Assembly: GCA_002842435.1 (NCBI GenBank)
Contig: PHCX01000006.1
Coordinates: 1 to 64,000 of the forward strand
Length of the DNA stretch: 64,000 nt
From: Betaproteobacteria bacterium HGW-Betaproteobacteria-1
Lineage (GTDB): Bacteria > Pseudomonadota > Gammaproteobacteria > Burkholderiales > Methylophilaceae
Reading direction: 5' to 3'
This document shows positions 1-64,000 of the stretch, piece by piece (position 1 is the stretch's first letter; each line of letters begins with the position of its first letter). The position numbers and the translations under genes were made by a program. The notes beneath the pieces were generated by a model that made no database searches, had not been told where the DNA came from, and saw nothing but the letters and a program-made list of their open reading frames with translations.

Positions 1-258
1 GCAGGCATCAGACGTTGGGCTACCTTAGCCCAGTGCAATTTGAGCAGCAAACAGATGTATCCAATTAAACCGTCCGTGAAATGCGGGTTAGCTCAGACCA
101 CAATTTTTCATTTAGCAATCTCCTCATAAATCGTGGTCATCCTCTGTTGTTGCTTGCAAGCTGAATTTCCCTCTGTATCAGTTGTTACATATCCGGCATA
201 GCTTCTTCTGTACCTTCAATGTCGCTACCAATTTCGTAGCAGAACAAAGGAGACAGCT
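1..258. other. Leading non-coding stretch
   Basis: No convincing gene is visible here. The only structured item noted is the imperfect palindrome at 175-188, reported separately. The stretch presumably carries the promoter of the DUF4242 gene, but no good -35/-10 pair could be assigned by eye. A gene ending just before base 1 cannot be excluded. Confidence 0.5.
175..188. promoter_or_regulatory. Candidate Crp/Fnr-type operator (copy 1)
   Basis: The sequence GTATCAGTTGTTAC matches 12 of 14 positions of the perfect palindrome GTATCAATTGATAC at 1263-1276. It lies 71 bp upstream of the DUF4242 gene, which precedes a Crp/Fnr regulator gene. Two near-identical palindromes upstream of neighbouring transcription units, next to the gene of a dimeric regulator, suggest an autoregulatory operator. 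The link to this regulator is inference. Confidence 0.45.
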
Positions 259-558
259 ATGCAGCAGATGCGCTTTTTTCTCGATACCCATGACCGTAAA
301 ACCAAGACTTTTCCTGAAAGCCTTTCCAGGGAGGAGTTCGAGACCTTTTTCGCCAGTTATGAAAAAGCCTGTGTTGAGGAGGGGGTTGTGCCCATCGAGA
401 TTCATGTTGGATACAATGATGGACGGGCTTTTTGCCTGAATATGGCACCGGATGCCGAAGCCGTTAAACGAGCCCACGATAGGGTCGGTTTGCCTTACGA
501 TACGATCACCGAGGTGACAACGGCAACCCCGGGGGAAGCATTCTTCAAGCGCCGCTGA
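259..558 (+). CDS. DUF4242 family protein
   Basis: A 99-residue protein with the layout of the DUF4242 family, small alpha/beta ferredoxin-like-fold proteins that include a nickel-binding Streptomyces member. The body matches the family pattern: a Met/Phe-rich first strand followed by a Glu-rich helix, a repeat-like second half with a Cys in NDGRAFCLNMAP, and an AHDRVGLPYDTITEV segment. No signal peptide or membrane segment is present. The ATG is preceded by AAAGGAG with good spacing. It ends 12 bp before a Crp/Fnr regulator gene, so the two are probably co-transcribed. The biochemical role is unknown. A stress or metal-sensing accessory to the regulator is a guess. Confidence 0.75.
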   Translation: MQQMRFFLDTHDRKTKTFPESLSREEFETFFASYEKACVEEGVVPIEIHVGYNDGRAFCLNMAPDAEAVKRAHDRVGLPYDTITEVTTATPGEAFFKRR

Positions 559-570
559 GGAGAGCGATCA

Positions 571-1239
571 ATGAACATCTTGGACGAGCTGGAGCGCTTT
601 GAGCCTTTTCGCAAGCTTAGCGGCAGAGGCAAAATCCTGCTTTCCCAAGGTGTTATCCGCAAAGAGTGTAGCCGCTCCACCATCGCCCTGAATAAAGGGC
701 AGGTCGTTTCAGGCGCTTATGTTGTGGTTTCCGGCAGGTTGCGCGTTTTTACGCTGGCGCCAAATGGCACGGAGGCAACGCTCTATTTTATTAATCCGGG
801 CGAGACCTGCGTACTGGCGCTGAACTGCCTGTTTAATGATTTGCTGTATCCGGCATGGGTGCAGGCAGAAGACAACACCGTGATTACCCTTATTCCCGGG
901 GCGATCTATCGAAGACTTTTCGAGCAGGAATCCACGATTCAGAACATGACCGTACATGCGCTGTCCACGCTGGTTTTTCGCTTGATGACAGAGCTGGAAC
1001 AAATGCACTCCAGCCATCAAAAGCAGCGCTTGGCGAATTTCATACTTCTACACGCATCGTCTCAAGGCCTTTTGCAAATGACCCAGCAGCAGATCGCGCA
1101 TCACCTCGGCACAACCCGGGAGGTTATTGCACGGTTGCTCCGGGAGTTTGTGGCAAACGGTTTGGTGCGCACGCAACGGGGGTCATTGGCAATCCTTGAT
1201 GCTTCCAGCCTTCAAAAGCTCATTTCATTTCCGGGCTAA
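571..1239 (+). CDS. Crp/Fnr family transcriptional regulator
   Basis: A 222-residue regulator. Residues about 10-125 form a cyclic-nucleotide-binding-like beta-roll (GQVVSGAYVVVSGRLRVF), then a long dimerisation helix. Residues about 165-210 form the Crp-type winged helix (MTQQQIAHHLGTTREVIARLL). Cysteines sit at 33, 80 and 86. The C-x5-C pair in the effector domain (GETCVLALNC) could sense redox state or NO, but the N-terminal cysteine cluster of true FNR is absent, so this is not classical FNR. It follows a DUF4242 gene by 12 bp. Candidate operators lie upstream of that gene and of the downstream haemoglobin gene. Family assignment is firm; the signal is unknown. Confidence 0.88.
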   Translation: MNILDELERFEPFRKLSGRGKILLSQGVIRKECSRSTIALNKGQVVSGAYVVVSGRLRVFTLAPNGTEATLYFINPGETCVLALNCLFNDLLYPAWVQAEDNTVITLIPGAIYRRLFEQESTIQNMTVHALSTLVFRLMTELEQMHSSHQKQRLANFILLHASSQGLLQMTQQQIAHHLGTTREVIARLLREFVANGLVRTQRGSLAILDASSLQKLISFPG

Positions 1240-1262
1240 GCCACACGTTTTTTTACACATCC

Positions 1263-1276
1263 GTATCAATTGATAC
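1263..1276. promoter_or_regulatory. Candidate Crp/Fnr-type operator (copy 2)
   Basis: GTATCAATTGATAC is a perfect 14-bp palindrome between the Crp/Fnr gene and the truncated-haemoglobin gene, 71 bp before the latter's ATG. Copy 1 lies at 175-188, also 71 bp from its gene's start. Identical placement relative to two start codons strengthens the case for a real operator. Binding by the neighbouring regulator is inferred. Confidence 0.5.
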
Positions 1277-1346
1277 AGACCATGTGGCGAGTCGCCGGTA
1301 ACTTTCATATCACCACAAACCGTGTGATTAAATGAAAGGAACATAA

Positions 1347-1871
1347 ATGAACAGCAATCAGAAATTCTGGCAAAAAAGCTACCCATACCTGTTCGCCGCA
1401 TTGGTTTTTTCAGGTTCGCTACCGGCGCATGCAGATACAAACAATGCGGATGGCTGCATATTGCGCATGGCGATGAATGACACTGTTAACGCCGGCAACA
1501 CAAAAAAGCAGGAATCACTTTATGTAAGGCTTGGCGGTTATGATGCAATAGCGGCAGTGGTGGATGACCTGGTCCAACGTCTTGCCGCAGACCCAAAACT
1601 CGGGCGTTTCTGGGCGCATCGCGGTGCCGACGGCATTCGGCGCGAAAAACAGCTTGTTGTCGACTTTATTGTAGATCGCGCCGGCGGCCCGCTCTTTTAC
1701 AGCGGCAGGGATATGGTGACATCGCACAAAGGCATGAGAATCAGCGATGAGGATTGGAAGCTATTCATGACCTATTTGCACGCCACGCTGGAAAAATTCA
1801 AAGTGGCCGAGCAGGAAAAATCCGATGTAACGGGTTTTATGGAAAGCCTGAAGGCCACCATGGTGGAATGA
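1347..1871 (+). CDS. Exported group 1 truncated haemoglobin
   Basis: A 174-residue protein with an N-terminal signal peptide (hydrophobic YLFAALVFSGSLPAHA, likely cleaved after Ala29), a short linker, then a truncated globin at about 56-172. The globin starts with the group 1 signature ESLYVRLGGYDAI and has RFWAHR in the CD region. The proximal haem ligand is probably His127 in MVTSHKGMRIS. Family members bind O2 and NO, and some act as NO dioxygenases. Most truncated haemoglobins are cytosolic, so export to the periplasm is the notable point. The upstream palindrome at 1263-1276 hints at control by the adjacent Crp/Fnr regulator. A role in NO or O2 handling near the membrane is inferred. Confidence 0.85.
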   Translation: MNSNQKFWQKSYPYLFAALVFSGSLPAHADTNNADGCILRMAMNDTVNAGNTKKQESLYVRLGGYDAIAAVVDDLVQRLAADPKLGRFWAHRGADGIRREKQLVVDFIVDRAGGPLFYSGRDMVTSHKGMRISDEDWKLFMTYLHATLEKFKVAEQEKSDVTGFMESLKATMVE

Positions 1872-2026
1872 CGGAAACAAACGCACTGGCATCGCGATTG
1901 ATTGGTGTCAGTGCCATCCAGGCCAGGCCGCGATTTGTGCGGTAAGTTTTGACAATGATCGTGGTCTGCCTCCAATATCCCCAATAGCGGTAATCACCGA
2001 ACAAGGGAATATCACTAGGAGCTCTT

Positions 2027-2569
2027 ATGCGCCAGCTGGAATTGAGCAAAGCCTTCACCCTGATAGAACCTGGGCCGGTGGTGTTGGTGACGACCCACGA
2101 CGGGCAGAAAGCCAACATCATGACGATCTCCTGGACCATGGTGATGGATTTCACGCCGGTATTCGCCATTGTCACGGGTGAATGGAATCACTCTTTCGCG
2201 GCGTTGCGAGAGAACAGGGAGTGCGTCATTGCCATACCCTCAGTAGACATGCTGGATAAGGTCGTTGGCATAGGGACGTGCTCCGGGGTTGATACAGACA
2301 AGTTTGCCCAATTCAATCTCACGACTGTGCCAGGCAAGGTCGTCACTCCGCCCTTGATCAAGGAATGCCTTGCCAACATCGAGTGCAAGGTCACCGATAT
2401 CGTCGAGAAGCACAACATTGTCGTGCTGGAGGCGGTTGCAGCGCACATCGATACTACGCGCAAGGAGAGGCGCATGATTCACGCTGTTGGCGATGGAACG
2501 TTCATTGTCGATGGGCGCAAGATCGACCGCAGGGCGATGATGGCCTCCAAACTCCCGGATGGCGTTTGA
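2027..2569 (+). CDS. Flavin reductase-like FMN-binding protein
   Basis: A 180-residue protein of the flavin reductase-like/flavoredoxin family, which binds FMN in a split-barrel fold and reduces flavins or partner proteins. Typical features are the early PVVLVTTHDGQKANIMTISW segment, corresponding to the family's FMN-contacting start, then the GEWNHSFAALRENRECVIAIP block. There is no signal peptide. An AGGAGCTC ribosome-binding site precedes the ATG at 2027. The gene lies 155 bp after the haemoglobin gene and could share regulation with it, though no palindrome copy was seen in that gap. Physiological substrate unknown. Confidence 0.82.
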   Translation: MRQLELSKAFTLIEPGPVVLVTTHDGQKANIMTISWTMVMDFTPVFAIVTGEWNHSFAALRENRECVIAIPSVDMLDKVVGIGTCSGVDTDKFAQFNLTTVPGKVVTPPLIKECLANIECKVTDIVEKHNIVVLEAVAAHIDTTRKERRMIHAVGDGTFIVDGRKIDRRAMMASKLPDGV

Positions 2570-2913
2570 TCCGGTTTTGATTTCATTGCTTGGCTATCAG
2601 TAATAATCAGTAACAATAGGGGGCGCCAAACGCCTCCCGCTTCATGGTATTGCCAAAATTCTCTGTCAAGCCGCCGTTTCGGTGTTTTCAAGGCATACTC
2701 CGTTAACATTCCTTTGCTGGTTCGATTGCATAAGTCGTAATATGATGCATGGGGTTTTCGCGTTTTCAGGTTGGATCCGCGAGAACTCGATCTTGCTATC
2801 TCGATGTCGTTCAGGGTGGGGAAAGTTCCTAATCATTCAAGAGGGGCTGGCGAAGGCGTTCTTCGAAGATGTGTTTTTTTAAATGCTGTTTCTAGAGACG
2901 ATGTACCGGAGCC
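2570..2913. other. 344-bp intergenic stretch
   Basis: No gene is supported; a 66-codon open frame at 2682-2882 has no family resemblance or ribosome-binding site. At 2619-2637 a GC-rich hairpin (GGGGGCG with CGCCTCC, one wobble pair) could help end flavin reductase transcripts, although no T run follows. ATCAGTAA occurs twice at 2597-2615. The rest presumably contains the promoter of the PocR diguanylate cyclase gene. Confidence 0.4.
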
Positions 2914-4881
2914 GTGATGTCTTCAGAAAAATCAACAGTTACCGCACCCCAATACCGCTTCAGTGACCTCATTGATGTCCCTGCGTTTGCACGCATGCTC
3001 GAAAGCTTCTTCGAGGCGACGGGTATCCCCAACGGTGTAGTGGATGCGGACGGGGAGTTGTTGTGCCTGGCCGCCGGGGAGAATGCCTGCACAGCGTTTC
3101 ACCGGGCTAATCCCGCGGCAGCCGAAAGCTGTCGCGACAGCAACATTGCCATCATGCACGACCTGCGCGAAGGCAGGGTTGCAGGCGGGCTTTGCGAGCA
3201 CGGGTTAATGGATTACGCCACGCCGGTGGTGATCGAAGGGCGGCAGTTGGCGACCCTGTTTTTGGGACAGGTGCTGCATACGCCGCCGGATATGGAGTTT
3301 TTCCGCGAACATGCGCGGAAATTCGGCTTCGACGAGGAGGCCTATCTGAAGTCCATCGCGGCCATCCCAGTCGTAGATAAGGATCAACTGCAGAAACTCA
3401 TGGTCGTCATGGTCGAAATGGCGAAAATGCTGGCCGCCAGCGGCCTCGCCAGATTGAGGCAAACCGCGCTGGAGCACGATCTCCACGAACACGCAGAACG
3501 ACGCATCCAGCTTGAAGATATTCTGGATTCATCCCCCATAGCCATCGGCTGGTCTAACAGCAAGAACCAGATCGAGTATGTCAACCGCCAATTTACGCAT
3601 CTGTTCGGCTATACGCTCGACGACTTGCCGGATATTGAAGCCTGGTATCGATTGGCTTATCCAGACCAACGCTACCGGGAGATGGTCGTCGATCCCTGGA
3701 TCAAGGAAGTTGCACTGACCCGACATACCGGCGCCACGCTGCCGGACCTGGAAGCCAACGTCACCTGCAAGGATGGCGCCGTGCTGCGCGTGGTCACCCG
3801 CACCACTTGGGTTGGCAAGCGACAGTTGGTCAACTTTACTGACATCACCGATCGTTGGGTGAGCGAGCAACGCAAGCAGGCGCACGACGCCATGCTCGAA
3901 ATGGTCGCCAAGGGTGCCGAACTGACCGAGGTGTTGAATGCTATCGTGCGACAGATTCAATCCGAGGATAAAACTGCGCGTTGCAGCGTGTTGCTGTTGG
4001 ATGCGGAGGGCAAGCATCTGCTGACCGGCGCCTCCCCGGACCTGCCTGCGTTTTACAACGAGGCCATCAATGGCGTCGAAATCGGCCCCGGCGTCGGCTC
4101 TTGCGGCACGGCCGCCTATCTTGGCCAGCGCGTCATTGTCGAAGACATCCAGACGCACGAATACTGGAAACCCTATTCCAAACTGGCAGCAAAGGCCGGG
4201 CTACGGGCCTGCTGGTCGGAGCCTATCCTTTCCTCACGCGGCAAGGTGCTGGGAACGTTCGCCATTTATCACGACGAGCCGAGAATCCCGCGATCGCTGG
4301 ATATCGAACGTATCGGCTTCGCCGCTTCGCTGGCCGGTATTGCCATCGAAAACCGTTATGCCTATGAAGAGCTGGAACGCCGCGCGTATTCCGACTACCT
4401 GACCGGCCTCGCCAATCGCCGCTATTTTCTCGAGCAAGCCGAGATCGAACTATCGCGTGCCTTGCGCTACAACCGCGAATTGTCCATTCTGATGCTGGAT
4501 ATCGACCACTTCAAACATGTCAACGACACCTATGGCCACAAGGTCGGCGACATCGTGCTGCAAAAACTATCGTCTATCTGCCAGGCCACACTGCGCGATG
4601 TCGATATTGTCGGCCGCATCGGCGGCGAGGAATTTGCTGTTTTGCTGCCGGAAACAGGAAGCGAACAGGCCTGGGAAGCCGCTGAGCGCCTGCGCACCGC
4701 AATCGAGACCGCACACGTAACACTCAACGACGGGCTGCCGTTACATTTCACCGCCTCGTTTGGTGTAACAACGTTCACCGAAAAAGACGCCAATATCGAC
4801 ATGTTGCTCAACCAGGCCGATCAGGCGCTATATCAAGCCAAAGGCGAGGGGAGCAACCGGACATGTGTTTATCAGGGCTGA
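2914..4881 (+). CDS. PocR-PAS-GAF-GGDEF diguanylate cyclase
   Basis: A 655-residue soluble protein. Residues about 15-175 are a PocR sensory domain (YRFSDLIDVPAFARMLESF, then Cys-containing CTAFHRANPAAAESCRDSN). A PAS domain follows at about 200-320, a GAF domain at about 330-480, and a GGDEF domain at about 495-655. The GGEEF active-site motif is intact and preceded at the right distance by an RDVD I-site, so it should make cyclic di-GMP and be product-inhibited. No membrane segment is seen. PocR domains bind small hydrophobic or polyol ligands; the ligand here is unknown. The frame opens with GTG at 2914 immediately followed by ATG at 2917; either could be the start. Confidence 0.88.
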   Translation: MMSSEKSTVTAPQYRFSDLIDVPAFARMLESFFEATGIPNGVVDADGELLCLAAGENACTAFHRANPAAAESCRDSNIAIMHDLREGRVAGGLCEHGLMDYATPVVIEGRQLATLFLGQVLHTPPDMEFFREHARKFGFDEEAYLKSIAAIPVVDKDQLQKLMVVMVEMAKMLAASGLARLRQTALEHDLHEHAERRIQLEDILDSSPIAIGWSNSKNQIEYVNRQFTHLFGYTLDDLPDIEAWYRLAYPDQRYREMVVDPWIKEVALTRHTGATLPDLEANVTCKDGAVLRVVTRTTWVGKRQLVNFTDITDRWVSEQRKQAHDAMLEMVAKGAELTEVLNAIVRQIQSEDKTARCSVLLLDAEGKHLLTGASPDLPAFYNEAINGVEIGPGVGSCGTAAYLGQRVIVEDIQTHEYWKPYSKLAAKAGLRACWSEPILSSRGKVLGTFAIYHDEPRIPRSLDIERIGFAASLAGIAIENRYAYEELERRAYSDYLTGLANRRYFLEQAEIELSRALRYNRELSILMLDIDHFKHVNDTYGHKVGDIVLQKLSSICQATLRDVDIVGRIGGEEFAVLLPETGSEQAWEAAERLRTAIETAHVTLNDGLPLHFTASFGVTTFTEKDANIDMLLNQADQALYQAKGEGSNRTCVYQG

Positions 4882-5038
4882 TGTCGATCCAGCCGATCTT
4901 GTCGTTCTCCTGAAATATACCGGGTCAGCGCAGGCTACGGTTTCTCGTGCCGTGCTCAATCTCTTATCATTGTTAAACAGGCATATATTCATTTCTGACC
5001 TAACCCAGTTCGTTCAATGACCGTCTTGATAGAAACCC

Positions 5039-5629
5039 ATGTTTTATAAGGAAACCTTCAGTGCCATTGCCATAGCGCTTACCTTTGCGGCGTTTTATCC
5101 GTATGTGTGCGGCATTCTTCAGGGCACAACAAGGCCGCATGTGTTTTCCTGGCTGATATGGGGGACGACGACATTCATTGTGTTTCTGGCCCAGCTGGAG
5201 GCGCATGGTGGCGTTGGTGCCTGGCCTATCGGGGTTTCTGGCGTCATTACGCTATCGATTGCCGTACTGGCCTGCATGAAACGGGCTGATGTCGGAATCA
5301 CAAGGACAGATTGGCTGTTCTTTGTCCTGGCCATTTCATCCTTGCCGCTCTGGTTCCTGACTTCCGATCCATTTTGGGCGGTGATGGTGCTGACGGTCGT
5401 TGATCTGCTTGGTTTCGGGCCGACAGTCAGGAAGGTGTACGCCAATCCGCATTCGGAATCACTGCCGTTCTTTGCACTGTTTGCAGCGCGTAACAGCCTT
5501 GTTGTGATGGCATTGGAGCGTTATTCGATAACTACCGTGCTGTTTCCGGCGGCCATTGCGCTTGCATGTGTCATGCTGGTGGCGTTGATCGTGTACCGCA
5601 GGCGCAAGGCTGTCGCTGAGGCTGCCTGA
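5039..5629 (+). CDS. Small multi-pass membrane protein
   Basis: A 196-residue very hydrophobic protein with about six to seven predicted membrane helices and an RRRK tail. The pattern RPHVFSWLIWGTTTF, repeated loosely later as SESLPFFALFAARNSLV, resembles the two-fold repeat of PQ-loop/SemiSWEET-like carriers, but the PQ motif itself is not clear. It stands alone between the diguanylate cyclase gene and a convergent gene. Function unknown; a small-solute transporter is only a possibility. Confidence 0.7.
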   Translation: MFYKETFSAIAIALTFAAFYPYVCGILQGTTRPHVFSWLIWGTTTFIVFLAQLEAHGGVGAWPIGVSGVITLSIAVLACMKRADVGITRTDWLFFVLAISSLPLWFLTSDPFWAVMVLTVVDLLGFGPTVRKVYANPHSESLPFFALFAARNSLVVMALERYSITTVLFPAAIALACVMLVALIVYRRRKAVAEAA

Positions 5630-5704
5630 GGCAGAATGTGAGCAGCGGTTGGAGTGAGGGGCACTGGCAAACCTGATGAGATGGAGGATCTCAGGTGGTA
5701 TTGA

Positions 5705-6082
5705 TCAACCCTTATTGCAGGCGAATTGCCATTCCGGTTCCACACCTTCGATCGGGGTCCAGATGTCGGTGAATGCGTCCTTGTAGATCAGCTCGCCTTC
5801 GCCCATTTTGCCGCTGTAATACTTCCAGCCGCGGATGCGGACCTGTTGTTTCCTGCATTGGTATTCCATCTGGTATTTGATGGATTGGTAAGGTTTTCTG
5901 GCGAGATACTTGGTGTTTTTCAGGTCATAGAGCGACCACATGGAAACGATGTCGCCGGATTTCCTGATGGTGTCCTTCTCGGCGTATGCCACTTCCTTCT
6001 CGTTGGATGAAAGTTGCAGCAGATCGGCCATGGCGCTGGTGCTGGCAAAAGCCATTGTCAGGGTAACAAGCAGTTTTTTCAT
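5705..6082 (-). CDS. Exported surface-adhesin-E-like protein
   Basis: A 125-residue secreted protein. The start is placed at the ATG whose product begins MKKLLVTLTMAFASTSAMA, a standard signal peptide; the longer upstream frame has no support. The mature part is beta-rich with two cysteines (YQCRKQQVRIRGW and WQFACNKG) and the short WSLYDLKNTK strand typical of the Haemophilus adhesin-E-like family, widespread in betaproteobacteria and usually of unknown role. It is convergent with the membrane protein gene before it. A monocistronic, exported envelope protein is the safest call. Confidence 0.72.
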   Translation of the reverse strand: MKKLLVTLTMAFASTSAMADLLQLSSNEKEVAYAEKDTIRKSGDIVSMWSLYDLKNTKYLARKPYQSIKYQMEYQCRKQQVRIRGWKYYSGKMGEGELIYKDAFTDIWTPIEGVEPEWQFACNKG

Positions 6083-6376
6083 TACAACAATCTCACAGTA
6101 ACCTATGGAAAATCCCGCCCATGTTGTAGTTGGTTTTGATTGGGGATGGGTGCGAAAAGTGATTGACCGGTAGAAATATAACAAAGATAAGCCCTGAAGC
6201 CATAGCAATAATTTTCTGGTAATTCCTGTTTTCCTGGGTCAGGACATGCACATTGTCCTTCTGGCAGCGTTAAGATACAGGAAGTCTGTGCCCGGATACT
6301 GATGCGCTGAATATGGAGTCGTGATAAATCACCGAGAACACCTTATGTTGCCATTCCTGCTGATACGTCTTTCATC

Positions 6377-6691
6377 ATGAAATCAGGGAACCTGTTCGCC
6401 GACGCCGCACCGCCTGCAGAAGGTGAGTGCTTCGAGACCCTGCTAAGCCACAGGAACCTCGTTGTCGAGCGTATTATCAGTTCTGCAGCCATTACACCGG
6501 CTGAATATGTGCAAACACAGGATGAATGGGTGTTATTGGTAGAGGGTGAGGCGGTGCTGGAGGTGGCAGGTGTGCGTCACGAGCTCAGGGCGGGGGATTA
6601 CCTGTTTTTGCCTGCCGGTGTGCCGCACACGGTGCTGGGTGCATCGCAAGGCGCGCTTTGGCTGGCGCTGCATCTGCACGAAAATGGCTGA
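6377..6691 (+). CDS. Cupin-domain protein
   Basis: A 104-residue single-domain cupin. The two conserved motifs are visible: VLLVEGEAVLEVAG with RAGDYLFLPAGVPHTV. The last His of motif 2 is present, but the HxH of motif 1 is replaced (TQDEWVLLVEGE), so metal binding may be reduced. Close homologues are often annotated as cupin phosphomannose-isomerase-like proteins without a known substrate. It precedes an RDD-family gene by 31 bp, likely in one transcript. Function unknown. Confidence 0.82.
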   Translation: MKSGNLFADAAPPAEGECFETLLSHRNLVVERIISSAAITPAEYVQTQDEWVLLVEGEAVLEVAGVRHELRAGDYLFLPAGVPHTVLGASQGALWLALHLHENG

Positions 6692-6722
6692 AGATTCAAA
6701 ACAATAAAAAAGGGAGTAAAAA

Positions 6723-7211
6723 ATGCAGCAACAAGACCAACAACAACTGCCACAGGAAGACATTGAATATGCAGGTTTCTGGATGCGAACCGGGGCCTGC
6801 ATCATTGATTCCATTTTGATCGTCATCGTTACTTTTCCGCTGCTGATTTCCGTTTATGGCTGGTCTTATCTGGATGCTGCGCAGACCGGTTTGGTGGCCG
6901 GGCCGGCGGATTTTCTGATTTCATGGGTGCTCCCTGCAGTGGCGGTCATCGCCTTCTGGGTATACCGCCAGGCAACGCCGGGCAAGATGGCCATATCGGC
7001 CAGAATCGTCGACGCTGAGACCGGCGAGGCACCAAGCACCGGGCAGTTGGTTGGGCGTTACTTCGGCTATTTTCTTGCCAGCATCCCGCTTGGCCTCGGT
7101 ATTCTGTGGGTGGCCTTTGACAAGAGAAAGCAGGGCTGGCACGACAAGCTCGCGGGTACTGTTGTCATTCGACAGACACGTCCCGAACCTGTGAGATTCG
7201 ATAGAGCCTGA
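6723..7211 (+). CDS. RDD family membrane protein
   Basis: A 162-residue membrane protein with the RDD-family layout. AGFWMRTGACIIDSILI carries the first helix with the conserved Arg and Asp, a second helix follows, then RQATPGKMAISARIVDAETG, the family's hallmark loop, and a final helix ending in FDKRKQGWHDKLAGTVV. RDD proteins are inner-membrane proteins; some have been linked to ion antiport. The Gln-rich start (QQQDQQQLPQED) is cytosolic. It sits between a cupin gene and a ferric-reductase-like gene with short gaps, probably in one operon. Confidence 0.88.
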   Translation: MQQQDQQQLPQEDIEYAGFWMRTGACIIDSILIVIVTFPLLISVYGWSYLDAAQTGLVAGPADFLISWVLPAVAVIAFWVYRQATPGKMAISARIVDAETGEAPSTGQLVGRYFGYFLASIPLGLGILWVAFDKRKQGWHDKLAGTVVIRQTRPEPVRFDRA

Positions 7212-7234
7212 AGTCATAAAAAAGGAGTCGTATC

Positions 7235-8497
7235 ATGCAACTCAAGTCATGGCAGCTTGTTCTGTTTGTTGTGGTTGTCAGCTTCATGCTGACAGCCGCA
7301 GAAATTCCCTCTGCGGATCGCTTTACGACTGCTGCGATCAGTCTCTCCGCCGGGGTCGCGGCATTGAGCCTGATGGCTGTATCGGCGTTGCTGGGTGCGC
7401 GTTGGGGCTTTATCGAAACATGCTTCGGCGGCCTCGACCGCGTCTACCAGGCCCACAAATGGCTGGGTATCTGGGCACTGGTCTTTGCCAGTTTCCATTT
7501 TTTGTTCAAGGCCGGAATCAAGGAATGGGAAGTCGCCGCCATCATCACGCTGGCGCCCGACCTGACCAGGCTGGCGCGGCAACTGAGTTATGTCGCGCTG
7601 GTGTTTATCGTCATGCTGGCGCTGAACCGCAATATTCCCTATAACGTCTGGCGCTGGTGGCACAAGCTTTCCGGCCCGCTGTTCCTGATTGTCATCGTGC
7701 ATTGGCTGAGTTTCAAATCGCCGATTACCTTGACCAGCCCGGCCGGACTCTGGCTTGCATTCGTTTCGATTCTGGGTGTGACGGCTGCGGCCTACAAACT
7801 GCTGCTTTACCGCTTTGTTTCCAACCATGCGGAGTATGAGGTGGCGGGCATTGCTCCGGGCGCGAGTGCGGTGCACATGCAGCTTGCGCCGGTTGGCAAG
7901 GCCATCGATTTCGAGCCGGGACAGTTCGGTTTTCTGCGCATGAAAGCAGACGGGCTGCGCGAGCCGCATCCGTTCACGATCGCTAGCGCAAAAAGCGCCG
8001 ATGGCCGGGTGGATTTCCTCATCCGGATTCTTGGTGACTATACAGGGAGGCTGGTCGCCAACACCAAAGTCGGCATGCGCGCCGACATTTATGCACCGTA
8101 TGGACGCTTCAAGCGTTTGCAGTCGGCAAAGCGCGAAGTCTGGATTGGCGGCGGCGTGGGGATTTCGCCATTCGTGGCATGGCTCAAGGATGAGGCGAAC
8201 CATTTCAACAGGGTGACCCTGTTTTACTTTTACACCCCTGGACGGGATTTTCCTGCTGTGGAGTTAATGAGTGAGATGGCGCAGCAACGGGGTGCTGAAC
8301 TGGTGCCGGTTCCGGATGGCCCGGCCAGTCAGGCTTTTCGTCAGCGTTTCTCCGAAATTGCCGGTGAAACAGAACCGGCAGAAGTCGAGATCAGCTTCTG
8401 CGGGCCGAAGGGGCTGCTCAGCAAGGTACAGGAACAAATGCGTAAGCATGGCATTCCCGAATTGAACCTGCGCCATGAATACTTCGAGTTTCGCTAG
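7235..8497 (+). CDS. Ferric-reductase-like flavocytochrome
   Basis: A 420-residue membrane oxidoreductase. Residues about 1-200 contain six membrane helices of the ferric reductase transmembrane domain, with candidate haem ligands in AHKWLGIWALVFASFHF and WWHKLSGPLFLIVIVHW. Residues about 205-300 are an FAD-binding domain with the REPHPFTIASA motif. Residues about 300-420 are the NAD(P)H-binding domain with WIGGGVGISPF and ending FEFR. It should move electrons from NAD(P)H through FAD and haem across the membrane to an acceptor such as ferric iron or oxygen. The GGAG-preceded ATG at 7235 is well placed, 23 bp after the RDD gene. Confidence 0.87.
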   Translation: MQLKSWQLVLFVVVVSFMLTAAEIPSADRFTTAAISLSAGVAALSLMAVSALLGARWGFIETCFGGLDRVYQAHKWLGIWALVFASFHFLFKAGIKEWEVAAIITLAPDLTRLARQLSYVALVFIVMLALNRNIPYNVWRWWHKLSGPLFLIVIVHWLSFKSPITLTSPAGLWLAFVSILGVTAAAYKLLLYRFVSNHAEYEVAGIAPGASAVHMQLAPVGKAIDFEPGQFGFLRMKADGLREPHPFTIASAKSADGRVDFLIRILGDYTGRLVANTKVGMRADIYAPYGRFKRLQSAKREVWIGGGVGISPFVAWLKDEANHFNRVTLFYFYTPGRDFPAVELMSEMAQQRGAELVPVPDGPASQAFRQRFSEIAGETEPAEVEISFCGPKGLLSKVQEQMRKHGIPELNLRHEYFEFR

Positions 8498-8576
8498 ACA
8501 TCGAATCAGTCTGTGCGGATTCGATTTGCCCTGATTAGTCTGCCTTGGTCGCTCTGCCTTGGCCGCTTGGCTTAAA

Positions 8577-8963
8577 TCAATTTAGCTCGGCAAAGATTTT
8601 TTCAGCTTCCGCCAGCATTGCTTCGATACTGGATTCACGCCCGTCCGCATCATGCACCAGTGCGCCGAACTCATGTGCCAGCGCAGCTGCAACCATGATA
8701 GCGCTGGCCTGTTCCCGTGGGTCGCCGCTCCATTGCAGGGTGGCGGCACCATCTCTTCCGTTTATTCCGTCCGTCGTATGAAAGCGCAGGGTAAAACCGG
8801 CATCCTCGCCATTCAGTGTGCAGGGTAGATAGCCGGAGCTGATAAAGGGCACGTAGTCTTCTTCCAGCGTCAGTTTGAACCCCAGGGCCTTGATTGCCGC
8901 TTGCAATCCTGCCCGCTTTGGAAAGCGGTCGCGATTAAGATATACCGTGTAATGACGTGCCAT
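8577..8963 (-). CDS. Uncharacterised protein at the end of the nif cluster
   Basis: A 128-residue soluble protein that I do not recognise. It begins MARHYTVYLNRDRFPKR, has an alpha/beta composition, and contains a single cysteine in GYLPCTLNG. No signal peptide, membrane segment or known cofactor motif is seen. It lies 55 bp downstream of the fmdB-like gene in the same direction and is the last leftward gene before convergence with the ferric reductase gene. Co-transcription with the nif cluster is plausible but less certain than for the genes further upstream. Confidence 0.65.
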   Translation of the reverse strand: MARHYTVYLNRDRFPKRAGLQAAIKALGFKLTLEEDYVPFISSGYLPCTLNGEDAGFTLRFHTTDGINGRDGAATLQWSGDPREQASAIMVAAALAHEFGALVHDADGRESSIEAMLAEAEKIFAELN

Positions 8964-9018
8964 GCGAATTCCTTGAGCCTGATGAGTTACCTGGGCTTTA
9001 ATTATTATCTGGCTTTAT

Positions 9019-9249
9019 TTATTTGATTTTCGGCCGTTCGGACGGCTTGTAATTGCTGAAATGGCCTTCCTTCGCGGCCCGGGCGCGACCGGCAGCGAGT
9101 ATGGAAGCAGTCTTGCCGGGTGCTGCCGGGCGCGAGACCAGTTTCTCCATGGTATTGCCGCATTGCGGGCAGGCGGGCGTGCTGTCGGACTTGGCGAGCA
9201 GTTCCACGGTCTTGTTGCAGCTGTTGCAGTGAAAGTCGTAAATCGGCAT
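9019..9249 (-). CDS. FmdB-type zinc ribbon protein
   Basis: A 76-residue protein opening MPIYDFHCNSCNKTVELL, the hallmark of the FmdB/CxxC_CxxC_SSSS regulatory family. The two zinc-binding pairs are CNSC and CPQC. The tail is basic (ARAAKEGHFSNYKPSERPKIK). FmdB was named as a putative regulator of an amidase/formamidase system, but most homologues have no proven role. It lies 15 bp after the SIR2-like gene in the nif-linked operon. Two in-frame upstream starts exist; the family-typical MPIYD start is chosen. Confidence 0.85.
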   Translation of the reverse strand: MPIYDFHCNSCNKTVELLAKSDSTPACPQCGNTMEKLVSRPAAPGKTASILAAGRARAAKEGHFSNYKPSERPKIK

Positions 9250-9264
9250 GGTTTTCTCCGTTTC

Positions 9265-10119
9265 TTACGCCGCAACCAGCGACTTGCTCATCTTGCCGGT
9301 TTGCAGCCATTCGACGAACTGCGCCAGCGGCAGGTCGATGCGGGTGATCTGTTGCTCTTCGAGGAATTTTTCTTCCATACGCGTAAGCGGGCCTTCGATC
9401 ACCGCCCAGTGTTTGTCGCTGGAACGCTTCATGATCTGCCGTGCATAGCTGCGCGTGAGCTGGTTGTTGAAGCGGCAGCCGAGAAAGAGGAAGTTGGCGC
9501 CGTTACGCAGTTCCTGTACGCGTTGCGGGATAGGGGTCTGGATGTCGATCTCGGTCAGCACTTCGACATAGTCGGAATCGGAAATGATGAAGTTCTTGGC
9601 CGGAATGATGGAGCCCAGCGGCTTGTACAGGATCAGGTCCCAGCTGTCGGCCTCGACGGCTTCGATCTGTTCGCCCTTGTCGTTGAAGTAATTTACCCAG
9701 GTGCCAAGGTGCTCAGATTGCGATACGCCCTGAATCTGGCCCCAGTTGCTACGGCCGAACAGGGTTTTGGCCATGGCGTCGTCGTACCAGGTGTCGACGA
9801 TCAGTTGCGGTTTTTTCTTCAGGCCGTTCAGGTACTGGTGCAGGGCATTGGGCTGTGCACCCGGCGCAAAGGCTTCGTTCATCAGGTGGACGACGGTCTT
9901 GCGATGCTTGAAGTTTTCGATGAACTGGGCGGCAGCAGTCAGGTTGTTGCGGATCTTGTGCGGCACGCTGACCTTGCTGGTCAGCTGCTGCACCAGGTCG
10001 GCCGGCGTGGAGGGCACGGCGCTTCCCGGTTCCAGGTTAAGCACTTCGGGGCCGAGGTAGGGGATGGCGGTTCCGGCAGCGATGCTGTCGGCGATTTCCT
10101 TCAGGTGTGCGGTGCTCAT
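9265..10119 (-). CDS. SIR2-like protein with degenerate NAD loop
   Basis: A 284-residue protein resembling the SIR2_2-type Rossmann domain: an N-terminal helix then GTAIPYLGPEVL where active members have a GAGxS loop, a central HQYLNGLKKKPQLIVDTWYDD block where the NxD region should fall, and a late NFLFLGCRFNNQLTRSYARQI strand-helix like the family's C-terminal motif. The Gly-Ala-Gly is replaced by Gly-Pro-Glu, so NAD hydrolysis is doubtful. It is 33 bp after the DegT-like gene and 15 bp before fmdB, which ties it to nif transcription. The fold assignment is moderate; the function is unknown. Defence-type SIR2 proteins are relatives, but this context is not a defence island. Confidence 0.62.
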   Translation of the reverse strand: MSTAHLKEIADSIAAGTAIPYLGPEVLNLEPGSAVPSTPADLVQQLTSKVSVPHKIRNNLTAAAQFIENFKHRKTVVHLMNEAFAPGAQPNALHQYLNGLKKKPQLIVDTWYDDAMAKTLFGRSNWGQIQGVSQSEHLGTWVNYFNDKGEQIEAVEADSWDLILYKPLGSIIPAKNFIISDSDYVEVLTEIDIQTPIPQRVQELRNGANFLFLGCRFNNQLTRSYARQIMKRSSDKHWAVIEGPLTRMEEKFLEEQQITRIDLPLAQFVEWLQTGKMSKSLVAA

Positions 10120-10152
10120 GGTTGTTGGTTCCTGTGCTTGGGTTGTCTTTGG

Positions 10153-11349
10153 TTAATAGATCGCGGCGCCGGCGCCGACGTTGATCGATGCGTCCTTCGC
10201 TGTCTTGACGATGAAAGCTACCTGGTCTTCCGTGATGTGGCTGTGGAATGGCAGGGCGATGGCGCGGTCGGCCACTTTTTCGGTGACGAAGAAGTGGCCC
10301 TTGCGGTAGCCGTATTGCTCGATATAGGCGCGTTGCAGGTGCAGCGGTCGGCAATAGGCGGTGGCTTCCACCAGTTCGGTGTCGAGGTCTTCCACCAGCG
10401 CATCCAGGCTGCTGGCGGAGAAGCGCGTGCCGAGATGTACGGCATAGAGCATCCAGTGCACTTCATCGACACCGGGGGCGATATACGGCGGCTTGATGCC
10501 CTCAAAGCTGGAAATCTGTGCCTCGTACCAGGCTTCGACCTGTTTGCGCCGGGCGAGAATCTCCGGCAGGCGTTTGAGCTGCACCAGCCCCAATGCCGCG
10601 GCATGTTCGGTGATGCCGACATCGAGCGGCGGCCGCAATGAGGCGGTGAGAGAGGCACGTTCATGACGGCGGCGGTAGCGAAAGTGGCGTATCTTCAATG
10701 CCAGTGTGTCGTCGTCGGTGACGATCATCGCCGCCTGGCCGCAGCACAAGGCCGAAGGTTGGGAGAAGTCGAAGATCGCGACATCGCCGAAGCTGCCGAC
10801 CGGTTTGCCCTGATAGCGCGAACCGATGGATTCGGTGGCATCCTCGATCAGCAGTGTGCCGGATTGGTCTGCCAGCGTGCGCAGCTTTTCCCAGTCTGCC
10901 GGGTGGCCGTTGACGTTGACGCCGATGATGGCGCGAGTTTGTGGCGTGACCTTGGTGGCAGCCTTTTCCGCAGAGAGGGTTTGCGACCAGTAGTCGATCT
11001 CGCTCAACACCGGGGTCGCTCCTGCCCAGTGTATGGCCTGGGCTGTCTGGAACCAGCTGTAGCCGGGCGTGATCACCTCATCTCCCGGGCCGATGCCTGC
11101 GGCTTTCAGCACCAGCAGCATGCCGACGGTGCTACTACTGACGGCAATCGCATGGCGCCGGCCGGCATAGGCTGCGAACGCCGACTCAAAGGCCTCGGTC
11201 AGCGGGCCGTTGCTTTGCTGCGTGCGGCCGAGCGCCATGGCCGAGGCAGCGAATTCAGCTTCGGTATAGTCCGGGTCCGACAGTGGTATCCAGGTGTCGG
11301 TCACAGTGCTATCTGTCACAGCGTTCTTGGTTCCAGTGCTATCAGCCAT
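10153..11349 (-). CDS. DegT/DnrJ/EryC1/StrS-fold protein lacking the PLP lysine
   Basis: A 398-residue protein with the full length of sugar/amino-acid DegT aminotransferases. Conserved parts include YAGRRHAIAVSSSTVGMLLVL, DEVITPGYSWFQTAQAI, LLIEDATESIGSRYQG and the C-terminal LPFHSHITEDQ. Asp170, which would contact the PLP ring nitrogen, is kept. In the segment FDFSQPSALCCGQAA the Schiff-base lysine position is Ser199, followed by a Cys202-Cys203 pair, so normal transamination is not expected. The start is set at MADSTG, 5 bp after the preceding gene; a 22-residue upstream extension overlaps that gene and is unlikely. It lies between a small nif-linked gene and a SIR2-like gene. A structural or non-covalent PLP role is inferred. 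Confidence 0.8.
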   Translation of the reverse strand: MADSTGTKNAVTDSTVTDTWIPLSDPDYTEAEFAASAMALGRTQQSNGPLTEAFESAFAAYAGRRHAIAVSSSTVGMLLVLKAAGIGPGDEVITPGYSWFQTAQAIHWAGATPVLSEIDYWSQTLSAEKAATKVTPQTRAIIGVNVNGHPADWEKLRTLADQSGTLLIEDATESIGSRYQGKPVGSFGDVAIFDFSQPSALCCGQAAMIVTDDDTLALKIRHFRYRRRHERASLTASLRPPLDVGITEHAAALGLVQLKRLPEILARRKQVEAWYEAQISSFEGIKPPYIAPGVDEVHWMLYAVHLGTRFSASSLDALVEDLDTELVEATAYCRPLHLQRAYIEQYGYRKGHFFVTEKVADRAIALPFHSHITEDQVAFIVKTAKDASINVGAGAAIY

Positions 11350-11354
11350 GGTAC

Positions 11355-11615
11355 TTACCGTTGGGCGACGACGATGCCGCTGGCTACACTCGGGTCGCTG
11401 GTGATCTGCACACAATGCTCACGCGTATCCAGCAGGTAAAGGTTGAAATTCTCCAGCGCGCGGAACGGCGGTTCGTCCATGTCGCGGGCCGACAGTCGCA
11501 CGAAACTCAGGCCGGGAAAACAATCCTTGAGCAGCGGCAATGGGTTATTGGTCAGCTTGTTGAACTCGATCAATGCCGTTTCAATTTCGCTCAGGGTTTC
11601 TGTTGATATGCACAT
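11355..11615 (-). CDS. Small conserved nif-cluster protein (possibly DUF6129)
   Basis: An 86-residue soluble protein beginning MCISTETLSEIETALIEF, with a central NNPLPLLKDCFPGLSFVRLSARDMDEPPF segment and two further cysteines. Proteins of this size and pattern occur beside nifT/nifS in other diazotrophs, and I believe it belongs to DUF6129, but I am not certain of the name. It lies 9 bp after nifT and 5 bp before the DegT-like gene, so it is part of the nif operon. No enzyme motif is visible. Confidence 0.65.
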   Translation of the reverse strand: MCISTETLSEIETALIEFNKLTNNPLPLLKDCFPGLSFVRLSARDMDEPPFRALENFNLYLLDTREHCVQITSDPSVASGIVVAQR

Positions 11616-11624
11616 GATGGACTC

Positions 11625-11834
11625 CTATTCGCTCAAGCGGCGTGCTTCGACTGTAATCGGCAGGCGTGTGTCGGCCGCCATCTCGGGCAGCGCCAGTTGC
11701 CAGCCATTGGCCAGTGTCACCAGTCCGCCCCACATGTCGGGCTTTTCTACTTTGACGATGGGCTCTTCCAGGTCCTTCTTCGGTACATAAGCGGAGAGTT
11801 CGCCCTTTTCGTTACGCCTGATCATGACTTTCAC
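11625..11834 (-). CDS. nifT: NifT/FixU family protein
   Basis: A 69-residue protein matching NifT along its whole length: MKVMIRRNEKGELSAYVPKKDLEEPIV opening, then WGGLVTLANGW and LALPEM. NifT is conserved in nif operons, usually after nifHDK, and its role is unclear; deletion has little effect in several species. Here it is separated from any nifHDK and follows nifS by 28 bp, which is an unusual position. Confidence 0.9.
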   Translation of the reverse strand: MKVMIRRNEKGELSAYVPKKDLEEPIVKVEKPDMWGGLVTLANGWQLALPEMAADTRLPITVEARRLSE

Positions 11835-11862
11835 GATGTTTCCTTTCAGTTTGATTAACTGC

Positions 11863-13011
11863 TTACGCCGCAGCCGGCAGTCCGCCGGTCATGGCCTTGA
11901 TGATTTCCGTCACCGTAATCACGGCCAGGTCGATATCGGCTTCCGTCGTTTCCCGCGATAGCGAGAAACGTACGGTAGAGAGTGCTTCGTCACGATCCAG
12001 GCCCATGGCCAGCAGGACATGCGAAGGCTCGGTGCCGCCTGCGGTGCAGGCGCTGCCCTGCGAAGCCATGACGCCGGCTTGCCCCAGGCGGTGCAACAGT
12101 TCCTCACCGTGCAGTCCGGCAAAGCGGATGCTGCTGGTATTGGGTACGCGCGGCCCGCTGCCGTTGATGCGGATGAAAGGCAGCCTTTCCTGCAATTGCG
12201 CCTCCAGCAGGTCGCGCAAGGCACCGCGTCTTTTATCTGCTTGTGCCAAATACTCCTGCGCCATGCGGCAGGCAGTGGCCAGCCCGATGATGCCCGCCAG
12301 GTTTTCCGTGCCGCCGCGGCGGTTACGTTCCTGATGACCGTAGAACATGGGCGGCAGTGCGATGCCCTTGCGCACGAAAAGTACGCCGGTGCCTTTCGGT
12401 GCGTGTAGCTTGTGGCCGGAAAAGGAGAGCAGGTCGCAATCCAGTTGCTTGCAGTCGAGCGTGATCTTGCCTGCGGTTTGCGCGGCATCCGTGTGGAATA
12501 GTGCGCCTTGTGCCTTGGCGATTGCCGCTGCCTCGGCGACCGGGAAAATGATGCCGGTCTCGTTGTTGGCATGCATCAGCGTCACCAGCGCTGTATCTTC
12601 CGTCACCGCCGCGCGCAAGGCGGCCATGTCGAGCGTGCCGGAAGCACTGACCGGCACCTGTACGACTTCGATGCCGTCTGTTGCCAGATGCGTCAGCAGG
12701 CGCAAGGTGGCTGAATGTTCTACCGCGCTGGTCACGATGCGTTTGCGCTGCGGCTTGATGGCCAGTGCGCCGAGTATGGCCATGTGGCTGGATTCTGTCG
12801 CACCGCTGGTGAAAATGATTTCGCCCGGGCTGGCATTGAGGAAACCGGCGACCACAGCACGTGCCTTGATCAACGCCTGTTTGGCGTTCTCGCCGAAAGG
12901 GTGACTGCTGGAAGGGTTGCCATACTGCTCGCAGAACCATGGCAGCATGGCTTCCACGACCTCGGGCAGCACGCGGGTGGTGGCGTTGTTGTCGAAATAG
13001 AGCATGTTCAT
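11863..13011 (-). CDS. nifS: Cysteine desulfurase NifS
   Basis: A 382-residue class V PLP aminotransferase of the NifS branch, which releases sulfur from cysteine for nitrogenase Fe-S cluster assembly. Visible landmarks are YFDNNATTRVLPEV, HANNETG, the PLP-binding Lys201 in SFSGHKLHAPKG and the catalytic Cys322 in GSACTAGGTEPSHVL. Length is normal for NifS. It overlaps the stop of the DUF3024 gene by 4 bp, so translation is coupled. No nifU is adjacent; the A-type carrier at 15245-15634 may serve as partner in the same operon. Distinction from IscS rests on the nif context and SACTAG loop type. Confidence 0.93.
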   Translation of the reverse strand: MNMLYFDNNATTRVLPEVVEAMLPWFCEQYGNPSSSHPFGENAKQALIKARAVVAGFLNASPGEIIFTSGATESSHMAILGALAIKPQRKRIVTSAVEHSATLRLLTHLATDGIEVVQVPVSASGTLDMAALRAAVTEDTALVTLMHANNETGIIFPVAEAAAIAKAQGALFHTDAAQTAGKITLDCKQLDCDLLSFSGHKLHAPKGTGVLFVRKGIALPPMFYGHQERNRRGGTENLAGIIGLATACRMAQEYLAQADKRRGALRDLLEAQLQERLPFIRINGSGPRVPNTSSIRFAGLHGEELLHRLGQAGVMASQGSACTAGGTEPSHVLLAMGLDRDEALSTVRFSLSRETTEADIDLAVITVTEIIKAMTGGLPAAA

Positions 13012-13364
13012 CGCCAGAACTCCCGCTTGGGATCGGCGATCAGTCGTGCAAGCAACATGGCCAAGCTGAGGTATTCCGAATGGGCGCGCCAGCGGCTGGC
13101 ATCGTCATCCTTGCGATATAACCGCCAGAAACCGCCGGACTGGAATTCGATGCGGGCGATGTCGATCTCGCCGCCTTCCGGGTCCACGGTGCGCGAGCAG
13201 CAAGGGCTGCGCACGATGTAGCCTTCTTCGGCCGGCAGCACCTGTGGCGCGACGTATTTGTAGCGTTCGCGCTCAGCCAGCGTCTTTTCGATGCGCTTGC
13301 GGTCCACCTCGTTGGGGTGGGGGCAGACCGGGTCGTCGTAATCCTGAAGGGCTGGGCTGTTCAT
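13008..13364 (-). CDS. DUF3024-like nif-cluster protein
   Basis: A 118-residue protein starting MNSPALQDYDDPVCPHPNEVD. The segment NEVDRKRIEKTLAE, the aromatic FWRLYRKDDDASRWRAH stretch and the final DPKREFW match the DUF3024 pattern. It has an additional RSPCCSR cysteine pair. No enzymatic motif is known for the family. It sits 7 bp after the second nifZ-like gene and overlaps nifS by 4 bp. The frame extends 54 codons further upstream, but that part lies inside the nifZ-like gene; the ATG at 13364 is preferred. Role in nitrogen fixation is inferred from context only. Confidence 0.72.
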   Translation of the reverse strand: MNSPALQDYDDPVCPHPNEVDRKRIEKTLAERERYKYVAPQVLPAEEGYIVRSPCCSRTVDPEGGEIDIARIEFQSGGFWRLYRKDDDASRWRAHSEYLSLAMLLARLIADPKREFWR

Positions 13365-13371
13365 GATGGTG

Positions 13372-13611
13372 TCAGCCAGGCAGCAGCTCTTCTTCCAGTA
13401 CGCCGATGACCTTGCCGTCGGGGAATTCGACCAAATAAATTGGATCGCCGGTTTCTTCGATGACGCCGACATTGACGATCTCGCCATCTGAGCCTTCGGC
13501 AGCCAGCAATGTGTCGACCGGTACATCCGGGTAACTGCCGTCGTTCAGTATGTCAGCAGCCGTTTTCACGGGTTGTCCCCACTGATACCTGGGTTCTTTC
13601 GGTTCAGCCAT
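13372..13611 (-). CDS. Second NifZ-domain protein
   Basis: A 79-residue protein consisting of one NifZ-like domain. NDGSYPDVPVDTLL and GEIVNVGVIEETGDPIYLVEF correspond to the NifZ pattern VRNDGTYPG ... GYVTSIG. It ends VIGVLEEELLPG. The gene overlaps the stop of nifZ by 8 bp and is followed 7 bp later by the DUF3024 gene. Tandem nifZ-type genes are known in some betaproteobacterial nif clusters. NifZ helps P-cluster maturation of the MoFe protein; whether this short copy shares that job is unknown. Confidence 0.82.
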   Translation of the reverse strand: MAEPKEPRYQWGQPVKTAADILNDGSYPDVPVDTLLAAEGSDGEIVNVGVIEETGDPIYLVEFPDGKVIGVLEEELLPG

Positions 13612-13975
13612 GGTTTTGCTCCTCGCTCTGGGTTGGCTCATTGCTATTGCTTAGCTCATTGCTATGGACTGGCTCATCGTTGTGGGTTTGTTCCTCAACG
13701 GTTTCCTCGAACCATTCCAGTTCCTTGCCGCGCATGCCTACGCGGTATCCCAGCTCGTAAAAATCGACGCCGTAAATGTAGAACTGCTGCAGAAAAGTGC
13801 CGATGCTGGTGACATAGCCGACATCGCCCTTGTTGACGATGATGTCGCCGACCTCACGGCCGGGAAATGTGCCATCGTTGCGCACGTACTTTTTCGAGTA
13901 GACCTTCTCTCCGTAGTTGAACTTTGGCGGGTTGACCAGTTCGACTACATCACTGTCGCGACTGATGTTGGTCAT
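13604..13975 (-). CDS. nifZ: Nitrogen fixation protein NifZ
   Basis: A 123-residue protein with a NifZ domain at about 16-95: FNYGEKVYSKKYVRNDGTFPG, GDVGYVTSIGTFLQQFYIYGV and GYRVGMRGKELEWF. It is followed by an acidic, Ser/Asn-rich tail containing short near-repeats (NELSNSNEPTQSEEQ). NifZ acts in maturation of the second P-cluster pair of the nitrogenase MoFe protein. The start chosen, MTNISRD, has AGGA five bases upstream; another ATG two codons earlier is too close to that site. The gene start overlaps the LRV gene by 26 bp. Confidence 0.9.
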   Translation of the reverse strand: MTNISRDSDVVELVNPPKFNYGEKVYSKKYVRNDGTFPGREVGDIIVNKGDVGYVTSIGTFLQQFYIYGVDFYELGYRVGMRGKELEWFEETVEEQTHNDEPVHSNELSNSNEPTQSEEQNHG

Positions 13976-14741
13976 ATGCATCCTTTCTGTTTTCCAGGCT
14001 GGTTTCCAGTTCAAGGCGTTCGCGGGCGAGATCCGCAACGGTGGTGTCTTCGTCCGTAGTCATGGATTTCAGGTACTCGGTTGGCAGGCGCTGCACCGCT
14101 TCGTAACGTACGCGCCAGTCGCTGTCGAAGCGATAGGGCGGTAGCAGGTTGGCAGGCATGCGGCGTATCGCCGTCAGCCGGACTTCGTCATCACTGTCGT
14201 CGGCCAGTTTGGTCAGCCATTCCACACCGATTCTGGCGGCAACTTCGCGGCGCACGGCGGAATCCGCATCGCGCGCCAGGTGAAACAGCATGCCTGGCGC
14301 AATGCGGCGGGCGATGACCACACGCACGTAATAGTCCGGGTCATGCAGCATGCCGGATAGATCGGCCGGTTCCAGCCTTGATGCGACGCGCACCCGCACT
14401 TCGCGGTCTGGGTCATGTATCAGTTTGGTCAGTAGTTTGGCCGGCAGTCGCAGGGAAACGCTGGCCCGCACGGTTTCGTCCTGATCGTTGATCAGGCGGT
14501 TCAGCTGGAACAGGTCCAGGTATTTGGCCGCCACCGCACGCACCTCGAAATAAGAGTGGGTAATGTACTGTTTGGCGAGCCCCGGGTTGGTGCCGAAGAA
14601 GCGGTCTATGCGCTTGGCATAGCGGTCGTTCACGCAGGAACGCAGCGGGCCGCAGGTGCCGAGTGCAAGACAGTCCTGATGCTCGCAGGCGGAGCAATCG
14701 ATGGGCTGGCCTTGCCAGTCAACGGCGGGAATGTCAGTCAT
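13950..14741 (-). CDS. 4Fe-4S LRV (leucine-rich repeat variant) protein
   Basis: A 263-residue protein. The N-terminus carries a cysteine cluster (DCSACEHQDCLALGTCGPLRSC) that ligates a 4Fe-4S cluster in the Azotobacter vinelandii LRV protein. It is followed by about eight 24-residue alpha/3-10 repeats, recognisable as LL..L..D.d..VR..vA.Rl units from about residue 75 to 235, and a charged tail. The A. vinelandii homologue is encoded near nif genes; its function is unproven, though protein-protein interaction during nitrogenase assembly is plausible. The start MTDIPAVDW overlaps the preceding gene's stop by 8 bp and has AAGGA at correct spacing. Confidence 0.88.
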   Translation of the reverse strand: MTDIPAVDWQGQPIDCSACEHQDCLALGTCGPLRSCVNDRYAKRIDRFFGTNPGLAKQYITHSYFEVRAVAAKYLDLFQLNRLINDQDETVRASVSLRLPAKLLTKLIHDPDREVRVRVASRLEPADLSGMLHDPDYYVRVVIARRIAPGMLFHLARDADSAVRREVAARIGVEWLTKLADDSDDEVRLTAIRRMPANLLPPYRFDSDWRVRYEAVQRLPTEYLKSMTTDEDTTVADLARERLELETSLENRKDAYDQHQSRQ

Positions 14742-15243
14742 CGTAGTCATCCTTGCCGATCCGCTCCAGCACATCCAGCAGCAGCTGGCCACCGACCTTG
14801 TTGTCAGGGTCTAGCTCCAGCAGTTTTTCGGCAGCGATGGCGCCCTCGACCAGGCGATTGAGGCGCAACAGCAGGTAGGCATAGGCTTTCAGCACAAACA
14901 GGTAGAAACGGTGAGCTGCTTCATCGCTGCGGAAATTGGCCTGTGACGGCGTCATTTCCTGCCAGTTGCAGGGAATCTTCAATTCAGTCGCGACCGTGCG
15001 CAAACAGGTCTCGGCGACCCTGAGCGCTTCCGGCAGGCGATTCTTGTAGAAGTAGTAACGGTATTCGCCGACCTGGACGACAGGATGGTTGGGCGCTACG
15101 GCTTTGGCCAGGGTCAGGTGCATCTCGGCCCTGGCGTCATCCGAATAGGCATGGCTGGCGAGGCGTAGTTGCTCCTCCGCGACCGGGGGAAGAGTCCGGT
15201 AACGGTCAGCAAACCATGCGTTTTCTAGCGCCTCGCCTTCCAT
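14734..15243 (-). CDS. TPR-like nif-cluster protein
   Basis: A 169-residue all-helical soluble protein. Its C-terminal part (AYAYLLLRLNRLVEGAIAAEKLLELDPDNKVGGQLLLDVL) reads like one to two tetratricopeptide units, and an earlier region (YYFYKNRLPEALRVAETCL) resembles another. Similar proteins occur next to nif LRV genes; I do not know an assigned function. It begins 1 bp after the A-type carrier gene stop and overlaps the LRV gene, so it is translationally coupled within the operon. A scaffold role in Fe-S or nitrogenase assembly is inferred. Confidence 0.75.
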   Translation of the reverse strand: MEGEALENAWFADRYRTLPPVAEEQLRLASHAYSDDARAEMHLTLAKAVAPNHPVVQVGEYRYYFYKNRLPEALRVAETCLRTVATELKIPCNWQEMTPSQANFRSDEAAHRFYLFVLKAYAYLLLRLNRLVEGAIAAEKLLELDPDNKVGGQLLLDVLERIGKDDYDD

Positions 15244-15244
15244 G

Positions 15245-15634
15245 TCAGTGCTTGCGCTGGATACTGGCTACGCTCACGGTGGCTGGTCCGGCATGTTCGC
15301 CATGAGCATGCTCGCCACCGCTGCTGCTGCATCCGCAACTGCCGCTGTTAGGGGTGATGAATGTCAGGCCGGATTCCATCGGTGTGTCCTTGAAGTCGAT
15401 GGTGGCGCCATCCAGCAGGATGCGCGATTCGGCCGGCAGGAACAGTTTGAGGCCGTTGGCTTCGACGATGGCATCGCCATCGAGCGGCGCAGCTTCTACC
15501 GTGAATTCCGAACTGAGGCCGGAGCAACCACCGGGAGCAACTACCAGGCGGAAGCCGTGATCCGGAGTGCCGCCGTTAAAGCGGATCATGCGGCCGATGA
15601 ATTTTTCCGCCTTGGGCGTGATGGAGATTTCCAT
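15245..15634 (-). CDS. A-type iron-sulfur carrier (IscA/HesB family, nif-associated)
   Basis: A 129-residue A-type Fe-S assembly protein. MEISITPKAEKFIGRMI opens the fold; the first conserved cysteine is in APGGCSGLSSEF and the C-terminal pair is GSCGCSS, together the usual C...CxC ligand set. Beyond that pair is an unusual His/Gly-rich tail (GGEHAHGEHAGPATVS) not present in IscA. Nif-linked homologues are called HesB or Nif-IscA and supply clusters to nitrogenase components. It lies 7 bp after fdxN and 1 bp before the TPR-like gene. Confidence 0.88.
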   Translation of the reverse strand: MEISITPKAEKFIGRMIRFNGGTPDHGFRLVVAPGGCSGLSSEFTVEAAPLDGDAIVEANGLKLFLPAESRILLDGATIDFKDTPMESGLTFITPNSGSCGCSSSGGEHAHGEHAGPATVSVASIQRKH

Positions 15635-15641
15635 GATCGCC

Positions 15642-15860
15642 TCAGGCCTCGTAACGCGGATAAGCGGTGTCGATGATGCAGGTGTTATCCACCGGGCAGG
15701 CGGCTACGCACTGTGCCTCATCGAAGTGGCCGATGCACTCGGTGCATTTTTCCGGCTTGATGAAGAACACGCCGTTCTTCTCGTAAATGGCCTGGTTTGG
15801 GCATTCGGGCTCGCAAGCTGAGCAACCCGTACACTGTGAACCGACAATTTTGTATGCCAT
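15642..15860 (-). CDS. fdxN: 2[4Fe-4S] ferredoxin FdxN-type
   Basis: A 72-residue ferredoxin starting [21 protein letters not shown]. The first cluster motif is C-x2-C-x2-C-x3-CP. The second is C-x2-C-x8-C-x3-CP, with the longer insert typical of nif/FixX-associated 2[4Fe-4S] ferredoxins. Such ferredoxins encoded after nifB deliver electrons for NifB radical-SAM chemistry or nitrogenase. The start is the ATG at 15860; the upstream in-frame extension of nine codons has no ribosome-binding support. It is separated from nifB by 122 bp containing an inverted-repeat element (15904-15975). Confidence 0.92.
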
Positions 15861-15903
15861 GGTATTTCTCCTAGTGATTGAACTCAAAAACCTAACTGCT
15901 TTT

Positions 15904-15975
15904 AGCCACAGAGGGCACAGAGAACACAGAGGAAAAAACCAAGTTGTTAATGGTTTTTCTGTGAGCTCTGTGGCT
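15904..15975. repeat. 72-bp inverted-repeat element of the ACAGAGG type
   Basis: Outer arms AGCCACAGAG (15904-15913) and CTCTGTGGCT (15966-15975) are perfect complements. Inner segments CACAGAGGAAAAAACC and GGTTTTTCTGTG also pair, leaving a short central loop. The repeated CACAGAG units match a dispersed palindromic family often seen between genes in beta- and gammaproteobacteria. It lies between nifB and fdxN and could fold into a long mRNA hairpin, acting as a processing or attenuation site. Copy number elsewhere cannot be judged; no second copy was noticed in this window. Confidence 0.7.
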
Positions 15976-15982
15976 GAGGCTT

Positions 15983-17557
15983 TTACGCCGCCTTGAATGC
16001 GCCCTGACGGATTGCCGCGTCACCGCGCGCCTGGTGCTTGATCTCGCCGTTGGCGATGCGCTGACGGTAATTGTTGAACCATGACAGGGCAGCTTTTTCG
16101 ATGAACTCGTGGGCGTATTCATCTACCGGCTCGATGCCGGCTGCCTTCAGTTCGTCGCGTGGGCAGGCACCGATCTTGGCTACCAGTACGGCGTGGCAGT
16201 CGTTGATGGCGTTGACGATGGACGGCAGTTGTTCGTCCTCGCCGAATCCGCCCTGGCAGTAGAGGTCGACGCGTCTGTGGCCGACGAACAGGGCTTCATC
16301 CTTGCTCACTTCGAAGATCTGGAATTCGGTGGCATGGCCGAAATGCTGGTTGACCTTGCCGTGACCTTCAGTGGCAACCGCGACCAGCACCTTCATGCTT
16401 GGGTCAACGTTCTCCAGGTCCAGCGCTGCGGCCAGTGCATCAACCTTGGCCTGGTGTTGCGAAACACGCTCAGCCTCGACTTTTTCCTGATAGGCGCGGC
16501 GTTTTTCCAGGTCGTAGACGATTTCCATGTCCTCGATCTTGTCCAGCGTGAATTCGTCCGAACGGTCTTCGCCCAGCAGGCCGACAGCATCTGCACGGCA
16601 CTGGCGGCAGTGGCGCATGAGGTTGGCGCCGCCCATGCAGGCATCCTGCACTTCTTTCAGTTCCTGGGCAGAGGGGCCGCGCTGGCCGGTCAGTCCGAAT
16701 ACGGTGCCGTGTTCGGGTTCGGAGATCAGCGGCATGATGTTGTGCAGGAAAGCGCCGCGTTTCTTCACTTCGCGATTGACTTCGATCAGGTGTTCGTCGT
16801 TGATGCCGGGGATCAGCACCGAGTTGATCTTGGTCAGCACGCCGCGTTCGGTCAGCATCTCCAGCCCCTTCATCTGCTGTTCGTGCAGGATGCGGGAGGC
16901 TTCCACACCGGTGATACGCTTGTGGTTCCAGAAGATCCAGGGGTAGATCTTGGCGCCGACCTCCGGGTCAACCATGTTGATGGTGATCGTGACGTGGTCG
17001 ATGTTGTATTTGCAGATCTCGTCGACCTGCTCTGGCAGTGCCAGGCCATTGGTTGAAATACAGAGCTTGATGTCCGGTGCGGTCTCGTGAAGCATGCGCA
17101 TGGTGTCGAAGGTCTTCATCGGGTTGGCGAGCGAGTCGCCGGGACCGGCAATGCCAAGCACCGTCATCTGCGGAATCTCGCTGGCGACAGCCAGCACTTT
17201 CTTGACGGCCTGTTCCGGTGTCAGCTTCTGGCTGACGACACCGGGACGTGATTCGTTGGAGCAATCGTACTTGCGGTTGCAGTAGTTGCACTGGATGTTG
17301 CAGGCGGGGGCTACCGCTACATGCATGCGGGCAAAATGGTGATGGGCCTCTTCGGAATAACAGGGGTGGTTCTTGACCTTGTCCCAGATTTCCGCCGGCA
17401 TGTCGTCGGGTCCGGCCGAGGAGCCGCAGCTCGCCTTGCCTTCGCCGCCGGTAGAACCGCAACCGGAAGATGTCTGTCCCGCGATTTCGACCTTGATACC
17501 GTCCAGTGGCTTGAGCCGGCTCTGGCCCGGTGCCGCGTCTTGCAGTGCGTTTTCCAT
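15983..17557 (-). CDS. nifB: Nitrogenase cofactor biosynthesis protein NifB
   Basis: A 524-residue radical SAM enzyme that makes NifB-co, the 8Fe precursor of FeMo-co. The SAM cluster motif is Cys86-x3-Cys90-x2-Cys93 in [15 protein letters not shown]. Other Fe-S ligand cysteines are seen in the Gly/Ser/Cys-rich N-terminus and in [13 protein letters not shown]. From about residue 395 a NifX-like domain begins ([22 protein letters not shown]), as in classical bacterial NifB. Transcription should start from the sigma-54 promoter 38 bp upstream. It is the first gene of the leftward accessory operon. Confidence 0.96.
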
Positions 17558-17594
17558 GCTGATGCCCTCGGTAAGAATGATTTACTGGGATATC

Positions 17595-17610
17595 AGCAAG
17601 TCGCGTGCCA
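17595..17610 (-). promoter_or_regulatory. Sigma-54 (-24/-12) promoter of nifB
   Basis: On the minus strand the sequence reads TGGCAC-GCGAC-TTGCT, an exact match to the sigma-54 consensus with the invariant GG and GC correctly spaced. It lies 38 bp before the nifB ATG. Two NifA-type activator sites and an IHF-like site lie upstream. Transcription should begin about 12 bp past the TTGCT element. Confidence 0.93.
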
Positions 17611-17638
17611 TCGAAGATTAAAATTTAAAAATCATTAA

Positions 17639-17651
17639 AATCAGTAGCTTG
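17639..17651. promoter_or_regulatory. IHF-like site in the nifB promoter
   Basis: AATCAGTAGCTTG fits the relaxed IHF consensus WATCARNNNNTTR. It is placed between the NifA sites and the sigma-54 promoter and is flanked by an A/T-rich tract at 17615-17640, exactly where IHF bends nif promoters. Motif match only. Confidence 0.5.
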
Positions 17652-17678
17652 CGTCTATGTTTTGGAGTTGGGTGGCTT

Positions 17679-17694
17679 TGTCACCATTGCGACA
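17679..17694. promoter_or_regulatory. NifA upstream activator site (proximal)
   Basis: TGT-N10-ACA, the canonical NifA binding sequence, is embedded in a longer perfect inverted repeat whose arms are GGCTTTGTC and GACAAAGCC. It lies about 70 bp upstream of the -24 element of the nifB promoter. Confidence 0.85.
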
Positions 17695-17708
17695 AAGCCA
17701 TGGGCTTT

Positions 17709-17724
17709 TGTCGCAAATAACACA
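17709..17724. promoter_or_regulatory. NifA upstream activator site (distal)
   Basis: A second TGT-N10-ACA site starts exactly 30 bp from the proximal one, about three helical turns, so both face the same side of DNA and could support cooperative NifA binding. Confidence 0.82.
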
Positions 17725-17780
17725 TGGCAGGATTGTCGGTAATTATTGGGTTGGAATGGGGGACAGGACGATGACGAAGT

Positions 17781-19391
17781 CTAGAATTTCTTCACTTCGA
17801 TATGATATTTCTTCAGCGCATAACCCATCTGGCGAGGTGTCAGGTTTAGCAGGCGGGCAGCCTTGGCTTGCACCCAGCCACTCTTCTCCATAGCGCTGAT
17901 CAGTTGGTCGCGTTCCGACATGTGTTCCGGCATGTCGATGATGTCCTCGGCCTCAGTGTGATGTTCGTGATGCTCTGGCTCCGTAGCGACTGGCGCGATG
18001 GGGATGACCTGGCCTTTTGGCTGGTATTTCCACAGAGCCGATGACAGGCACTGATTGGTCTGGCAGGGGATATCGACCTCGCGTACCAGATTGCTGCGCG
18101 CCATGGTGGCAAAGCGTTCCACGCAATTTTCCAGCTCGCGTACATTGCCGGGCCAGTGGCAGTTTGAGAGTACATGCATGGCTTCGGGTGTGATGCCGAT
18201 TCTGGCGCTGTTCTCGCGGTTGTAGCGGGCCAGGATGTTCTCCACCAGCAATGGGATGTCGTCGCGTCTTTCCCTTAATGGAGGCAGGAAGATGGAGATG
18301 ACGTTGATGCGGAAATACAGGTCGGAACGGAAATCGCCGCTGCTGACGGCTTCTTCCAGATTGCGGTTGGTGGCGCAGATCAGGCGCACATCGACCTTGA
18401 TGGTCTTGTTGCCGCCGACACGCTCGAATTCGCGTTCCTGCAGCACCCGCAGCAGCTTGACCTGGAATGCAGGTGAAATATCGCCGATCTCATCCAGGAA
18501 CAAGGTGCCGCCATGTGCCTGCTCGAAACGGCCTTTCCTTTCCTGCAGGGCGCCGGTGAAAGCGCCTTTTTCATGGCCGAACAATTCGGATTCCAGCAGG
18601 GACTCGGTCAGGGCAGTGCAGTTGACCTTGATGAAGGGCTTGTCCTTGCGTGAGGAAAGGAAATGGATCGAGCGGGCGATGACTTCCTTGCCGGTGCCGG
18701 ACTCACCACGCAGCAGGATGGTGCTCTTGCCGGGCGCCGCCATGTGTACGTCGGCAAAGACTTCCTGCATGCGTTTGGAGTTGCCGATGACGTTTTCAAG
18801 GCTGTATTTGCCCGCCAGTTCCTTTTGCAGGCGCGATTTCTCCTGCAGTAATTGTTCGCGGTCGGTCGCCACCTGCTGGTTGAGTCGCATGCTTTGGCCA
18901 ATCAGGTTGGCGACCATGGTCAGTAGCTGCAGGTCGTCCTGAAAGCCGCGTATCTTCTCGCTGTGCTTGCGTTCGAAGGCCAGTACCCCTATGCATTCGC
19001 GGCCAAGTTTGATGGGCACGCCTAGAAAGGAGATGGCTTCATTCTCCGCGCGTCGCATGACGCCGGTGCGGTTGAGGAACAGCGGTTCTTTTGAAACATC
19101 CGGAATCACCGCCGGGATGCCCATCTGGAATATGCGACCGGTGACGCCCTCGCCGGCGTAAAACTGACCGCGCTGCATTTCTTCCGGGCTGAACCCGACC
19201 GCCGCGATAATCCGGAGGCTGTCCGGCGATGCGCTGGCGCAGACCATACCGCGCTCCATGTTCAAGTGCGAGGCGATGACATTCAGTACCTGACGCAGGG
19301 TTTTTTGCAGTTCCAGTGAGGAACTGAGTATCTTGCCTATCTCATAGATGGTGATCAGGGATACGTTAGTCGATTCCAATGCCTGCTTCAT
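17781..19391 (-). CDS. nifA: Nif-specific sigma-54 activator NifA
   Basis: A 536-residue activator: GAF domain at about 20-170, linker, AAA+ ATPase at about 200-430 with Walker A GESGTGKE (229-236), GAFTGA loop (276-281) and Walker B GTLFLDE, then a Fis-type HTH near 495-530. Cys411, Cys423, Cys443 and Cys448 form C-x11-C-x19-C-x4-C, the motif of oxygen-sensitive NifA proteins that sense O2 or redox directly. The interdomain linker is His/Glu-rich. The start MKQALEST is chosen over a longer frame; ACGGA lies 8 bases upstream. It is 223 bp upstream of nifB and should drive that promoter. Confidence 0.95.
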   Translation of the reverse strand: MKQALESTNVSLITIYEIGKILSSSLELQKTLRQVLNVIASHLNMERGMVCASASPDSLRIIAAVGFSPEEMQRGQFYAGEGVTGRIFQMGIPAVIPDVSKEPLFLNRTGVMRRAENEAISFLGVPIKLGRECIGVLAFERKHSEKIRGFQDDLQLLTMVANLIGQSMRLNQQVATDREQLLQEKSRLQKELAGKYSLENVIGNSKRMQEVFADVHMAAPGKSTILLRGESGTGKEVIARSIHFLSSRKDKPFIKVNCTALTESLLESELFGHEKGAFTGALQERKGRFEQAHGGTLFLDEIGDISPAFQVKLLRVLQEREFERVGGNKTIKVDVRLICATNRNLEEAVSSGDFRSDLYFRINVISIFLPPLRERRDDIPLLVENILARYNRENSARIGITPEAMHVLSNCHWPGNVRELENCVERFATMARSNLVREVDIPCQTNQCLSSALWKYQPKGQVIPIAPVATEPEHHEHHTEAEDIIDMPEHMSERDQLISAMEKSGWVQAKAARLLNLTPRQMGYALKKYHIEVKKF

Positions 19392-19524
19392 GATTTTTTC
19401 CGTGATACTGAAATTTCCACACCGAGTTACATGCAAAAATCGTACCTGAAACGAATGCTGGCTTCGATATCGAGGGGAATGAATAAATTAAAGGCGTTGT
19501 GATTGTGATGATGTGTCGTAAAAT

Positions 19525-19540
19525 AGCTTCAGCTGAAGCT
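19525..19540. promoter_or_regulatory. 16-bp palindrome upstream of nifA
   Basis: AGCTTCAGCTGAAGCT is a perfect 16-bp palindrome about 135 bp upstream of the nifA start, in the 237-bp gap between nifA and tRNA-Leu. It has no resemblance to NifA, IHF or FNR sites. It could be an operator for an unknown dimeric regulator of nifA. No sigma-54 promoter was found for nifA. Confidence 0.35.
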
Positions 19541-19628
19541 TTGGACGGGGCAGTCTTGATCCCGTAAGAAAGCTGCATCAGTGAAATTACGAACAACGGG
19601 ATTAAGTCTTTGAAACTAGGTGTGTATC

Positions 19629-19715
19629 TGGTGCCCAGAAGAGGACTCGAACCTCCACAGTGTTGCCACCACTAGGACCTGAACCTAGCGCGTCTACCAA
19701 TTCCGCCATCTGGGC
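19629..19715 (-). tRNA. tRNA-Leu (anticodon CAG)
   Basis: Read on the minus strand, the gene starts GCCCAGATGGCGG. Its acceptor stem GCCCAGA pairs with TCTGGGC, and the 3' CCA is encoded. The anticodon stem CTAGG/CCTAG encloses loop TTCAGGT, giving anticodon CAG. A long variable arm (GTGGTGGCAACAC) and T-arm GGTTCGAGTCC mark it as a class II leucine tRNA. It has its own promoter at 19747-19774. Its 3' end faces the nif cluster. Confidence 0.97.
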
Positions 19716-19746
19716 ATTTCTCGATGGGGTGAAACGAAGAGCGCAA

Positions 19747-19774
19747 ATTCTATAGGAAAGACATATTTTGTCAA
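19747..19774 (-). promoter_or_regulatory. Sigma-70 promoter of tRNA-Leu
   Basis: On the minus strand TTGACA (19769-19774) and TAGAAT (19747-19752) are separated by 16 bp and lie about 32 bp before the tRNA 5' end. The -35 box overlaps the TTG start codon of rnr on the other strand. Confidence 0.7.
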
Positions 19775-22281
19775 CGAGAAAAAAGACTTTTAGTACAAAA
19801 AAGAAGACTGACAAAGCAGATTTGTCAAAAAACGGTTCGCGACGTCACGATCCCTATGCAGAAAGAGAGGCCGGGAATTATGAGCATCCGTTGCCAAGCA
19901 GGGAATTTATCCTGCAGACGATGACGGAGCAGGGTGTTCCCCTCTCAGTGGAAGAGTTGTACCGCCTCCTGACAATCCATGATGAAGAGCGCGAAATTTT
20001 CAATCGTCGCCTCAATGCCATGGAGCGGGACGGTCAGGTGATCCGTAACCGCAAGGGTGCATTATGCATCGCCGAGAAGCTGCATCTGATTTCCGGTACG
20101 GTACAGGGGCATGCTGATGGTTTCGGTTTCCTCGTGCCGGATGATAAGGAGAAAGCCGGCGGGGCAGACCTGTTTCTTTCGCCCAGGGAAATGACCCAGG
20201 TGATGCATGGTGACCGTGTCATGGTGCGTCAATCCGGTCTGGACAGGAGAGGGCGGCCGGAGGGCAAGATTGTCGAGGTCCTGGAGCGCAAGAGTACGCG
20301 TCTGGTTGGCCGTATCATGCGCGGCAACGGTTTCTCCATCGTGGCGCCCGAAGACAAGCGTGTGAACCAGGACATCCTGATTCCCTACCATCTGGACATG
20401 AAGGCCAAGGATGGTCAGGTGGTGATGGTGGAATTGACGGATCAGCCGTCGCCGCATGCCAAGCCCATGGGCAAGGTGGTCGAGATTCTCGGCAATTATG
20501 CCGATGCCGGTATGGAAATCGAGATTGCATTGCGCAAACATCAGTTGCCCCATGAGTTTTCTGCCGAGGCTTTGCGTCAGGCTGAAAGCTACTCAAGGCA
20601 GGTGCAGGAAAAGGACTGGAAAGGGCGCATCGATTTGCGCGATCTGCCTCTGATTACGATAGACGGCGAAACTGCGCGTGACTTTGATGATGCGGTCTAT
20701 TGCGAACCGCAGGGCAAGGGCTGGCGCCTGGTGGTGGCGATTGCCGATGTCAGCCACTACGTCAAGCCCGGAGATGCGCTGGACAAGGATGCCTACGAGC
20801 GTGGCAATTCGGTCTATTTCCCGCGGCGTGTAATTCCCATGCTGCCGGAAGCGCTTTCCAACGGCCTTTGTTCGCTCAACCCTGAAGTCGATCGCCTGTG
20901 CATGGTCTGTGACATGCAGGTGGATGCTTTCGGTAATGTCAAACGTTATCAGTTCTTCCCTTCCGTCATGCTGTCCAAGGCCCGGATGACCTATACCAAG
21001 GTCTATGACATGCTGATCAATCCTCAGGGTGAAACGGCCAAGGAGCATGCCTGGCTGATGCCGCACGTGCAGCATCTCTATGCGCTTTATCAGGTCATGG
21101 TCAAGGCGCGCGCAAAACGCGGTGCTATCGAGTTCGATAGCAGTGAAACCATGATGATCTTCAATGATAACGGCAAGATTGAGCGGATTGAGGCCGTGGT
21201 TCGCAATGAGGCGCATCGCATCATCGAGGAATGCATGCTGGCAGCCAATGTTTGCGCGTCGGATTTTCTCAAGGAGCACGAGCATCCTGCGTTGTATCGC
21301 ATCCATGAGGGGCCGACGCCGGAAAAACTCGAAGCCTTGCGTACTTTCATGGGCGAGTTCGGTTTTGGTGTTGGCGGCGGCGATAGTCCGCATGCCAAGG
21401 ATTACGGCAAATTGCTGGAGCAGTTCCGTGGCCGGCCGGATGAACAACTGCTACAGACCGTGCTGCTGAGATCGATGCAACAGGCGGTCTACAGCCCGGA
21501 CAATATCGGCCACTTCGGCCTGGCGTATGAGTCCTATACCCACTTTACATCGCCAATCCGGCGCTATCCTGACCTCCTGATCCATCGTGCCATCAAGGCC
21601 GTGCTGCATGGAGAGAAATACAAGGCTGGCGACTGGCAGGAACTGGGGCAGCATTGCTCGATCACGGAGCGCCGCGCGGATGATGCGACGCGTGATGTCG
21701 AAGCCTGGCTCAAGTGTTACTACATGCAGGACAGAATAGGCGAAGAGTTTGACGGTACAGTGGCCGGTGTCACCAGTTTCGGCCTGTTCGTGGCGCTGGA
21801 TGGCGTCTATGTCGAGGGCCTGTTGCATGTGACCGAGTTGGGTAACGATTACTTCAATTACGACAAGGCGCGGCACGAGATGGCAGGCGAACGCACGGGC
21901 GTTCGTTATCGCTTGGGCGACAGGCTGCGCGTAAAAATCAGCCGGGTCGACCTGGAAACCAGTAAAATAGACTTTGTCCTGGCTGTGCCGCTGGCGGTAT
22001 CGGGAGCAGTTGCTGATGGCGAGGCAAAAGTTGTGCAGGCTGGGAGGCCAGGCAAGACCCGGGCCGGCCGATCAGTTTCGGAAATTGCAGCGCCCATAGT
22101 GACAGGCAGAAAGCCGCGTGATGCTGCTGGAAAAAGTACAGCAGGCCAGAAGACCGGAAGCCGCAAAGCTGTAAGCAAGAAAACACCAACCAAGGGCGCA
22201 CCCGCAAAAAGTACCCCCGCCAAAAGCAAGAGCAGCAGGAAAAAGCCGGCAAGTCAGGCAAGAAAATCCACCAGAAAATAG
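19768..22281 (+). CDS. rnr: Ribonuclease R
   Basis: An 837-residue RNase II-family 3'-5' exoribonuclease that degrades structured RNA and helps rRNA and tmRNA quality control. An N-terminal winged-helix region (REFILQTMTEQGVPLSVEELYRLL) is followed by cold-shock domains, then the RNB catalytic domain with DLPLITIDGETARDFDDAV, whose aspartates bind magnesium. An S1 domain (GEEFDGTVAGVTSFGLFVAL) ends near residue 725. The last 100 residues are a Lys/Ser/Ala/Pro-rich basic tail. The frame starts with TTG preceded by AGGAAAG; no better ATG exists nearby. It leads a block containing rlmB and ndk. Confidence 0.95.
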   Translation: MSTRKKTFSTKKKTDKADLSKNGSRRHDPYAEREAGNYEHPLPSREFILQTMTEQGVPLSVEELYRLLTIHDEEREIFNRRLNAMERDGQVIRNRKGALCIAEKLHLISGTVQGHADGFGFLVPDDKEKAGGADLFLSPREMTQVMHGDRVMVRQSGLDRRGRPEGKIVEVLERKSTRLVGRIMRGNGFSIVAPEDKRVNQDILIPYHLDMKAKDGQVVMVELTDQPSPHAKPMGKVVEILGNYADAGMEIEIALRKHQLPHEFSAEALRQAESYSRQVQEKDWKGRIDLRDLPLITIDGETARDFDDAVYCEPQGKGWRLVVAIADVSHYVKPGDALDKDAYERGNSVYFPRRVIPMLPEALSNGLCSLNPEVDRLCMVCDMQVDAFGNVKRYQFFPSVMLSKARMTYTKVYDMLINPQGETAKEHAWLMPHVQHLYALYQVMVKARAKRGAIEFDSSETMMIFNDNGKIERIEAVVRNEAHRIIEECMLAANVCASDFLKEHEHPALYRIHEGPTPEKLEALRTFMGEFGFGVGGGDSPHAKDYGKLLEQFRGRPDEQLLQTVLLRSMQQAVYSPDNIGHFGLAYESYTHFTSPIRRYPDLLIHRAIKAVLHGEKYKAGDWQELGQHCSITERRADDATRDVEAWLKCYYMQDRIGEEFDGTVAGVTSFGLFVALDGVYVEGLLHVTELGNDYFNYDKARHEMAGERTGVRYRLGDRLRVKISRVDLETSKIDFVLAVPLAVSGAVADGEAKVVQAGRPGKTRAGRSVSEIAAPIVTGRKPRDAAGKSTAGQKTGSRKAVSKKTPTKGAPAKSTPAKSKSSRKKPASQARKSTRK

Positions 22282-22302
22282 ACATCAAGGCGTTAATAGT
22301 AA

Positions 22303-23058
22303 ATGAGCGATACCCGTATTTTGTTCGGCTTTCATGCCGTATTGAGCCGATTGAGGCAGCATGCCACCAGCGTGCAGGAGATTCTGATCGACCGCGACCG
22401 TGTCGATGCCCGGATGAAGGACCTGTTGAGCATGGCCGATAGTGCCGGTGTCAGGTGCATGCAGGTCGAGAGATCGCGTCTGGACGGGTTGGCTGGCATC
22501 AACGGCCGGCATCAGGGCGTGATCGCCCGCGTGATCGATGCACCGATTCCGTACAAGGACATCCATGACATTCTGGAGTCGGACCTCAAGGAACCGCCAT
22601 TCTTCCTGATTCTGGACGGTGTCGAGGATCCGCACAATCTCGGTGCATGCCTGCGCGTTGCTGACGCGATGGGAGTGCACGCCGTGATTGCGCCAAAGGA
22701 TCGTGCCGTCGGCCTCAATGCCACCGTGCGCAAGGTAGCTTCCGGTGCGGCGGAGACTGTGCCGTTTATCGCAGTCACCAATCTGGCGCGCACGATGCGG
22801 GAATTGAAGGAAGCCGGCGTCATGCTGGTCGGTGCAGCGGCCGAAGCGGAACATGACCTCTTCAGCATGGAACTGAGCGGGCCGGTTGCGCTGGTACTGG
22901 GGGCGGAAGGTAGCGGCTTGCGTCGTCTGACCGCCGAAACCTGTGACGCGCTGGTCAGCATTCCCATGTTCGGTTCGGTCGAAAGCCTGAATGTCTCGGT
23001 GGCTAGCGGTATTTGTCTTTACGAAGCGCGTCGTCAGCGTAATGCATGTGCCGGATAG
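22303..23058 (+). CDS. rlmB: 23S rRNA Gm2251 2'-O-methyltransferase RlmB
   Basis: A 251-residue SpoU-family methyltransferase. The N-terminal substrate-binding domain opens [16 protein letters not shown]. The SPOUT catalytic domain has the three family motifs: [35 protein letters not shown] and [17 protein letters not shown]. It methylates the ribose of G2251 in the peptidyl-transferase P loop. It lies 21 bp after rnr, the same order as in E. coli (rnr-rlmB) and most betaproteobacteria, so it is very likely co-transcribed. Confidence 0.96.
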
Positions 23059-23102
23059 GCGCTGAATTCGCGCTTAAATCATCCGTAAAGGTTTATTTCA
23101 GG

Positions 23103-23125
23103 CCGTTAAAATGGTATTTTAACGG
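23103..23125. other. Inverted repeat between rlmB and ndk
   Basis: CCGTTAAAA and TTTTAACGG are perfect 9-bp arms around a 5-base loop, 45 bp after the rlmB stop. No T run follows directly, so it may be a weak terminator for the rnr-rlmB transcript or an operator near the ndk promoter. Undecided. Confidence 0.4.
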
Positions 23126-23202
23126 ACTTTGCAAACCTTATAAGATGCACGAAAATTAGTGTCATATTTTTTCATCTGTTTCATCAATTTATCGGAGTTA
23201 AC

Positions 23203-23610
23203 ATGGCTGTAGAACGCACTTTATCCATCATCAAACCAGACGCAGTTGCCAAGAACGTGATCGGCAAGATCTATTCACGTTTCGAAACCAATGGTTTGAA
23301 AATCGTTGCTGCCAAGATGGCGCAATTGTCCCAGGCCGAAGCAGAAGGCTTTTACGCAGTGCATAAAGAGCGTCCTTTCTTCAATGACCTGGTCAAGTTC
23401 ATGATTTCCGGTCCTGTCATGATCCAGGTTCTGGAAGGTGAAAATGCGGTTGCGAAGAACCGTGAGTTGATGGGTGCAACCAACCCCAAGGAAGCTGCTG
23501 CTGGTACCATTCGTGCCGATTTCGCTGAAAGCATCGATGCCAACGCAGTGCATGGCAGCGATTCCGCAGAAAATGCCGCGATCGAAATTGCCTACTTCTT
23601 CGGTAAATAA
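23203..23610 (+). CDS. ndk: Nucleoside diphosphate kinase
   Basis: A 135-residue NDP kinase, which transfers the gamma phosphate of ATP to nucleoside diphosphates through a phospho-histidine. [20 protein letters not shown] is the family opening; the catalytic His lies in [20 protein letters not shown]. The C-terminus stops shortly after YFF, a few residues shorter than the E. coli type but common in betaproteobacteria. GGAG lies 8 bases before the ATG. It is followed 6 bp later by rlmN. Confidence 0.97.
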
Positions 23611-23616
23611 GTCTTA

Positions 23617-24723
23617 ATGACCGTCAATCTGCTCGATTTCAACCAGGCTCAACTCGCCGAGTATTTCAAGGGTATCGGCGAGAAGCCCTTTCGTGCCAAG
23701 CAGCTGATGCGCTGGATGCATCACTTCGGCGTGAATGATTTCGCGCAGATGACGGACATCGCCAAATCGCTGCGTGAGAAACTTGCCGCAGAGGCAAGCA
23801 TCGCGCCGCCCGAGGTGCAAATGGAACAGGTTTCTGACGATGGCACGCGCAAGTGGCTGATAGCCACTGACGTTGGCAATGGCGTGGAAACCGTTTTCAT
23901 CCCGGAAGATGATCGCGGCACATTGTGTGTTTCATCCCAGGTGGGTTGTGCGCTCGAGTGTACTTTCTGTTCGACCGGCCGCCAGGGGTTCAACCGCAAT
24001 CTCAAGGTTTCGGAAATCATCGGTCAGCTCTGGCTGGCCAATTGCTCCCTGCGTCACGCCGATGGCTACGATATGTTGCCGCCCGGCGAGCGTATCATCA
24101 GTAACGTCGTCATGATGGGCATGGGCGAACCACTGGCCAATTACGACAATGTCGTGACTGCCATGCAGATCATGCTGGATGATTCGGCCTATGGCCTCAG
24201 TCGCCGTCGTGTGACCTTGTCCACATCCGGTCTGGTGCCGGCCATGGACAAGCTGAAGGAGGATTGCCCGGTCGCGTTGGCTGTTTCCCTCCATGCGCCG
24301 AACGATGCCTTGCGTGATGAGATCGTGCCGATCAACAAGAAATACCCCTTGAAAGAATTGATGGCAGCCTGCCAGCGTTATCTGGTGAAGGCGCCTCGCG
24401 ATTTTGTGACTTTCGAGTACGTGATGCTCGATGGTGTCAATGACTCGGTTGAGCATGCCCGGCAGCTGCTGGAGACGGTCAGGGATGTGCCGTGCAAATT
24501 CAACCTGATTCCCTTCAATCCATTCCCCAACAGTGGCTATCAGACTTCCAGACCCGATAATATTCGTCGCTTCCGGGATGTCTTGATGCAGGCTGGTTAT
24601 GTGGTAACGACCAGGAAAACCCGTGGTGAAGACATTGATGCCGCCTGTGGGCAGCTGGCTGGTAAAGTGCAGGACAAAACCAAACGAAGTTCGCGTCGTA
24701 TCCCTCTGGAGATTGTTGCATGA
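23617..24723 (+). CDS. rlmN: Dual-specificity RNA methyltransferase RlmN
   Basis: A 368-residue radical SAM enzyme that methylates C2 of A2503 in 23S rRNA and A37 in some tRNAs. The SAM cluster motif is C-x3-C-x2-C in [19 protein letters not shown]. The catalytic cysteine pair partner lies in [14 protein letters not shown] near the end. [16 protein letters not shown] and VSLHAPND are further family landmarks. It follows ndk by 6 bp and its stop overlaps the start of pilW by 4 bp. Confidence 0.96.
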
Positions 24724-25463
24724 AGAAGTTGTTTGTGGTGTTTGCCTTATTGTTGCTCGCAGGCTGTGCCAGTCAATCAACCAACGACAGGGCGGATACC
24801 CAGAAACGCGACAGTGCACGCATCCATACGGAGCTGGGGGCAGGTTATTTTTCCCAGAACCAGATTGCGATTGCGCTGGAAGAATTCACGGAAGCCAGCA
24901 AGATCGATCCCAGTTATGCGATGGCACACAATGGTCTGGGTATGGTCTATGCGGCACTGGGCGAAGATGCCAAGGCTGACGCCAGTTTCAAGCGCGCCAT
25001 CAGCCTGGAGCCAAGCAATGCAGAATCGCGCAACAATTACGGCACCTTCCTCTGCTCGCGCAATCGTATCGATGAATCCATCACGCAGTTCATGGCAGCG
25101 GTAAAAAACCCGCTCTACACGACCAAGGATATTGCCTATCTCAATGCCGGCGTCTGCTCGCTACGGAAGCAGGATGTCGATAATGCAGAGGTCTATTTCC
25201 AGAATGCACTGCAGGTGCAGCCTTTGATGCATCGCGCTTCCTACGAGTTGGCAATGATCAACTTCAATCGCAAGAAATACGGCTTGGCACGTGAGTACCT
25301 GCGGACGCCATTGATTGGCAGTCCGTCCGCGGAGGTTCTGTGGCTGGCAATACGTGTCGAACGGCAGCTTGGCGACAGGGATGCAGAAGCGAGTTATGCC
25401 CTGGAGTTGCGACGCAATTATCCTGATTCTGAACAAACAAAAGCATTACTTTCTGGGCAGTAA
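24720..25463 (+). CDS. pilW: Type IV pilus biogenesis/stability lipoprotein PilW (PilF)
   Basis: A 247-residue outer-membrane lipoprotein. The signal [16 protein letters not shown] has a clear lipobox (LAGC). Tandem TPRs follow: [29 protein letters not shown] and repeats up to about residue 240. PilW/PilF helps localise and multimerise the PilQ secretin. The location between rlmN and rodZ is conserved in beta- and gammaproteobacteria. Translation is coupled to rlmN by a 4-bp overlap. No other pilus gene lies in the window. Confidence 0.92.
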
Positions 25464-25465
25464 GC

Positions 25466-26332
25466 ATGAATGATTCTAACGAACAGAGCGTTGTAGAAAC
25501 TTCGCCAGCCATCTCTGTCGGCGAAAACCTGAAGTCTGCGCGTGAAGCTAAAAATCTTGATATTGACGATATCTGCAGCTATCTTCGCTTAAGTCGTCGT
25601 CAAGTGCTTGCATTGGAGAGTGATGATTTTTCCGCTCTGCCTGAGCCCACTATCACGCGCGGTTTTATTCGCAATTATGCGCGCATGCTTGAGTTGGATG
25701 CGGAACCCTTGCTGGAAGCCTATCGTAATTTTTCGGCATCTGAACAGGCACGTCCGATTTCCATACAGTCAGAAAATATCCGTATTCCAGGCAATGACAA
25801 GAGTCCGTGGTTGCTCTATGTTTTTGCCAGCGTGTTGATCGTGCTGCTGGTTACTGCCTGGGTGATTTATGTTGATTACATGCCAAAACCTTCCAATGAA
25901 GTCCGGAGCGTTCTTTCGGAAACCGAGCTGGAGGCTGCAGCTGCCAATGCCGAGGTTTTGCCTGTAGAGCTGGGTGATCCGCCTGCTCCTGCGGAAGCAG
26001 CAGTTCCTGCAGAGCCGTCGAATGGAGAAGACGCTGCTGCCCCGGCTAGTGATACGCCTGTCGTTGAGATTCAGCGAGTTGCGCCTGCAGCCGGCATGGC
26101 GGTAGTCAAACTCCGGGCGACGGAGCGCAGCTGGGTCAGTATTACAGACCGCAACAACAAGAATATTTTCGACAAGATCATGGTCGCCGGTATCGAAGAG
26201 AGCGTGCAGGGTGAGCCGCCATTGCAGGTGGTGATCGGCAATGCGCCAAGCACCACGCTGATTTTTAATAACCAACCTGTAGATCTTGCCTCTGTTACGC
26301 ATGAGCGTGTGGCAAGGCTGAAGCTGGAGTAG
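25466..26332 (+). CDS. rodZ: Cytoskeletal protein RodZ
   Basis: A 288-residue single-pass membrane protein that links MreB to the cell-wall machinery. A cytoplasmic RodZ-type HTH lies at about 17-90 ([22 protein letters not shown]), a transmembrane helix at about 113-133 ([21 protein letters not shown]) and a Pro/Ala/Glu-rich linker at about 150-195. A periplasmic DUF4115 beta domain ends the protein ([16 protein letters not shown] to the end). Gene order pilW-rodZ-ispG is the standard one. Confidence 0.93.
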
Positions 26333-26334
26333 CG

Positions 26335-27627
26335 GTGGAATACACAGGAAAAATCAAGCGCCGCAACTGCCATCGTGTGCTGATCGGTCATGTGCCTGTC
26401 GGTGGCGATTCGCCGGTGGTGGTGCAATCCATGACCAATACCGATACCGCCGATGTCGATTCCACGGTACGCCAGGTCTATGAATTGTGGCAGGCCGGTT
26501 CCGAGGTGGTACGCATTACCGTCAATTCCCCTGAAGCTGCTGCACAGGTTGGCAAGATACGCGAAAAGCTCGATGCCATGGGCTGCGATGTGCCGCTGGT
26601 CGGTGACTTTCATTACAACGGCCACAAGTTGCTGGCCCAGTACCCGGATTGCGCGCAGGCGTTGGCCAAATACCGGATCAATCCGGGCAATGTCGGCAAA
26701 GGCTCCAAGCGCGACGAGCAGTTCGCGGCCATGATAGAAACCGCCATCCGTTATGACAAGCCGGTGCGTATCGGCGTCAACTGGGGCAGTCTGGATCAGG
26801 CCAAGATGGTGCGCATGATGGATGAAAATGCCAAGCGTGCCGAACCCATGTCTTCCGATGTGCTGATGCGTGAAGCGCTGATCCAGTCGGCGCTGGAAAG
26901 TGCGGCGCAGGCTGAGGCGCTGGGCTTGGCCAGTGACCATATCATCATCTCCTGCAAGGTGAGCAATGTGCAGGACCTGCTGCTGGTCTATCGCGACCTG
27001 GCTTCCCGTTGCGAATATCCGCTACATCTGGGTTTGACCGAAGCCGGTATGGGTTCCAAGGGGATCGTGGCTTCCACCGCTGCGCTATCGCTGTTGCTGC
27101 AGGAAGGCATCGGCGACACCATCCGTGTTTCGCTGACACCCGAGCCGAACGAATCCAGAACCAAGGAAGTGGTCGTTGCACAGGAGATCCTGCAGACCAT
27201 GGGCATCCGTTCCTTCACGCCGCTGGTTACTGCCTGCCCCGGTTGCGGTCGGACGACCTCGACCTTTTTCCAGGAACTGGCGCAAAAGATTCAGCGTTAT
27301 CTGCGCGATCAGATGCCGGTCTGGCGCAAGCAGTATCCTGGCGTCGAGACCATGAGCGTTGCCGTCATGGGCTGTGTAGTCAATGGACCGGGTGAATCCA
27401 AACTGGCCAATATCGGTATCAGCTTGCCGGGTACGGGTGAGATTCCGGTAGCGCCGGTATTTGTCGACGGCGAAAAGACCGTGACGCTGAAAGGCGATGC
27501 CATTGCGGAAGAGTTCCAGGCCATCGTGGAAGATTACGTGCAGAAGAATTACGCCGAAGGCGGCAAGTTGCGGCAGGAGTTCAAGCTGCCGGATCAGGCC
27601 AAAACCATTCCGATCCGTGCTGTCTGA
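26335..27627 (+). CDS. ispG: 4-hydroxy-3-methylbut-2-enyl-diphosphate synthase IspG
   Basis: A 430-residue [4Fe-4S] enzyme of the MEP isoprenoid pathway that converts MEcPP to [23 protein letters not shown] is the substrate-binding start. Cluster cysteines are in [11 protein letters not shown] and [13 protein letters not shown]. Length and the central insertion are typical of proteobacterial IspG. The start is a GTG only 2 bp after the rodZ stop; the family's conserved N-terminus begins within ten residues, so no later start fits. Confidence 0.95.
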
Positions 27628-27665
27628 TTTCTGTTCGAATTTACTTGAAGCAGAATCCAGACAGC

Positions 27666-28997
27666 ATGACGAATCAATCACAAAATTCGAAATCACAGAG
27701 CGCAAAATTGCAGAGCACCAAACCTCAAACCACCAAGTTCCAAGGGATCAAGTTCCAAAGCATCAAGGGTTTTTACGACATCCTGCCTGAGCACACACCG
27801 CTCTGGCAGTTGCTTGAAGACACGGCAAAACGCGTATTGGCGCAGTATGGTTATCGCAACATCCGCATGCCGATCGTCGAAACGACGGATCTTTTCGTGC
27901 GTAGCGTCGGAGAGCATACCGATATCGTGGAAAAGGAGATGTACTCCTGGACCGATGAACTCAATGATGACAAGTTGACCCTGCGACCGGAAGGTACCGC
28001 AGGTTGCGTGCGTGCCGTGGTTGAGCACAGTCTGACTTATAACGGTCCGCAGCGTCTGTGGTACATGGGGCCGATGTTCAGGCACGAGAACGTGCAGAAA
28101 GGTCGCCAGCGCCAATTCCATCAGATAGGCGTGGAGGCGTTCGGATTTGACGGGCCGGATGTCGATGCGGAACAGATCATCATGCTGGCGCGACTGTGGC
28201 GCGAACTCGGCATCAGTGATGTCGAGCTGCACCTCAATACCATCGGTGATGCGGACGAGCGTGCCGAATACCGTAAAACCCTGATCGCCTATTTCGAGCA
28301 ACATGCAGAACTGCTGGACGAGGACGCCAAGCGCCGGCTGTACAGCAATCCGCTACGGATACTCGACAGCAAGAACCCGCGGATGCAGGCCATGATCGAA
28401 GCCGCGCCGCGCCTAATGGACACGCTGGGAACCGAAAGCCGCGAGCACTATCATAGCTTGTGCCGTATGCTGGATGATGCCGGGGTAGCATATCAGTTGA
28501 ATCACCGGCTGGTGCGCGGTCTGGATTATTACAACCGTACCGTATTCGAATGGGTGACGACCCGGCTGGGCAGTCAGGGCACGATAGCCGGTGGCGGCCG
28601 TTACGATTCGCTGGTGGAAAGATTGGGCGGCGATCCCATGCCGGCATGTGGTTTCGGCATTGGCCTTGAGCGTGTGTTCCTGCTGATGCAGGAATATGGC
28701 GTGACGGCAAATCAGTCGCCGGACGTTTATCTGGTGAATGTCGGCGAGGCGGCTGAAAAACAGGCGCTACACATCGCCGAGGAATTGAGGAATGCCGGGC
28801 TGGCAGTCATTCAGCATGGCGGTGGCGGCAGTTTCAAATCGCAGATGAAGAAAGCAGATCGCTCGCAGGCAAGATATGCGCTGATTCTGGGTGAAGATGA
28901 AGTGCTGGCGAATCAGGTGACGTTGAAGCCGATGTTGCAGGCAGGTGAACAACAGAGATTATCCATACAACAGGCCATCGAGATACTGCAAACATGA
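27666..28997 (+). CDS. hisS: Histidyl-tRNA synthetase with repetitive N-terminal extension
   Basis: A 443-residue class II synthetase if the ATG at 27666 is used; a TTG seven codons earlier is an alternative. The catalytic core starts at about residue 33 with IKGFYDILPEHTPLW. Motif 2 region TLRPEGTAGCVRAVVEH and the histidine signature RLVRGLDYYNRTVFEWV are intact, and the anticodon domain closes the protein. The first about 30 residues are unusual: S/T-x-K-x-Q units repeat five to six times, encoded by degenerate 15-bp DNA repeats. Usual HisS proteins have only a few residues before IKG. Its end overlaps the ABC ATPase gene by 4 bp. Confidence 0.94.
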   Translation: MTNQSQNSKSQSAKLQSTKPQTTKFQGIKFQSIKGFYDILPEHTPLWQLLEDTAKRVLAQYGYRNIRMPIVETTDLFVRSVGEHTDIVEKEMYSWTDELNDDKLTLRPEGTAGCVRAVVEHSLTYNGPQRLWYMGPMFRHENVQKGRQRQFHQIGVEAFGFDGPDVDAEQIIMLARLWRELGISDVELHLNTIGDADERAEYRKTLIAYFEQHAELLDEDAKRRLYSNPLRILDSKNPRMQAMIEAAPRLMDTLGTESREHYHSLCRMLDDAGVAYQLNHRLVRGLDYYNRTVFEWVTTRLGSQGTIAGGGRYDSLVERLGGDPMPACGFGIGLERVFLLMQEYGVTANQSPDVYLVNVGEAAEKQALHIAEELRNAGLAVIQHGGGGSFKSQMKKADRSQARYALILGEDEVLANQVTLKPMLQAGEQQRLSIQQAIEILQT

Positions 28998-29830
28998 CCG
29001 AACTGCTCAGGATTGAAGGATTGACGGTAACACCGCAGAATGCACCGGACAAACTGCTGGTGAACAACGTCTCTTTCACGCTTGAGTCTGGCAAGACGAC
29101 CTGTGTCGTTGGCGAATCCGGTAGCGGCAAGAGCCTGACGGCACTTTCTGTCATGGGTCTGCTTTCATCACAGTTGCGACTGGCGCAGGGCAAGGTCATT
29201 TTTCAGGGACAGGATCTGGTTGGCATCAGCAACGATGAGTTGCGTAAAATCCGCGGCGGCCGTATCGGCATGATCTTTCAGGAGCCGATGACTTCACTCA
29301 ATCCGGTACTGACTATCGGCAAGCAGATCAGCGAGACGCTGATTGTGCATCAGGGTCTTGGCGGCCAGGCACTGAAAGCCAGGATTGCAGCGCTACTCGA
29401 GCAGGTCGGCATACCTGCCGGCCGGGCCAGCAGCTATCCGGACGAACTTTCTGGCGGACAGCGCCAGCGGGTCATGATCGCCATGAGTATCGCCTGCGAG
29501 CCTGCCATGCTGATTGCAGACGAGCCGACCACGGCGCTGGATGTGACGGTGCAGGCGCAGATTCTTGCGCTACTGAATGAACTCAAGACTCGCATGAACA
29601 TGGCGATGCTGTTTATAACCCATGATTTTGGCGTGGTAGCGGATATTGCGGATGATGTGGTTGTCATGTTCCGTGGCGAGATCGTCGAGTCCGGACCAGT
29701 GGCTGAAGTGCTGCATAATCCGCAGCATCCTTATACGCAGGCTTTGCTGGCCTGTGTGCCGGATGCTGATGGCAAACGTCCGCTGAAACCCATTGATTAC
29801 GCCTGGCTGAACGAGGGGGCCGCAGCATGA
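28994..29830 (+). CDS. ABC transporter ATPase, oligopeptide/DppD type
   Basis: A 278-residue ATPase of the peptide/nickel importer class. Walker A is GESGSGKS, the signature motif is LSGGQRQRV and Walker B is [12 protein letters not shown]. The family-specific C-terminal motif around [16 protein letters not shown], which ligates an Fe-S cluster or oligopeptide-associated loop in OppD/DppD, is partly visible. It resembles the first half of the fused YejF ATPase. It is translationally coupled to hisS and to the next ATPase gene by 4-bp overlaps. No permease or binding-protein gene is in this window. Confidence 0.88.
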
Positions 29831-30630
29831 GCGAGATCATTCTCAGCGCCCGTCATCTGACCAAATCCTACAAGCAGCGTAGCGGTCGGTTCGGCTTGGG
29901 TGCCACCCAGGTCAAGGCGCTGAATGATGTCAGCCTGGATTTGAAGCAGGGATCAACCTTGGCCGTCGTAGGTGAGTCAGGCAGCGGAAAATCCACCCTT
30001 GCACGTTGTCTGTTACAATTGCTGCCCCTGGATGGTGGCGAGGTGCTTTTCCAAGGCCGTGATCTGGCCAAACTGTCAGGTTCCGCCCTGCGCGAACAAC
30101 GCCGCTTTCTGCAGATGGTGTTTCAGGATCCTTTTGCGTCTCTGAACCCGCGCATGCGTGTGGGGCAGATCGTTGGCGAGGGGCTGCTGATCCATCAGCT
30201 CGGCACTCAGGAGGAACGGCATGACAAGGTGGTCAGGATGCTGCAGCGTGTTGGTTTGAGCGAAGCCGATATGCAGAAGTACCCGCATCAGTTCTCCGGC
30301 GGCCAGCGGCAACGTATCGGCATTGCCCGTGCGCTGGTGCTGGAGCCCAGGGTGGTTGTCTGTGATGAACCTGTATCTGCGCTCGATGTATCGATACAGG
30401 CGCAAATCCTGTTGTTGCTGAAAGAGTTGCAGCAGGAGATGGCCCTGAGTTACCTGTTCATCAGTCATGATCTGCGTGTGGTCAGACACATCGCGGATGA
30501 AGTGGCGGTGATGTACCAGGGCAAGCTGATAGAGCAGGGTAGTGTGGAAAGTATCTATGATGCGCCCGCAGAGGAATACACCCGTAATTTGTTGCAATCC
30601 ATACCCGGCCGAAGAGCATTGGCCGCTTAA
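29827..30630 (+). CDS. ABC transporter ATPase, oligopeptide/DppF type
   Basis: A 267-residue ATPase, the likely partner of the preceding one, like the second half of YejF or like OppF/DppF. Walker A is GESGSGKS, the signature is FSGGQRQRIG and Walker B is VVVCDEPVSALD. YTRNLLQSIPG near the end is typical of this subfamily. The pair would power an inner-membrane peptide-type importer whose permeases must be encoded elsewhere. It ends 24 bp before the YfgM-like gene, so it sits inside the hisS-bamB-der transcript. Confidence 0.88.
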   Translation: MSEIILSARHLTKSYKQRSGRFGLGATQVKALNDVSLDLKQGSTLAVVGESGSGKSTLARCLLQLLPLDGGEVLFQGRDLAKLSGSALREQRRFLQMVFQDPFASLNPRMRVGQIVGEGLLIHQLGTQEERHDKVVRMLQRVGLSEADMQKYPHQFSGGQRQRIGIARALVLEPRVVVCDEPVSALDVSIQAQILLLLKELQQEMALSYLFISHDLRVVRHIADEVAVMYQGKLIEQGSVESIYDAPAEEYTRNLLQSIPGRRALAA

Positions 30631-30654
30631 ATACGAAAGTTTCAGGAAATCAGA

Positions 30655-31281
30655 ATGGCACTCGATTTAGAAGAACAGGATCAGTTGGACGCATTGAAAA
30701 CATGGTGGCAGACCAATGGCAACAAGGTCTTGGCTGTCGTGGCAGTGGTTGTCATCACCGTCGTTGGATATCAGGGCTGGAATCAGTACCAGAAACAGCA
30801 GTCTGAAGCCGCCTCCAGCAAATTCATGTTGCTGGGCGATACCAGTCCAAGCGATGTGAAGACCATACAGACCATTGCCGGTGAAATCATCGATCAGTAC
30901 CCGTCAACGCCTTACGCGGCACGGGCAGCACTGCTGGCAGCCAAGACCAGTTACAACGCCAAGGATATCGATAGTGCCAAGACACAGTCTGAATGGGCAT
31001 ACAAGAATGCCACTGAATCCTCGGTCAAGACCTTGGCACAATTGCAGCTGGCAGGCATTCTGTTCGAACAGCAGGACTATGAAGGTGCACTGAAGCTGCT
31101 CAATGAAAAGCATGAATCAAGTTTCGACGGCCTGTTTTCCGACCTGAAGGGTGACGTGCTGGTCGCGCAAGGCAAGCCGGAAGAAGCCAAGGCCGCATAT
31201 CAGGCCGCCATCAGCAGCTTCGAGTTCGGTAGCCGTTATGCACGTTATACCCAGCACAAGCTGGAAGCCTTGGGAGAATAA
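30655..31281 (+). CDS. yfgM: YfgM-like TPR membrane protein (SecYEG-associated)
   Basis: A 208-residue protein with a short cytosolic N-terminus (LDLEEQDQLDALKTWWQ), a single membrane helix at about 24-42 (VLAVVAVVVITVVGYQGW) and a periplasmic TPR domain. This is the layout of E. coli YfgM, an ancillary SecYEG-associated protein that works with periplasmic chaperones. Position between hisS and bamB matches E. coli (hisS-yfgM-bamB-der). The stop is 2 bp before the bamB start. Confidence 0.9.
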   Translation: MALDLEEQDQLDALKTWWQTNGNKVLAVVAVVVITVVGYQGWNQYQKQQSEAASSKFMLLGDTSPSDVKTIQTIAGEIIDQYPSTPYAARAALLAAKTSYNAKDIDSAKTQSEWAYKNATESSVKTLAQLQLAGILFEQQDYEGALKLLNEKHESSFDGLFSDLKGDVLVAQGKPEEAKAAYQAAISSFEFGSRYARYTQHKLEALGE

Positions 31282-31283
31282 GT

Positions 31284-32462
31284 TTGCGCTTGCAGTCATC
31301 ATTCGCAAGACTCTTCGTATTGTCAGCAGTACTGTTGGCAGGCTGTGCTTCGCTGACCGATCTGAAGACCGATATTTCCGAACGCGTGTTCGGGCGAGAG
31401 GAACTGAATCCGCCGGCGCCGCTGGTCGATTTTCAGCCTACAGCCACACCCAAACTGCTATGGAGCAGCAAAGTCGGCAGTGCGGAAACTTATGACTTTA
31501 GCCCCGCGGTCGACAGCAATGCCGTCTATGCCGCCAGCGCGGAGGGTGAGTTGCTCAAGCTGGATGCGGCTAACGGCAAGGAAGTCTGGCGCGTTCGCGC
31601 TGATGAGAGATTCTCTGCGGGTGTGGGACTGGGCGCCAATCTGGTGCTGGTTGGTACGCCGACTGGCTATGTGATGGCTTACGACCAGCAAGGCAAGCTG
31701 CTCTGGAAATCCAAGGTCAGCAGCGAGGTGCTGAGTGCACCGCGTGTGCATCTGGATATCGTCGTTGTCCGTGCCGGTGACGGCCGCATCTTTGGTTTGA
31801 ATGCCGTCGATGGCTCCCGCAAGTGGGTGTTCCAGCGCAGTACGCCGGCACTGACATTGCGCAGCAGCGCCGGTATCGTCGTCGCTGACGGTGTGGTGTA
31901 TGCGGGTTATGCCGGCGGCAAACTGGTGGCCATCAAGGCTGATGACGGCAACAACCTGTGGGAAGCTTCCGTAGCGCAACCCAAGGGTACTACCGAAATC
32001 GAGCGCATCGCCGATATCACCAGTCTGCCTGTAGTCGATGGTTCAGCTGTATTCGCAGTTGCTTATCAGGGCAAAGTCGCCGCCATAGATCGCGCGACCG
32101 GCAGAATCGGCTGGAGCCGGGATATCTCGAGCTATACTGGCATCAATGCTGAGTCAGGCCGGCTCTATCTGTCGCACGCACAAGGTGCGGTCTATTCCAT
32201 GGAGTTTGCCAGCGGCAAGACCTTCTGGCGTCAGGGTGATCTGCGTTATCGGCAGATCACTGCTCCACTGCCGATGGGCGAGCTGATCGCCGTGGGTGAT
32301 TTGCAGGGGTATGTGCACTTTATGCAACGCGAGGACGGGTCATTTGCTGCACGGGTCAAAACCGATGACAGTGCCATCATGCCGCAGATGACTGAACTCA
32401 ATGCCGGTGTTCTGCTCGCACAAACTCGTAATGGCGGCCTGTACGCCATTTCATTACAGTAG
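31284..32462 (+). CDS. bamB: Outer-membrane assembly lipoprotein BamB
   Basis: A 392-residue lipoprotein of the BAM complex. The N-terminal signal ends in LLAGC, a lipobox. The rest is an eight-bladed PQQ-type beta propeller, visible as repeated units such as LLKLDAANGKEVWRVRA, VMAYDQQGKLLWKSKV and IFGLNAVDGSRKWVFQ. BamB scaffolds BamA during beta-barrel insertion. The start is TTG directly after the YfgM-like gene; a longer frame is not available and the signal peptide fits. der follows in the same direction, 15 bp away. Confidence 0.94.
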   Translation: MRLQSSFARLFVLSAVLLAGCASLTDLKTDISERVFGREELNPPAPLVDFQPTATPKLLWSSKVGSAETYDFSPAVDSNAVYAASAEGELLKLDAANGKEVWRVRADERFSAGVGLGANLVLVGTPTGYVMAYDQQGKLLWKSKVSSEVLSAPRVHLDIVVVRAGDGRIFGLNAVDGSRKWVFQRSTPALTLRSSAGIVVADGVVYAGYAGGKLVAIKADDGNNLWEASVAQPKGTTEIERIADITSLPVVDGSAVFAVAYQGKVAAIDRATGRIGWSRDISSYTGINAESGRLYLSHAQGAVYSMEFASGKTFWRQGDLRYRQITAPLPMGELIAVGDLQGYVHFMQREDGSFAARVKTDDSAIMPQMTELNAGVLLAQTRNGGLYAISLQ

Positions 32463-32477
32463 GTTTCCACTCTCAAG

Positions 32478-33920
32478 ATGCTACCGACCATCGTACTGGT
32501 AGGCCGACCCAATGTCGGCAAATCTACTCTTTTCAATCGTATGACGCGCACACGCGACGCGCTCGTGGCGGACTTGCCTGGCCTGACCCGCGACCGCCAT
32601 TATGGTCGAGGCCTCGGAGCCAGCAAGCCTTATCTGGTGGTCGATACCGGTGGCTTCGAACCCTTGGCGGATACCGGTATTCTGCAGGAGATGGCCAGAC
32701 AGACGTTACTAGCCATTGATGAAGCCGATGTGGTGATTTTTATCGTTGACGGCCGTAGCGGCCTGGCACCGCAGGACAAGGTGATTGCAGACAGGTTGCG
32801 CAGAAGCCAGCGGCCGGTGCTACTGGCGGTCAACAAGACGGAAGGCATGCAACGTGCGGTGGTTTCAGCCGAGTTCTATGAACTTGGTCTGGGCGATCCG
32901 CTCGCGGTCTCTTCCGCCCATGGCGAAGGGGTGAAAGATCTGGTCGAACTGGCGCTGGAGCCTTTTCCAGAACCGGAGCAGGAAGAGGATGCCGATGCCA
33001 ACAGAATCCCCAGGATTGCGATTGTAGGTCGGCCGAATGTAGGGAAGTCGACGCTGGTAAACGCCTTGCTGGGGGAGGAGCGTGTGATTGCCTTTGACCA
33101 GCCTGGTACGACACGTGACTCCATTGAGATCGATTTGCAGCGAGGTGAAAAGCATTACAAGATTATCGACACCGCCGGTGTGCGTAAGCGCGGCAAGGTG
33201 TTTGAATCGATTGAGAAGTTCTCCGTGGTCAAGACCATGCAGGCGATTGAAGAGGCCAATGTGGCCATTCTGGTGGTGGATGCGCAGGAAGGTATTACCG
33301 AGCAGGATGCGCACGTCGCGGCCTACATTCTGGATAGCGGCAGGGCGCTGGTGGTGGCGATCAACAAGTGGGATGGCCTGAAGGAAGATGAGCGGGACTG
33401 GGTCAAGCGTGAAATTGATCGCAAACTCAAATTCCTCGATTTCGCCAAATTCCACTATATTTCGGCTTTGAGGAAAAAAGGCCTGCCGGAGTTGTTTGTA
33501 TCGGTGGATGAGGCTTATAAGGCTGCCATGGCGAAACTGTCGACGCCGCAGCTGACACGTGTGCTAATTGATGCCACGACGCAGCACCAGCCGCCTATCA
33601 GCAAGGGTATACGGCCCAAGTTACGCTATGCGCACCAAGGCGGCAGCAATCCGCCTATTGTGGTAATCCACGGTAATCATGTGGAAGGTATCAAGGATAG
33701 CTACAAACGTTTCCTGGAAGGTGTCTTCCGCAAGGTCTTCCGCCTGTCAGGTACGCCGTTGCGCGTGCAGTTCAAACAGGGTAACAATCCTTATGCAGAA
33801 GCTGAGAAGCCCAAGAGCGGCGAAGGTATCGTCAGCATGCGTAGACGTAAAGTTGCTGAACGCGCGACGCTGAAGGCAAAGAAAGACGTGGAAGAAAAGA
33901 AGCGCAAGCAGGGCAGGTAA
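32478..33920 (+). CDS. der: Ribosome-associated GTPase Der (EngA)
   Basis: A 480-residue double GTPase needed for 50S subunit assembly. Both G domains have intact P loops: [16 protein letters not shown] near residue 8 and [17 protein letters not shown] near residue 182. NKTEG and NKWDG provide the G4 motifs. A KH-like C-terminal domain follows, with a Lys/Arg-rich tail ([20 protein letters not shown]). The order bamB-der is conserved. The convergent bamD gene follows after 94 bp. Confidence 0.97.
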
Positions 33921-33935
33921 GGAAGTCGCAGGACA

Positions 33936-33950
33936 GGCGGCATAGCCGCC
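33936..33950. terminator. Short GC hairpin between der and bamD
   Basis: GGCGGC-ATA-GCCGCC forms a 6-bp stem between two convergent genes. There is no T run on either side, so it may be a weak bidirectional terminator or RNA end-stabilising hairpin rather than a true intrinsic terminator. Confidence 0.35.
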
Positions 33951-34014
33951 ACTTCGGTATCAGTTCATCAAGTATTGGTCTGAACAGGCTTGAATTGGCC
34001 TGAAACTGCAGCGA

Positions 34015-34836
34015 TTACTTGGAGTACAGACTCTCCCAGAATTTCCACCAGACACGCTCGTCTTTTGGCACACCTGTGCCAAGCATTTCACTTTCGGGGA
34101 AGTTGGCCTGCAATACCCGCAGGCTGTCCTGCTTCAGGTCTTCCATTTCCAGCAGATCATAGGCGCTGATCATGATGACCAGGGCTTCTTCCTTGGCAGT
34201 CGAGTCTGGATAGTTCTCGATCACGAACTGGGCGCGATTGAGGGCCGCAACATAGGCCTTGCGTTTCATGTAGTAGCGCGCCACGTGCAGTTCGTGATCG
34301 GCCAGCTGATTGACCAGGTAGGTCATGCGCAGTGTCGCATCCTTGGCATAACGGCTTTCCGGATAGCGGGTAACCAGTTCCTTCAGTGCAAAGAATGAGG
34401 CACGCAGCGATTTTGGATCGCGGTCGCTGACACCCTGGCGGGTGAGTTTTTCGACAATTCCGCGGTCATTGAAGGTGGCGATACCCTTCAGGTAATACGC
34501 ATAGTCGATGTTCGGATGGTTGGGGTGCATCTTGATAAAGCGGTCGGCTGCTGCAATACAGAGCACCGGTTCGTTTTTCTTGAAGTAGGCGTAGGCGACT
34601 TCAAGTTGTGCCTGCATGGCATGGCGGCCGTGTGGGTAGCGTGATTCCAGGATCTGGTAATAGCTGATGGCTTTGTCCCAGTCGCGTTCGCGCATCTTGG
34701 TTTCAGCTTCGCTGTAGAGGCGTTCCAGATTCCAGCCCTTGGTCTCGTCCAGCACGGTTGGCGCACCGAAAATGCTGCAACCGCCGAGCAATATTGTAAA
34801 GATAAGCGCTGTAATTACCGCTAAACTATGCTTCAT
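34015..34836 (-). CDS. bamD: Outer-membrane assembly lipoprotein BamD
   Basis: A 273-residue lipoprotein of the BAM complex. The signal peptide ends in ILLGGC, a lipobox with Gly at -1. Five TPRs follow, for example AISYYQILESRYPHGRHAMQAQLEVAYAYFK and later SRYAKDATLRMTYLVNQLADHELHVARYYMK, the latter a BamD hallmark. BamD is the essential partner of BamA. It is divergent from rluD with only 49 bp between the starts, the conserved bamD/rluD arrangement of proteobacteria. Confidence 0.94.
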   Translation of the reverse strand: MKHSLAVITALIFTILLGGCSIFGAPTVLDETKGWNLERLYSEAETKMRERDWDKAISYYQILESRYPHGRHAMQAQLEVAYAYFKKNEPVLCIAAADRFIKMHPNHPNIDYAYYLKGIATFNDRGIVEKLTRQGVSDRDPKSLRASFFALKELVTRYPESRYAKDATLRMTYLVNQLADHELHVARYYMKRKAYVAALNRAQFVIENYPDSTAKEEALVIMISAYDLLEMEDLKQDSLRVLQANFPESEMLGTGVPKDERVWWKFWESLYSK

Positions 34837-34885
34837 TTAGTAACATCCATTTGCAAGACCAATTGATTGGCACTGATTATAACCG

Positions 34886-35938
34886 ATGACACAAACCGCT
34901 CCTATCACTCTCGAGATTCCACAAAACCTGGGCGGATTGCGCCTGGATCAGGCCCTGCAGCAATTGTTGCCGGACCAGTCACGCTCGCGTCTGCAGGCCT
35001 GGATCAAGGAAGGCTTGGTAACCATCGATGACAAGGCGACGACTTCCAAGCTCAAGGTGTGGGGCGGGGAAAGGGTGCAAATAGTTCCGCAGGAGTCGCC
35101 GCAAGCCAATGCATTCAAGGCTGAAGAGATTGCACTGGATATTGTCTATGAAGACGATCATCTGCTGGTCATCAACAAACCTGCAGGTATGGTCGTGCAT
35201 CCTGCTGCAGGTAATTGGGAAGGGACGCTGCTCAATGCGCTGCTTTATTATTTGCCGCAGCTGAAGGAATTGCCGCGCGCGGGTATCGTGCACCGTCTGG
35301 ACAAGGATACCAGTGGCCTGCTGGTAGTCGCCAAGACCATCGCGGCACAGAACAGTCTGGTGAAGCAGTTGCAGGCGCGCACGGTGAAGCGCGAGTACCG
35401 GGCTATCGTCTGGGGTAATATCTGGCGCAACGGCAAGGTGGACCAGCCGATTGGCCGGCATCCGCATAACAGGACCAAGATGGCTGTCAGCAAGATGGGT
35501 AAGCCTTCGGTGACCCATTACGAAGTGCTGGAACGCTTTGCCGTGCACACCTATGTGCGCTGCATGCTGGAGACGGGCCGCACGCACCAGATCCGTGTCC
35601 ATATGCAATACCTGAAGGCTCCCCTGGTGGGTGATCCGGTTTATGGCTTGCGCGGTATAGTGCCGCATCGCGCCATGACGCAGACGCTGATCGATGCGCT
35701 CGCTGGTTTCAAGCGGCAGGCGCTGCATGCCATCAAACTTGGGCTGATACATCCGGAAACCGGTGAACCCATGCAATGGCAGATCGAGTTGCCGGCAGAT
35801 ATGAAGGCGCTGCTGGAGGCGATGCGTGCCGAGGATATTCCTGAATCCGAAGAAGAGCTTGTCTTCGATTATTTCGATGAAGAAGATGATGAAGTAGGCG
35901 AGTTCGACGAGATAGAGGAAGAAGACGATGTTGAGTGA
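34886..35938 (+). CDS. rluD: 23S rRNA pseudouridine synthase RluD
   Basis: A 350-residue pseudouridine synthase for helix 69 (positions 1911, 1915 and 1917). The N-terminal S4 domain reads LRLDQALQQLLPDQSRSRLQAWIKEG. The catalytic aspartate is in GIVHRLDKDTSGLLVVAKT and RTHQIRVHMQYL is the second motif. After about residue 312 there is a long acidic tail (FDEEDDEVGEFDEIEEEDD) not present in E. coli RluD. Its last codons overlap pgeF by 11 bp. Confidence 0.94.
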   Translation: MTQTAPITLEIPQNLGGLRLDQALQQLLPDQSRSRLQAWIKEGLVTIDDKATTSKLKVWGGERVQIVPQESPQANAFKAEEIALDIVYEDDHLLVINKPAGMVVHPAAGNWEGTLLNALLYYLPQLKELPRAGIVHRLDKDTSGLLVVAKTIAAQNSLVKQLQARTVKREYRAIVWGNIWRNGKVDQPIGRHPHNRTKMAVSKMGKPSVTHYEVLERFAVHTYVRCMLETGRTHQIRVHMQYLKAPLVGDPVYGLRGIVPHRAMTQTLIDALAGFKRQALHAIKLGLIHPETGEPMQWQIELPADMKALLEAMRAEDIPESEEELVFDYFDEEDDEVGEFDEIEEEDDVE

Positions 35939-36674
35939 ATCCGACCTGATCATTCCGCGCTGGCCGGCACCAGCTAACGTCCGAGCCATCCAGACGACGA
36001 GGGCGGGTGGCGTTAGTGTCGCTCCCTATGACACCCTGAATCTGGGTATGCATGTGGAAGACAATCCGCTGAATGTTGCCAGAAATCGCCAGTTGCTCAA
36101 CGTTTATGTGCCGACCGAACCGGTCTGGCTGAATCAGGTGCATGGCGTTACTGTGATTGATGCAGATGCAACTTCCTGCGTACCGGATGCCGATGCCGCT
36201 TTTTCAAAATCGAAAGGTGCCGTCTGTGCCGTGATGACTGCGGATTGCCTGCCACTCCTGTTCTGTAATCATGAAGGCACGGTGGTTGCGGCAACGCATG
36301 CAGGCTGGCGCGGACTCTGTGACGGTGTCATCGAGGCCACGATTGATGCCATGCAGGTACCGCCTGACAGCCTGATGGTCTGGCTGGGCCCTGCCATCGG
36401 GCCGCAGGCGTTTGAGGTAGGTGAGGAAGTACGCCAGGAATTCATTGCGCAACAGGGCGAAGCAAGGGAGGCTTTTATACCTGCCGGTGACGACAAGTGG
36501 CTGGGCAATATGTACAGGCTTGCGCAATTGCGGCTCGGACGTATGGGCGTCACGGAGATCTATGGTGGCGGGATAGATCAGGATTTCTGTACTTACACGG
36601 ACGCCAGTCGATTCTTTTCCTTTCGCCGTGACGGCAAGACAGGTCGCATGGCCTCATTGATCTGGCTTGAGTAA
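35928..36674 (+). CDS. pgeF: Purine nucleoside phosphorylase / multicopper-like protein PgeF (YfiH)
   Basis: A 248-residue member of the YfiH/LACC1 family. It has VWLNQVHGVTV with the first conserved His, ADCLPLLF with the conserved Cys, and ATHAGWRGLCDGVI with the second His; these residues bind zinc. The tail FCTYTDASRFFSFRRDGKTGRMASLIWL is typical. E. coli YfiH has been linked to peptidoglycan editing and homologues phosphorolyse purine nucleosides. It overlaps rluD by 11 bp, the usual rluD-pgeF pair. Confidence 0.92.
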   Translation: MLSESDLIIPRWPAPANVRAIQTTRAGGVSVAPYDTLNLGMHVEDNPLNVARNRQLLNVYVPTEPVWLNQVHGVTVIDADATSCVPDADAAFSKSKGAVCAVMTADCLPLLFCNHEGTVVAATHAGWRGLCDGVIEATIDAMQVPPDSLMVWLGPAIGPQAFEVGEEVRQEFIAQQGEAREAFIPAGDDKWLGNMYRLAQLRLGRMGVTEIYGGGIDQDFCTYTDASRFFSFRRDGKTGRMASLIWLE

Positions 36675-36762
36675 TTGATGCCAGGCGGGTTTGAAAGCAT
36701 GTCACAACATAACGTCCTGCTGGCAGCTCGTTTATAATGCTGGTTTTTCTGCGATTCCTTTC

Positions 36763-37608
36763 ATGACAATTTCTGAATTATCTACGCTTGCCTGGATATT
36801 GGGTGCCTGCCTGCTGGGTGCCGGGCTGAGTGTGACCAGTGCTGCCGCGCTTGCCCTCAACGCCCGTATCGCCTGGATACCGATGCTGGTCAGTTATGCT
36901 ATCGGTGCAATGCTGGGTGCCGTGTTTCTCGAGATTCTGCCACATGCGTTCAGTGAGACCAGCAGTATCGAAATGATGGCGGCGACGGTGCTGCTCGGCA
37001 TATTGCTGTTTTTCGTACTGGAAAAACTGCTGCTCTGGCGGCACTGTCATGGCGATGAATGCGAAGTCCATGCGCCGCATGAGGAAGCAGGCGCGCATGC
37101 GCATCATGACCATGCTCCTGGACACGCTCATGGCCATGCTCACAGTCATGGGCACGATCAGGGACGTAGCGGCATGATGATCATGGTAGGGGATACGTTC
37201 CACAATTTCGTCGACGGCATTCTGATCGCCGCCGCCTTCATGATAGACATCAAGCTCGGCGCGGTGACCGCGCTGGCGATCATTGCGCATGAGATTCCTC
37301 AGGAAGTTGGTGATTTTCTCATTCTGCTGCATTCCGGCTATACAAAAAAGCAGGCCCTGCTGTTCAACCTGTTTTCCAGTTTCGCTGCGGTCATTGGCGG
37401 GCTGGTGGCTTACTTCGCGTTGCAAGTCGTCGCCAGCTGGATTCCGACCATACTTGGATTGGCCGCGGCAAGCATGATCTATGTGGCAGTGGCCGACCTG
37501 ATTCCAAGCCTGCATAAACGAACTGAGCTGAAAGCCACTGTGCAGCAGGTCGTACTAATCGCGCTGGGGATCGCTTCCATCTGGCTGATCAAGCTGGTTC
37601 TGGAGTGA
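36763..37608 (+). CDS. ZIP family metal transporter with His-rich loop
   Basis: A 281-residue membrane protein with about eight helices. HNFVDGILIAAAF and AIIAHEIPQEVGDF are the ZIP helix IV and V signatures that form the binuclear metal site. Between helices III and IV a cytosolic loop is very His-rich (HAHHDHAPGHAHGHAHSH), a likely metal sensor or buffer. It should import zinc or another divalent metal. The start MTISELSTLAW is chosen; an upstream extension of 24 codons is hydrophilic, lies over a TATAAT box at 36733-36738 and is unlikely. The 3' end overlaps the convergent gene at 37555 by 54 bp. Confidence 0.87.
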   Translation: MTISELSTLAWILGACLLGAGLSVTSAAALALNARIAWIPMLVSYAIGAMLGAVFLEILPHAFSETSSIEMMAATVLLGILLFFVLEKLLLWRHCHGDECEVHAPHEEAGAHAHHDHAPGHAHGHAHSHGHDQGRSGMMIMVGDTFHNFVDGILIAAAFMIDIKLGAVTALAIIAHEIPQEVGDFLILLHSGYTKKQALLFNLFSSFAAVIGGLVAYFALQVVASWIPTILGLAAASMIYVAVADLIPSLHKRTELKATVQQVVLIALGIASIWLIKLVLE

Positions 37609-37803
37609 TGTCTGCTGTTCGTCGGCGCGTTGTGCAGCTCTCAGACGATTGCGCCGCCGTTGCGGCGTTCCCACGATCCAGATGAAAAGTGCGCAGGGCA
37701 GCAGGCCGTAAAACAGGAAAGTCAGAATGCCGGCAGTGATGCTGGATTCGGTAAAGGCCATGAGCAGGGTGACGTAGAGCCAGGCGATCGCAACAATGTA
37801 CAT
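37555..37803 (-). CDS. Small two-helix membrane protein
   Basis: An 82-residue protein with two membrane helices (IVAIAWLYVTLLMAF and GILTFLFYGLLPCALFIWIVG) followed by a basic RRRNRLR stretch and a polar tail. Proteins of this layout are common and uncharacterised in betaproteobacteria. Its final 54 bp overlap the ZIP gene convergently, and its start is 24 bp from the divergent rimO start. I do not recognise a function. Confidence 0.68.
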   Translation of the reverse strand: MYIVAIAWLYVTLLMAFTESSITAGILTFLFYGLLPCALFIWIVGTPQRRRNRLRAAQRADEQQTSLQNQLDQPDGSDPQRD

Positions 37804-37827
37804 GATTAATTTTACAGACCGGAAAAT

Positions 37828-39150
37828 ATGAGTTCATCAGTGCCAAAAGTGGGTTTTGTTTCACTGGGTTGCCCCAAAGCGTCCTCGGACGCTGAACGCA
37901 TTCTTACGCAATTGCGCGCAGAAGGCTATGAGATTTCAGGCAGCTACGAAGGTTCTGACCTGGTTGTGGTCAATACCTGTGGATTTATCGATAGTGCGGT
38001 AGAGGAGTCGCTGGATGCGATCGGAGAGGCGCTGAACAAGAATGGCAAGGTGATTGTCACGGGTTGCCTGGGTGCAAAATCCGGCGTGGTGCAGGCCGCA
38101 CATCCCAGCGTTCTGGCAGTGACCGGGCCGCATGCGCTGGAAGAAGTGATGAGTGCAGTGCACGAGAATCTGCCGAAGCCGCATGACCCCTACACTGACC
38201 TTGTGCCGCCGCAGGGCGTGCGTCTGACGCCCAAGCATTATGCCTATCTGAAGATTTCCGAAGGCTGCAACCACCGTTGCAGTTTCTGCATTATTCCATC
38301 CATGCGCGGGGACCTGGTTAGCCGCCCCGTCGGCGAGGTGATGAACGAGGCGGAAAATCTGGTGAATGCAGGTGTCAGTGAATTACTCGTGATTTCGCAG
38401 GATACCAGCGCCTATGGCGTCGATATGAAATATCGCAGTGGTTTCTGGAACGGACGGCCGATCAGGACCCGCATGACCGAACTGGTGAAAGCGCTAAGCG
38501 AACTGGGTGTTTGGGTCAGGCTGCATTATGTTTATCCGTATCCGCACGTCGATGAAGTTATTCCGCTGATGGCGGATGGTTTGGTGCTGCCGTATCTGGA
38601 TGTGCCGTTTCAACATGCCAGCCCACGCATACTCAAGGCCATGAAGCGCCCGGCCAGCAGTGAGAATAATCTGGCGCGCATCAGGGCCTGGCGCGAGATA
38701 TGTCCTGATATCGCGATTCGCAGCACCTTTATTGCCGGCTTCCCCGGTGAAACCGAAGAGGATTTTCAGCAGCTGCTGGATTTCCTTGAGGAAGCGCAAC
38801 TGGATCGGGTTGGCTGTTTTGCCTATTCTGCAGTAGATGGGGCTGCAGCAAACAGTCTGCCGGACCAGGTGCAGGAGGAGGTCAAGCAGGAACGTCTTGC
38901 CCGTTTCATGGAGCTGCAGGAGGCGATCAGCGCTGCCAAGCTGAATCAGAAGATTGGCCGTATCGAAACCGTACTGGTCGATGAGGTCGACGGCGACCAG
39001 GCGATCGCACGTACCATGGCGGATGCGCCGGAGATCGATGGTGTGGTCTATCTGGCTGATGCAGAAGGTTTGCAGGCTGGCGATCTGGTTGAAGTACAGA
39101 TCACCGATGCGGATGGCCATGATCTGTGGGCTGGCCCGCCTCAGGTCTAG
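37828..39150 (+). CDS. rimO: Ribosomal protein S12 methylthiotransferase RimO
   Basis: A 440-residue radical SAM methylthiotransferase acting on Asp89 of ribosomal protein S12. The N-terminal domain has three cluster cysteines ([30 protein letters not shown]). The radical SAM motif is C-x3-C-x2-C in [23 protein letters not shown] domain ends the protein ([29 protein letters not shown]). The GCPKA sequence distinguishes RimO from MiaB. Confidence 0.96.
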
Positions 39151-39187
39151 TTCTGAGGGTGCCTGGGTCGTCTGCTTGAGTTACCTG

Positions 39188-39541
39188 TCATGTAATCACT
39201 TGGGCAATGTCCGCGTTTTCGGAGATTGCTGAAAAGAGCTCAGGTTTAGGCTTTTCGCTATCTGCCCGGTCTTCGATGAAATCCAGTGTATAAGGGCAGC
39301 GCAGAGGTTTTCGGCTGACTTTCTTCTTTTTGGCACTGGCTACTTGGGTATTGATGTAGGGCGTCTGGCTGATACGAACATAGCCAGCGCTTTCCAGCTT
39401 TTGCGCAGTGGTTTCAAACAGGCTGAGGGGATTGTCGATATTCTGCAGGGTGACGATGCTCTTGCTGACCTTCACCACGTTGTACATCACGAATTTGTTG
39501 GAGTTTTGTTTGCCGTAAATCTCACCTGTGAGAATATCCAC
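39188..39541 (-). CDS. Uncharacterised small protein
   Basis: A 117-residue soluble protein whose product begins MDILTGEIYGKQNSNKFV, with a basic central stretch (SAKKKKVSRKPLRCPY) and a mixed C-terminal end. I do not recognise a family. The start codon chosen is the GTG at 39541, six bases after AGGA; another GTG two codons earlier is too close to the ribosome-binding site. A 23-bp palindrome lies 26 bp upstream (39567-39589) and may regulate it. It faces rimO convergently. Confidence 0.6.
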   Translation of the reverse strand: MDILTGEIYGKQNSNKFVMYNVVKVSKSIVTLQNIDNPLSLFETTAQKLESAGYVRISQTPYINTQVASAKKKKVSRKPLRCPYTLDFIEDRADSEKPKPELFSAISENADIAQVIT

Positions 39542-39566
39542 GCGCACTCCTTTTCATCAAAATCAT

Positions 39567-39589
39567 ATTGATATCATAGCGATATCAAT
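39567..39589. promoter_or_regulatory. 23-bp inverted repeat upstream of an unknown gene
   Basis: ATTGATATC and GATATCAAT are perfect 9-bp arms around ATAGC, 26 bp before the start of the leftward small gene. The position and AT-rich symmetry suit an operator overlapping a promoter. The regulator is unknown. Confidence 0.42.
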
Positions 39590-39668
39590 GCTTTTTAACA
39601 AGCTGTTTAACTCCTGTGCCTAATTTGAGTAAATTGATGGTAATGCCCTGTGCTGTAAGCGGCTCTTG

Positions 39669-41858
39669 TCACGATTTGTCTTTTATGAATTCAAGCAGAT
39701 CTTTCATATTCATGGGCTTGCCGAATAGATAGCCTTGCATCTGGTCGCAGCCAATGGCGGCCAGAAAGCTTTTCTGGCTTTCGGTTTCCACACCTTCGGC
39801 GATTACTTTCAACCCAAGATTCTTGCCCAAGGCCACAATGGCTCTCAATATTGCCTGGTTCGTTATATCATCCTCGAGGTTCTTGACGAAGCTCTGATCA
39901 ATCTTGAGATGGTCGATCGGAAAGTTTTTCAGATAACTCATGCTCGAATAACCGGTGCCGAAATCATCAATCGCCAGTTTGATGCCGACCGACTTGAGGC
40001 GCTTTAGAATGTCGATAAACCTGGATGGTTGGCGGACTATGGTGCCTTCCGTGATTTCCAGTTCAATCAGGAACGGATTAAGCTTGGATCGTGAGATGGC
40101 CTTCTCTATGATTTCAGGAAAATCCGGCTTGTAGAACTGTCGTGGCGAGATATTGATGGCGATCGGCAGGATGTGACCGGTTTTCTGATGTAGATAGACC
40201 GATTGCCGACAAGCTTCTTCCAGTACCCATTCACCAATCTGCTCGATCAGTACGCTTTCTTCCGCAATCGGAATGAATTTCTTTGGGGACACCATGCCCT
40301 GCATCGAGCTGTGCCAGCGTAACAGTGCTTCCAGACCGGTGATTTTTCCTGAATGGATGCACATCTTGGGTTGAAAATACAACTCGAACTCGTTGTTTTT
40401 GATGGCATGCCGCAAGTGATATTCCAGCTCCAGGCGCTCCAGCAGCATGGCATTCAATTCGCGGGTATAAAACTGGAAATTGTTTTTGCCAGCCTGTTTG
40501 GCCTTGTACATGGCATTGTCAGCGTGTTTCAGCAGGGTGTCGATATCATGGCCATCCTGAGGGAACATGCTGATCCCCAGGCTACAGGTTACGACGAATT
40601 CCCTTGGTTCTATATAGCAGGGCTGAGATACCGTGCTCAGGATACGTTGCAGGGTATGACTTAATGTCTCGATACAATGCAGGTCGGGTAGTAGCAGCAC
40701 AAATTCGTCACCGCCGGGTCGGGCGACTGTGTCGCTGTCACGTACACAGCTGGATAGGCGTTCTGCCATGGAGATCAGTAATTGATCGCCTACGTGATGT
40801 CCCATGCTGTCGTTGATGTCCTTGAATTGATCCAGATCGACGAAGACGACGGCTAACTGGCTTTGGGATCTTTCTGCATTGAGGATCGCCTGGTGCAGGC
40901 GGTCCTTGAGCAAGGTGCGGTTCGGCAAGCCTGTAAGATCGTCATGTGTTGCCTGATATTCAATGATGGCCGAATTTTCCTTGCGTTCGGTGATGTCCTC
41001 GACAGTTCCTTCGTAATAGAGCAGGTTGCCGTGAGAATCTTTCACTGACCGTGCATTCTCGGAAATCCAGATAACGCTGCCATCACGACGATATACTTGC
41101 GACTCGAAGTTGGTGACGCGTCCTCTCAATTTCATCAATTCGGAAAATTCCTTGCGTTTGTTCCTGTCGACATAGAGCTGATTTTCAATATCATTGAGAT
41201 TGCTGATCAATTCATTGGGTGTCGAGTAACCATATAGCCTGGCAAGGGCAGGGTTGGCGCTCAGGTATCGGCCACCTTCCGTGGTCTGGAAAATCCCTTC
41301 CACGGTATTCTCAAAAATACTGCGATAGCGTTTCTCGGCTTCCAGTATGGCCTGTTCACTCTGTTTCCTTACGGTAATGTCCTGGATAAATCCTTCCACT
41401 GCTTCTACATCACCGTTGTGATTGGAGATGCCTTTTCCGCGTTCCGATACCCAGCGTACTTCGCCGACGCTATTGATAATACGGTATTCAATGTCGAACG
41501 ACTGATTAAGACTGATGGCGTCAAGAATTGAGTCTCGAACATGCTGGCGATCGTCGGCAAAAGTGATTTCTTCGTAGCTGATGAGTCCATGCTGCATCAA
41601 ATCTTCCGGCTGATAACCGGTGAGGGCGAGGCATCCTTCACTGATGTAAAGCATGGTCCATCTTGTATCCAGCAGACAGCAATAGGCCATGCCATCAAGA
41701 TTGTGCAACAGGGAGTTGAGTATGTGTTCTCTGTTCTCTAGCCAGTCACGAATGAAGTGACTGGCCTCATCTGGATACTGCTTCTGTTTCTGAATTCTGA
41801 GCATTAATTCAAATCGTTTCTCTGGAGGTTGGTTTTTGTCGCCAACGACACGAAGCAA
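39669..41858 (-). CDS. PAS-PAS-GGDEF-EAL cyclic di-GMP protein
   Basis: A 729-residue cytosolic protein with no membrane segment. Two PAS/PAC domains lie at about 45-170 and 170-295. A GGDEF domain follows with PGGDEFVLLLPD, preceded at the correct distance by RDSD, an I-site. The EAL domain at about 475-729 has LEALLRW and DDFGTGYSSMSYLKNFPID, so both cyclase and phosphodiesterase sites look intact; which dominates cannot be read from sequence. The frame starts with TTG at 41858; an ATG at 41804 is equally possible because neither has a strong ribosome-binding site. Confidence 0.9.
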   Translation of the reverse strand: MLRVVGDKNQPPEKRFELMLRIQKQKQYPDEASHFIRDWLENREHILNSLLHNLDGMAYCCLLDTRWTMLYISEGCLALTGYQPEDLMQHGLISYEEITFADDRQHVRDSILDAISLNQSFDIEYRIINSVGEVRWVSERGKGISNHNGDVEAVEGFIQDITVRKQSEQAILEAEKRYRSIFENTVEGIFQTTEGGRYLSANPALARLYGYSTPNELISNLNDIENQLYVDRNKRKEFSELMKLRGRVTNFESQVYRRDGSVIWISENARSVKDSHGNLLYYEGTVEDITERKENSAIIEYQATHDDLTGLPNRTLLKDRLHQAILNAERSQSQLAVVFVDLDQFKDINDSMGHHVGDQLLISMAERLSSCVRDSDTVARPGGDEFVLLLPDLHCIETLSHTLQRILSTVSQPCYIEPREFVVTCSLGISMFPQDGHDIDTLLKHADNAMYKAKQAGKNNFQFYTRELNAMLLERLELEYHLRHAIKNNEFELYFQPKMCIHSGKITGLEALLRWHSSMQGMVSPKKFIPIAEESVLIEQIGEWVLEEACRQSVYLHQKTGHILPIAINISPRQFYKPDFPEIIEKAISRSKLNPFLIELEITEGTIVRQPSRFIDILKRLKSVGIKLAIDDFGTGYSSMSYLKNFPIDHLKIDQSFVKNLEDDITNQAILRAIVALGKNLGLKVIAEGVETESQKSFLAAIGCDQMQGYLFGKPMNMKDLLEFIKDKS

Positions 41859-41943
41859 TCATCAAGCCAGATTTTTGTATGTAAATTAATATGATATAAA
41901 ACAGACAGATAATTTAATTCATTCAGATGTGGATAGTGCAGAT

Positions 41944-41970
41944 AAAAAAAGCGCCCTGAATCAGGGCGCT
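41944..41970 (-). terminator. Intrinsic terminator after the tetR-type gene
   Basis: On the minus strand AGCGCCCTGA and TCAGGGCGCT form a strong GC stem followed by seven Ts. It lies 22 bp after the stop of the efflux regulator gene. Confidence 0.85.
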
Positions 41971-41991
41971 ATTGGCGCTCAACATGGTGCA

Positions 41992-42609
41992 TTATTTTTT
42001 TCTTAATGCGATATGGGATTGAATCAATGCTCTGGCCTGATGTCGGAATCGGCTGCCATGGATGTCCTTGACCCACATGTGAAGCAAGCCGGTAAAGAAC
42101 AGATTGGTGTCCTGCGCCAATTGATCTGGGTCCAAGCCATCTCTCAGGTGTCCCTTGCTCTTTGCGCGTCCATAAACGAGGGCTACTTTTTCTGTAATGC
42201 CTGAGCAGTTGGAAAGTATTTGTTGCAGAACATCTGCGAGTTCGTCGACATACTCGCATTTGATCATCATGATTTCATAAATCTGTCGCGTCTCAATGCT
42301 ATCTTCAAGTGTTTGTATGGTGCTGTAGAGAAAGTTTTCGATGCGGGTGAGAGGTGGTTCTGAGCCCTCTACCAACAACGTGTCATCCATGCGGTCGATC
42401 AGTGGCAGAAATACCTGTTCACGCATTGCATGAAACAACTCGGTCTTGTTCTTGAAATGCCAGTAGACGGCTCCCCGGGTGACATTGGCCTGGGTCGCGA
42501 TGTGTTCCATGGTAGTGCGGCTGACGCCACGCACCAGAAATACTTCGCGAGCGGCATGGATAATGCTCTGGCGGGTTAATTCGGCATCTTCTTTGGTTTT
42601 TCGAACCAT
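41992..42609 (-). CDS. TetR/AcrR family efflux repressor
   Basis: A 205-residue TetR-family repressor of the AcrR/TtgR type. The HTH reads TRQSIIHAAREVFLVRGVSRTTMEHIATQANVTRGAVYWHF, nearly the family consensus, and the C-terminal ligand domain has the AcrR-like NLFFTGLLHMWV segment. It is divergent from a complete RND efflux operon with 132 bp between starts. Two TtgR-like operator sequences at 42644-42698 overlap the promoter, so it most likely represses both itself and the pump until an antimicrobial or hydrophobic compound binds. Confidence 0.93.
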   Translation of the reverse strand: MVRKTKEDAELTRQSIIHAAREVFLVRGVSRTTMEHIATQANVTRGAVYWHFKNKTELFHAMREQVFLPLIDRMDDTLLVEGSEPPLTRIENFLYSTIQTLEDSIETRQIYEIMMIKCEYVDELADVLQQILSNCSGITEKVALVYGRAKSKGHLRDGLDPDQLAQDTNLFFTGLLHMWVKDIHGSRFRHQARALIQSHIALRKK

Positions 42610-42643
42610 GTGCTGGTGCTCTCATAAAAAATATTGAATTGGG

Positions 42644-42671
42644 TATTTACATACATCCCTGACTGTATATA
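42644..42671. promoter_or_regulatory. TtgR/AcrR-like operator 1
   Basis: TATTTACATACATCCCTGA followed by CTGTATATA closely resembles the published TtgR operator pattern TATTTACAAACAACCATGAATGTAAGTA as I recall it. It overlaps a promoter for the efflux operon: TTTACA at 42646-42651, 16 bp, TATAAT at 42668-42673. Confidence 0.65.
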
Positions 42672-42698
42672 ATTTACAGTCACTCTTGAATGTAAGCA
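42671..42698. promoter_or_regulatory. TtgR/AcrR-like operator 2
   Basis: AATTTACAGTCACTCTTGA followed by ATGTAAGCA repeats the same pattern with a 27-bp period relative to operator 1. Across the junction TGACTGTA and TACAGTCA form a further perfect inverted repeat (42660-42682) centred on the -10 box. Confidence 0.6.
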
Positions 42699-42741
42699 AG
42701 TGATATCTGCAACAATACCAATTAATAACCGGAGCTACACG

Positions 42742-43980
42742 ATGCGCAGCCTTGATTTTTCCAGCCAAAATTTCCACCGATATCGATATGTGATGATTAA
42801 TACGGTGGTTTTGACCATCATGCTGGTTACTCTGGCAGCATGCGGCAAAGGTGATGCTCCGGATGGGCAGGCGCCGGGCGGCATGATGGCAATGCCGGTG
42901 ACCGTTGTCGAAGTGCAGTCTGCTACCGCTCCAATTAGTGCTGAGGCAGTCGCCCAGACTGAAGGTGCAAAAGAGGTCGAGATAAGGGCGCGCGTAGGAG
43001 GTATCCTGCTGAAGCGTCTCTATGAAGAGGGAGCTCCGGTCAAGGCTGGCCAGCCAATGTTTCTGATCGACCCTGTGCCTTATGAAATTGCCCTGGCTCA
43101 GGCACGTGCGCAATTGGCACAGCAGCAGGCGCTGATAGATCAGGCCAAGCGTGAACAGGAGCGACTCAAGGGCTTGCTGGCAAGTCAGTCAATCAGTCAG
43201 CGCGAGTATGATAATGCGGTCTCTGATGAAGCTGTCGCCAGAGCAGGTTTGCAACAGGCGCAGGCCAATCTGCGCGAAGCGGAACTCAATCTTTCTTACA
43301 CCACGGTCACTGCCCCTGTGAGCGGCATCTCAGGTCGTTTCCAGTATTCCGAGGGTGCCTTGATCTCAGCCAACACCAGCTTGCTGACAACAATTGTGCA
43401 GTTGTCGCCAATTTGGGTGCGTTTCAGCTTCTCCGATAATGAGCTTGCACAATTGGGTGGTCGTTTGACCGAGCAGAATGTCAAACACGTTACTTTGATT
43501 CTGCCTGATGGCACTGAATACCAGCAAAAGGGTAAATTGAATTTTGCCGCCAGCCAGATCGATCCGTTGTTGGGCACGCAGCAATTAAGGGCTACGTTCG
43601 AGAACAATGAGCAGGTATTGCTTCCTGGCCAATTTGTCCGTGCCAGAGTCACGACCGGCCAGCGCGATGGTGTTTTCCTCTTGCCACAGACCGCTATCAG
43701 CAGCTCCGATCAGGGCAGGTTCGTCTATGTCGTCAACGAGAAAAATGAGGCGACGGTACGCCCGGTTGTGGTGGGCGATTGGGTCGGCAAGGACTGGATT
43801 GTGCTGGAAGGGCTGAATGCCGGCGACAAGGTCATTATTGATAACATTATCAAATTGCGTCCGGGTGCTGTCGTTGCTCCCAATATCGCTGGAGAAAAAT
43901 CTGGAGGTGCTCCGGCGCCGAATGCAACAGAAGCGGCGCCAGAGAAGTCTTCCGGGCTTTTGTCTACCAAACAGGCTTAA
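42742..43980 (+). CDS. RND efflux periplasmic adaptor (MexA/AcrA type)
   Basis: A 412-residue membrane fusion protein. The product begins MRSLDFSSQNFHRYRY, a long polar lead before a hydrophobic helix ending in LVTLAAC, a lipobox. Then come the biotinyl-lipoyl domain (KEVEIRARVGGILLKRLYEEGAPVKAG), an alpha-helical hairpin at about 105-165, and beta-barrel domains (LSYTTVTAPVSGISGRF). It links the inner-membrane pump to the outer-membrane channel. CCGGAG precedes the ATG at 42742; an upstream 14-codon extension lies in the operator region. The stop is 12 bp before the pump gene. Confidence 0.93.
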   Translation: MRSLDFSSQNFHRYRYVMINTVVLTIMLVTLAACGKGDAPDGQAPGGMMAMPVTVVEVQSATAPISAEAVAQTEGAKEVEIRARVGGILLKRLYEEGAPVKAGQPMFLIDPVPYEIALAQARAQLAQQQALIDQAKREQERLKGLLASQSISQREYDNAVSDEAVARAGLQQAQANLREAELNLSYTTVTAPVSGISGRFQYSEGALISANTSLLTTIVQLSPIWVRFSFSDNELAQLGGRLTEQNVKHVTLILPDGTEYQQKGKLNFAASQIDPLLGTQQLRATFENNEQVLLPGQFVRARVTTGQRDGVFLLPQTAISSSDQGRFVYVVNEKNEATVRPVVVGDWVGKDWIVLEGLNAGDKVIIDNIIKLRPGAVVAPNIAGEKSGGAPAPNATEAAPEKSSGLLSTKQA

Positions 43981-43992
43981 GCCGGAGCTATC

Positions 43993-46900
43993 ATGACCAG
44001 ATTTTTTATTACACGACCGATTTTCGCTTCGGTGCTTTCCATCGTCATTGTGCTGGCAGGTCTGGCAGCGGCGATGAAGCTGCCGATTGCGCAATACCCA
44101 CAGATTGCGCCACCGACCGTGATGATCACAGCCTCCTATCCCGGGGCCAGTGCAGAAACCCTGTCCAGGACGGTGGCGGCACCCATCGAAGAGCAATTGA
44201 GTGGTGTCGAGAATCTGCTGTACTTCAATTCCAGTGCTGACTCCAGCGGCACTCTGACAATTACCGCCACATTTGAGGTCGGTACTGATGCGGACCAGGC
44301 AACTTTTAACGTTAGTAACCGGGTCAATATTGCCTTGCCCAGATTGCCGGACGATGTCCGCCGCAATGGCCTTGTGGTGCAGAAACGTTCCAACGATCTC
44401 CTGCTGGTGGCCATGCTGACTTCACCGGATGGAACCTTCGATCCGCTTTATCTTAGCAACTATGCCACACTAAATGTGCTGGACGAATTGAAGCGTATTC
44501 AGGGCGTTGGGGATGCGACCGTGTTCGGTGCGCAGGATTACTCCATGCGTATCTGGTTGCGCCCCGACAAGATGGCACAGCTCGGGGTGACAACTTCGGA
44601 TATTTCGAGCGCCATTCAGGCACAGAATGCGCAGTATGCAGCCGGCAAGATCGGTCAGGATCCTTCACCCAGCGATCAGCAGATAGTTTATACCGTGACG
44701 GCGAAGGGCCGGTTGCTCGACCCGGCGGAATTCGGCAACATCATTTTGCGGGCCGATGGGCCGCGTGGTGTGTTGTATCTGAAAGATGTCGCCCGCGTTG
44801 AGCTGGGCTCCCAGAATTACAACATCCGGACTACATTGAACGGCAAACCTGGCGTCGCGATAGGTACTTTCCTGCAGACCGGAGCCAATGCGCTGGATAC
44901 CGCTGATGCAATCAAGAGCAAGATGGAGGAACTGAAGAAACGATTCCCTGCTGGCATGGATTACGCCGTTCCTTATGACACGAGTGACTTTGTGAAGTCC
45001 TCTATCGGAGAAGTGCTTAAAACCCTGGGTGAGGCCATGATCCTGGTGATCCTGGTGGTATTCCTGTTCCTGCAAAGCGGACGCGCAACCTTGATTCCAA
45101 TTATCGCCGTGCCAATTTCACTGATTGGTACCTTTGCCGGTCTGTGGATGTTCGGATTCTCCATCAATACGCTGACGCTTTTTGCCATGGTGCTCTCTAT
45201 CGGTATCGTCGTCGATGATGCGATTGTGGTACTGGAGAATGTTGAGCGTTTGATGAAGGAAGAGAAATTGTCGCCACTTAATGCGGCAATTAAATCCATG
45301 CAACAGGTCTCCAGCGCTGTTGTAGCGATTGTGCTGGTTCTCTGCGCTGTGTTTGTGCCGGTGGCTTTTTTAGGAGGTATTGCCGGTGAACTATACCGGC
45401 AGTTTGCCGTGACAGTTGCGGTTGCCGTCGTGTTGTCCGGCGTCGTCGCCCTGACTCTGACACCTGCTTTGTGCGCTTTGTTGCTCAAGCATGTCCATGG
45501 CGAATCAAGGTTTTTTGCGCCTTTTAACCGCTTTTTTGAGGGATTGACGCATTTCTATACCGGCATCGTTGGCCTCACGCTACGACACATGATCATCGGC
45601 ACGATCGCTTTCGTTGGCATTATCGGGGTGGTCGTCTATTTGCTAAAAGCCGTGCCTGGCAGTTTTGTTCCACCTGAAGATCAGGGTTATGTGATTACTG
45701 CGTTTGTTCTGCCGGATGGTGCAACGCTTAATCGCACCGCCAAGACCACGGAAGCGGTGCGCGCCGAGATCGCCAAGGATCCGGCGGTCGCAACCCAGTT
45801 CATCATCAATGGTATGGACCTGATTGGCGGGGGTAACAAGACTAGTGCCGGCACCATGTTTGTCCGCCTGAAAGACTGGGATGAACGTACGGCGACGGCA
45901 GATGATGTCGTCAAGAAATTGTTCGGGCTGGGCATGAGCCAACCCGATGGCCTGGCTTTTGCATTCAATCCTCCAGCGATTCGCGGGCTGGGTAGCTCTG
46001 GCGGTTTTGAGCTGTACATTCAGGCACGCGGTGATTCCGATGCAGCGCGTTTATCCAGTGTGACCAACAGTTTTGTCGATGCGCTGATGAAAGAGCCTAT
46101 GCTGACCGGCATCAACACTTTCTTCCGCCCGACTGTGCCGCAGCTCTATATCGAAGTGGATGAGGCCAAGGCGTTGTCGCAAGGTGTACCGATCGCTGAC
46201 ATTTATGCAACCTTGCAGACCACGATGGGCTCGCTTTACGTCAACGATTTTAATCGCTCGGGCCGTACCTACCGCGTGCAATTGCAGGCGGAGCCGGAGT
46301 TCCGCATGAAGCCGGATGATCTGGGCAAGGTCTATGTGCGATCGGACAGCGGCATGATGGTGCCAATGTCTGCGCTGAGCAAGGTGCACAATATCGTCGG
46401 CGCAGAGCAGCTGGAACGGTATAACGGCCTCATGGCGGCCAAGGTACTTGGCAGTGGAGCCCCCGGTGTAAGTTCGGGTGAGGCGATAAATCTGGTGGAG
46501 CGGATTGCTGCCCAGAGTTTGCCGGACGATTATCAACTGGCATGGACCGGGCAGGCTTATCAGGAAAAACGCACTGGCTCGGCAGCGATATTCGCCTTTT
46601 CCTTCGCCATCATCATGGTATTTCTGATTCTGGCTGCGCAGTTCGAGACCTGGTCACTGCCGTTGGCCGTGATCATGGCCGTGCCTTTTGCTTTGTGTGG
46701 AGCCTTGCTGGCCATTTTCTTCAGAGGCATGCCGAACGATATCTACTTTCAGATCGGCCTGATTACGCTGATTGGGCTGGCGGCGAAAAACGCCATTCTG
46801 ATTGTGGAGTTTGCAACGCAGAAGCTGGAGGAGGGCATGAGTGTCGCAGATGCCGCAATTGAAGCTGCAAGACTGCGTTTCCGCCCGATCGTCATGACTT

Positions 46901-47121
46901 CCATGGCATTCGTGCTGGGTATCGTGCCACTGGTGATTGCTACCGGAGCCGGTTCTGCAGCGCGTCGCTCAATGGGTACTGGTGTCTTCGGTGGCATGTT
47001 GATGGCGACTTTTATTGCAACAATCTTTATACCGCTGTTCTTTGTCTGGCTGACTCGCAAGCATGGGCAGATTGCCAGACACAATGAGCAGCTAGGAAAT
47101 ACCGAAAAGGAAATGGCATGA
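43993..47121 (+). CDS. RND multidrug efflux permease (HAE1/AcrB family)
   Basis: A 1042-residue inner-membrane proton-driven exporter. MTRFFITRPIFASVLSIVIV is the standard first helix. Twelve helices and two large periplasmic loops follow in the AcrB arrangement. The proton-relay region in helix 4 contains GIVVDDAIVVLENVER with the paired aspartates, and the second half has GLAAKNAILIVEFA with the conserved Lys. Full length and no disruptions. The stop overlaps the outer-membrane channel gene by 4 bp. Substrates are probably hydrophobic drugs or solvents, by family. Confidence 0.96.
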   Translation: MTRFFITRPIFASVLSIVIVLAGLAAAMKLPIAQYPQIAPPTVMITASYPGASAETLSRTVAAPIEEQLSGVENLLYFNSSADSSGTLTITATFEVGTDADQATFNVSNRVNIALPRLPDDVRRNGLVVQKRSNDLLLVAMLTSPDGTFDPLYLSNYATLNVLDELKRIQGVGDATVFGAQDYSMRIWLRPDKMAQLGVTTSDISSAIQAQNAQYAAGKIGQDPSPSDQQIVYTVTAKGRLLDPAEFGNIILRADGPRGVLYLKDVARVELGSQNYNIRTTLNGKPGVAIGTFLQTGANALDTADAIKSKMEELKKRFPAGMDYAVPYDTSDFVKSSIGEVLKTLGEAMILVILVVFLFLQSGRATLIPIIAVPISLIGTFAGLWMFGFSINTLTLFAMVLSIGIVVDDAIVVLENVERLMKEEKLSPLNAAIKSMQQVSSAVVAIVLVLCAVFVPVAFLGGIAGELYRQFAVTVAVAVVLSGVVALTLTPALCALLLKHVHGESRFFAPFNRFFEGLTHFYTGIVGLTLRHMIIGTIAFVGIIGVVVYLLKAVPGSFVPPEDQGYVITAFVLPDGATLNRTAKTTEAVRAEIAKDPAVATQFIINGMDLIGGGNKTSAGTMFVRLKDWDERTATADDVVKKLFGLGMSQPDGLAFAFNPPAIRGLGSSGGFELYIQARGDSDAARLSSVTNSFVDALMKEPMLTGINTFFRPTVPQLYIEVDEAKALSQGVPIADIYATLQTTMGSLYVNDFNRSGRTYRVQLQAEPEFRMKPDDLGKVYVRSDSGMMVPMSALSKVHNIVGAEQLERYNGLMAAKVLGSGAPGVSSGEAINLVERIAAQSLPDDYQLAWTGQAYQEKRTGSAAIFAFSFAIIMVFLILAAQFETWSLPLAVIMAVPFALCGALLAIFFRGMPNDIYFQIGLITLIGLAAKNAILIVEFATQKLEEGMSVADAAIEAARLRFRPIVMTSMAFVLGIVPLVIATGAGSAARRSMGTGVFGGMLMATFIATIFIPLFFVWLTRKHGQIARHNEQLGNTEKEMA

Positions 47122-48533
47122 AGCCAGGAATGAAAATCATCGGTGGCCTGTTGCTGACTGCATTACTGCCGGGGTGCATGTTGATGGGGCCGGATTATCA
47201 GCGCCCGACGTTTTCTCTGCCTGCGATATTCAGTAGTGATGATGTCGCAGCAGCAGATCAGGCACCAATATCTGCCGAGAGTCCATGGTGGGAACTGTAT
47301 CAGGACCCGGTTCTGAATGATCTGGTTGCTCAGGCGTTGGAAAACAATACAGATATCAAGATTGCAGTAGCGCGCATCGAAGAGGCCGATGCCTTTTTGC
47401 GTGAGGTAGGGGCAGCCCTGTTCCCGCAAGTTGATCTTGATGCTGCTGGTAGCCGTTCACGCATTACGCAGCGTGGCGCCAATCCGCTGAACGGTGCGAA
47501 TCCGATACGTGAAAATTACACCATTCGCCTGGGAGCTTCATATGAACTGGATTTCTGGGGCAAGTTACGCCGTGCCAAGGAGTCGGCCAGAGCCCAGACA
47601 ATGGCCTCCCGTTATGCGAGAGATACGGTTGCATTGTCTTTGTCAGGTCTGGTGGTCAGTAATTATCTGCAACTGCGCAGCCTGGAATCACAAATCACCC
47701 TGTCGGAAGATAGTCTGAGAACGCGGGATGAAAGTCTGGCATTGACCAGAAAACGTCTCGAAGGCGGAGTTTCTTCGGCGCTGGACGTGTATCAGGCAGA
47801 GGTTGCCAGCTCCAATCTGGCAGCGCAGATTGTTGAGCTGAAAAGACTGCGTGCAGTCAGCCAGCATCAGCTGGCTGTGCTGACAGGTAAGCTTGATTTG
47901 AGTTTGCCAGCAGGCGATATCAGTCAATTGCCGCTGCCGCCATTGCCACCAGCCGGTTTGCCCTCCAACCTGCTCGAGGCACGACCTGATGTGCGGCAGG
48001 CCGAGCAGGAGCTGGTAGCGCAGAATGCCAATATTGGCGTCGCAAAGGCGGCACTGTTTCCCACAATCTCGCTTACAGCCACTTATGGCGGGGAGAGTGC
48101 GGAACTGAGCGATGTGCTGAAATCAGCTGCTCGTATCTGGAGCGGTGGGCTTGGGTTGAATCTGCCCATTTTCAATGCCGGTCGTCTCTCTGCCAAGGTG
48201 GACCAGGCAACTGCGCAGCAAAAACAAACACTGGCGGCGTATGAGGCAAGTGTACGTACGGCTTTTCAGGAAGTGAATGATGCGCTGGTGACTGTGCGGC
48301 AGAATGCGGAGCGTGAAGTGCTGCTCGATAGCAGCAGGCAGGCCGCGAAAAAAGCCCTGGATATCTCTGATAACCGATATAAATCAGGTTATTCAGCCTA
48401 TATTGATGTGCTGGATTCCCAACGGGTTTATAACGATGCGGCGATTGCCTACATCCAGAGCCGCCAGGCTCGACTGATCGCAAGCGTCGATCTTTTCAAG
48501 GCATTGGGTGGCGGCTGGCAAGATCAATATTAG
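47118..48533 (+). CDS. Outer-membrane efflux channel lipoprotein (NodT/OprM family)
   Basis: A 471-residue TolC-like lipoprotein. The signal ends in ALLPGC, a lipobox. MGPDYQRPTF and PWWELYQDPVLNDLVAQALENNTDI are the family opening. Two structural repeats each contribute long helices, including LEARPDVRQAEQELVAQNANIGVAKAALFPTISL. It completes a three-part RND pump with the two preceding genes; the 4-bp overlap couples translation. Confidence 0.95.
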   Translation: MKPGMKIIGGLLLTALLPGCMLMGPDYQRPTFSLPAIFSSDDVAAADQAPISAESPWWELYQDPVLNDLVAQALENNTDIKIAVARIEEADAFLREVGAALFPQVDLDAAGSRSRITQRGANPLNGANPIRENYTIRLGASYELDFWGKLRRAKESARAQTMASRYARDTVALSLSGLVVSNYLQLRSLESQITLSEDSLRTRDESLALTRKRLEGGVSSALDVYQAEVASSNLAAQIVELKRLRAVSQHQLAVLTGKLDLSLPAGDISQLPLPPLPPAGLPSNLLEARPDVRQAEQELVAQNANIGVAKAALFPTISLTATYGGESAELSDVLKSAARIWSGGLGLNLPIFNAGRLSAKVDQATAQQKQTLAAYEASVRTAFQEVNDALVTVRQNAEREVLLDSSRQAAKKALDISDNRYKSGYSAYIDVLDSQRVYNDAAIAYIQSRQARLIASVDLFKALGGGWQDQY

Positions 48534-48588
48534 CGTGCCAAACCTCCGGTCGGTTTGTGAGTCTCCTGCTATTTGCAAATCGGCTGGT

Positions 48589-50223
48589 CTATCGTTCCAG
48601 ATAATTGATCCTGACCTGAATCCAGTCATCTCTGGACTCTATTGGAGAGCCAAGTTGCACCAGCGATTTCTGACTTTGCAGGAACAGCTGATAAATTCCG
48701 TGCTCCAGATACTCGATTCTCGGCAACAGAAACGTCGGGCTGTCTGAGTGGTCGGGTTCTGCCGACAGGAAAATCGCAGGGAATTTAAGCACTTGGTCTG
48801 ATGCGTCATCGATGCCACTGGAGTTTTCGGTTTTAAGGCCGGCATGGCAAAGTTGTACCCAAGTGGCCTGTCTGCCAAGGATTTTGATGCCGATATGATT
48901 GTCGCCCTTGGCCGGTTTATTGATGCTTCTGATATTGCCGATAATCAGCCGTTCTGGCTGATCTTCAACGGCCAGGCCAACCAGTTTTCCGAGCTTGAGC
49001 GTGGATGGCGGTTCGTCGCTGAAAATGACGCCATAACCGCTGCTACTCTCGTCGCTGATCATCCAGCGCTCTTTGGTCAGATTTTCGTAAAGTACCGATG
49101 GTGCAGTTCTGATGCGGTTGTGTATTGCCATTCTGTCATCAAGGCTGTTTTCAGATTGTTCCTGCGGCGCCAGATACAGATTTTTCGTGGCAGATTTCAG
49201 TTGATTGCAGACATCCTGAAAACCATAGCTGACAATCACATGCTTGATGACCTTTTGCCGCTCTTCAGAGCGCCGCTGGCGTGTATAGGCATGTCTGGAC
49301 CATTCCAATCGCAACAGAGTAAGTATCTCCAGCAATTCACTGCTACTGCCAATTGACTCCAGGTCATGCGGAAGGTCCCTGTCCAGTGCTTCGATATCAG
49401 CATCTATTCTGGCTGAGAGCTGTTCGATGCCCCAATACCGGCAGCTGGTATGCGGTTCGAACAGGCGGATACGCTTGGCGCCTTGATCCTGGGTCAGGTC
49501 AACGTAAAAGAGATGTTTGTGCTCGTCGTAATGCTTGCTGACCTGACTCCATGGAATCAGTTTCTCCAGCAGCAAGGCCGTTTTTTCCACTTTTTGTTTG
49601 CTCAAGCTAGAACTGCTCAGGCTGTCCAGCATACAAGCTTGGATGAAAGACGCTGCCAGATGGGTTTCCGCTTCATCCTTGTACAGGTTGACCGTGATAT
49701 CCAGCAGGGACTCTTGTTCCAGAATACGGTATAAATCGAAAATCTCCGACCATGTCATATCGGCGACTGATTGTTGCCGGTAATAGCGCCATCTGGCCAT
49801 GGAATAGGCAGCCTTGAGGGCTCTGCCAAGAATCACTGGCAGTCTGTTATAGGTGAAGATAATGTCACCGCCGGTATCCAGAAAGCGGTCGATGAAACTG
49901 CGATAACCGACGAAAATCTGCCGATGATAAAAGTACATTGTACTGGCGGTGTGGTTTTCCAGTTCCGGCCGAATATTCTCGAAGTCTACAAATTGCCGGG
50001 TAATTTTCAGTACGCGCTGACGGTTTTCCGTGTCCGTGGCCAATAACATACGTAATCGATCGGCCTCATTAATCGCGTCGTCGGTGAAACAGTCTTTCAG
50101 CTTCCGGGTTGAATTCTCGATGGCTGTAATGTCGTCAAGCTTGGTCAGGTCGTTCAACCAGGACAAGTCTGCTGCATTTGTCTTTGTATTTTTTCCAATC
50201 AGTTTGCCGAGTAATGATTTCAT
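48589..50223 (-). CDS. Uncharacterised protein with a PilZ-like C-terminal region
   Basis: A 544-residue soluble protein. The first about 380 residues are mostly helical with no recognised motif (DDITAIENSTRKLKDCF, GRALKAAYSMARWRYYRQQ). Residues about 385-480 resemble a PilZ domain: RWMISDESSSGYGVIF has the D-x-S-x-x-G motif, followed by LKLGKLVGLAVEDQPERLIIGNIRSI and HIGIKILG. The upstream RxxxR half of the c-di-GMP site is not clear. The start ATG at 50223 is preferred to a GTG three codons earlier. It is convergent with the efflux channel gene. A c-di-GMP-related role is a cautious inference. Confidence 0.7.
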   Translation of the reverse strand: MKSLLGKLIGKNTKTNAADLSWLNDLTKLDDITAIENSTRKLKDCFTDDAINEADRLRMLLATDTENRQRVLKITRQFVDFENIRPELENHTASTMYFYHRQIFVGYRSFIDRFLDTGGDIIFTYNRLPVILGRALKAAYSMARWRYYRQQSVADMTWSEIFDLYRILEQESLLDITVNLYKDEAETHLAASFIQACMLDSLSSSSLSKQKVEKTALLLEKLIPWSQVSKHYDEHKHLFYVDLTQDQGAKRIRLFEPHTSCRYWGIEQLSARIDADIEALDRDLPHDLESIGSSSELLEILTLLRLEWSRHAYTRQRRSEERQKVIKHVIVSYGFQDVCNQLKSATKNLYLAPQEQSENSLDDRMAIHNRIRTAPSVLYENLTKERWMISDESSSGYGVIFSDEPPSTLKLGKLVGLAVEDQPERLIIGNIRSINKPAKGDNHIGIKILGRQATWVQLCHAGLKTENSSGIDDASDQVLKFPAIFLSAEPDHSDSPTFLLPRIEYLEHGIYQLFLQSQKSLVQLGSPIESRDDWIQVRINYLER

Positions 50224-50479
50224 GCATACCACCCAGTTCGAAAATAGATAGTTATTGAGTAGCGAAATTCATACCATTGGCCCAGGCTGGTAATATTAAT
50301 TACAAATGTATGATTTTTAAATAAATTTAATTAAAAACCAGGGGACATTTGCCAGCGTTGACTAGTGATTGTGTCAAAAAATAGGCAACTCTGTATGCGG
50401 CTGTCGATATTCTGACTATGTGCGGCGTCAGCAAGGGTTCGCATGGTAAAATCGATTTTTGCTTTTTAACTGCTGATTT

Positions 50480-51871
50480 ATGACCATACGTACACGTTTC
50501 GCTCCCAGCCCCACAGGATTTCTTCACATTGGCGGCGCCCGTACGGCGCTGTTTTCCTGGGCTTACGCCCGCAAGCATCACGGCCAGTTCATTTTGCGCA
50601 TCGAAGATACCGATGTTGAACGTTCAACACCGGAAGCCGTGCAAGCCATTCTGGATGGTATGCAGTGGCTGGGCCTGGATTGGGATGAAGGTCCTTTTTA
50701 CCAGATGCAACGCATGGATCGCTACAAAGAGATCATCAGGCAGATGCTGGATGAGGGTACTGCCTATTATTGTTACAGCAGCAGGGAAGAACTGGATGCC
50801 ATGCGTGAACAGCAAATGCAGGCAGGTTTGAAGCCGCGTTACGATGGCCGCTGGCGGCCGGAAGAGGGTAAGATTTTGCCCCCGAAGCCGGAGAATATTC
50901 CGCCGGTCGTGCGCTTCAGGAATCCACCCAGCGGTACGGTGGCGTGGGATGATCTGGTCAAGGGGCGCATCGAGATTTCCAATACGGAACTGGATGATCT
51001 GATCATTGCCCGTGCGGACGGTACACCGACCTACAACTTCTGTGTGGTCGTGGATGATTGGGACATGAATATCACGCATGTGCTGCGCGGTGACGACCAC
51101 GTTAATAACACCCCACGTCAGATCAATCTGCTCAGAGCGTTGGGTGCCAATGTGCCGCAATACGCCCATCTTTCCATGATCCTTGGCGACGACGGGCAGA
51201 AACTGTCCAAGCGTCATGGTGCCGTCAGTGTCATGCAATACCATGGGGATGGTTATCTGCCGGAAGCCGTGCTTAACTATCTGGCTAGGCTTGGCTGGTC
51301 GCATGGCGACGACGAGGTGTTTGACGGCAGGCAGTTTTGTCAGTGGTTTGATCTGGATCACATCACGCCTTCTGCGGCACAGTTCAATACGGAAAAACTG
51401 CGCTGGCTGAATGCGCATTACATCAAGCAGGCTGACCTGGCGCATCTTGCAGCCGATATCCGGCAGCGTCTGGAGGATCGTGGAGTAGCGGTCAGCGAGC
51501 ACCCGGAACTGCGGTCGGTGATCGAGCTTTATCGCGAGCGTGTGCATACGCTCAATGAATTGGCGGATGCAATTGCGTATTTTTATCACAAGCCGGTCAT
51601 GGATGCTGCGGCCAGGGAGAAACATCTGACACTTGAGATCGTGCCGGTTATTCAGGCCTTGACTGAACAGTTGGCCGGCATCGACTGGACGTCCGAACAG
51701 ATTCATGCGGCAATTGATCATGCCGTGCAATCGAATGGACTCAAGTTCCCCAAGGTGGCTATGCCACTACGCGTGTTGCTTACCGGTGGTGCGCAGTCTC
51801 CAAGCATTGATGCGGTGATGGCCTTGCTTGGCAAGAATGAGGTGCTGGCCCGCATTCATGAGGGACTGTGA
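50480..51871 (+). CDS. gltX: Glutamyl-tRNA synthetase
   Basis: A 463-residue class I synthetase. [22 protein letters not shown] has the HIGH-type motif (HIGG), and [15 protein letters not shown] contains the KMSKS-type KLSKR. The zinc-binding cysteines of E. coli GltX are replaced, which is common. The C-terminal anticodon domain is complete. A 256-bp gap precedes it with no other gene. An inverted repeat begins inside its last codons (51865-51896). Confidence 0.96.
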
Positions 51872-51896
51872 AATTTTTCTGAAAAAATTTCACAGT
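51865..51896 (+). terminator. Long AT-rich hairpin spanning the gltX stop codon
   Basis: ACTGTGAAATTTTT and AAAAATTTCACAGT are perfect 14-bp arms around the 4-base loop CTGA. The stop codon TGA of gltX lies inside the left arm. No T run follows the stem, so it is not a classical intrinsic terminator, but such a long perfect stem at a gene end probably stops or stabilises the gltX transcript. Confidence 0.5.
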
Positions 51897-52020
51897 AACG
51901 AGAACGAAACAATAGGGGTTCAGGTCAATCGATTACGTTTAATCACTTGAATTTAATTTAATTCCACCTAATATAGAAACTGTGTCTTACCTACAAGACC
52001 TCCAAGAAAAGGACATATAA

Positions 52021-52257
52021 ATGAACGCAAAAGGGCAGACGCTACAAGACCCGTTTTTGAATGCTCTCCGCAAGGAGCATGTTCCCGTCTCCATCTACCT
52101 CGTCAATGGCATCAAGCTGCAAGGGCAGGTCGATTCATTTGATCAGTATGTCATCCTGCTGAAGAACACCGTGACGCAAATGGTTTACAAGCACGCCATC
52201 TCTACGATTGTGCCGGCGCGCGCTGTATCTTTGACCTCTGCACACGCTGAGCAGTAA
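52021..52257 (+). CDS. hfq: RNA chaperone Hfq
   Basis: A 78-residue Sm-like protein that pairs small RNAs with mRNAs. Sm1 is seen in [27 protein letters not shown] and Sm2 in [12 protein letters not shown], ending with a short C-terminal tail as in many betaproteobacteria. AAGGAC lies upstream of the ATG. A 149-bp upstream region should hold its promoter. It begins the conserved hfq-hflX-hflK-hflC block. Confidence 0.97.
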
Positions 52258-52306
52258 GTGCTGCTGACCGGGATTTCGCACATATTGGTACATATGTTGG
52301 ATAAGC

Positions 52307-53470
52307 ATGTTTGATCGTCCCAGTGGCGGCGATAGCGCGGTTCTGGTTAGTCAGGATTTCGGTGAAGCGGACTACGCAGAAAGTTTGCAGGAGCTGCGTC
52401 AGCTCGCAATTAGCGCCGGAATGGAGATCAAGGCCACAGTAGAGGGGCGTCGGCCCAAGCCGGATGCCAAGTATTTCATCGGTTCCGGCAAGGCGGAAGA
52501 GCTGGCAGAAACCATCAAGTCCACTGAAGCGCGTGTGGCGGTGTTCAATCATGACCTCAGCCCGTCGCAGCAGCGAAATCTTGAGCAGCTGCTCGAGTGC
52601 AGGGTGGTCGATCGTACCGGCCTGATCCTGGATATTTTTGCATTGCGTGCCAAAAGTCATGAGGGCAAGCTGCAGGTTGAGCTGGCTTTGCTGGAGCATT
52701 TGTCGACACGGCTGGTAAAAGGCTGGACCCACCTTGAGCGTCAAAAAGGCGGTATCGGCATGCGCGGTGGTCCAGGTGAGACGCAACTTGAGCTGGACAG
52801 GCGCATGTTGCGGGTCCGCATAAAATCGCTGCGCGAGAAGCTTCTCAAACTCAAAAAGACCCGAGGATTGCAGCGTCGTGCGCGCAAGCGTTCCAATGTG
52901 TTGTCGGTTTCGCTGGTTGGCTATACCAATGCCGGCAAATCAACATTGTTCAATCGCCTGACACAGTCGGGCGTATATGCGGCGGACCAGCTGTTTGCAA
53001 CACTGGATACGACTTCTCGCAAACTTTACATTCCTGAATGCGGTCCTATCGTGCTGTCTGACACGGTGGGTTTCATCAAGCACCTGCCGCATGCCTTGGT
53101 TGAGGCTTTCGGCGCGACGCTTGAAGAGGCAGTGCAGGCCGATCTGCTTCTGCATGTTGTAGATGCTGCCAGTCCCAATCGGGATGAGCAGATAGCTCAG
53201 GTTAATCTGGTGCTGAATGAGATCGGAGCGGCAGATGTCCGGCAAGTGCTGGTGCTCAACCAGATTGATCGTCTGGGCATGGAGGCGGGGCTTGAGCGTG
53301 ATGAATATGGTAGAATCCGTACAGTAAGAATTTCCGCAATGACTGGTGCAGGAATTGATCTGGTCAAGATGGTCATGATCGAGCACCAGCAATCGATCGC
53401 AAAAAAAATGTCAGAATTTACTGACGCCGCAGGTACCAAGGCGTCTGAGAATGTCGCTCGTGTTGAGTAA
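52307..53470 (+). CDS. hflX: Ribosome-rescue GTPase HflX
   Basis: A 387-residue GTPase that splits stalled ribosomes, especially after heat shock. The N-terminal HflX domain has AGMEIKATVEGRRPKPDAKYFIGSGKAEEL. A coiled-coil region with the Gly-rich GGIGMRGGPGETQLELDRR loop follows, then the G domain with P loop [16 protein letters not shown] and NQIDR. It is 49 bp downstream of hfq. Confidence 0.96.
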   Translation: MFDRPSGGDSAVLVSQDFGEADYAESLQELRQLAISAGMEIKATVEGRRPKPDAKYFIGSGKAEELAETIKSTEARVAVFNHDLSPSQQRNLEQLLECRVVDRTGLILDIFALRAKSHEGKLQVELALLEHLSTRLVKGWTHLERQKGGIGMRGGPGETQLELDRRMLRVRIKSLREKLLKLKKTRGLQRRARKRSNVLSVSLVGYTNAGKSTLFNRLTQSGVYAADQLFATLDTTSRKLYIPECGPIVLSDTVGFIKHLPHALVEAFGATLEEAVQADLLLHVVDAASPNRDEQIAQVNLVLNEIGAADVRQVLVLNQIDRLGMEAGLERDEYGRIRTVRISAMTGAGIDLVKMVMIEHQQSIAKKMSEFTDAAGTKASENVARVE

Positions 53471-53496
53471 ATTAATTAATGGTTTTGGAGTAATGT

Positions 53497-54675
53497 ATGG
53501 CAAATGATCCCGGTTGGGGTAACCGCAACAGTGGCGGCCCGCCTGATTTGGACGAAGTCCTGCGTGATCTTGGACGTAAATTCAATGGTTTGTTCGGCAG
53601 ATCCGGCAAGGGTGGCGATTCGGCGCCGGGCGGCAATGCAGGCACTGCCCCGGTTTTGCCGATTGTCGGTCTGATCGCGCTGATCTGGCTTGCTACCGGC
53701 TTCTATATTGTGGATCAGGGTTCCCGTGGCGTGGTGCTGCAGTTTGGCAAGCATGTGGAAACCACCATGCCCGGTCCGCGTTGGCACATACCGTATCCGA
53801 TTGAAAGTGTTACGGTCGTCAATATGCAGCAGGTGCGTACCATCGAAGTCGGCTATCGGACAGCAGAGGGCAGCTCCGCCCGCAGCAAGGAATTGCGCGA
53901 GTCATTGATGCTCACTGACGATGAAAATATCATCGATTTGCAGTTTGCTGTCCAATACAACCTGAAGGATGTTGAAGAGACCCTGTTTAACAACCGTAAT
54001 ACCGAAAGTTATGTGCGCGGTGTGGCAGAGACCGCTATCCGTGAGATTGTAGGTAAATCCAAGATGGATTTTGTGTTGTATGAAGGCCGCGAAGAAATTG
54101 CCGTGCTTGCGCGAGACCTGATGCAGGGTATTCTCGATCGCTACAAGACCGGCATCAACGTCGTCAGTGTGACCATGCAGAATGCACAACCACCTGAGCA
54201 GGTGCAAGCAGCCTTCGATGATGCAGTGAAGGCCGGACAGGATCTTGAACGTCAGAAAAATGAAGGTCAGGCTTATGCCAATGACATCATTCCCAAGGCC
54301 AGAGGTACCGCTTCGCGCTTGCTGGAAGAGGCTGCAGGTTACAAGGCGCGGATTGAAAGCGAGGCTACAGGTAATGCCAGCCGCTTCGAACAGATCCTGA
54401 CGCAGTATCAGCGTGCACCGGAAGTGACACGTCAACGTCTCTACCTTGACGCACAGGAGCAGATTCTCTCCAGTGTCAGCAAGGTGGTCGTAGACCAGAA
54501 GGGTGGCAACAGCCTGCTTTATCTGCCGCTGGACAAGCTGCTTTCAGCGACGGGCGCGACGACGTTGCCGCAACAGGGCAGCGCACCGGTTTCTGCTCAA
54601 TCCGCAGCCCAGGTTGAACTTGAAGCCCAGCGCACACGTGATGCATTCCGCAGCCGTGAACGCGAAACCAGATAA
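53497..54675 (+). CDS. hflK: FtsH modulator HflK
   Basis: A 392-residue SPFH/band-7 membrane protein. A Gly/Asn-rich N-terminus (NDPGWGNRNSGGPPDLDEVLRDL) precedes one membrane helix at about 50-70 (VLPIVGLIALIWLATGFYIV). The band-7 domain follows (DQGSRGVVLQFGKHVETTMPGPRWHIPYP), then a coiled-coil region. HflK and HflC form a large periplasmic cage that encloses the FtsH protease. It lies 26 bp after hflX and 16 bp before hflC. Confidence 0.95.
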   Translation: MANDPGWGNRNSGGPPDLDEVLRDLGRKFNGLFGRSGKGGDSAPGGNAGTAPVLPIVGLIALIWLATGFYIVDQGSRGVVLQFGKHVETTMPGPRWHIPYPIESVTVVNMQQVRTIEVGYRTAEGSSARSKELRESLMLTDDENIIDLQFAVQYNLKDVEETLFNNRNTESYVRGVAETAIREIVGKSKMDFVLYEGREEIAVLARDLMQGILDRYKTGINVVSVTMQNAQPPEQVQAAFDDAVKAGQDLERQKNEGQAYANDIIPKARGTASRLLEEAAGYKARIESEATGNASRFEQILTQYQRAPEVTRQRLYLDAQEQILSSVSKVVVDQKGGNSLLYLPLDKLLSATGATTLPQQGSAPVSAQSAAQVELEAQRTRDAFRSRERETR

Positions 54676-54691
54676 GGAATTGCGAGAATAA

Positions 54692-55582
54692 ATGATGAGT
54701 AATCCCCTGTTGAAAAATCTTGGTACCGTGCTGCTTGGCCTGGTTGTGACTTTGCTGCTGGTCAGTTTCTCGGCATTTACGGTGGATCAGCGTGAACATG
54801 CGCTGGTCTTCCGTCTCGGCAAGATAGTGGCCGTCAAGAAGGAACCAGGTCTGTATTTCAAGGTGCCGCTGGTTGATAACGTTCGTTATTTCGACAATCG
54901 TATCCTGACTCTGGATTCTGCCGATACTGATCGCTTCATTACCAGTGAGAAGAAAAACGTGCTGGTCGATTCTTTCGTCAAATGGCGTATTATCGATCCC
55001 GAGAAATATTATGTATCTGTACGTGGCGATGAGCTGCAGGCAGAGCGTCGTCTGTCCCAGACCGTGAATGATGGTCTGCGTGCCGAATTTGGTAAGCGCA
55101 CAATTAACGACGTGGTTTCAGGGGAGCGTTCCAAGATCATGGATATCCTGCGCGAACGCGCAGACCGCGATTCACGTCAGATCGGGATACAGGTGCTGGA
55201 TGTGCGTCTGCGTCGTGTGGATTTGCCGCAGGAAGTCAGCGAGTCGGTCTATCAGCGTATGGAAGCCGAGCGTAAGCGGGTAGCCAATGAACTGCGTTCT
55301 GAAGGTGCCGGTGCAGCAGAGAAGATTCGTGCGGATGCTGACAAGCAGCGTGAAATCATTATCGCTGAAGCATTCATGGAAGCGCAGCGTGTCAAGGGTG
55401 CCGGCGATGCCAAGGCTTCCGAGATCTACGCGCGGGCCTATAGCAAGAACCCCGAGTTCTATGCCTTCTATCGTAGTCTTGAAGCCTATCGCAACAGCTT
55501 CAGCGAGAAGAGTGACGTACTGGTACTGGAGCCGAATTCCGACTTCTTCAAGTACATGCGTGATTCATCAGGCCGCAAGTAG
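54692..55582 (+). CDS. hflC: FtsH modulator HflC
   Basis: A 296-residue SPFH protein, partner of HflK. The N-terminal membrane helix is LGTVLLGLVVTLLLVSFSAFTV. The band-7 domain starts DQREHALVFRLGKIVAVKKEPGLYFKVPL. The coiled-coil tail ends NSDFFKYMRDSSGRK, as in other HflC proteins. There are two consecutive ATGs at the start; either may be used. Confidence 0.95.
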   Translation: MMSNPLLKNLGTVLLGLVVTLLLVSFSAFTVDQREHALVFRLGKIVAVKKEPGLYFKVPLVDNVRYFDNRILTLDSADTDRFITSEKKNVLVDSFVKWRIIDPEKYYVSVRGDELQAERRLSQTVNDGLRAEFGKRTINDVVSGERSKIMDILRERADRDSRQIGIQVLDVRLRRVDLPQEVSESVYQRMEAERKRVANELRSEGAGAAEKIRADADKQREIIIAEAFMEAQRVKGAGDAKASEIYARAYSKNPEFYAFYRSLEAYRNSFSEKSDVLVLEPNSDFFKYMRDSSGRK

Positions 55583-55597
55583 TACCAAGAGGCTGGC

Positions 55598-55783
55598 ATG
55601 ACCACAACACTGATCATGGCGTTCGGCCTGATGCTGGTGCTGGAAGGGGTGCTGCCACTGGTGGCACCTCAGGTTTGGCGTGATACCTTCCGGCGCATGA
55701 TCGAACTGAATGATGGTCAGTTGCGCTTTGCCGGCCTGCTATCCATGGCGATTGGCCTGCTGGTCGTGCTGGTGGTCAAATAA
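55598..55783 (+). CDS. DUF2065 (YjeT-like) inner-membrane protein
   Basis: A 61-residue two-helix membrane protein: GLMLVLEGVLPLVAPQVWRD, a short amphipathic loop, then RFAGLLSMAIGLLVVLVV. This is the DUF2065 pattern, typically encoded directly after hflC and before hisZ/purA in proteobacteria. Function unknown. It lies 15 bp after hflC. Confidence 0.88.
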   Translation: MTTTLIMAFGLMLVLEGVLPLVAPQVWRDTFRRMIELNDGQLRFAGLLSMAIGLLVVLVVK

Positions 55784-55834
55784 GGCTTCATCGACTATTC
55801 TCCAACCATCTGATAACTGATAATCTGCTTTTCT

Positions 55835-57004
55835 ATGCGTAATTGGCTACTCCCGGAATATATTGAAGACGTGCTGCCTGCAGAGGCCGCCCGCATAGAG
55901 ACACTACGCCGTCGCCTGCTGGATCTGTTCAGCGTGCATGGCTATGAATATGTGATTCCACCCATGTTGGAGTATCTGGAGTCACTGATTACAGGTGTCG
56001 GGCATGATCTCGATCTGGCGACCTTCAAGGTCGTCGATCAGCTGACAGGGCGTCTTATGGGTGTGCGAGCTGACACCACTCCGCAAGCTGCGAGAATCGA
56101 TGCGCATATGCTGAACCGTCAGGGTGTTACCCGTTTGTGCTATGCCGGCAGTGTGCTGAAAACCAATCCGGATGGTTTGGCACAGACGCGAGAGCCATTG
56201 CAGGTGGGTGCGGAGCTCTTTGGACATGCCGGAGTGGAGAGCGATGTTGAGATCCAGCGTCTGATGGTCAAGTCCTTGCAGGCGATGGGTGTGCAGTCGC
56301 TGCATATCGACTTCAGTCACGTCGGTATTTTTGGCTGCCTGGTAAATCAGAACAAGCTTTCCGACAAGCTTGAACAGGCCTTGTACGCTGCCTTGCAGAG
56401 CAAGGATCAATCGGCGGTCAAGGAATTGAGTGCCGGTCTTGATGTTACAACTCGTGATGCATTGTGCAGTTTGACCCGGCTTAACGGTGGTATCGAGATA
56501 CTGGAGCAGGCTGGGCAGGTGCTACCTGCTCACCCGGAGATACGTCAGGCATTGAACGATTTGCGCCACGTTGGAGTGCAACTGGCCGATTTGGGGGTAG
56601 ATGTCTGTTTCGATCTGTCTGAGCTGCGCGGCTATCACTATCACAGTGGGATTGTATTTGCAGCCTACGCACAGGGATATGCAGGCCCACTCGCTCTGGG
56701 TGGACGTTATGACGAAGTCGGCCAGGCCTTTGGTCGCGCCAGGCCGGCAACCGGCTTCAGTCTGGACCTGCGGGGCGTAGTCACGGCTTTGCCGCCGGCA
56801 GAGAAAACCAGGGCGATATTCGCTCCCTGCGATGTCGATTCCGGATTGCAGCAGGCAATCGAGGCCTTGCGTGCTGATGGACAGATTGTCATTCAAGAGC
56901 TGCCGGGACATGAGCAGCACAGGGCGGAGCTTGGTTGTGACCGGAAACTGGAAAAACAGGGAACGCAGTGGCAGGTGGTCGCGGCACCGGAACTACTGAA
57001 TTAA
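55835..57004 (+). CDS. hisZ: ATP phosphoribosyltransferase regulatory subunit HisZ
   Basis: A 389-residue paralogue of histidyl-tRNA synthetase that activates the short form of HisG in histidine biosynthesis. WLLPEYIEDVLPAEAARIETLRR opens the class II fold; DTTPQAARIDAH and GYHYHSGIVFAAYAQG align with HisS motifs but lack catalytic tRNA-charging residues and the anticodon domain. Its presence implies that hisG elsewhere encodes the short HisG form. The hflC-hisZ-purA order is standard for betaproteobacteria. Confidence 0.94.
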   Translation: MRNWLLPEYIEDVLPAEAARIETLRRRLLDLFSVHGYEYVIPPMLEYLESLITGVGHDLDLATFKVVDQLTGRLMGVRADTTPQAARIDAHMLNRQGVTRLCYAGSVLKTNPDGLAQTREPLQVGAELFGHAGVESDVEIQRLMVKSLQAMGVQSLHIDFSHVGIFGCLVNQNKLSDKLEQALYAALQSKDQSAVKELSAGLDVTTRDALCSLTRLNGGIEILEQAGQVLPAHPEIRQALNDLRHVGVQLADLGVDVCFDLSELRGYHYHSGIVFAAYAQGYAGPLALGGRYDEVGQAFGRARPATGFSLDLRGVVTALPPAEKTRAIFAPCDVDSGLQQAIEALRADGQIVIQELPGHEQHRAELGCDRKLEKQGTQWQVVAAPELLN

Positions 57005-57027
57005 ATTAGAAAAGTATCAGGTAAATC

Positions 57028-58350
57028 ATGGTGAAAAACGTAGTAGTGATTGGTACCCAATGGGGAGATGAAGGCAAGGGTAAGATCGTTGATTGGCTGA
57101 CCGATCATGCGCAAGGCGTCGTGCGGTTTCAGGGCGGCCATAACGCCGGCCACACGCTGGTCATTGGTCAGGGCGCAGCACAGCGCGAATACAAACTTAA
57201 CCTCGTACCTTCCGGTATCGTTCGTGATGGTATCAAATGCTATATCGGCAATGGTGTGGTGCTGGATGTCAGCCATCTGCTGGATGAAATCAAGGGTCTG
57301 GAGAAAGAGGGCATTCAGGTTCGCAATCGCCTGAAGGTCAGCCCGGGTTGCCCTTTGATTCTCGACTGCCATATCAAGCTGGACAAGGCGCGTGAAGCTG
57401 CGAGGGGTGTCGACAAGAAGATCGGCACGACAGGCAAGGGCATAGGCCCCACTTACGAAGACAAGGTGGCGCGCCGTGCCTTACGCGTCTATGACCTGTT
57501 CTATCCGGAGCGTTTTGCTGAAAAATTGAAGGAAGTATTTGATTATCACAATTTCGTGCTGGTCAATTACCTAAATGCCGAACCTGCAGATTATGATGCG
57601 CAATTGGCTAAATGTATGGCGCAGGTGGAAGAGCTTCGCCCCATGGTGGCAGATATTTCGGCAGAGCTTTATGCCGCAAATGATGCAGGAGAAAGGCTTC
57701 TGTTCGAAGGGGCACAAGGTACACTGCTTGATGTCGACCACGGTACCTATCCCTATGTGACTTCTTCCAACTGTGTATCCGGTCAGGCTGCCGCAGGTAC
57801 TGGCGTGGGTCCGCAGATGCTGCATTATGTGCTGGGTATCACCAAAGCCTACACCACACGTGTCGGCGGTGGCCCATTCCCCAGCGAACTGGATATCGAG
57901 ACCATCGATCTTCCCGGTTATCAGATGTCGAACAAGGGGCGTGAGATCGGCACGGTAACCAAGCGCAAGCGTCGTTGCGGCTGGTTTGATGCTGCAGCCT
58001 TGCGCCGCTCAGCAAAGATCAACGGTTTGACCGGTTTGTGTATCACCAAGCTGGATGTGCTGGATGGCATTGCCGAACTGGATATTTGTACCGGATATGA
58101 ACTGGATGGCAAGCTGGTTGACATGCTGCCTGTAGGTGCGGACGATGTCGCTCGTTGCGAGCCGGTTTACGAGACATTGCCCGGCTGGAGCGAGAGCACT
58201 TTTGGCATCAGCCGCTGGGAAGACCTGCCTGAGAACGCACAGGTTTATTTAAAACGCCTCGAGGCGCTATGCGGTGTGCCGGTCGATATTGTTTCCACTG
58301 GCCCCGAGCGTGATGAAACCATAGTGTTGCGTCATCCTTTCGGAGTCTGA
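57028..58350 (+). CDS. purA: Adenylosuccinate synthetase
   Basis: A 440-residue enzyme that converts IMP and aspartate to adenylosuccinate using GTP. The GTP-binding loop is [26 protein letters not shown] and [20 protein letters not shown] are further family signatures, and the [10 protein letters not shown] stretch near the end binds the base. The length is normal. The stop is only 3 bp before the next gene, tying it to the C1-cofactor genes downstream. Confidence 0.97.
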
Positions 58351-58353
58351 GTC

Positions 58354-58899
58354 TTGGCCAACGAGGAAAAACGCCTGGCCTGGGCGCTGACCGGTTCCGG
58401 TCATTATCTGCGTGAATGCCTGGATATCATCAGCAGTCTGGAGAATGTCGACCTGTTCCTGAGCAAGGCTGCGGCCGAGATTCTGCAGCAGTACGGCTAC
58501 AAGCATAATGTCGGTCGTGTTTTTCAGGACAAGACCGCGAGCAGCGTGCCGGTTGAGCTGTTCTATCAGGGCAAATACCACACGCTGGTGATCGCGCCGA
58601 CCAGTTCCAACACGGTGGCGAAAATGGTCGCAGGCATCTCCGATAATCTGGTGACCAATCTCTATGCACAGGCTGGGAAAACTCGTTTGCCGAGCATTGT
58701 TTTCGCCTGTGATACCGAGCCTGAACTTGAATCCGAAGCGCCGCGCGAAAATATCGTCAAGGTCTATCCGCGACGCATCGACCTGCAGAATATGGAAACA
58801 CTCAAAACCTTTGAGGAAACCACGGTCGTCGGGGACATGCAGCAATTGCAAACCGCCATCCAGGACCGTTTGGCATGTCTGAAAACCTCCTCTTCCTGA
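58354..58899 (+). CDS. Flavoprotein, DmrB/archaeoflavoprotein-like
   Basis: A 181-residue member of the flavoprotein (HFCD) superfamily. LAWALTGSGHYLRECLDII is the flavin-binding opening and LVIAPTSSNTVAKMVAGISDNLVTN is the central motif. Proteins of this type encoded near tetrahydromethanopterin genes in methylotrophs act as dihydromethanopterin reductases (DmrB). The DUF6513, DUF447 and mfnB neighbours support that role here. The start is a TTG 3 bp after the purA stop, with GGAG upstream; no nearer ATG gives the motif. Confidence 0.82.
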   Translation: MANEEKRLAWALTGSGHYLRECLDIISSLENVDLFLSKAAAEILQQYGYKHNVGRVFQDKTASSVPVELFYQGKYHTLVIAPTSSNTVAKMVAGISDNLVTNLYAQAGKTRLPSIVFACDTEPELESEAPRENIVKVYPRRIDLQNMETLKTFEETTVVGDMQQLQTAIQDRLACLKTSSS

Positions 58900-60287
58900 C
58901 CGGAAAACTGGCCGAAAAAAGTCTGCATAAAGTGCTGGCAGGCATACAGGCTGACGACAAGCATCCACAGGATTTCAAATACCGGATTGCTCAGATCGGC
59001 GTATCTGTTGCAGCCCTCATGACCCCTGAACTGATTCTGCGCCGCTTGCCGGATGCGGGCGATGCAGACAAGATGGTACTGCCCGGCTTATGCCGTGGCG
59101 ATCTGACCAAACTGGAAGAAAAGTACGGCATTCCTGTCGAACTCGGGCCTGAAGACCTGAAGGATTTACCGCAATATTTCGGTCGTGGCGGCAAGGAGCC
59201 TGATTTGTCCGGATATGACGTCAGCATCTTCGCCGAGATCGTTGAAGCGCCGGACTTGACTGTTGATGCCATCCTTCGACGGGCGGAGCAGTATCGGCAA
59301 AAGGGAGCAGATGTCATCGACCTCGGCTGCCTGCCCAACACCCCGTTCCCACATCTCGCCGATGCCATTCGCGCGCTCAAGGCCGCCGGTTTTATGGTCA
59401 GCGTCGATTCGCTCAATCAGGATGACCTCTTGCTGGCTGGGCAAAGTGGTGCAGATTATCTGCTCAGCCTGAACGAAAAATCGCTTTGGATTGCGGACGA
59501 AGTGGTTTCGACGCCTGTTTTGATCCCGTCTTCACCGGGCAACATGCCGTCACTCTACCGAGCAATTGAGGCAATGCAAAAGTGGGGCAGGCCTTTCATT
59601 GCCGATGCTATCCTTGATCCGATTCCTTTCGGTCTGGCCGAGTCCATCGTCAGATATCAGCGGCTACGCAAACGTTACCCCGACATCCAGATCATGATGG
59701 GTGTGGGCAATCTGACCGAGCTGACCGATGCTGATACGACCGGCATTAATGCCATTCTGTTCGGCATCATCACGGAACTCGGCATCAATGCCGTACTGGC
59801 GACGTCGGTCAGTCCGCATGCGGTCAATGCGATTGCCGAGGCTGACGTGGCGCGGCGCATCATGTATGCAGCGCGGGAAGACCGACGGCTACCGCGTGAT
59901 TACAGCAATGGACTGCTTGGTCTGCATGACCGGCGGCCTTTTCCTTACACGGATGATGAAGTTGCTGAGTTTGCTGCTGCCATCAAGGATCCCAGCTTTC
60001 GCATACAAGTCAGCGAAACCGGCTTGCACGTATACAACCGTGAAGGACATTATCAGGATACCGATCCATTCAAGTTATATCCGCATTTGAAGGTGGATGA
60101 TGATGCTTCGCATGCGTTTTATCTGGGCGTGGAGCTGGCGCGGGCACAGATCGCCTGGCAGCTGAAAAAACGCTACAAGCAGGATGAGGCGCTTGAGTGG
60201 GGCTGCAGTACGGAACATAAGGAAGCGGAAGGGCGGGTCGCCCACCGCGCAGCCTCGCTGAAAGAGAAGCGAGCCAAGAAGGAATAG
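58875..60287 (+). CDS. DUF6513 dihydropteroate-synthase-related protein
   Basis: A 470-residue protein. The N-terminal part, MSENLLFLTGKLAEKSLHKVL, is a DUF6513 domain. Residues about 120-350 form a dihydropteroate-synthase-like TIM barrel (GADVIDLGCLPNTPFPHLADAIRALKAAG and FMVSVDSLNQDDLLL), and a further C-terminal region follows. Such proteins replace classical DHPS in methanopterin-type pterin synthesis and are found in H4MPT clusters of archaea and methylotrophs. The gene overlaps the flavoprotein gene by 25 bp and ends 5 bp before DUF447. Confidence 0.85.
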   Translation: MSENLLFLTGKLAEKSLHKVLAGIQADDKHPQDFKYRIAQIGVSVAALMTPELILRRLPDAGDADKMVLPGLCRGDLTKLEEKYGIPVELGPEDLKDLPQYFGRGGKEPDLSGYDVSIFAEIVEAPDLTVDAILRRAEQYRQKGADVIDLGCLPNTPFPHLADAIRALKAAGFMVSVDSLNQDDLLLAGQSGADYLLSLNEKSLWIADEVVSTPVLIPSSPGNMPSLYRAIEAMQKWGRPFIADAILDPIPFGLAESIVRYQRLRKRYPDIQIMMGVGNLTELTDADTTGINAILFGIITELGINAVLATSVSPHAVNAIAEADVARRIMYAAREDRRLPRDYSNGLLGLHDRRPFPYTDDEVAEFAAAIKDPSFRIQVSETGLHVYNREGHYQDTDPFKLYPHLKVDDDASHAFYLGVELARAQIAWQLKKRYKQDEALEWGCSTEHKEAEGRVAHRAASLKEKRAKKE

Positions 60288-60292
60288 GATGC

Positions 60293-60874
60293 ATGCCTCT
60301 TATCTATGAAACTATCATAACCAGTCTGAATGCTGACGGTCAGCCATATATCGCGCCTTTCGGTATCAGGGAGAGGGGTGATTTGGTCATCATGGCGCCC
60401 TTCCGGCCATCCATTACTCTGGACAATATCCTGCTGCATCGTTGTGCCGTCATGAATCTGACCGATGATGTACGTGTCTTTGCCGGGGCGCTGACAGGCC
60501 GTCGTGACTGGCCGTCAAGACCGGCAGACAAGGTCTATGGGGCCGTGCTTGAGTCGGCACTGGCACATCGGGAACTGCAATTGCTTGAAGTGCGCGAGGA
60601 TGCCCAGAGGCCGGAACTGGTTTTCAATGTCGTGCATGAAGCGCAGCACCTGCCATTCCGTGGGTTCAACCGCGCTCAGGCAGCGGTGATCGAACTGGCA
60701 GTTCTGGTCAGCCGTTTGCATCTGCTGCCGATTGAAAAGATCGATGTAGAAATGGCTTATCTGAATATTGCCATTGAGAAGACCGCAGGGGAGCGCGAGA
60801 TGCAGGCCTGGCAATGGCTGGTGGAGCGTGTGGAAAATTTCAAGGCCGAAACGAATCTGGGGAACATGGCGTGA
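60293..60874 (+). CDS. DUF447 family protein, H4MPT-associated
   Basis: A 193-residue protein of the DUF447 family, which has a split-barrel flavin-binding-like fold. YETIITSLNADGQPYIAPFGIRE and LDNILLHRCAVMNLTDD fit its family layout. In methylobacteria, DUF447 genes lie in the H4MPT-linked C1 transfer cluster, and mutants show altered formaldehyde oxidation in some species. AAGGAAT precedes the ATG. Its stop overlaps the mfnB start by 4 bp. Confidence 0.85.
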   Translation: MPLIYETIITSLNADGQPYIAPFGIRERGDLVIMAPFRPSITLDNILLHRCAVMNLTDDVRVFAGALTGRRDWPSRPADKVYGAVLESALAHRELQLLEVREDAQRPELVFNVVHEAQHLPFRGFNRAQAAVIELAVLVSRLHLLPIEKIDVEMAYLNIAIEKTAGEREMQAWQWLVERVENFKAETNLGNMA

Positions 60875-61581
60875 CCGGACTACTGATCAGTGTGAGCAAT
60901 ATGCATGAAGCCAAGCTGGCACTTGGTGCTGGCGTCGATATCCTGGATATGAAGAACCCTGCAGCGGGTGCATTAGGGCGCCTGGAATTGACAGATATTG
61001 CCGGAATAGTCGCAGCTACAGGAAAAAATTGCGTAACCAGTGCGACAGTTGGTGATTTGCCGATGCAGCCGGATTTGCTGGCGAATGCCGTGCAGGAGGT
61101 TATGGCTACCGGTGTTGATATCGTCAAGGTGGGATTTTTTGGCGGCGAACAGTCGGAAGCATGTGCCCGTGAAGTCGGACGGTTCGCAACGGCAGAAGTC
61201 CGACTGGTTGCTGTGTTGATGGCAGATATGCAACCGGATTTCAGTCTGATACCAGTACTGAAGGCCGCCGGATTCGATGGCGCCATGCTGGATACTGCAA
61301 ACAAGAAGAACGGCAGCCTGCTGGATTGCATGGCTGCGCAGGATATTGAGTCATTCTGTGATGTTGCTCAAGCGCAAAAACTATTGACGGGGCTGGCAGG
61401 ATCGCTTCGGGAAGCGCACATTGCAAAATTACTGGATTTTCGGCCGGATTACTTGGGATTTCGCGGAGCGGTATGTGCGGAATCGAACAGACAAAACGAC
61501 CTGGATGTGGGCCGGTTGAAATCCATCAGGAGTTTGTTGCATAAATACAACAATGCCCGGCGTGAGGCGCTAATGCACTGA
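60871..61581 (+). CDS. mfnB: (5-formylfuran-3-yl)methyl phosphate synthase MfnB
   Basis: A 236-residue TIM-barrel enzyme that condenses two glyceraldehyde-3-phosphates to make the furan precursor of methanofuran. LLISVSNMHEAKLAL opens it; the Schiff-base lysines expected for the family are seen in DILDMKNPAAGALG and DTANKKNGSLLD. The start is the GTG overlapping the DUF447 stop (GTGA); a 19-codon upstream extension lies inside DUF447. A methanofuran analogue is needed by the formyltransferase/hydrolase complex of H4MPT-dependent formaldehyde oxidation. Confidence 0.9.
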   Translation: MTGLLISVSNMHEAKLALGAGVDILDMKNPAAGALGRLELTDIAGIVAATGKNCVTSATVGDLPMQPDLLANAVQEVMATGVDIVKVGFFGGEQSEACAREVGRFATAEVRLVAVLMADMQPDFSLIPVLKAAGFDGAMLDTANKKNGSLLDCMAAQDIESFCDVAQAQKLLTGLAGSLREAHIAKLLDFRPDYLGFRGAVCAESNRQNDLDVGRLKSIRSLLHKYNNARREALMH

Positions 61582-61663
61582 TAGTGTTAGGCCTTTGCAT
61601 TGCATGTGTCATTTGCTTTGCGTATAGTTTGTTCATCAGATGGCCACCAATGGAGTATTAATA

Positions 61664-62755
61664 ATGAAAAAAGATTTGATGAGTCTGGCGATTGCCGGAG
61701 TTTTTGGTTTTGGTGTAGCAACTGCTCAAGCAGGTGATGCTTATGAAGGTTCCTGGTACATCGTTCCCGGCGTCAGCTACATGCATACTGACAGCGATCT
61801 GGATGCTGATAACGATGCAGGTGGTTTTCTGCGTATCGGTAAGGAATTGAGTGAACACTGGGATGTGCAGATTGGTGCAGGCCATGCACGTGCCGATGAA
61901 GACTTGAGTGTTCTTGGTGGCAGCGGAAAATTCAAGCAGACACTGTTCGGTGTTGATGCCCTGTACATGTTCAGTCGTGACAGATTCAGACCGTTCCTGT
62001 TGGCTGGTCTGGGTTTGGCTCGTAACAATATTGATTACGATGTCAACGGCGTTGATATCGGCGACAGGAAGACTTCATGGATGGCCAATGTCGGTGTCGG
62101 TGCACAGTTCATGTTCACTGAGGCACTTGGCATGCAGGCTGATTTGCGTCATGTCTGGAGCCGCGCAGAAGCTGAAAATAATGCCAAGGCGGTTGGCGAT
62201 CTCGGCTTCAACGGCACCGAAACCATCGGTAATACTTATTTGAATATTGGTGCCATCTGGAAATTTGGCGCTCCGAAGAAGGTGGCAGCTGTTGAGCCTG
62301 AACCATATGTCGCACCGGAGCCCGCACCAGAGCCTGCTCCAGCCCCCAAGGTTTGCAAACCCAAGATTGAGCGCCTTGAACTGTCAGCTGAAGTTCTGTT
62401 TGGTTTCGACAAGGATAAACTGAAACCTGAAGGTGTTGCAGTGTTGGACAACGAAGTTATTCCGAAACTGAAGAGTGAGCCGTTCGAAGTTGTGTTCGTG
62501 ACAGGCCATACCGACATGTTGGGCTCGAATGAGTATAACGATGCCTTGTCCAAGCGCCGTGCCGAACAGGTGACTTCCTACCTGACCAGTCAAGGTATCG
62601 ACGCCAACCTGATTCGTGCCTATGGCGCTGGCGAATCCACACCACTCGTGATCTGTTCTGAAAAACTGCCACGCAAGGAACTGATTGAGTGCCTGCAACC
62701 TAATCGTCGTGTTGAAATTGAAGCTCATCGTGATGATGTGAAGGCATGCGAGTAA
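61664..62755 (+). CDS. OmpA-family outer-membrane protein
   Basis: A 363-residue protein with a signal peptide (MKKDLMSLAIAGVFGFGVATAQA). An eight-strand OmpA-type beta barrel follows at about 25-200 (YEGSWYIVPGVSYMHTDSD). Then comes a Pro/Glu/Ala linker (EPYVAPEPAPEPAPAPKVC) and a peptidoglycan-binding OmpA-like domain at about 240-355 with the family motif LFGFDKDKLKPEG and NDALSKRRAEQVTSYL. It anchors the outer membrane to the wall. TGGAG lies 8 bases before the chosen ATG. It is a single-gene unit ending in a strong terminator. Confidence 0.93.
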   Translation: MKKDLMSLAIAGVFGFGVATAQAGDAYEGSWYIVPGVSYMHTDSDLDADNDAGGFLRIGKELSEHWDVQIGAGHARADEDLSVLGGSGKFKQTLFGVDALYMFSRDRFRPFLLAGLGLARNNIDYDVNGVDIGDRKTSWMANVGVGAQFMFTEALGMQADLRHVWSRAEAENNAKAVGDLGFNGTETIGNTYLNIGAIWKFGAPKKVAAVEPEPYVAPEPAPEPAPAPKVCKPKIERLELSAEVLFGFDKDKLKPEGVAVLDNEVIPKLKSEPFEVVFVTGHTDMLGSNEYNDALSKRRAEQVTSYLTSQGIDANLIRAYGAGESTPLVICSEKLPRKELIECLQPNRRVEIEAHRDDVKACE

Positions 62756-62771
62756 TCAACGCTTTTAACTT

Positions 62772-62798
62772 AAAAGCCCCGCATAGCGGGGCTTTTTT
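62772..62798 (+). terminator. Intrinsic terminator after the OmpA gene
   Basis: AAAAGCCCCGC and GCGGGGCTTTT form an 11-bp perfect stem around ATA, continuing into a run of six Ts. It follows the OmpA stop by 16 bp and abuts the next gene. Confidence 0.93.
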
Positions 62799-62807
62799 AT
62801 GAACCCT

Positions 62808-64000
62808 ATGACTGAACACCTGAAAAAAGCCGATCTTGCCATTATTGCCAGATGGGTTGCGACCGTCTCTGGCGATGTGCTGGAAAACACCAGTGTCGTT
62901 ATTGATGCGGGCAGAATTATCGATATCCTGCCTGTTGCGCAGTTGGAAAGCCGCTATCGGCCTGACAGCAGCATCCAACTACCGGAGCATGTGTTGATGC
63001 CCGGGCTGATCAACTTGCATACCCACGCCGCCATGTCCTTGTTGCGCGGTTTCGCTGACGACCTGCCATTGATGACCTGGCTTGAGCAGCATATCTGGCC
63101 AGCCGAAAAACAGGCCTTATCTGAACGTTTCGTACGGGATGGTACATTGCTGGGCTGCGCGGAGATGCTGGCAGGCGGAGTCACCTGTTTCAGCGATATG
63201 TATTTTTATCCGCAGGCTGCGGCGGAGGCAATCATACAATCCGGTATGAGGGCCAATCTAGGTCTGGTCGTGCTGGAGTTTCCGACCGCCTATGCGAGTG
63301 ATGCCGATGATTATTTGCTCAAGGGGCTGGAAGCCCGTGACAGCTGGCGTAGTAATCCGTTACTGACGACCAGCCTGGCGCCGCATGCACCGTATACGGT
63401 TGAGAACCGCAGTTTTGAGAAGATCATGACTTATGCGGAGCAACTGGGTCTGGGGATTCATACCCATCTGCATGAAACTGTCGGTGAAATCGCCCAAAGT
63501 CTGGAAAAGTACAAGGTTCGTCCGATTCAACGCCTGGCTCAACTGGGTGTGCTCGGGCCTGGCCTGATTGCTGCGCATTGTGTGCATGTTGATGAGCGGG
63601 AAATGGAGTTGCTTGCGGAATTCGGTTGCCATGTCGCTCACTGCCAGACCTCCAATCTCAAGCTGGCCAGCGGCATAGCGCCAATTGTTGATCTGATGCA
63701 GCGCGGCGTTGGCGTGGGTATCGGTACCGATGGTGCTGCCAGCAATAACCGTATGGATATATTTGCCGAGATGCGGCTTGCAGCACTGCTTGCCAAGGGC
63801 ATAACTGGAAATGCAGCAGCGCTGTCTGCCAGGACTGTGCTTGAAATGGCAACGATTAATGCGGCCCGTGCATTGGGTCTGGATGATAAAATAGGTACTA
63901 TTGAGATAGGTAAGTTTGCCGATCTGACTGCAGTCAGGATTGCTGATCCCGAGTTGCTTCCATGTTTCGACCCGATTTCTCATCTTGTTTATGTGACTGG
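62808..64000 (+). CDS. MtaD-like TRZ/ATZ amidohydrolase (truncated by window end)
   Basis: The first 397 codons of a metal-dependent amidohydrolase of the 5-methylthioadenosine/S-adenosylhomocysteine deaminase family. Landmarks include NLHTHAAMSLLRGFADD (HxH metal motif), HTHLHETVGE, AAHCVHVDEREM and GTDGAASNNRMD, all in order. It should deaminate MTA, SAH or related adenine compounds. The frame remains open at base 64000; about 40-50 residues are probably missing. The ATG at 62808 is preferred; one three codons earlier lies in the terminator tail. Confidence 0.88.
   Translation, partial: MTEHLKKADLAIIARWVATVSGDVLENTSVVIDAGRIIDILPVAQLESRYRPDSSIQLPEHVLMPGLINLHTHAAMSLLRGFADDLPLMTWLEQHIWPAEKQALSERFVRDGTLLGCAEMLAGGVTCFSDMYFYPQAAAEAIIQSGMRANLGLVVLEFPTAYASDADDYLLKGLEARDSWRSNPLLTTSLAPHAPYTVENRSFEKIMTYAEQLGLGIHTHLHETVGEIAQSLEKYKVRPIQRLAQLGVLGPGLIAAHCVHVDEREMELLAEFGCHVAHCQTSNLKLASGIAPIVDLMQRGVGVGIGTDGAASNNRMDIFAEMRLAALLAKGITGNAAALSARTVLEMATINAARALGLDDKIGTIEIGKFADLTAVRIADPELLPCFDPISHLVYVT

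Follow-up and report, generated by a model that had tools for sequence, protein, structure and literature searches.

SIR2-family genes located in nif clusters are already in print. PST1325 of P. stutzeri sits before nifH; a 2010 publication described it as a conserved hypothetical protein, PST_1325 is named SIR2 family, and a non-polar mutant retained 23% of wild-type nitrogenase activity. In M. loti, msi351::lacZ, which affects a sirtuin-like gene in the same operon place next to nifT/fixU, was fully effective in symbiosis, and the SIR2 factor is therefore not needed everywhere. Rhodobacter Rcc03262, likewise next to nifT/fixU, was not found in a nifA deletion, showing NifA dependence. ZMO1821 of the Zymomonas nif cluster is up under N2 fixation and was suggested to be a lysine deacetylase (PMC8600466); draT/draG were not found in Zymomonas (PMC8594446). 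PST1325, ZMO1821, Rcc03262 and msi351 are assigned to the family of the window's SIR2 gene by annotation and gene order.

The loss of the catalytic pair in nif SIR2 is, as far as the accessible portions of the published accounts go, not remarked upon. SIR2 is not mentioned in the available main text of PMC7860042, and the available text of PMC11227200 treats SIR2 outside the nif context; excerpts of further literature on the subject were also consulted (PMC6925177, PMC9412634, PMC11332353, PMC9230146, PMC3538637, PMC6053447, PMC2820453). For DegT together with nif or nitrogenase, no published account was found among the matches listed, so that DegT in such a role was not found in print.

Gene order and putative promoter region

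The window, the whole 64,000-nucleotide stretch of DNA that was analysed, carries the following features around the SIR2 and DegT genes:

9019..9249, minus strand: FmdB-type zinc ribbon protein, 15 bp downstream of SIR2; also 3' of SIR2 in ten Methylophilaceae-type loci (L110-L119)
9265..10119, minus strand: SIR2-fold protein, 284 aa (Pfam SIR2_2, E=3.7e-22; predicted-model pLDDT 89.3)
10153..11349, minus strand: DegT-fold protein, 398 aa (Pfam DegT_DnrJ_EryC1, E=6.5e-87; predicted-model pLDDT 90.3)
11355..11615, minus strand: conserved 86-aa ORF between nifT and DegT, matched in 64 of the 80 related loci
11625..11837, minus strand: nifT/fixU (Pfam NifT, E=5.4e-32)
11863..13011, minus strand: nifS-type cysteine desulfurase (best family TIGR03402, 466.4 bits, below the cut-off of 530.75)
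13008..13526, minus strand: DUF3024 protein (coordinates of the listed ORF; domain at residues 70-171)
13372..13641, minus strand: NifZ-domain protein (profile match)
13604..13984, minus strand: second NifZ-domain protein (profile match)
13950..14792, minus strand: LRV FeS4-cluster protein (profile match)
14734..15243, minus strand: TPR-like protein (TPR_2, 3.6e-4, below the cut-off)
15245..15634, minus strand: IscA/HesB-type Fe-S assembly protein
15642..15857, minus strand: 4Fe-4S ferredoxin
15983..17557, minus strand: nifB, first gene of the run (60-71% match to annotated nifB of the R. etli, Methylococcus and Bradyrhizobium loci)
17595..17610, minus strand: exact match to the sigma-54 (-24/-12) consensus, before nifB
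17679..17694, minus strand: putative NifA-type upstream site TGT-N10-ACA, read from the sequence
17709..17724, minus strand: another putative NifA-type upstream site TGT-N10-ACA, read from the sequence

Pfam matches to both proteins and relatives in dozens of genomes show that SIR2 and DegT are real, conserved genes, and the observation made in an earlier, sequence-only reading of this DNA was confirmed. The spacings of 5, 33 and 15 bp in that reading were right, but two of its neighbour names were wrong: the 86-aa ORF and not nifT adjoins DegT, nifT is the gene beyond this ORF, the nifS-type gene comes after nifT, and FmdB is the gene downstream of SIR2. A comparison of the 86-aa ORF with DUF6129 gave E=0.084, below the family cut-off.

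A search for the exact sigma-54 consensus revealed one match in 64 kb, with a mean of 0.20 expected and at least one match in 17 of 100 shuffles. This match and the two TGT-N10-ACA elements before nifB stand ~7.5 kb upstream of SIR2. At related loci, nifB, nifT, nifZ, nifS, IscA and LRV-FeS recur as neighbours. In the window's genome, draT and draG are found near nifHDK.

Catalytic residues of the SIR2-fold protein

The window protein matched the SIR2_2 profile, and its predicted model showed a SIR2 fold whose best matches were the SIR2 domains, of NADase type, in ThsA and DSR2. For residues 1-276, the top four matches had VIA-align Z scores of 17.4-17.5 (rmsd 3.3-3.5, 238-242 aligned), and the true sirtuin 1ici was also among the matches (Z 12.9, rmsd 3.2, 197 aligned); the VIA-align list is a re-examination of Foldseek matches, and absence from it proves nothing. 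Alignment to ThsA-type NADases, in which we take N112 and H152 of ThsA to be the catalytic residues, placed W111 at the catalytic asparagine (Asn) and L168 at the catalytic histidine (His). Both losses go beyond the sequence-only reading, which had correctly quoted LGPEV for the GAGxS-type loop; the loop reads GPE within PYLGPEVL.

For the comparison with relatives, 181 SIR2 rows were reduced to 120 by merging those with a common 100-residue stretch, and removal of the fragment L109 left 119, which are not all distinct species because some species are present both as genome and as contig. Alignment A3 comprises 55 of 79 SIR2 sequences and the window protein. The catalytic Asn and His occurred together in none of the 119 rows: 96 combine tryptophan (Trp) with a non-His residue, six Trp with His, 16 Asn with a non-His residue and one glycine (Gly) with leucine. 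Trp thus occupies the Asn place in 102/119 rows, and the His place is non-His in 113/119. Since His is kept in six members and Asn in sixteen, residual or changed SIR2 chemistry is possible. The loop keeps its first Gly in 118/119 rows, the remaining row reading X. The change from GA to GP, whose conservation the sequence-only reading had proposed to check, holds for the window's group, with proline in 95 of 102 members, but is not general among the 17 rows outside it (GA in 8, GP in 6). In a small set of non-nif SIR2_2 controls from the same genomes (n=4, scored by regular expression), TTNYD/TTNWD was found in 4/4, K-x-HG in 2/4 and GAG in 3/4.

These residues bear on two enzymological or ligand-based readings. 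The proposal made for ZMO1821 would have the nif SIR2 act as a lysine deacetylase that controls NifA and nitrogenase acetylation; in the accessible text of PMC8600466 it derives from annotation and co-induction, and the fold match to 1ici agrees with it. The best fold matches are nevertheless NADase-type, and the His place is non-His in 113/119 relatives, with His never accompanied by Asn (ZMO1821 stands outside this comparison), which makes an active deacetylase very unlikely. Alternatively, the protein could bind NAD+ or ADP-ribose without turnover and so tune DraT/DraG control of NifH or report the NAD level. Related folds bind NAD+, the first loop Gly is almost invariant and draT and draG are present near nifHDK in the window's genome, yet Trp fills the Asn place in most relatives and Zymomonas has a nif SIR2 with no draT/draG found in the accessible part of PMC8594446; we regard such a sensor as rather unlikely.

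Catalytic residues of the DegT-fold protein

Profile and fold both assigned the window protein to the DegT/DnrJ/EryC1/StrS family (Pfam, Foldseek). ArnB (TM 0.85/0.92) and perosamine synthase were the best Foldseek matches to the model, and the best sequence match was perosamine synthetase (E=4.7e-76). From 80 loci, 71 gave a DegT match and 66 a near full-length one; with 14 loci uncounted and the window added, 67 nif-type rows were compared (alignment A4: 52 of the 66 plus the window). The 27 non-nif DegT sequences came from ten searched genomes (34 matches, 30 with loci, 5 of them nif-type; G058 contributed only its nif DegT) and, in two cases, from the window's genome.

In the motif FDFSQPS(199)ALCCGQAAM, serine (Ser) 199 stands in the Schiff-base lysine column, and CGQAA follows the Cys-Cys pair, as the sequence-only reading had quoted. 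Relatives that keep the lysine, named earlier as an outcome that would refute the observation, did not turn up: none of the 67 nif-type rows has lysine (S 38, G 27, A 1, L 1, H never) versus K in 23, H in 3 and M in 1 of the non-nif sequences. Loss of key catalytic residues is hence common to both proteins. The FSF serine, presumably a contact of the PLP phosphate as in ArnB, is aspartate (Asp; D194 in the window) in 67/67 nif-type rows versus Ser in 27/27 non-nif sequences. PLP binding without turnover, as proposed earlier, is less likely because of this replacement. D170, the Asp facing the PLP ring nitrogen that the sequence-only reading had noted in the window protein, is retained in 67/67. 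N145, H149 and A151 are invariant in nif-type and variable in non-nif DegT; E173 is also invariant in the nif-type proteins. A broken-looking DegT was seen on one Bradyrhizobium plasmid.

Two further features of the motif proved to be local. The GEGG loop reads GQAA in the window; among the 67 rows, replacement of its glutamate by Q, K or R is confined to the window and the ten Methylophilaceae-type relatives (L110-L119), with Asp in one further row, L189. The reported GEGG loss thus stands for this group but not as a defining trait of the family. The first Cys of the pair is present in 17/67 nif-type rows and the second in 62/67, and the Cys pair was dismissed as a metal-holding site on the count of the first.

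Genome distribution and selection

SIR2 and DegT occur almost only in nitrogen-fixing bacteria. In the order sample (n=300; nifD threshold 1e-100), SIR2 was detected in 46/47 nifD-positive and 2/253 nifD-negative genomes, and DegT in 26/47 and 1/253, frequencies far from the equal ones that would have spoken against the co-occurrence with nif. By genus (n=135), SIR2 was found in 25, DegT in 13 and nifD in 26. In the phylum sample (nifD threshold 1e-150), SIR2 was present in 15/41 nifD-positive and 2/357 nifD-negative genomes, the other 26 of the 41 giving no SIR2 match. Part of the searches considered no more than six candidates per genome, and some matches may be missed; the Fisher p-values for co-occurrence treat genomes as unrelated. 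G132 of the order sample has nifD and nifH, and SIR2 was not found there. Judged by nifD, four genomes are exceptions to the nif restriction: G135 and G538, though nifD-negative, carry a nif operon (in G135 nifA-nifB-...-nifT-DegT at a contig end), and in G201 and G366 SIR2 is present and nifD was not found.

Both genes are under purifying selection. Of thirteen pairs, the ones in which dS was saturated were set aside (2 SIR2, 1 DegT); dN/dS was 0.063-0.36 for SIR2 (11 pairs) and 0.021-0.211 for DegT (12 pairs). A SIR2 NADase of phage defence that is merely parked here, or genes in decay with no role in nitrogen fixation, would fit the anti-phage SIR2 proteins as closest folds and the broken-looking plasmid DegT. 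Against this stand the nif restriction, the purifying selection and, for SIR2-family genes known by annotation, NifA dependence and a mutant phenotype; phage defence was dismissed on genome distribution, and the reading as a whole is extremely improbable.

DegT, SIR2 and the neighbouring ferredoxin

The sequence-only reading had treated the two proteins as a pair. In the order sample, DegT was always accompanied by SIR2 (27/27), but 21 of the 48 SIR2-positive genomes gave no DegT match; four of 38 further nifD-positive genomes were DegT-positive, all four with SIR2. In three loci (L243, L246, L192) DegT is located apart from SIR2. The common SIR2-only genomes and these separations rule out an obligate pair.

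A [2Fe-2S] ferredoxin adjoins DegT in 51/66 loci, with ISC ferredoxin as the closest type; identity with FeSII was unsupported, the best match being ISC ferredoxin. Ten loci without it had suggested that the window's group lost the ferredoxin, but for the window's genome this was overturned by a copy of the gene at G000:C4:20662-20955. Methylococcus capsulatus Texas and Sulfuricella carry SIR2, DegT and the ferredoxin together at a single locus; Azoarcus or Aromatoleum carry DegT and SIR2.

The DegT protein could still be an enzyme that uses PMP or another ligand, like the lysine-less ColD and E1, and is fed by this ferredoxin. ColD and E1 carry His at the lysine place. ColD and CDP-4-keto-6-deoxyglucose-3-dehydrase belong to the same family, His stands at the lysine place in three of the 27 non-nif sequences, and the adjoining ferredoxin and the invariant D170 are in keeping with such chemistry. 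The nif-type proteins, however, have S or G at this place in 65/67 rows and never H, and all have Asp for the FSF serine; the annotated Methylococcus locus lists no sugar-nucleotide gene, and the neighbouring ferredoxin is ISC-like. We consider a retained enzymatic function improbable.

Proposed function

From the observed folds, residue losses, nif restriction, gene order and purifying selection, together with the P. stutzeri mutant at 23%, we lean towards SIR2 and DegT being catalytically disarmed accessory factors that aid the maturation or protection of nitrogenase. This keeps the assembly or protection role of the sequence-only reading without its Cys-pair metal site. Both genes would lie towards the end of a nifB operon of NifA/sigma-54 type for Fe-S and MoFe maturation factors; we infer the non-enzymatic mode, the client and a single transcript over the run. 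The SIR2-fold protein would be a widespread, nif-dedicated sirtuin-fold factor, and the DegT-fold protein a disarmed aminotransferase of narrower range, usually encoded beside an ISC-like [2Fe-2S] ferredoxin. Both most probably act by binding rather than catalysis, as assembly scaffold or in protection, and thereby give more, or more stable, active nitrogenase.

A more specific version is conceivable but unlikely: DegT, the ISC-like ferredoxin and SIR2 might together be a new module for nitrogenase maturation or oxygen protection, with the PLP pocket rebuilt (D194, D170, E173, N145, H149) to bind metal, the precursor of a cluster or a carboxylate (for instance homocitrate), and the Trp-plugged sirtuin fold as docking partner. 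The assignment of invariant residues to the pockets is here a prediction from the alignment.

Comparison with known systems

The list of nitrogenase assembly factors is still incomplete, and transfer of nif to new hosts needs every helper to be known. The locus offers two conserved helper candidates, of which SIR2 is allied by annotation and place to a gene with a strong mutant phenotype published in 2010. As no relative among 119 combines the two catalytic residues, the printed deacetylase idea for nif SIR2 is weakened and a direct test of it is offered. Recruitment of the folds for binding, if it took place, would show how dead enzymes turn into assembly parts.

The window SIR2 has its fold and Pfam SIR2_2 in common with the ThsA/DSR2/KomC-type SIR2 NADases and differs from them as a stand-alone protein of 284 aa in a nif operon, with Trp/Leu at Asn/His and a GPE loop. 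Compared with sirtuin deacylases, the catalytic His is L168 in the window, and His is found in 6/119 relatives. ZMO1821, Rcc03262, PST1325 and msi351 have the same annotation, nif placement and N2-fixation- or NifA-linked expression, a likeness drawn from annotation and gene order.

To our knowledge, Nif accessories as usually listed include no sirtuin folds. NifZ, NifT and NifW stand in the same operon or regulon as SIR2 and DegT, some with partial mutant phenotypes in the accessible reports (cf. fixU, M. loti), but their folds differ. The sugar aminotransferases of the ArnB/GDP-perosamine synthase type belong to the same DegT_DnrJ_EryC1 family and are the best fold and sequence matches of the nif DegT, which in contrast has S/G for lysine, Asp for the FSF serine and invariant N145, H149 and A151. 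The PMP-dependent dehydrases ColD and E1 are of the same family and likewise have no Schiff-base lysine; the nif DegT differs from them in having S or G at this place in 65/67 rows, and never H.

Predicted operon and candidate promoter

DegT and SIR2 are encoded in a run of minus-strand genes that begins with nifB (start 17557) and ends with an FmdB-type zinc ribbon gene (9019). Its order is nifB, 4Fe-4S ferredoxin, IscA-type, TPR-like, LRV-FeS4, two NifZ, DUF3024, NifS-type, NifT, an 86-aa ORF, DegT, SIR2 and FmdB, with 33 bp separating the DegT and SIR2 genes. The sequence-only reading had given the residue letters of both proteins correctly and had misnamed the neighbour genes of the pair.

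9265-10119, minus strand: SIR2 gene (284 aa)
10153-11349, minus strand: DegT gene (398 aa)
17595-17610: exact match to the sigma-54 consensus, before nifB
8577-8963, minus strand: 128-aa ORF

The exact sigma-54 match occurred once versus 0.20 expected, and at least one was present in 17 of 100 shuffles. Two candidate TGT-N10-ACA sites, read off the sequence, also lie before nifB. Neither Pfam nor NCBIfam gave a match for the 128-aa ORF, which has matches in 5 of the 80 related loci.

The DegT pocket

Pfam and Foldseek (model pLDDT 90.3) related DegT to sugar-nucleotide aminotransferases, for example ArnB and perosamine synthase. Residues were counted in 67 sequences from named contigs, namely the window copy and 66 near full-length relatives. 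None carries K at the place of the Schiff-base Lys (S 38, G 27, A 1, L 1), versus 23 of 27 non-nif DegT proteins (H 3, M 1); the proposed loss of this residue is therefore real and clade-wide. The FSF-motif Ser, a contact of the PLP phosphate in ArnB, is replaced by Asp in all 67 and is present in 27/27 of the non-nif set. All 67 nif proteins share N145, H149 and A151, positions that vary in the non-nif set. Because these losses and this residue pattern hold across the 67 sequences, the alignment points to an altered pocket common to the clade, not a local mutation. The ring-facing Asp170 and E173 are retained in 67/67. PMP-type chemistry is an improbable alternative for DegT; the Asp at the phosphate place speaks against cofactor binding.

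The suggested loss of the GEGG loop held for part of the clade. Its Glu is retained in 55/67 and is D in locus L189; substitutions to Q, K or R are confined to the window and the ten Methylophilaceae-type loci L110-L119, a group whose placement was taken from the tree.

The SIR2 active site

For the SIR2 model (pLDDT 89.3), the best matches were ThsA and DSR2 through their SIR2 domains, with KomC close. In a sequence alignment to ThsA-type chains, the catalytic Asn corresponds to W111 and the catalytic His to L168. Among 119 distinct relatives, window copy included, the Asn place is W in 102 (96 without the His, 6 with it), N in 16 (all without the His) and G in one, which has L at the His place; Asn and His together occur in 0/119. 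In a quick tree rooted at its midpoint, a branch of SH-aLRT 100 separates the N group, and W and N groups look like one fold disarmed by two distinct routes. A change of the loop from GA to GP had also been described. The first Gly is retained in 118/119 rows (X in the remaining one); the following residue is Pro in 95/102 of the W group (Ala 2/102), but in only 6/17 of the others, where Ala is found in 8/17. ZMO1821 of Zymomonas, up under N2 fixation, is termed a likely deacetylase in an excerpt of PMC8600466; such a function of nif SIR2 proteins, however, conflicts with the residues found at the catalytic places.

Despite the loss of catalytic residues, both proteins are under constraint. 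Nei-Gojobori dN/dS was calculated for 13 close pairs: the 11 SIR2 pairs with finite dS gave 0.063-0.36, and 12 DegT pairs gave 0.021-0.211. The evidence fits SIR2 and DegT acting as accessory factors that would bind without catalysis.

Distribution across genomes

In one search of the order sample and one of the phylum sample, at most six candidates per genome were scored. The order sample (300 genomes) contained nifD in 47, SIR2 in 48 and DegT in 27 genomes; at genus level, the counts were 26, 25 and 13 of 135. The sequence-only reading had linked the pair to nitrogen fixation, and both genes are far from equally frequent with and without nif: SIR2 was present in 46/47 nifD-positive versus 2/253 nifD-negative genomes (Fisher p about 1e-50, with relatedness not taken into account), DegT in 26/47 versus 1/253. 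The nifD-negative genome with both genes (G135) has nifA-nifB-...-nifT-DegT at a contig end and ferredoxin, a small protein and SIR2 on a second contig, so nifHDK is probably absent from the assembly. Another SIR2-positive, nifD-negative genome (G201) has a contig of only 5.2 kb. One genome with nifD and nifH (G132) gave no SIR2 match in the order sample.

The phylum sample (398 genomes) contained SIR2 in 17, nifD in 41 and both in 15. Two SIR2-positive genomes were nifD-negative, and nifH was found in neither: G538 has nifA-nifB-ferredoxin-nifZ-nifT-SIR2, and in G366 the window's nif proteins were unmatched in 13.8 kb around SIR2. Among 38 further nifD-positive genomes, four had DegT, each of them together with SIR2. 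From the order and phylum counts, SIR2 has the wider and DegT the narrower range, and we infer that SIR2 is the older partner. SIR2 matched 75 plasmid records, of which 55 are from Rhizobium; the gene comes after nifB-ferredoxin-nifZ-nifT in R. etli CFN 42. Two contigs labelled Granulicella (Acidobacteriota; L182, L186) carry SIR2 and nif genes with no DegT match, which could reflect transfer or a binning error.

Gene neighbourhood

The survey of neighbours took in up to 10 kb on either side of each of 80 named loci; short contigs depress the counts. Matches were found for NifT in 73, DegT in 71, NifZ-type in 69, NifB and the 86-aa ORF in 64 each and NifS-type in 60. A [2Fe-2S] ferredoxin, nearest to the ISC ferredoxin (1i7h; TIGR02007 below cut-off), lies between DegT and SIR2 or right behind SIR2 in 51 of 66 full-DegT loci. 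Ten of the 15 loci lacking it are L110-L119. The window's genome holds this ferredoxin (74% identical) 10.6 kb from nifD; DegT and ferredoxin are therefore still co-resident there. A small conserved protein (about 70 aa), matched in 41/66 full-DegT loci, often occupies the ferredoxin/SIR2 interval (e.g. L131:9804-10013; no Pfam or NCBIfam match). SIR2 follows nifT and DegT ends the nifB run in L243, L246 and L192, with DegT adjoining the ferredoxin in L243 and L246. DegT and SIR2 look like two linked units that can be separated.

On the plasmid of a Bradyrhizobium from a peanut nodule (L192:16918-18325), DegT looks broken, as it is split into two overlapping frames with no listed gene; SIR2 has a gene annotation there. 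A BolA family gene comes after SIR2 in Methylococcus sp. EFPC2 (L191:12857-13126), possibly another Fe-S trafficking neighbour. At the nifHDK locus of the window's genome (L258), draG and draT lie nearby (G000:C4:4124-5938; Pfam ADP_ribosyl_GH and DRAT, TIGR02662 above cut-off), and another [2Fe-2S] ferredoxin (G000:C4:11812-12156; Pfam Fer2), which may resemble the nitrogenase-shielding FeSII/Shethna type, comes straight after nifK.

Comparison with known nif-cluster SIR2 genes

No DegT linked to nif or nitrogenase was found in print among the matches listed. SIR2-family genes inside nif clusters are already in print, as excerpts of the following reports describe: ZMO1821 in Zymomonas (PMC8594446), Rcc03262 beside NifT in Rhodobacter capsulatus, undetected in a nifA deletion (PMC6925177), a SIR2 gene after nifT in Rhodovulum (PMC9412634), PST_1325 before nifH in P. 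stutzeri (PMC11332353) and msi351 of M. loti in the order nifB-fdxN-nifZ-fixU-msi351 (PMC3538637). Annotation and position would join ZMO1821, Rcc03262, PST1325 and msi351 to the window's SIR2. In the window's genome, where draT and draG are both present, SIR2 may act around DraT/DraG, but Zymomonas carries SIR2 without draT/draG, according to an excerpt of PMC8594446.

With 0.1 mM ammonium and under 0.5% oxygen, the nitrogenase activity of a non-polar PST1325 mutant was 23% of the wild-type level, the lowest value among the nine genes of that study (PMC2820453), and an msi351::lacZ mutant was fully effective in symbiosis (PMC3538637). A SIR2-family phenotype seen in free-living cells under low oxygen but absent in nodules would, judging from these two species, be in keeping with a factor that matters when oxygen or supply fluctuates.
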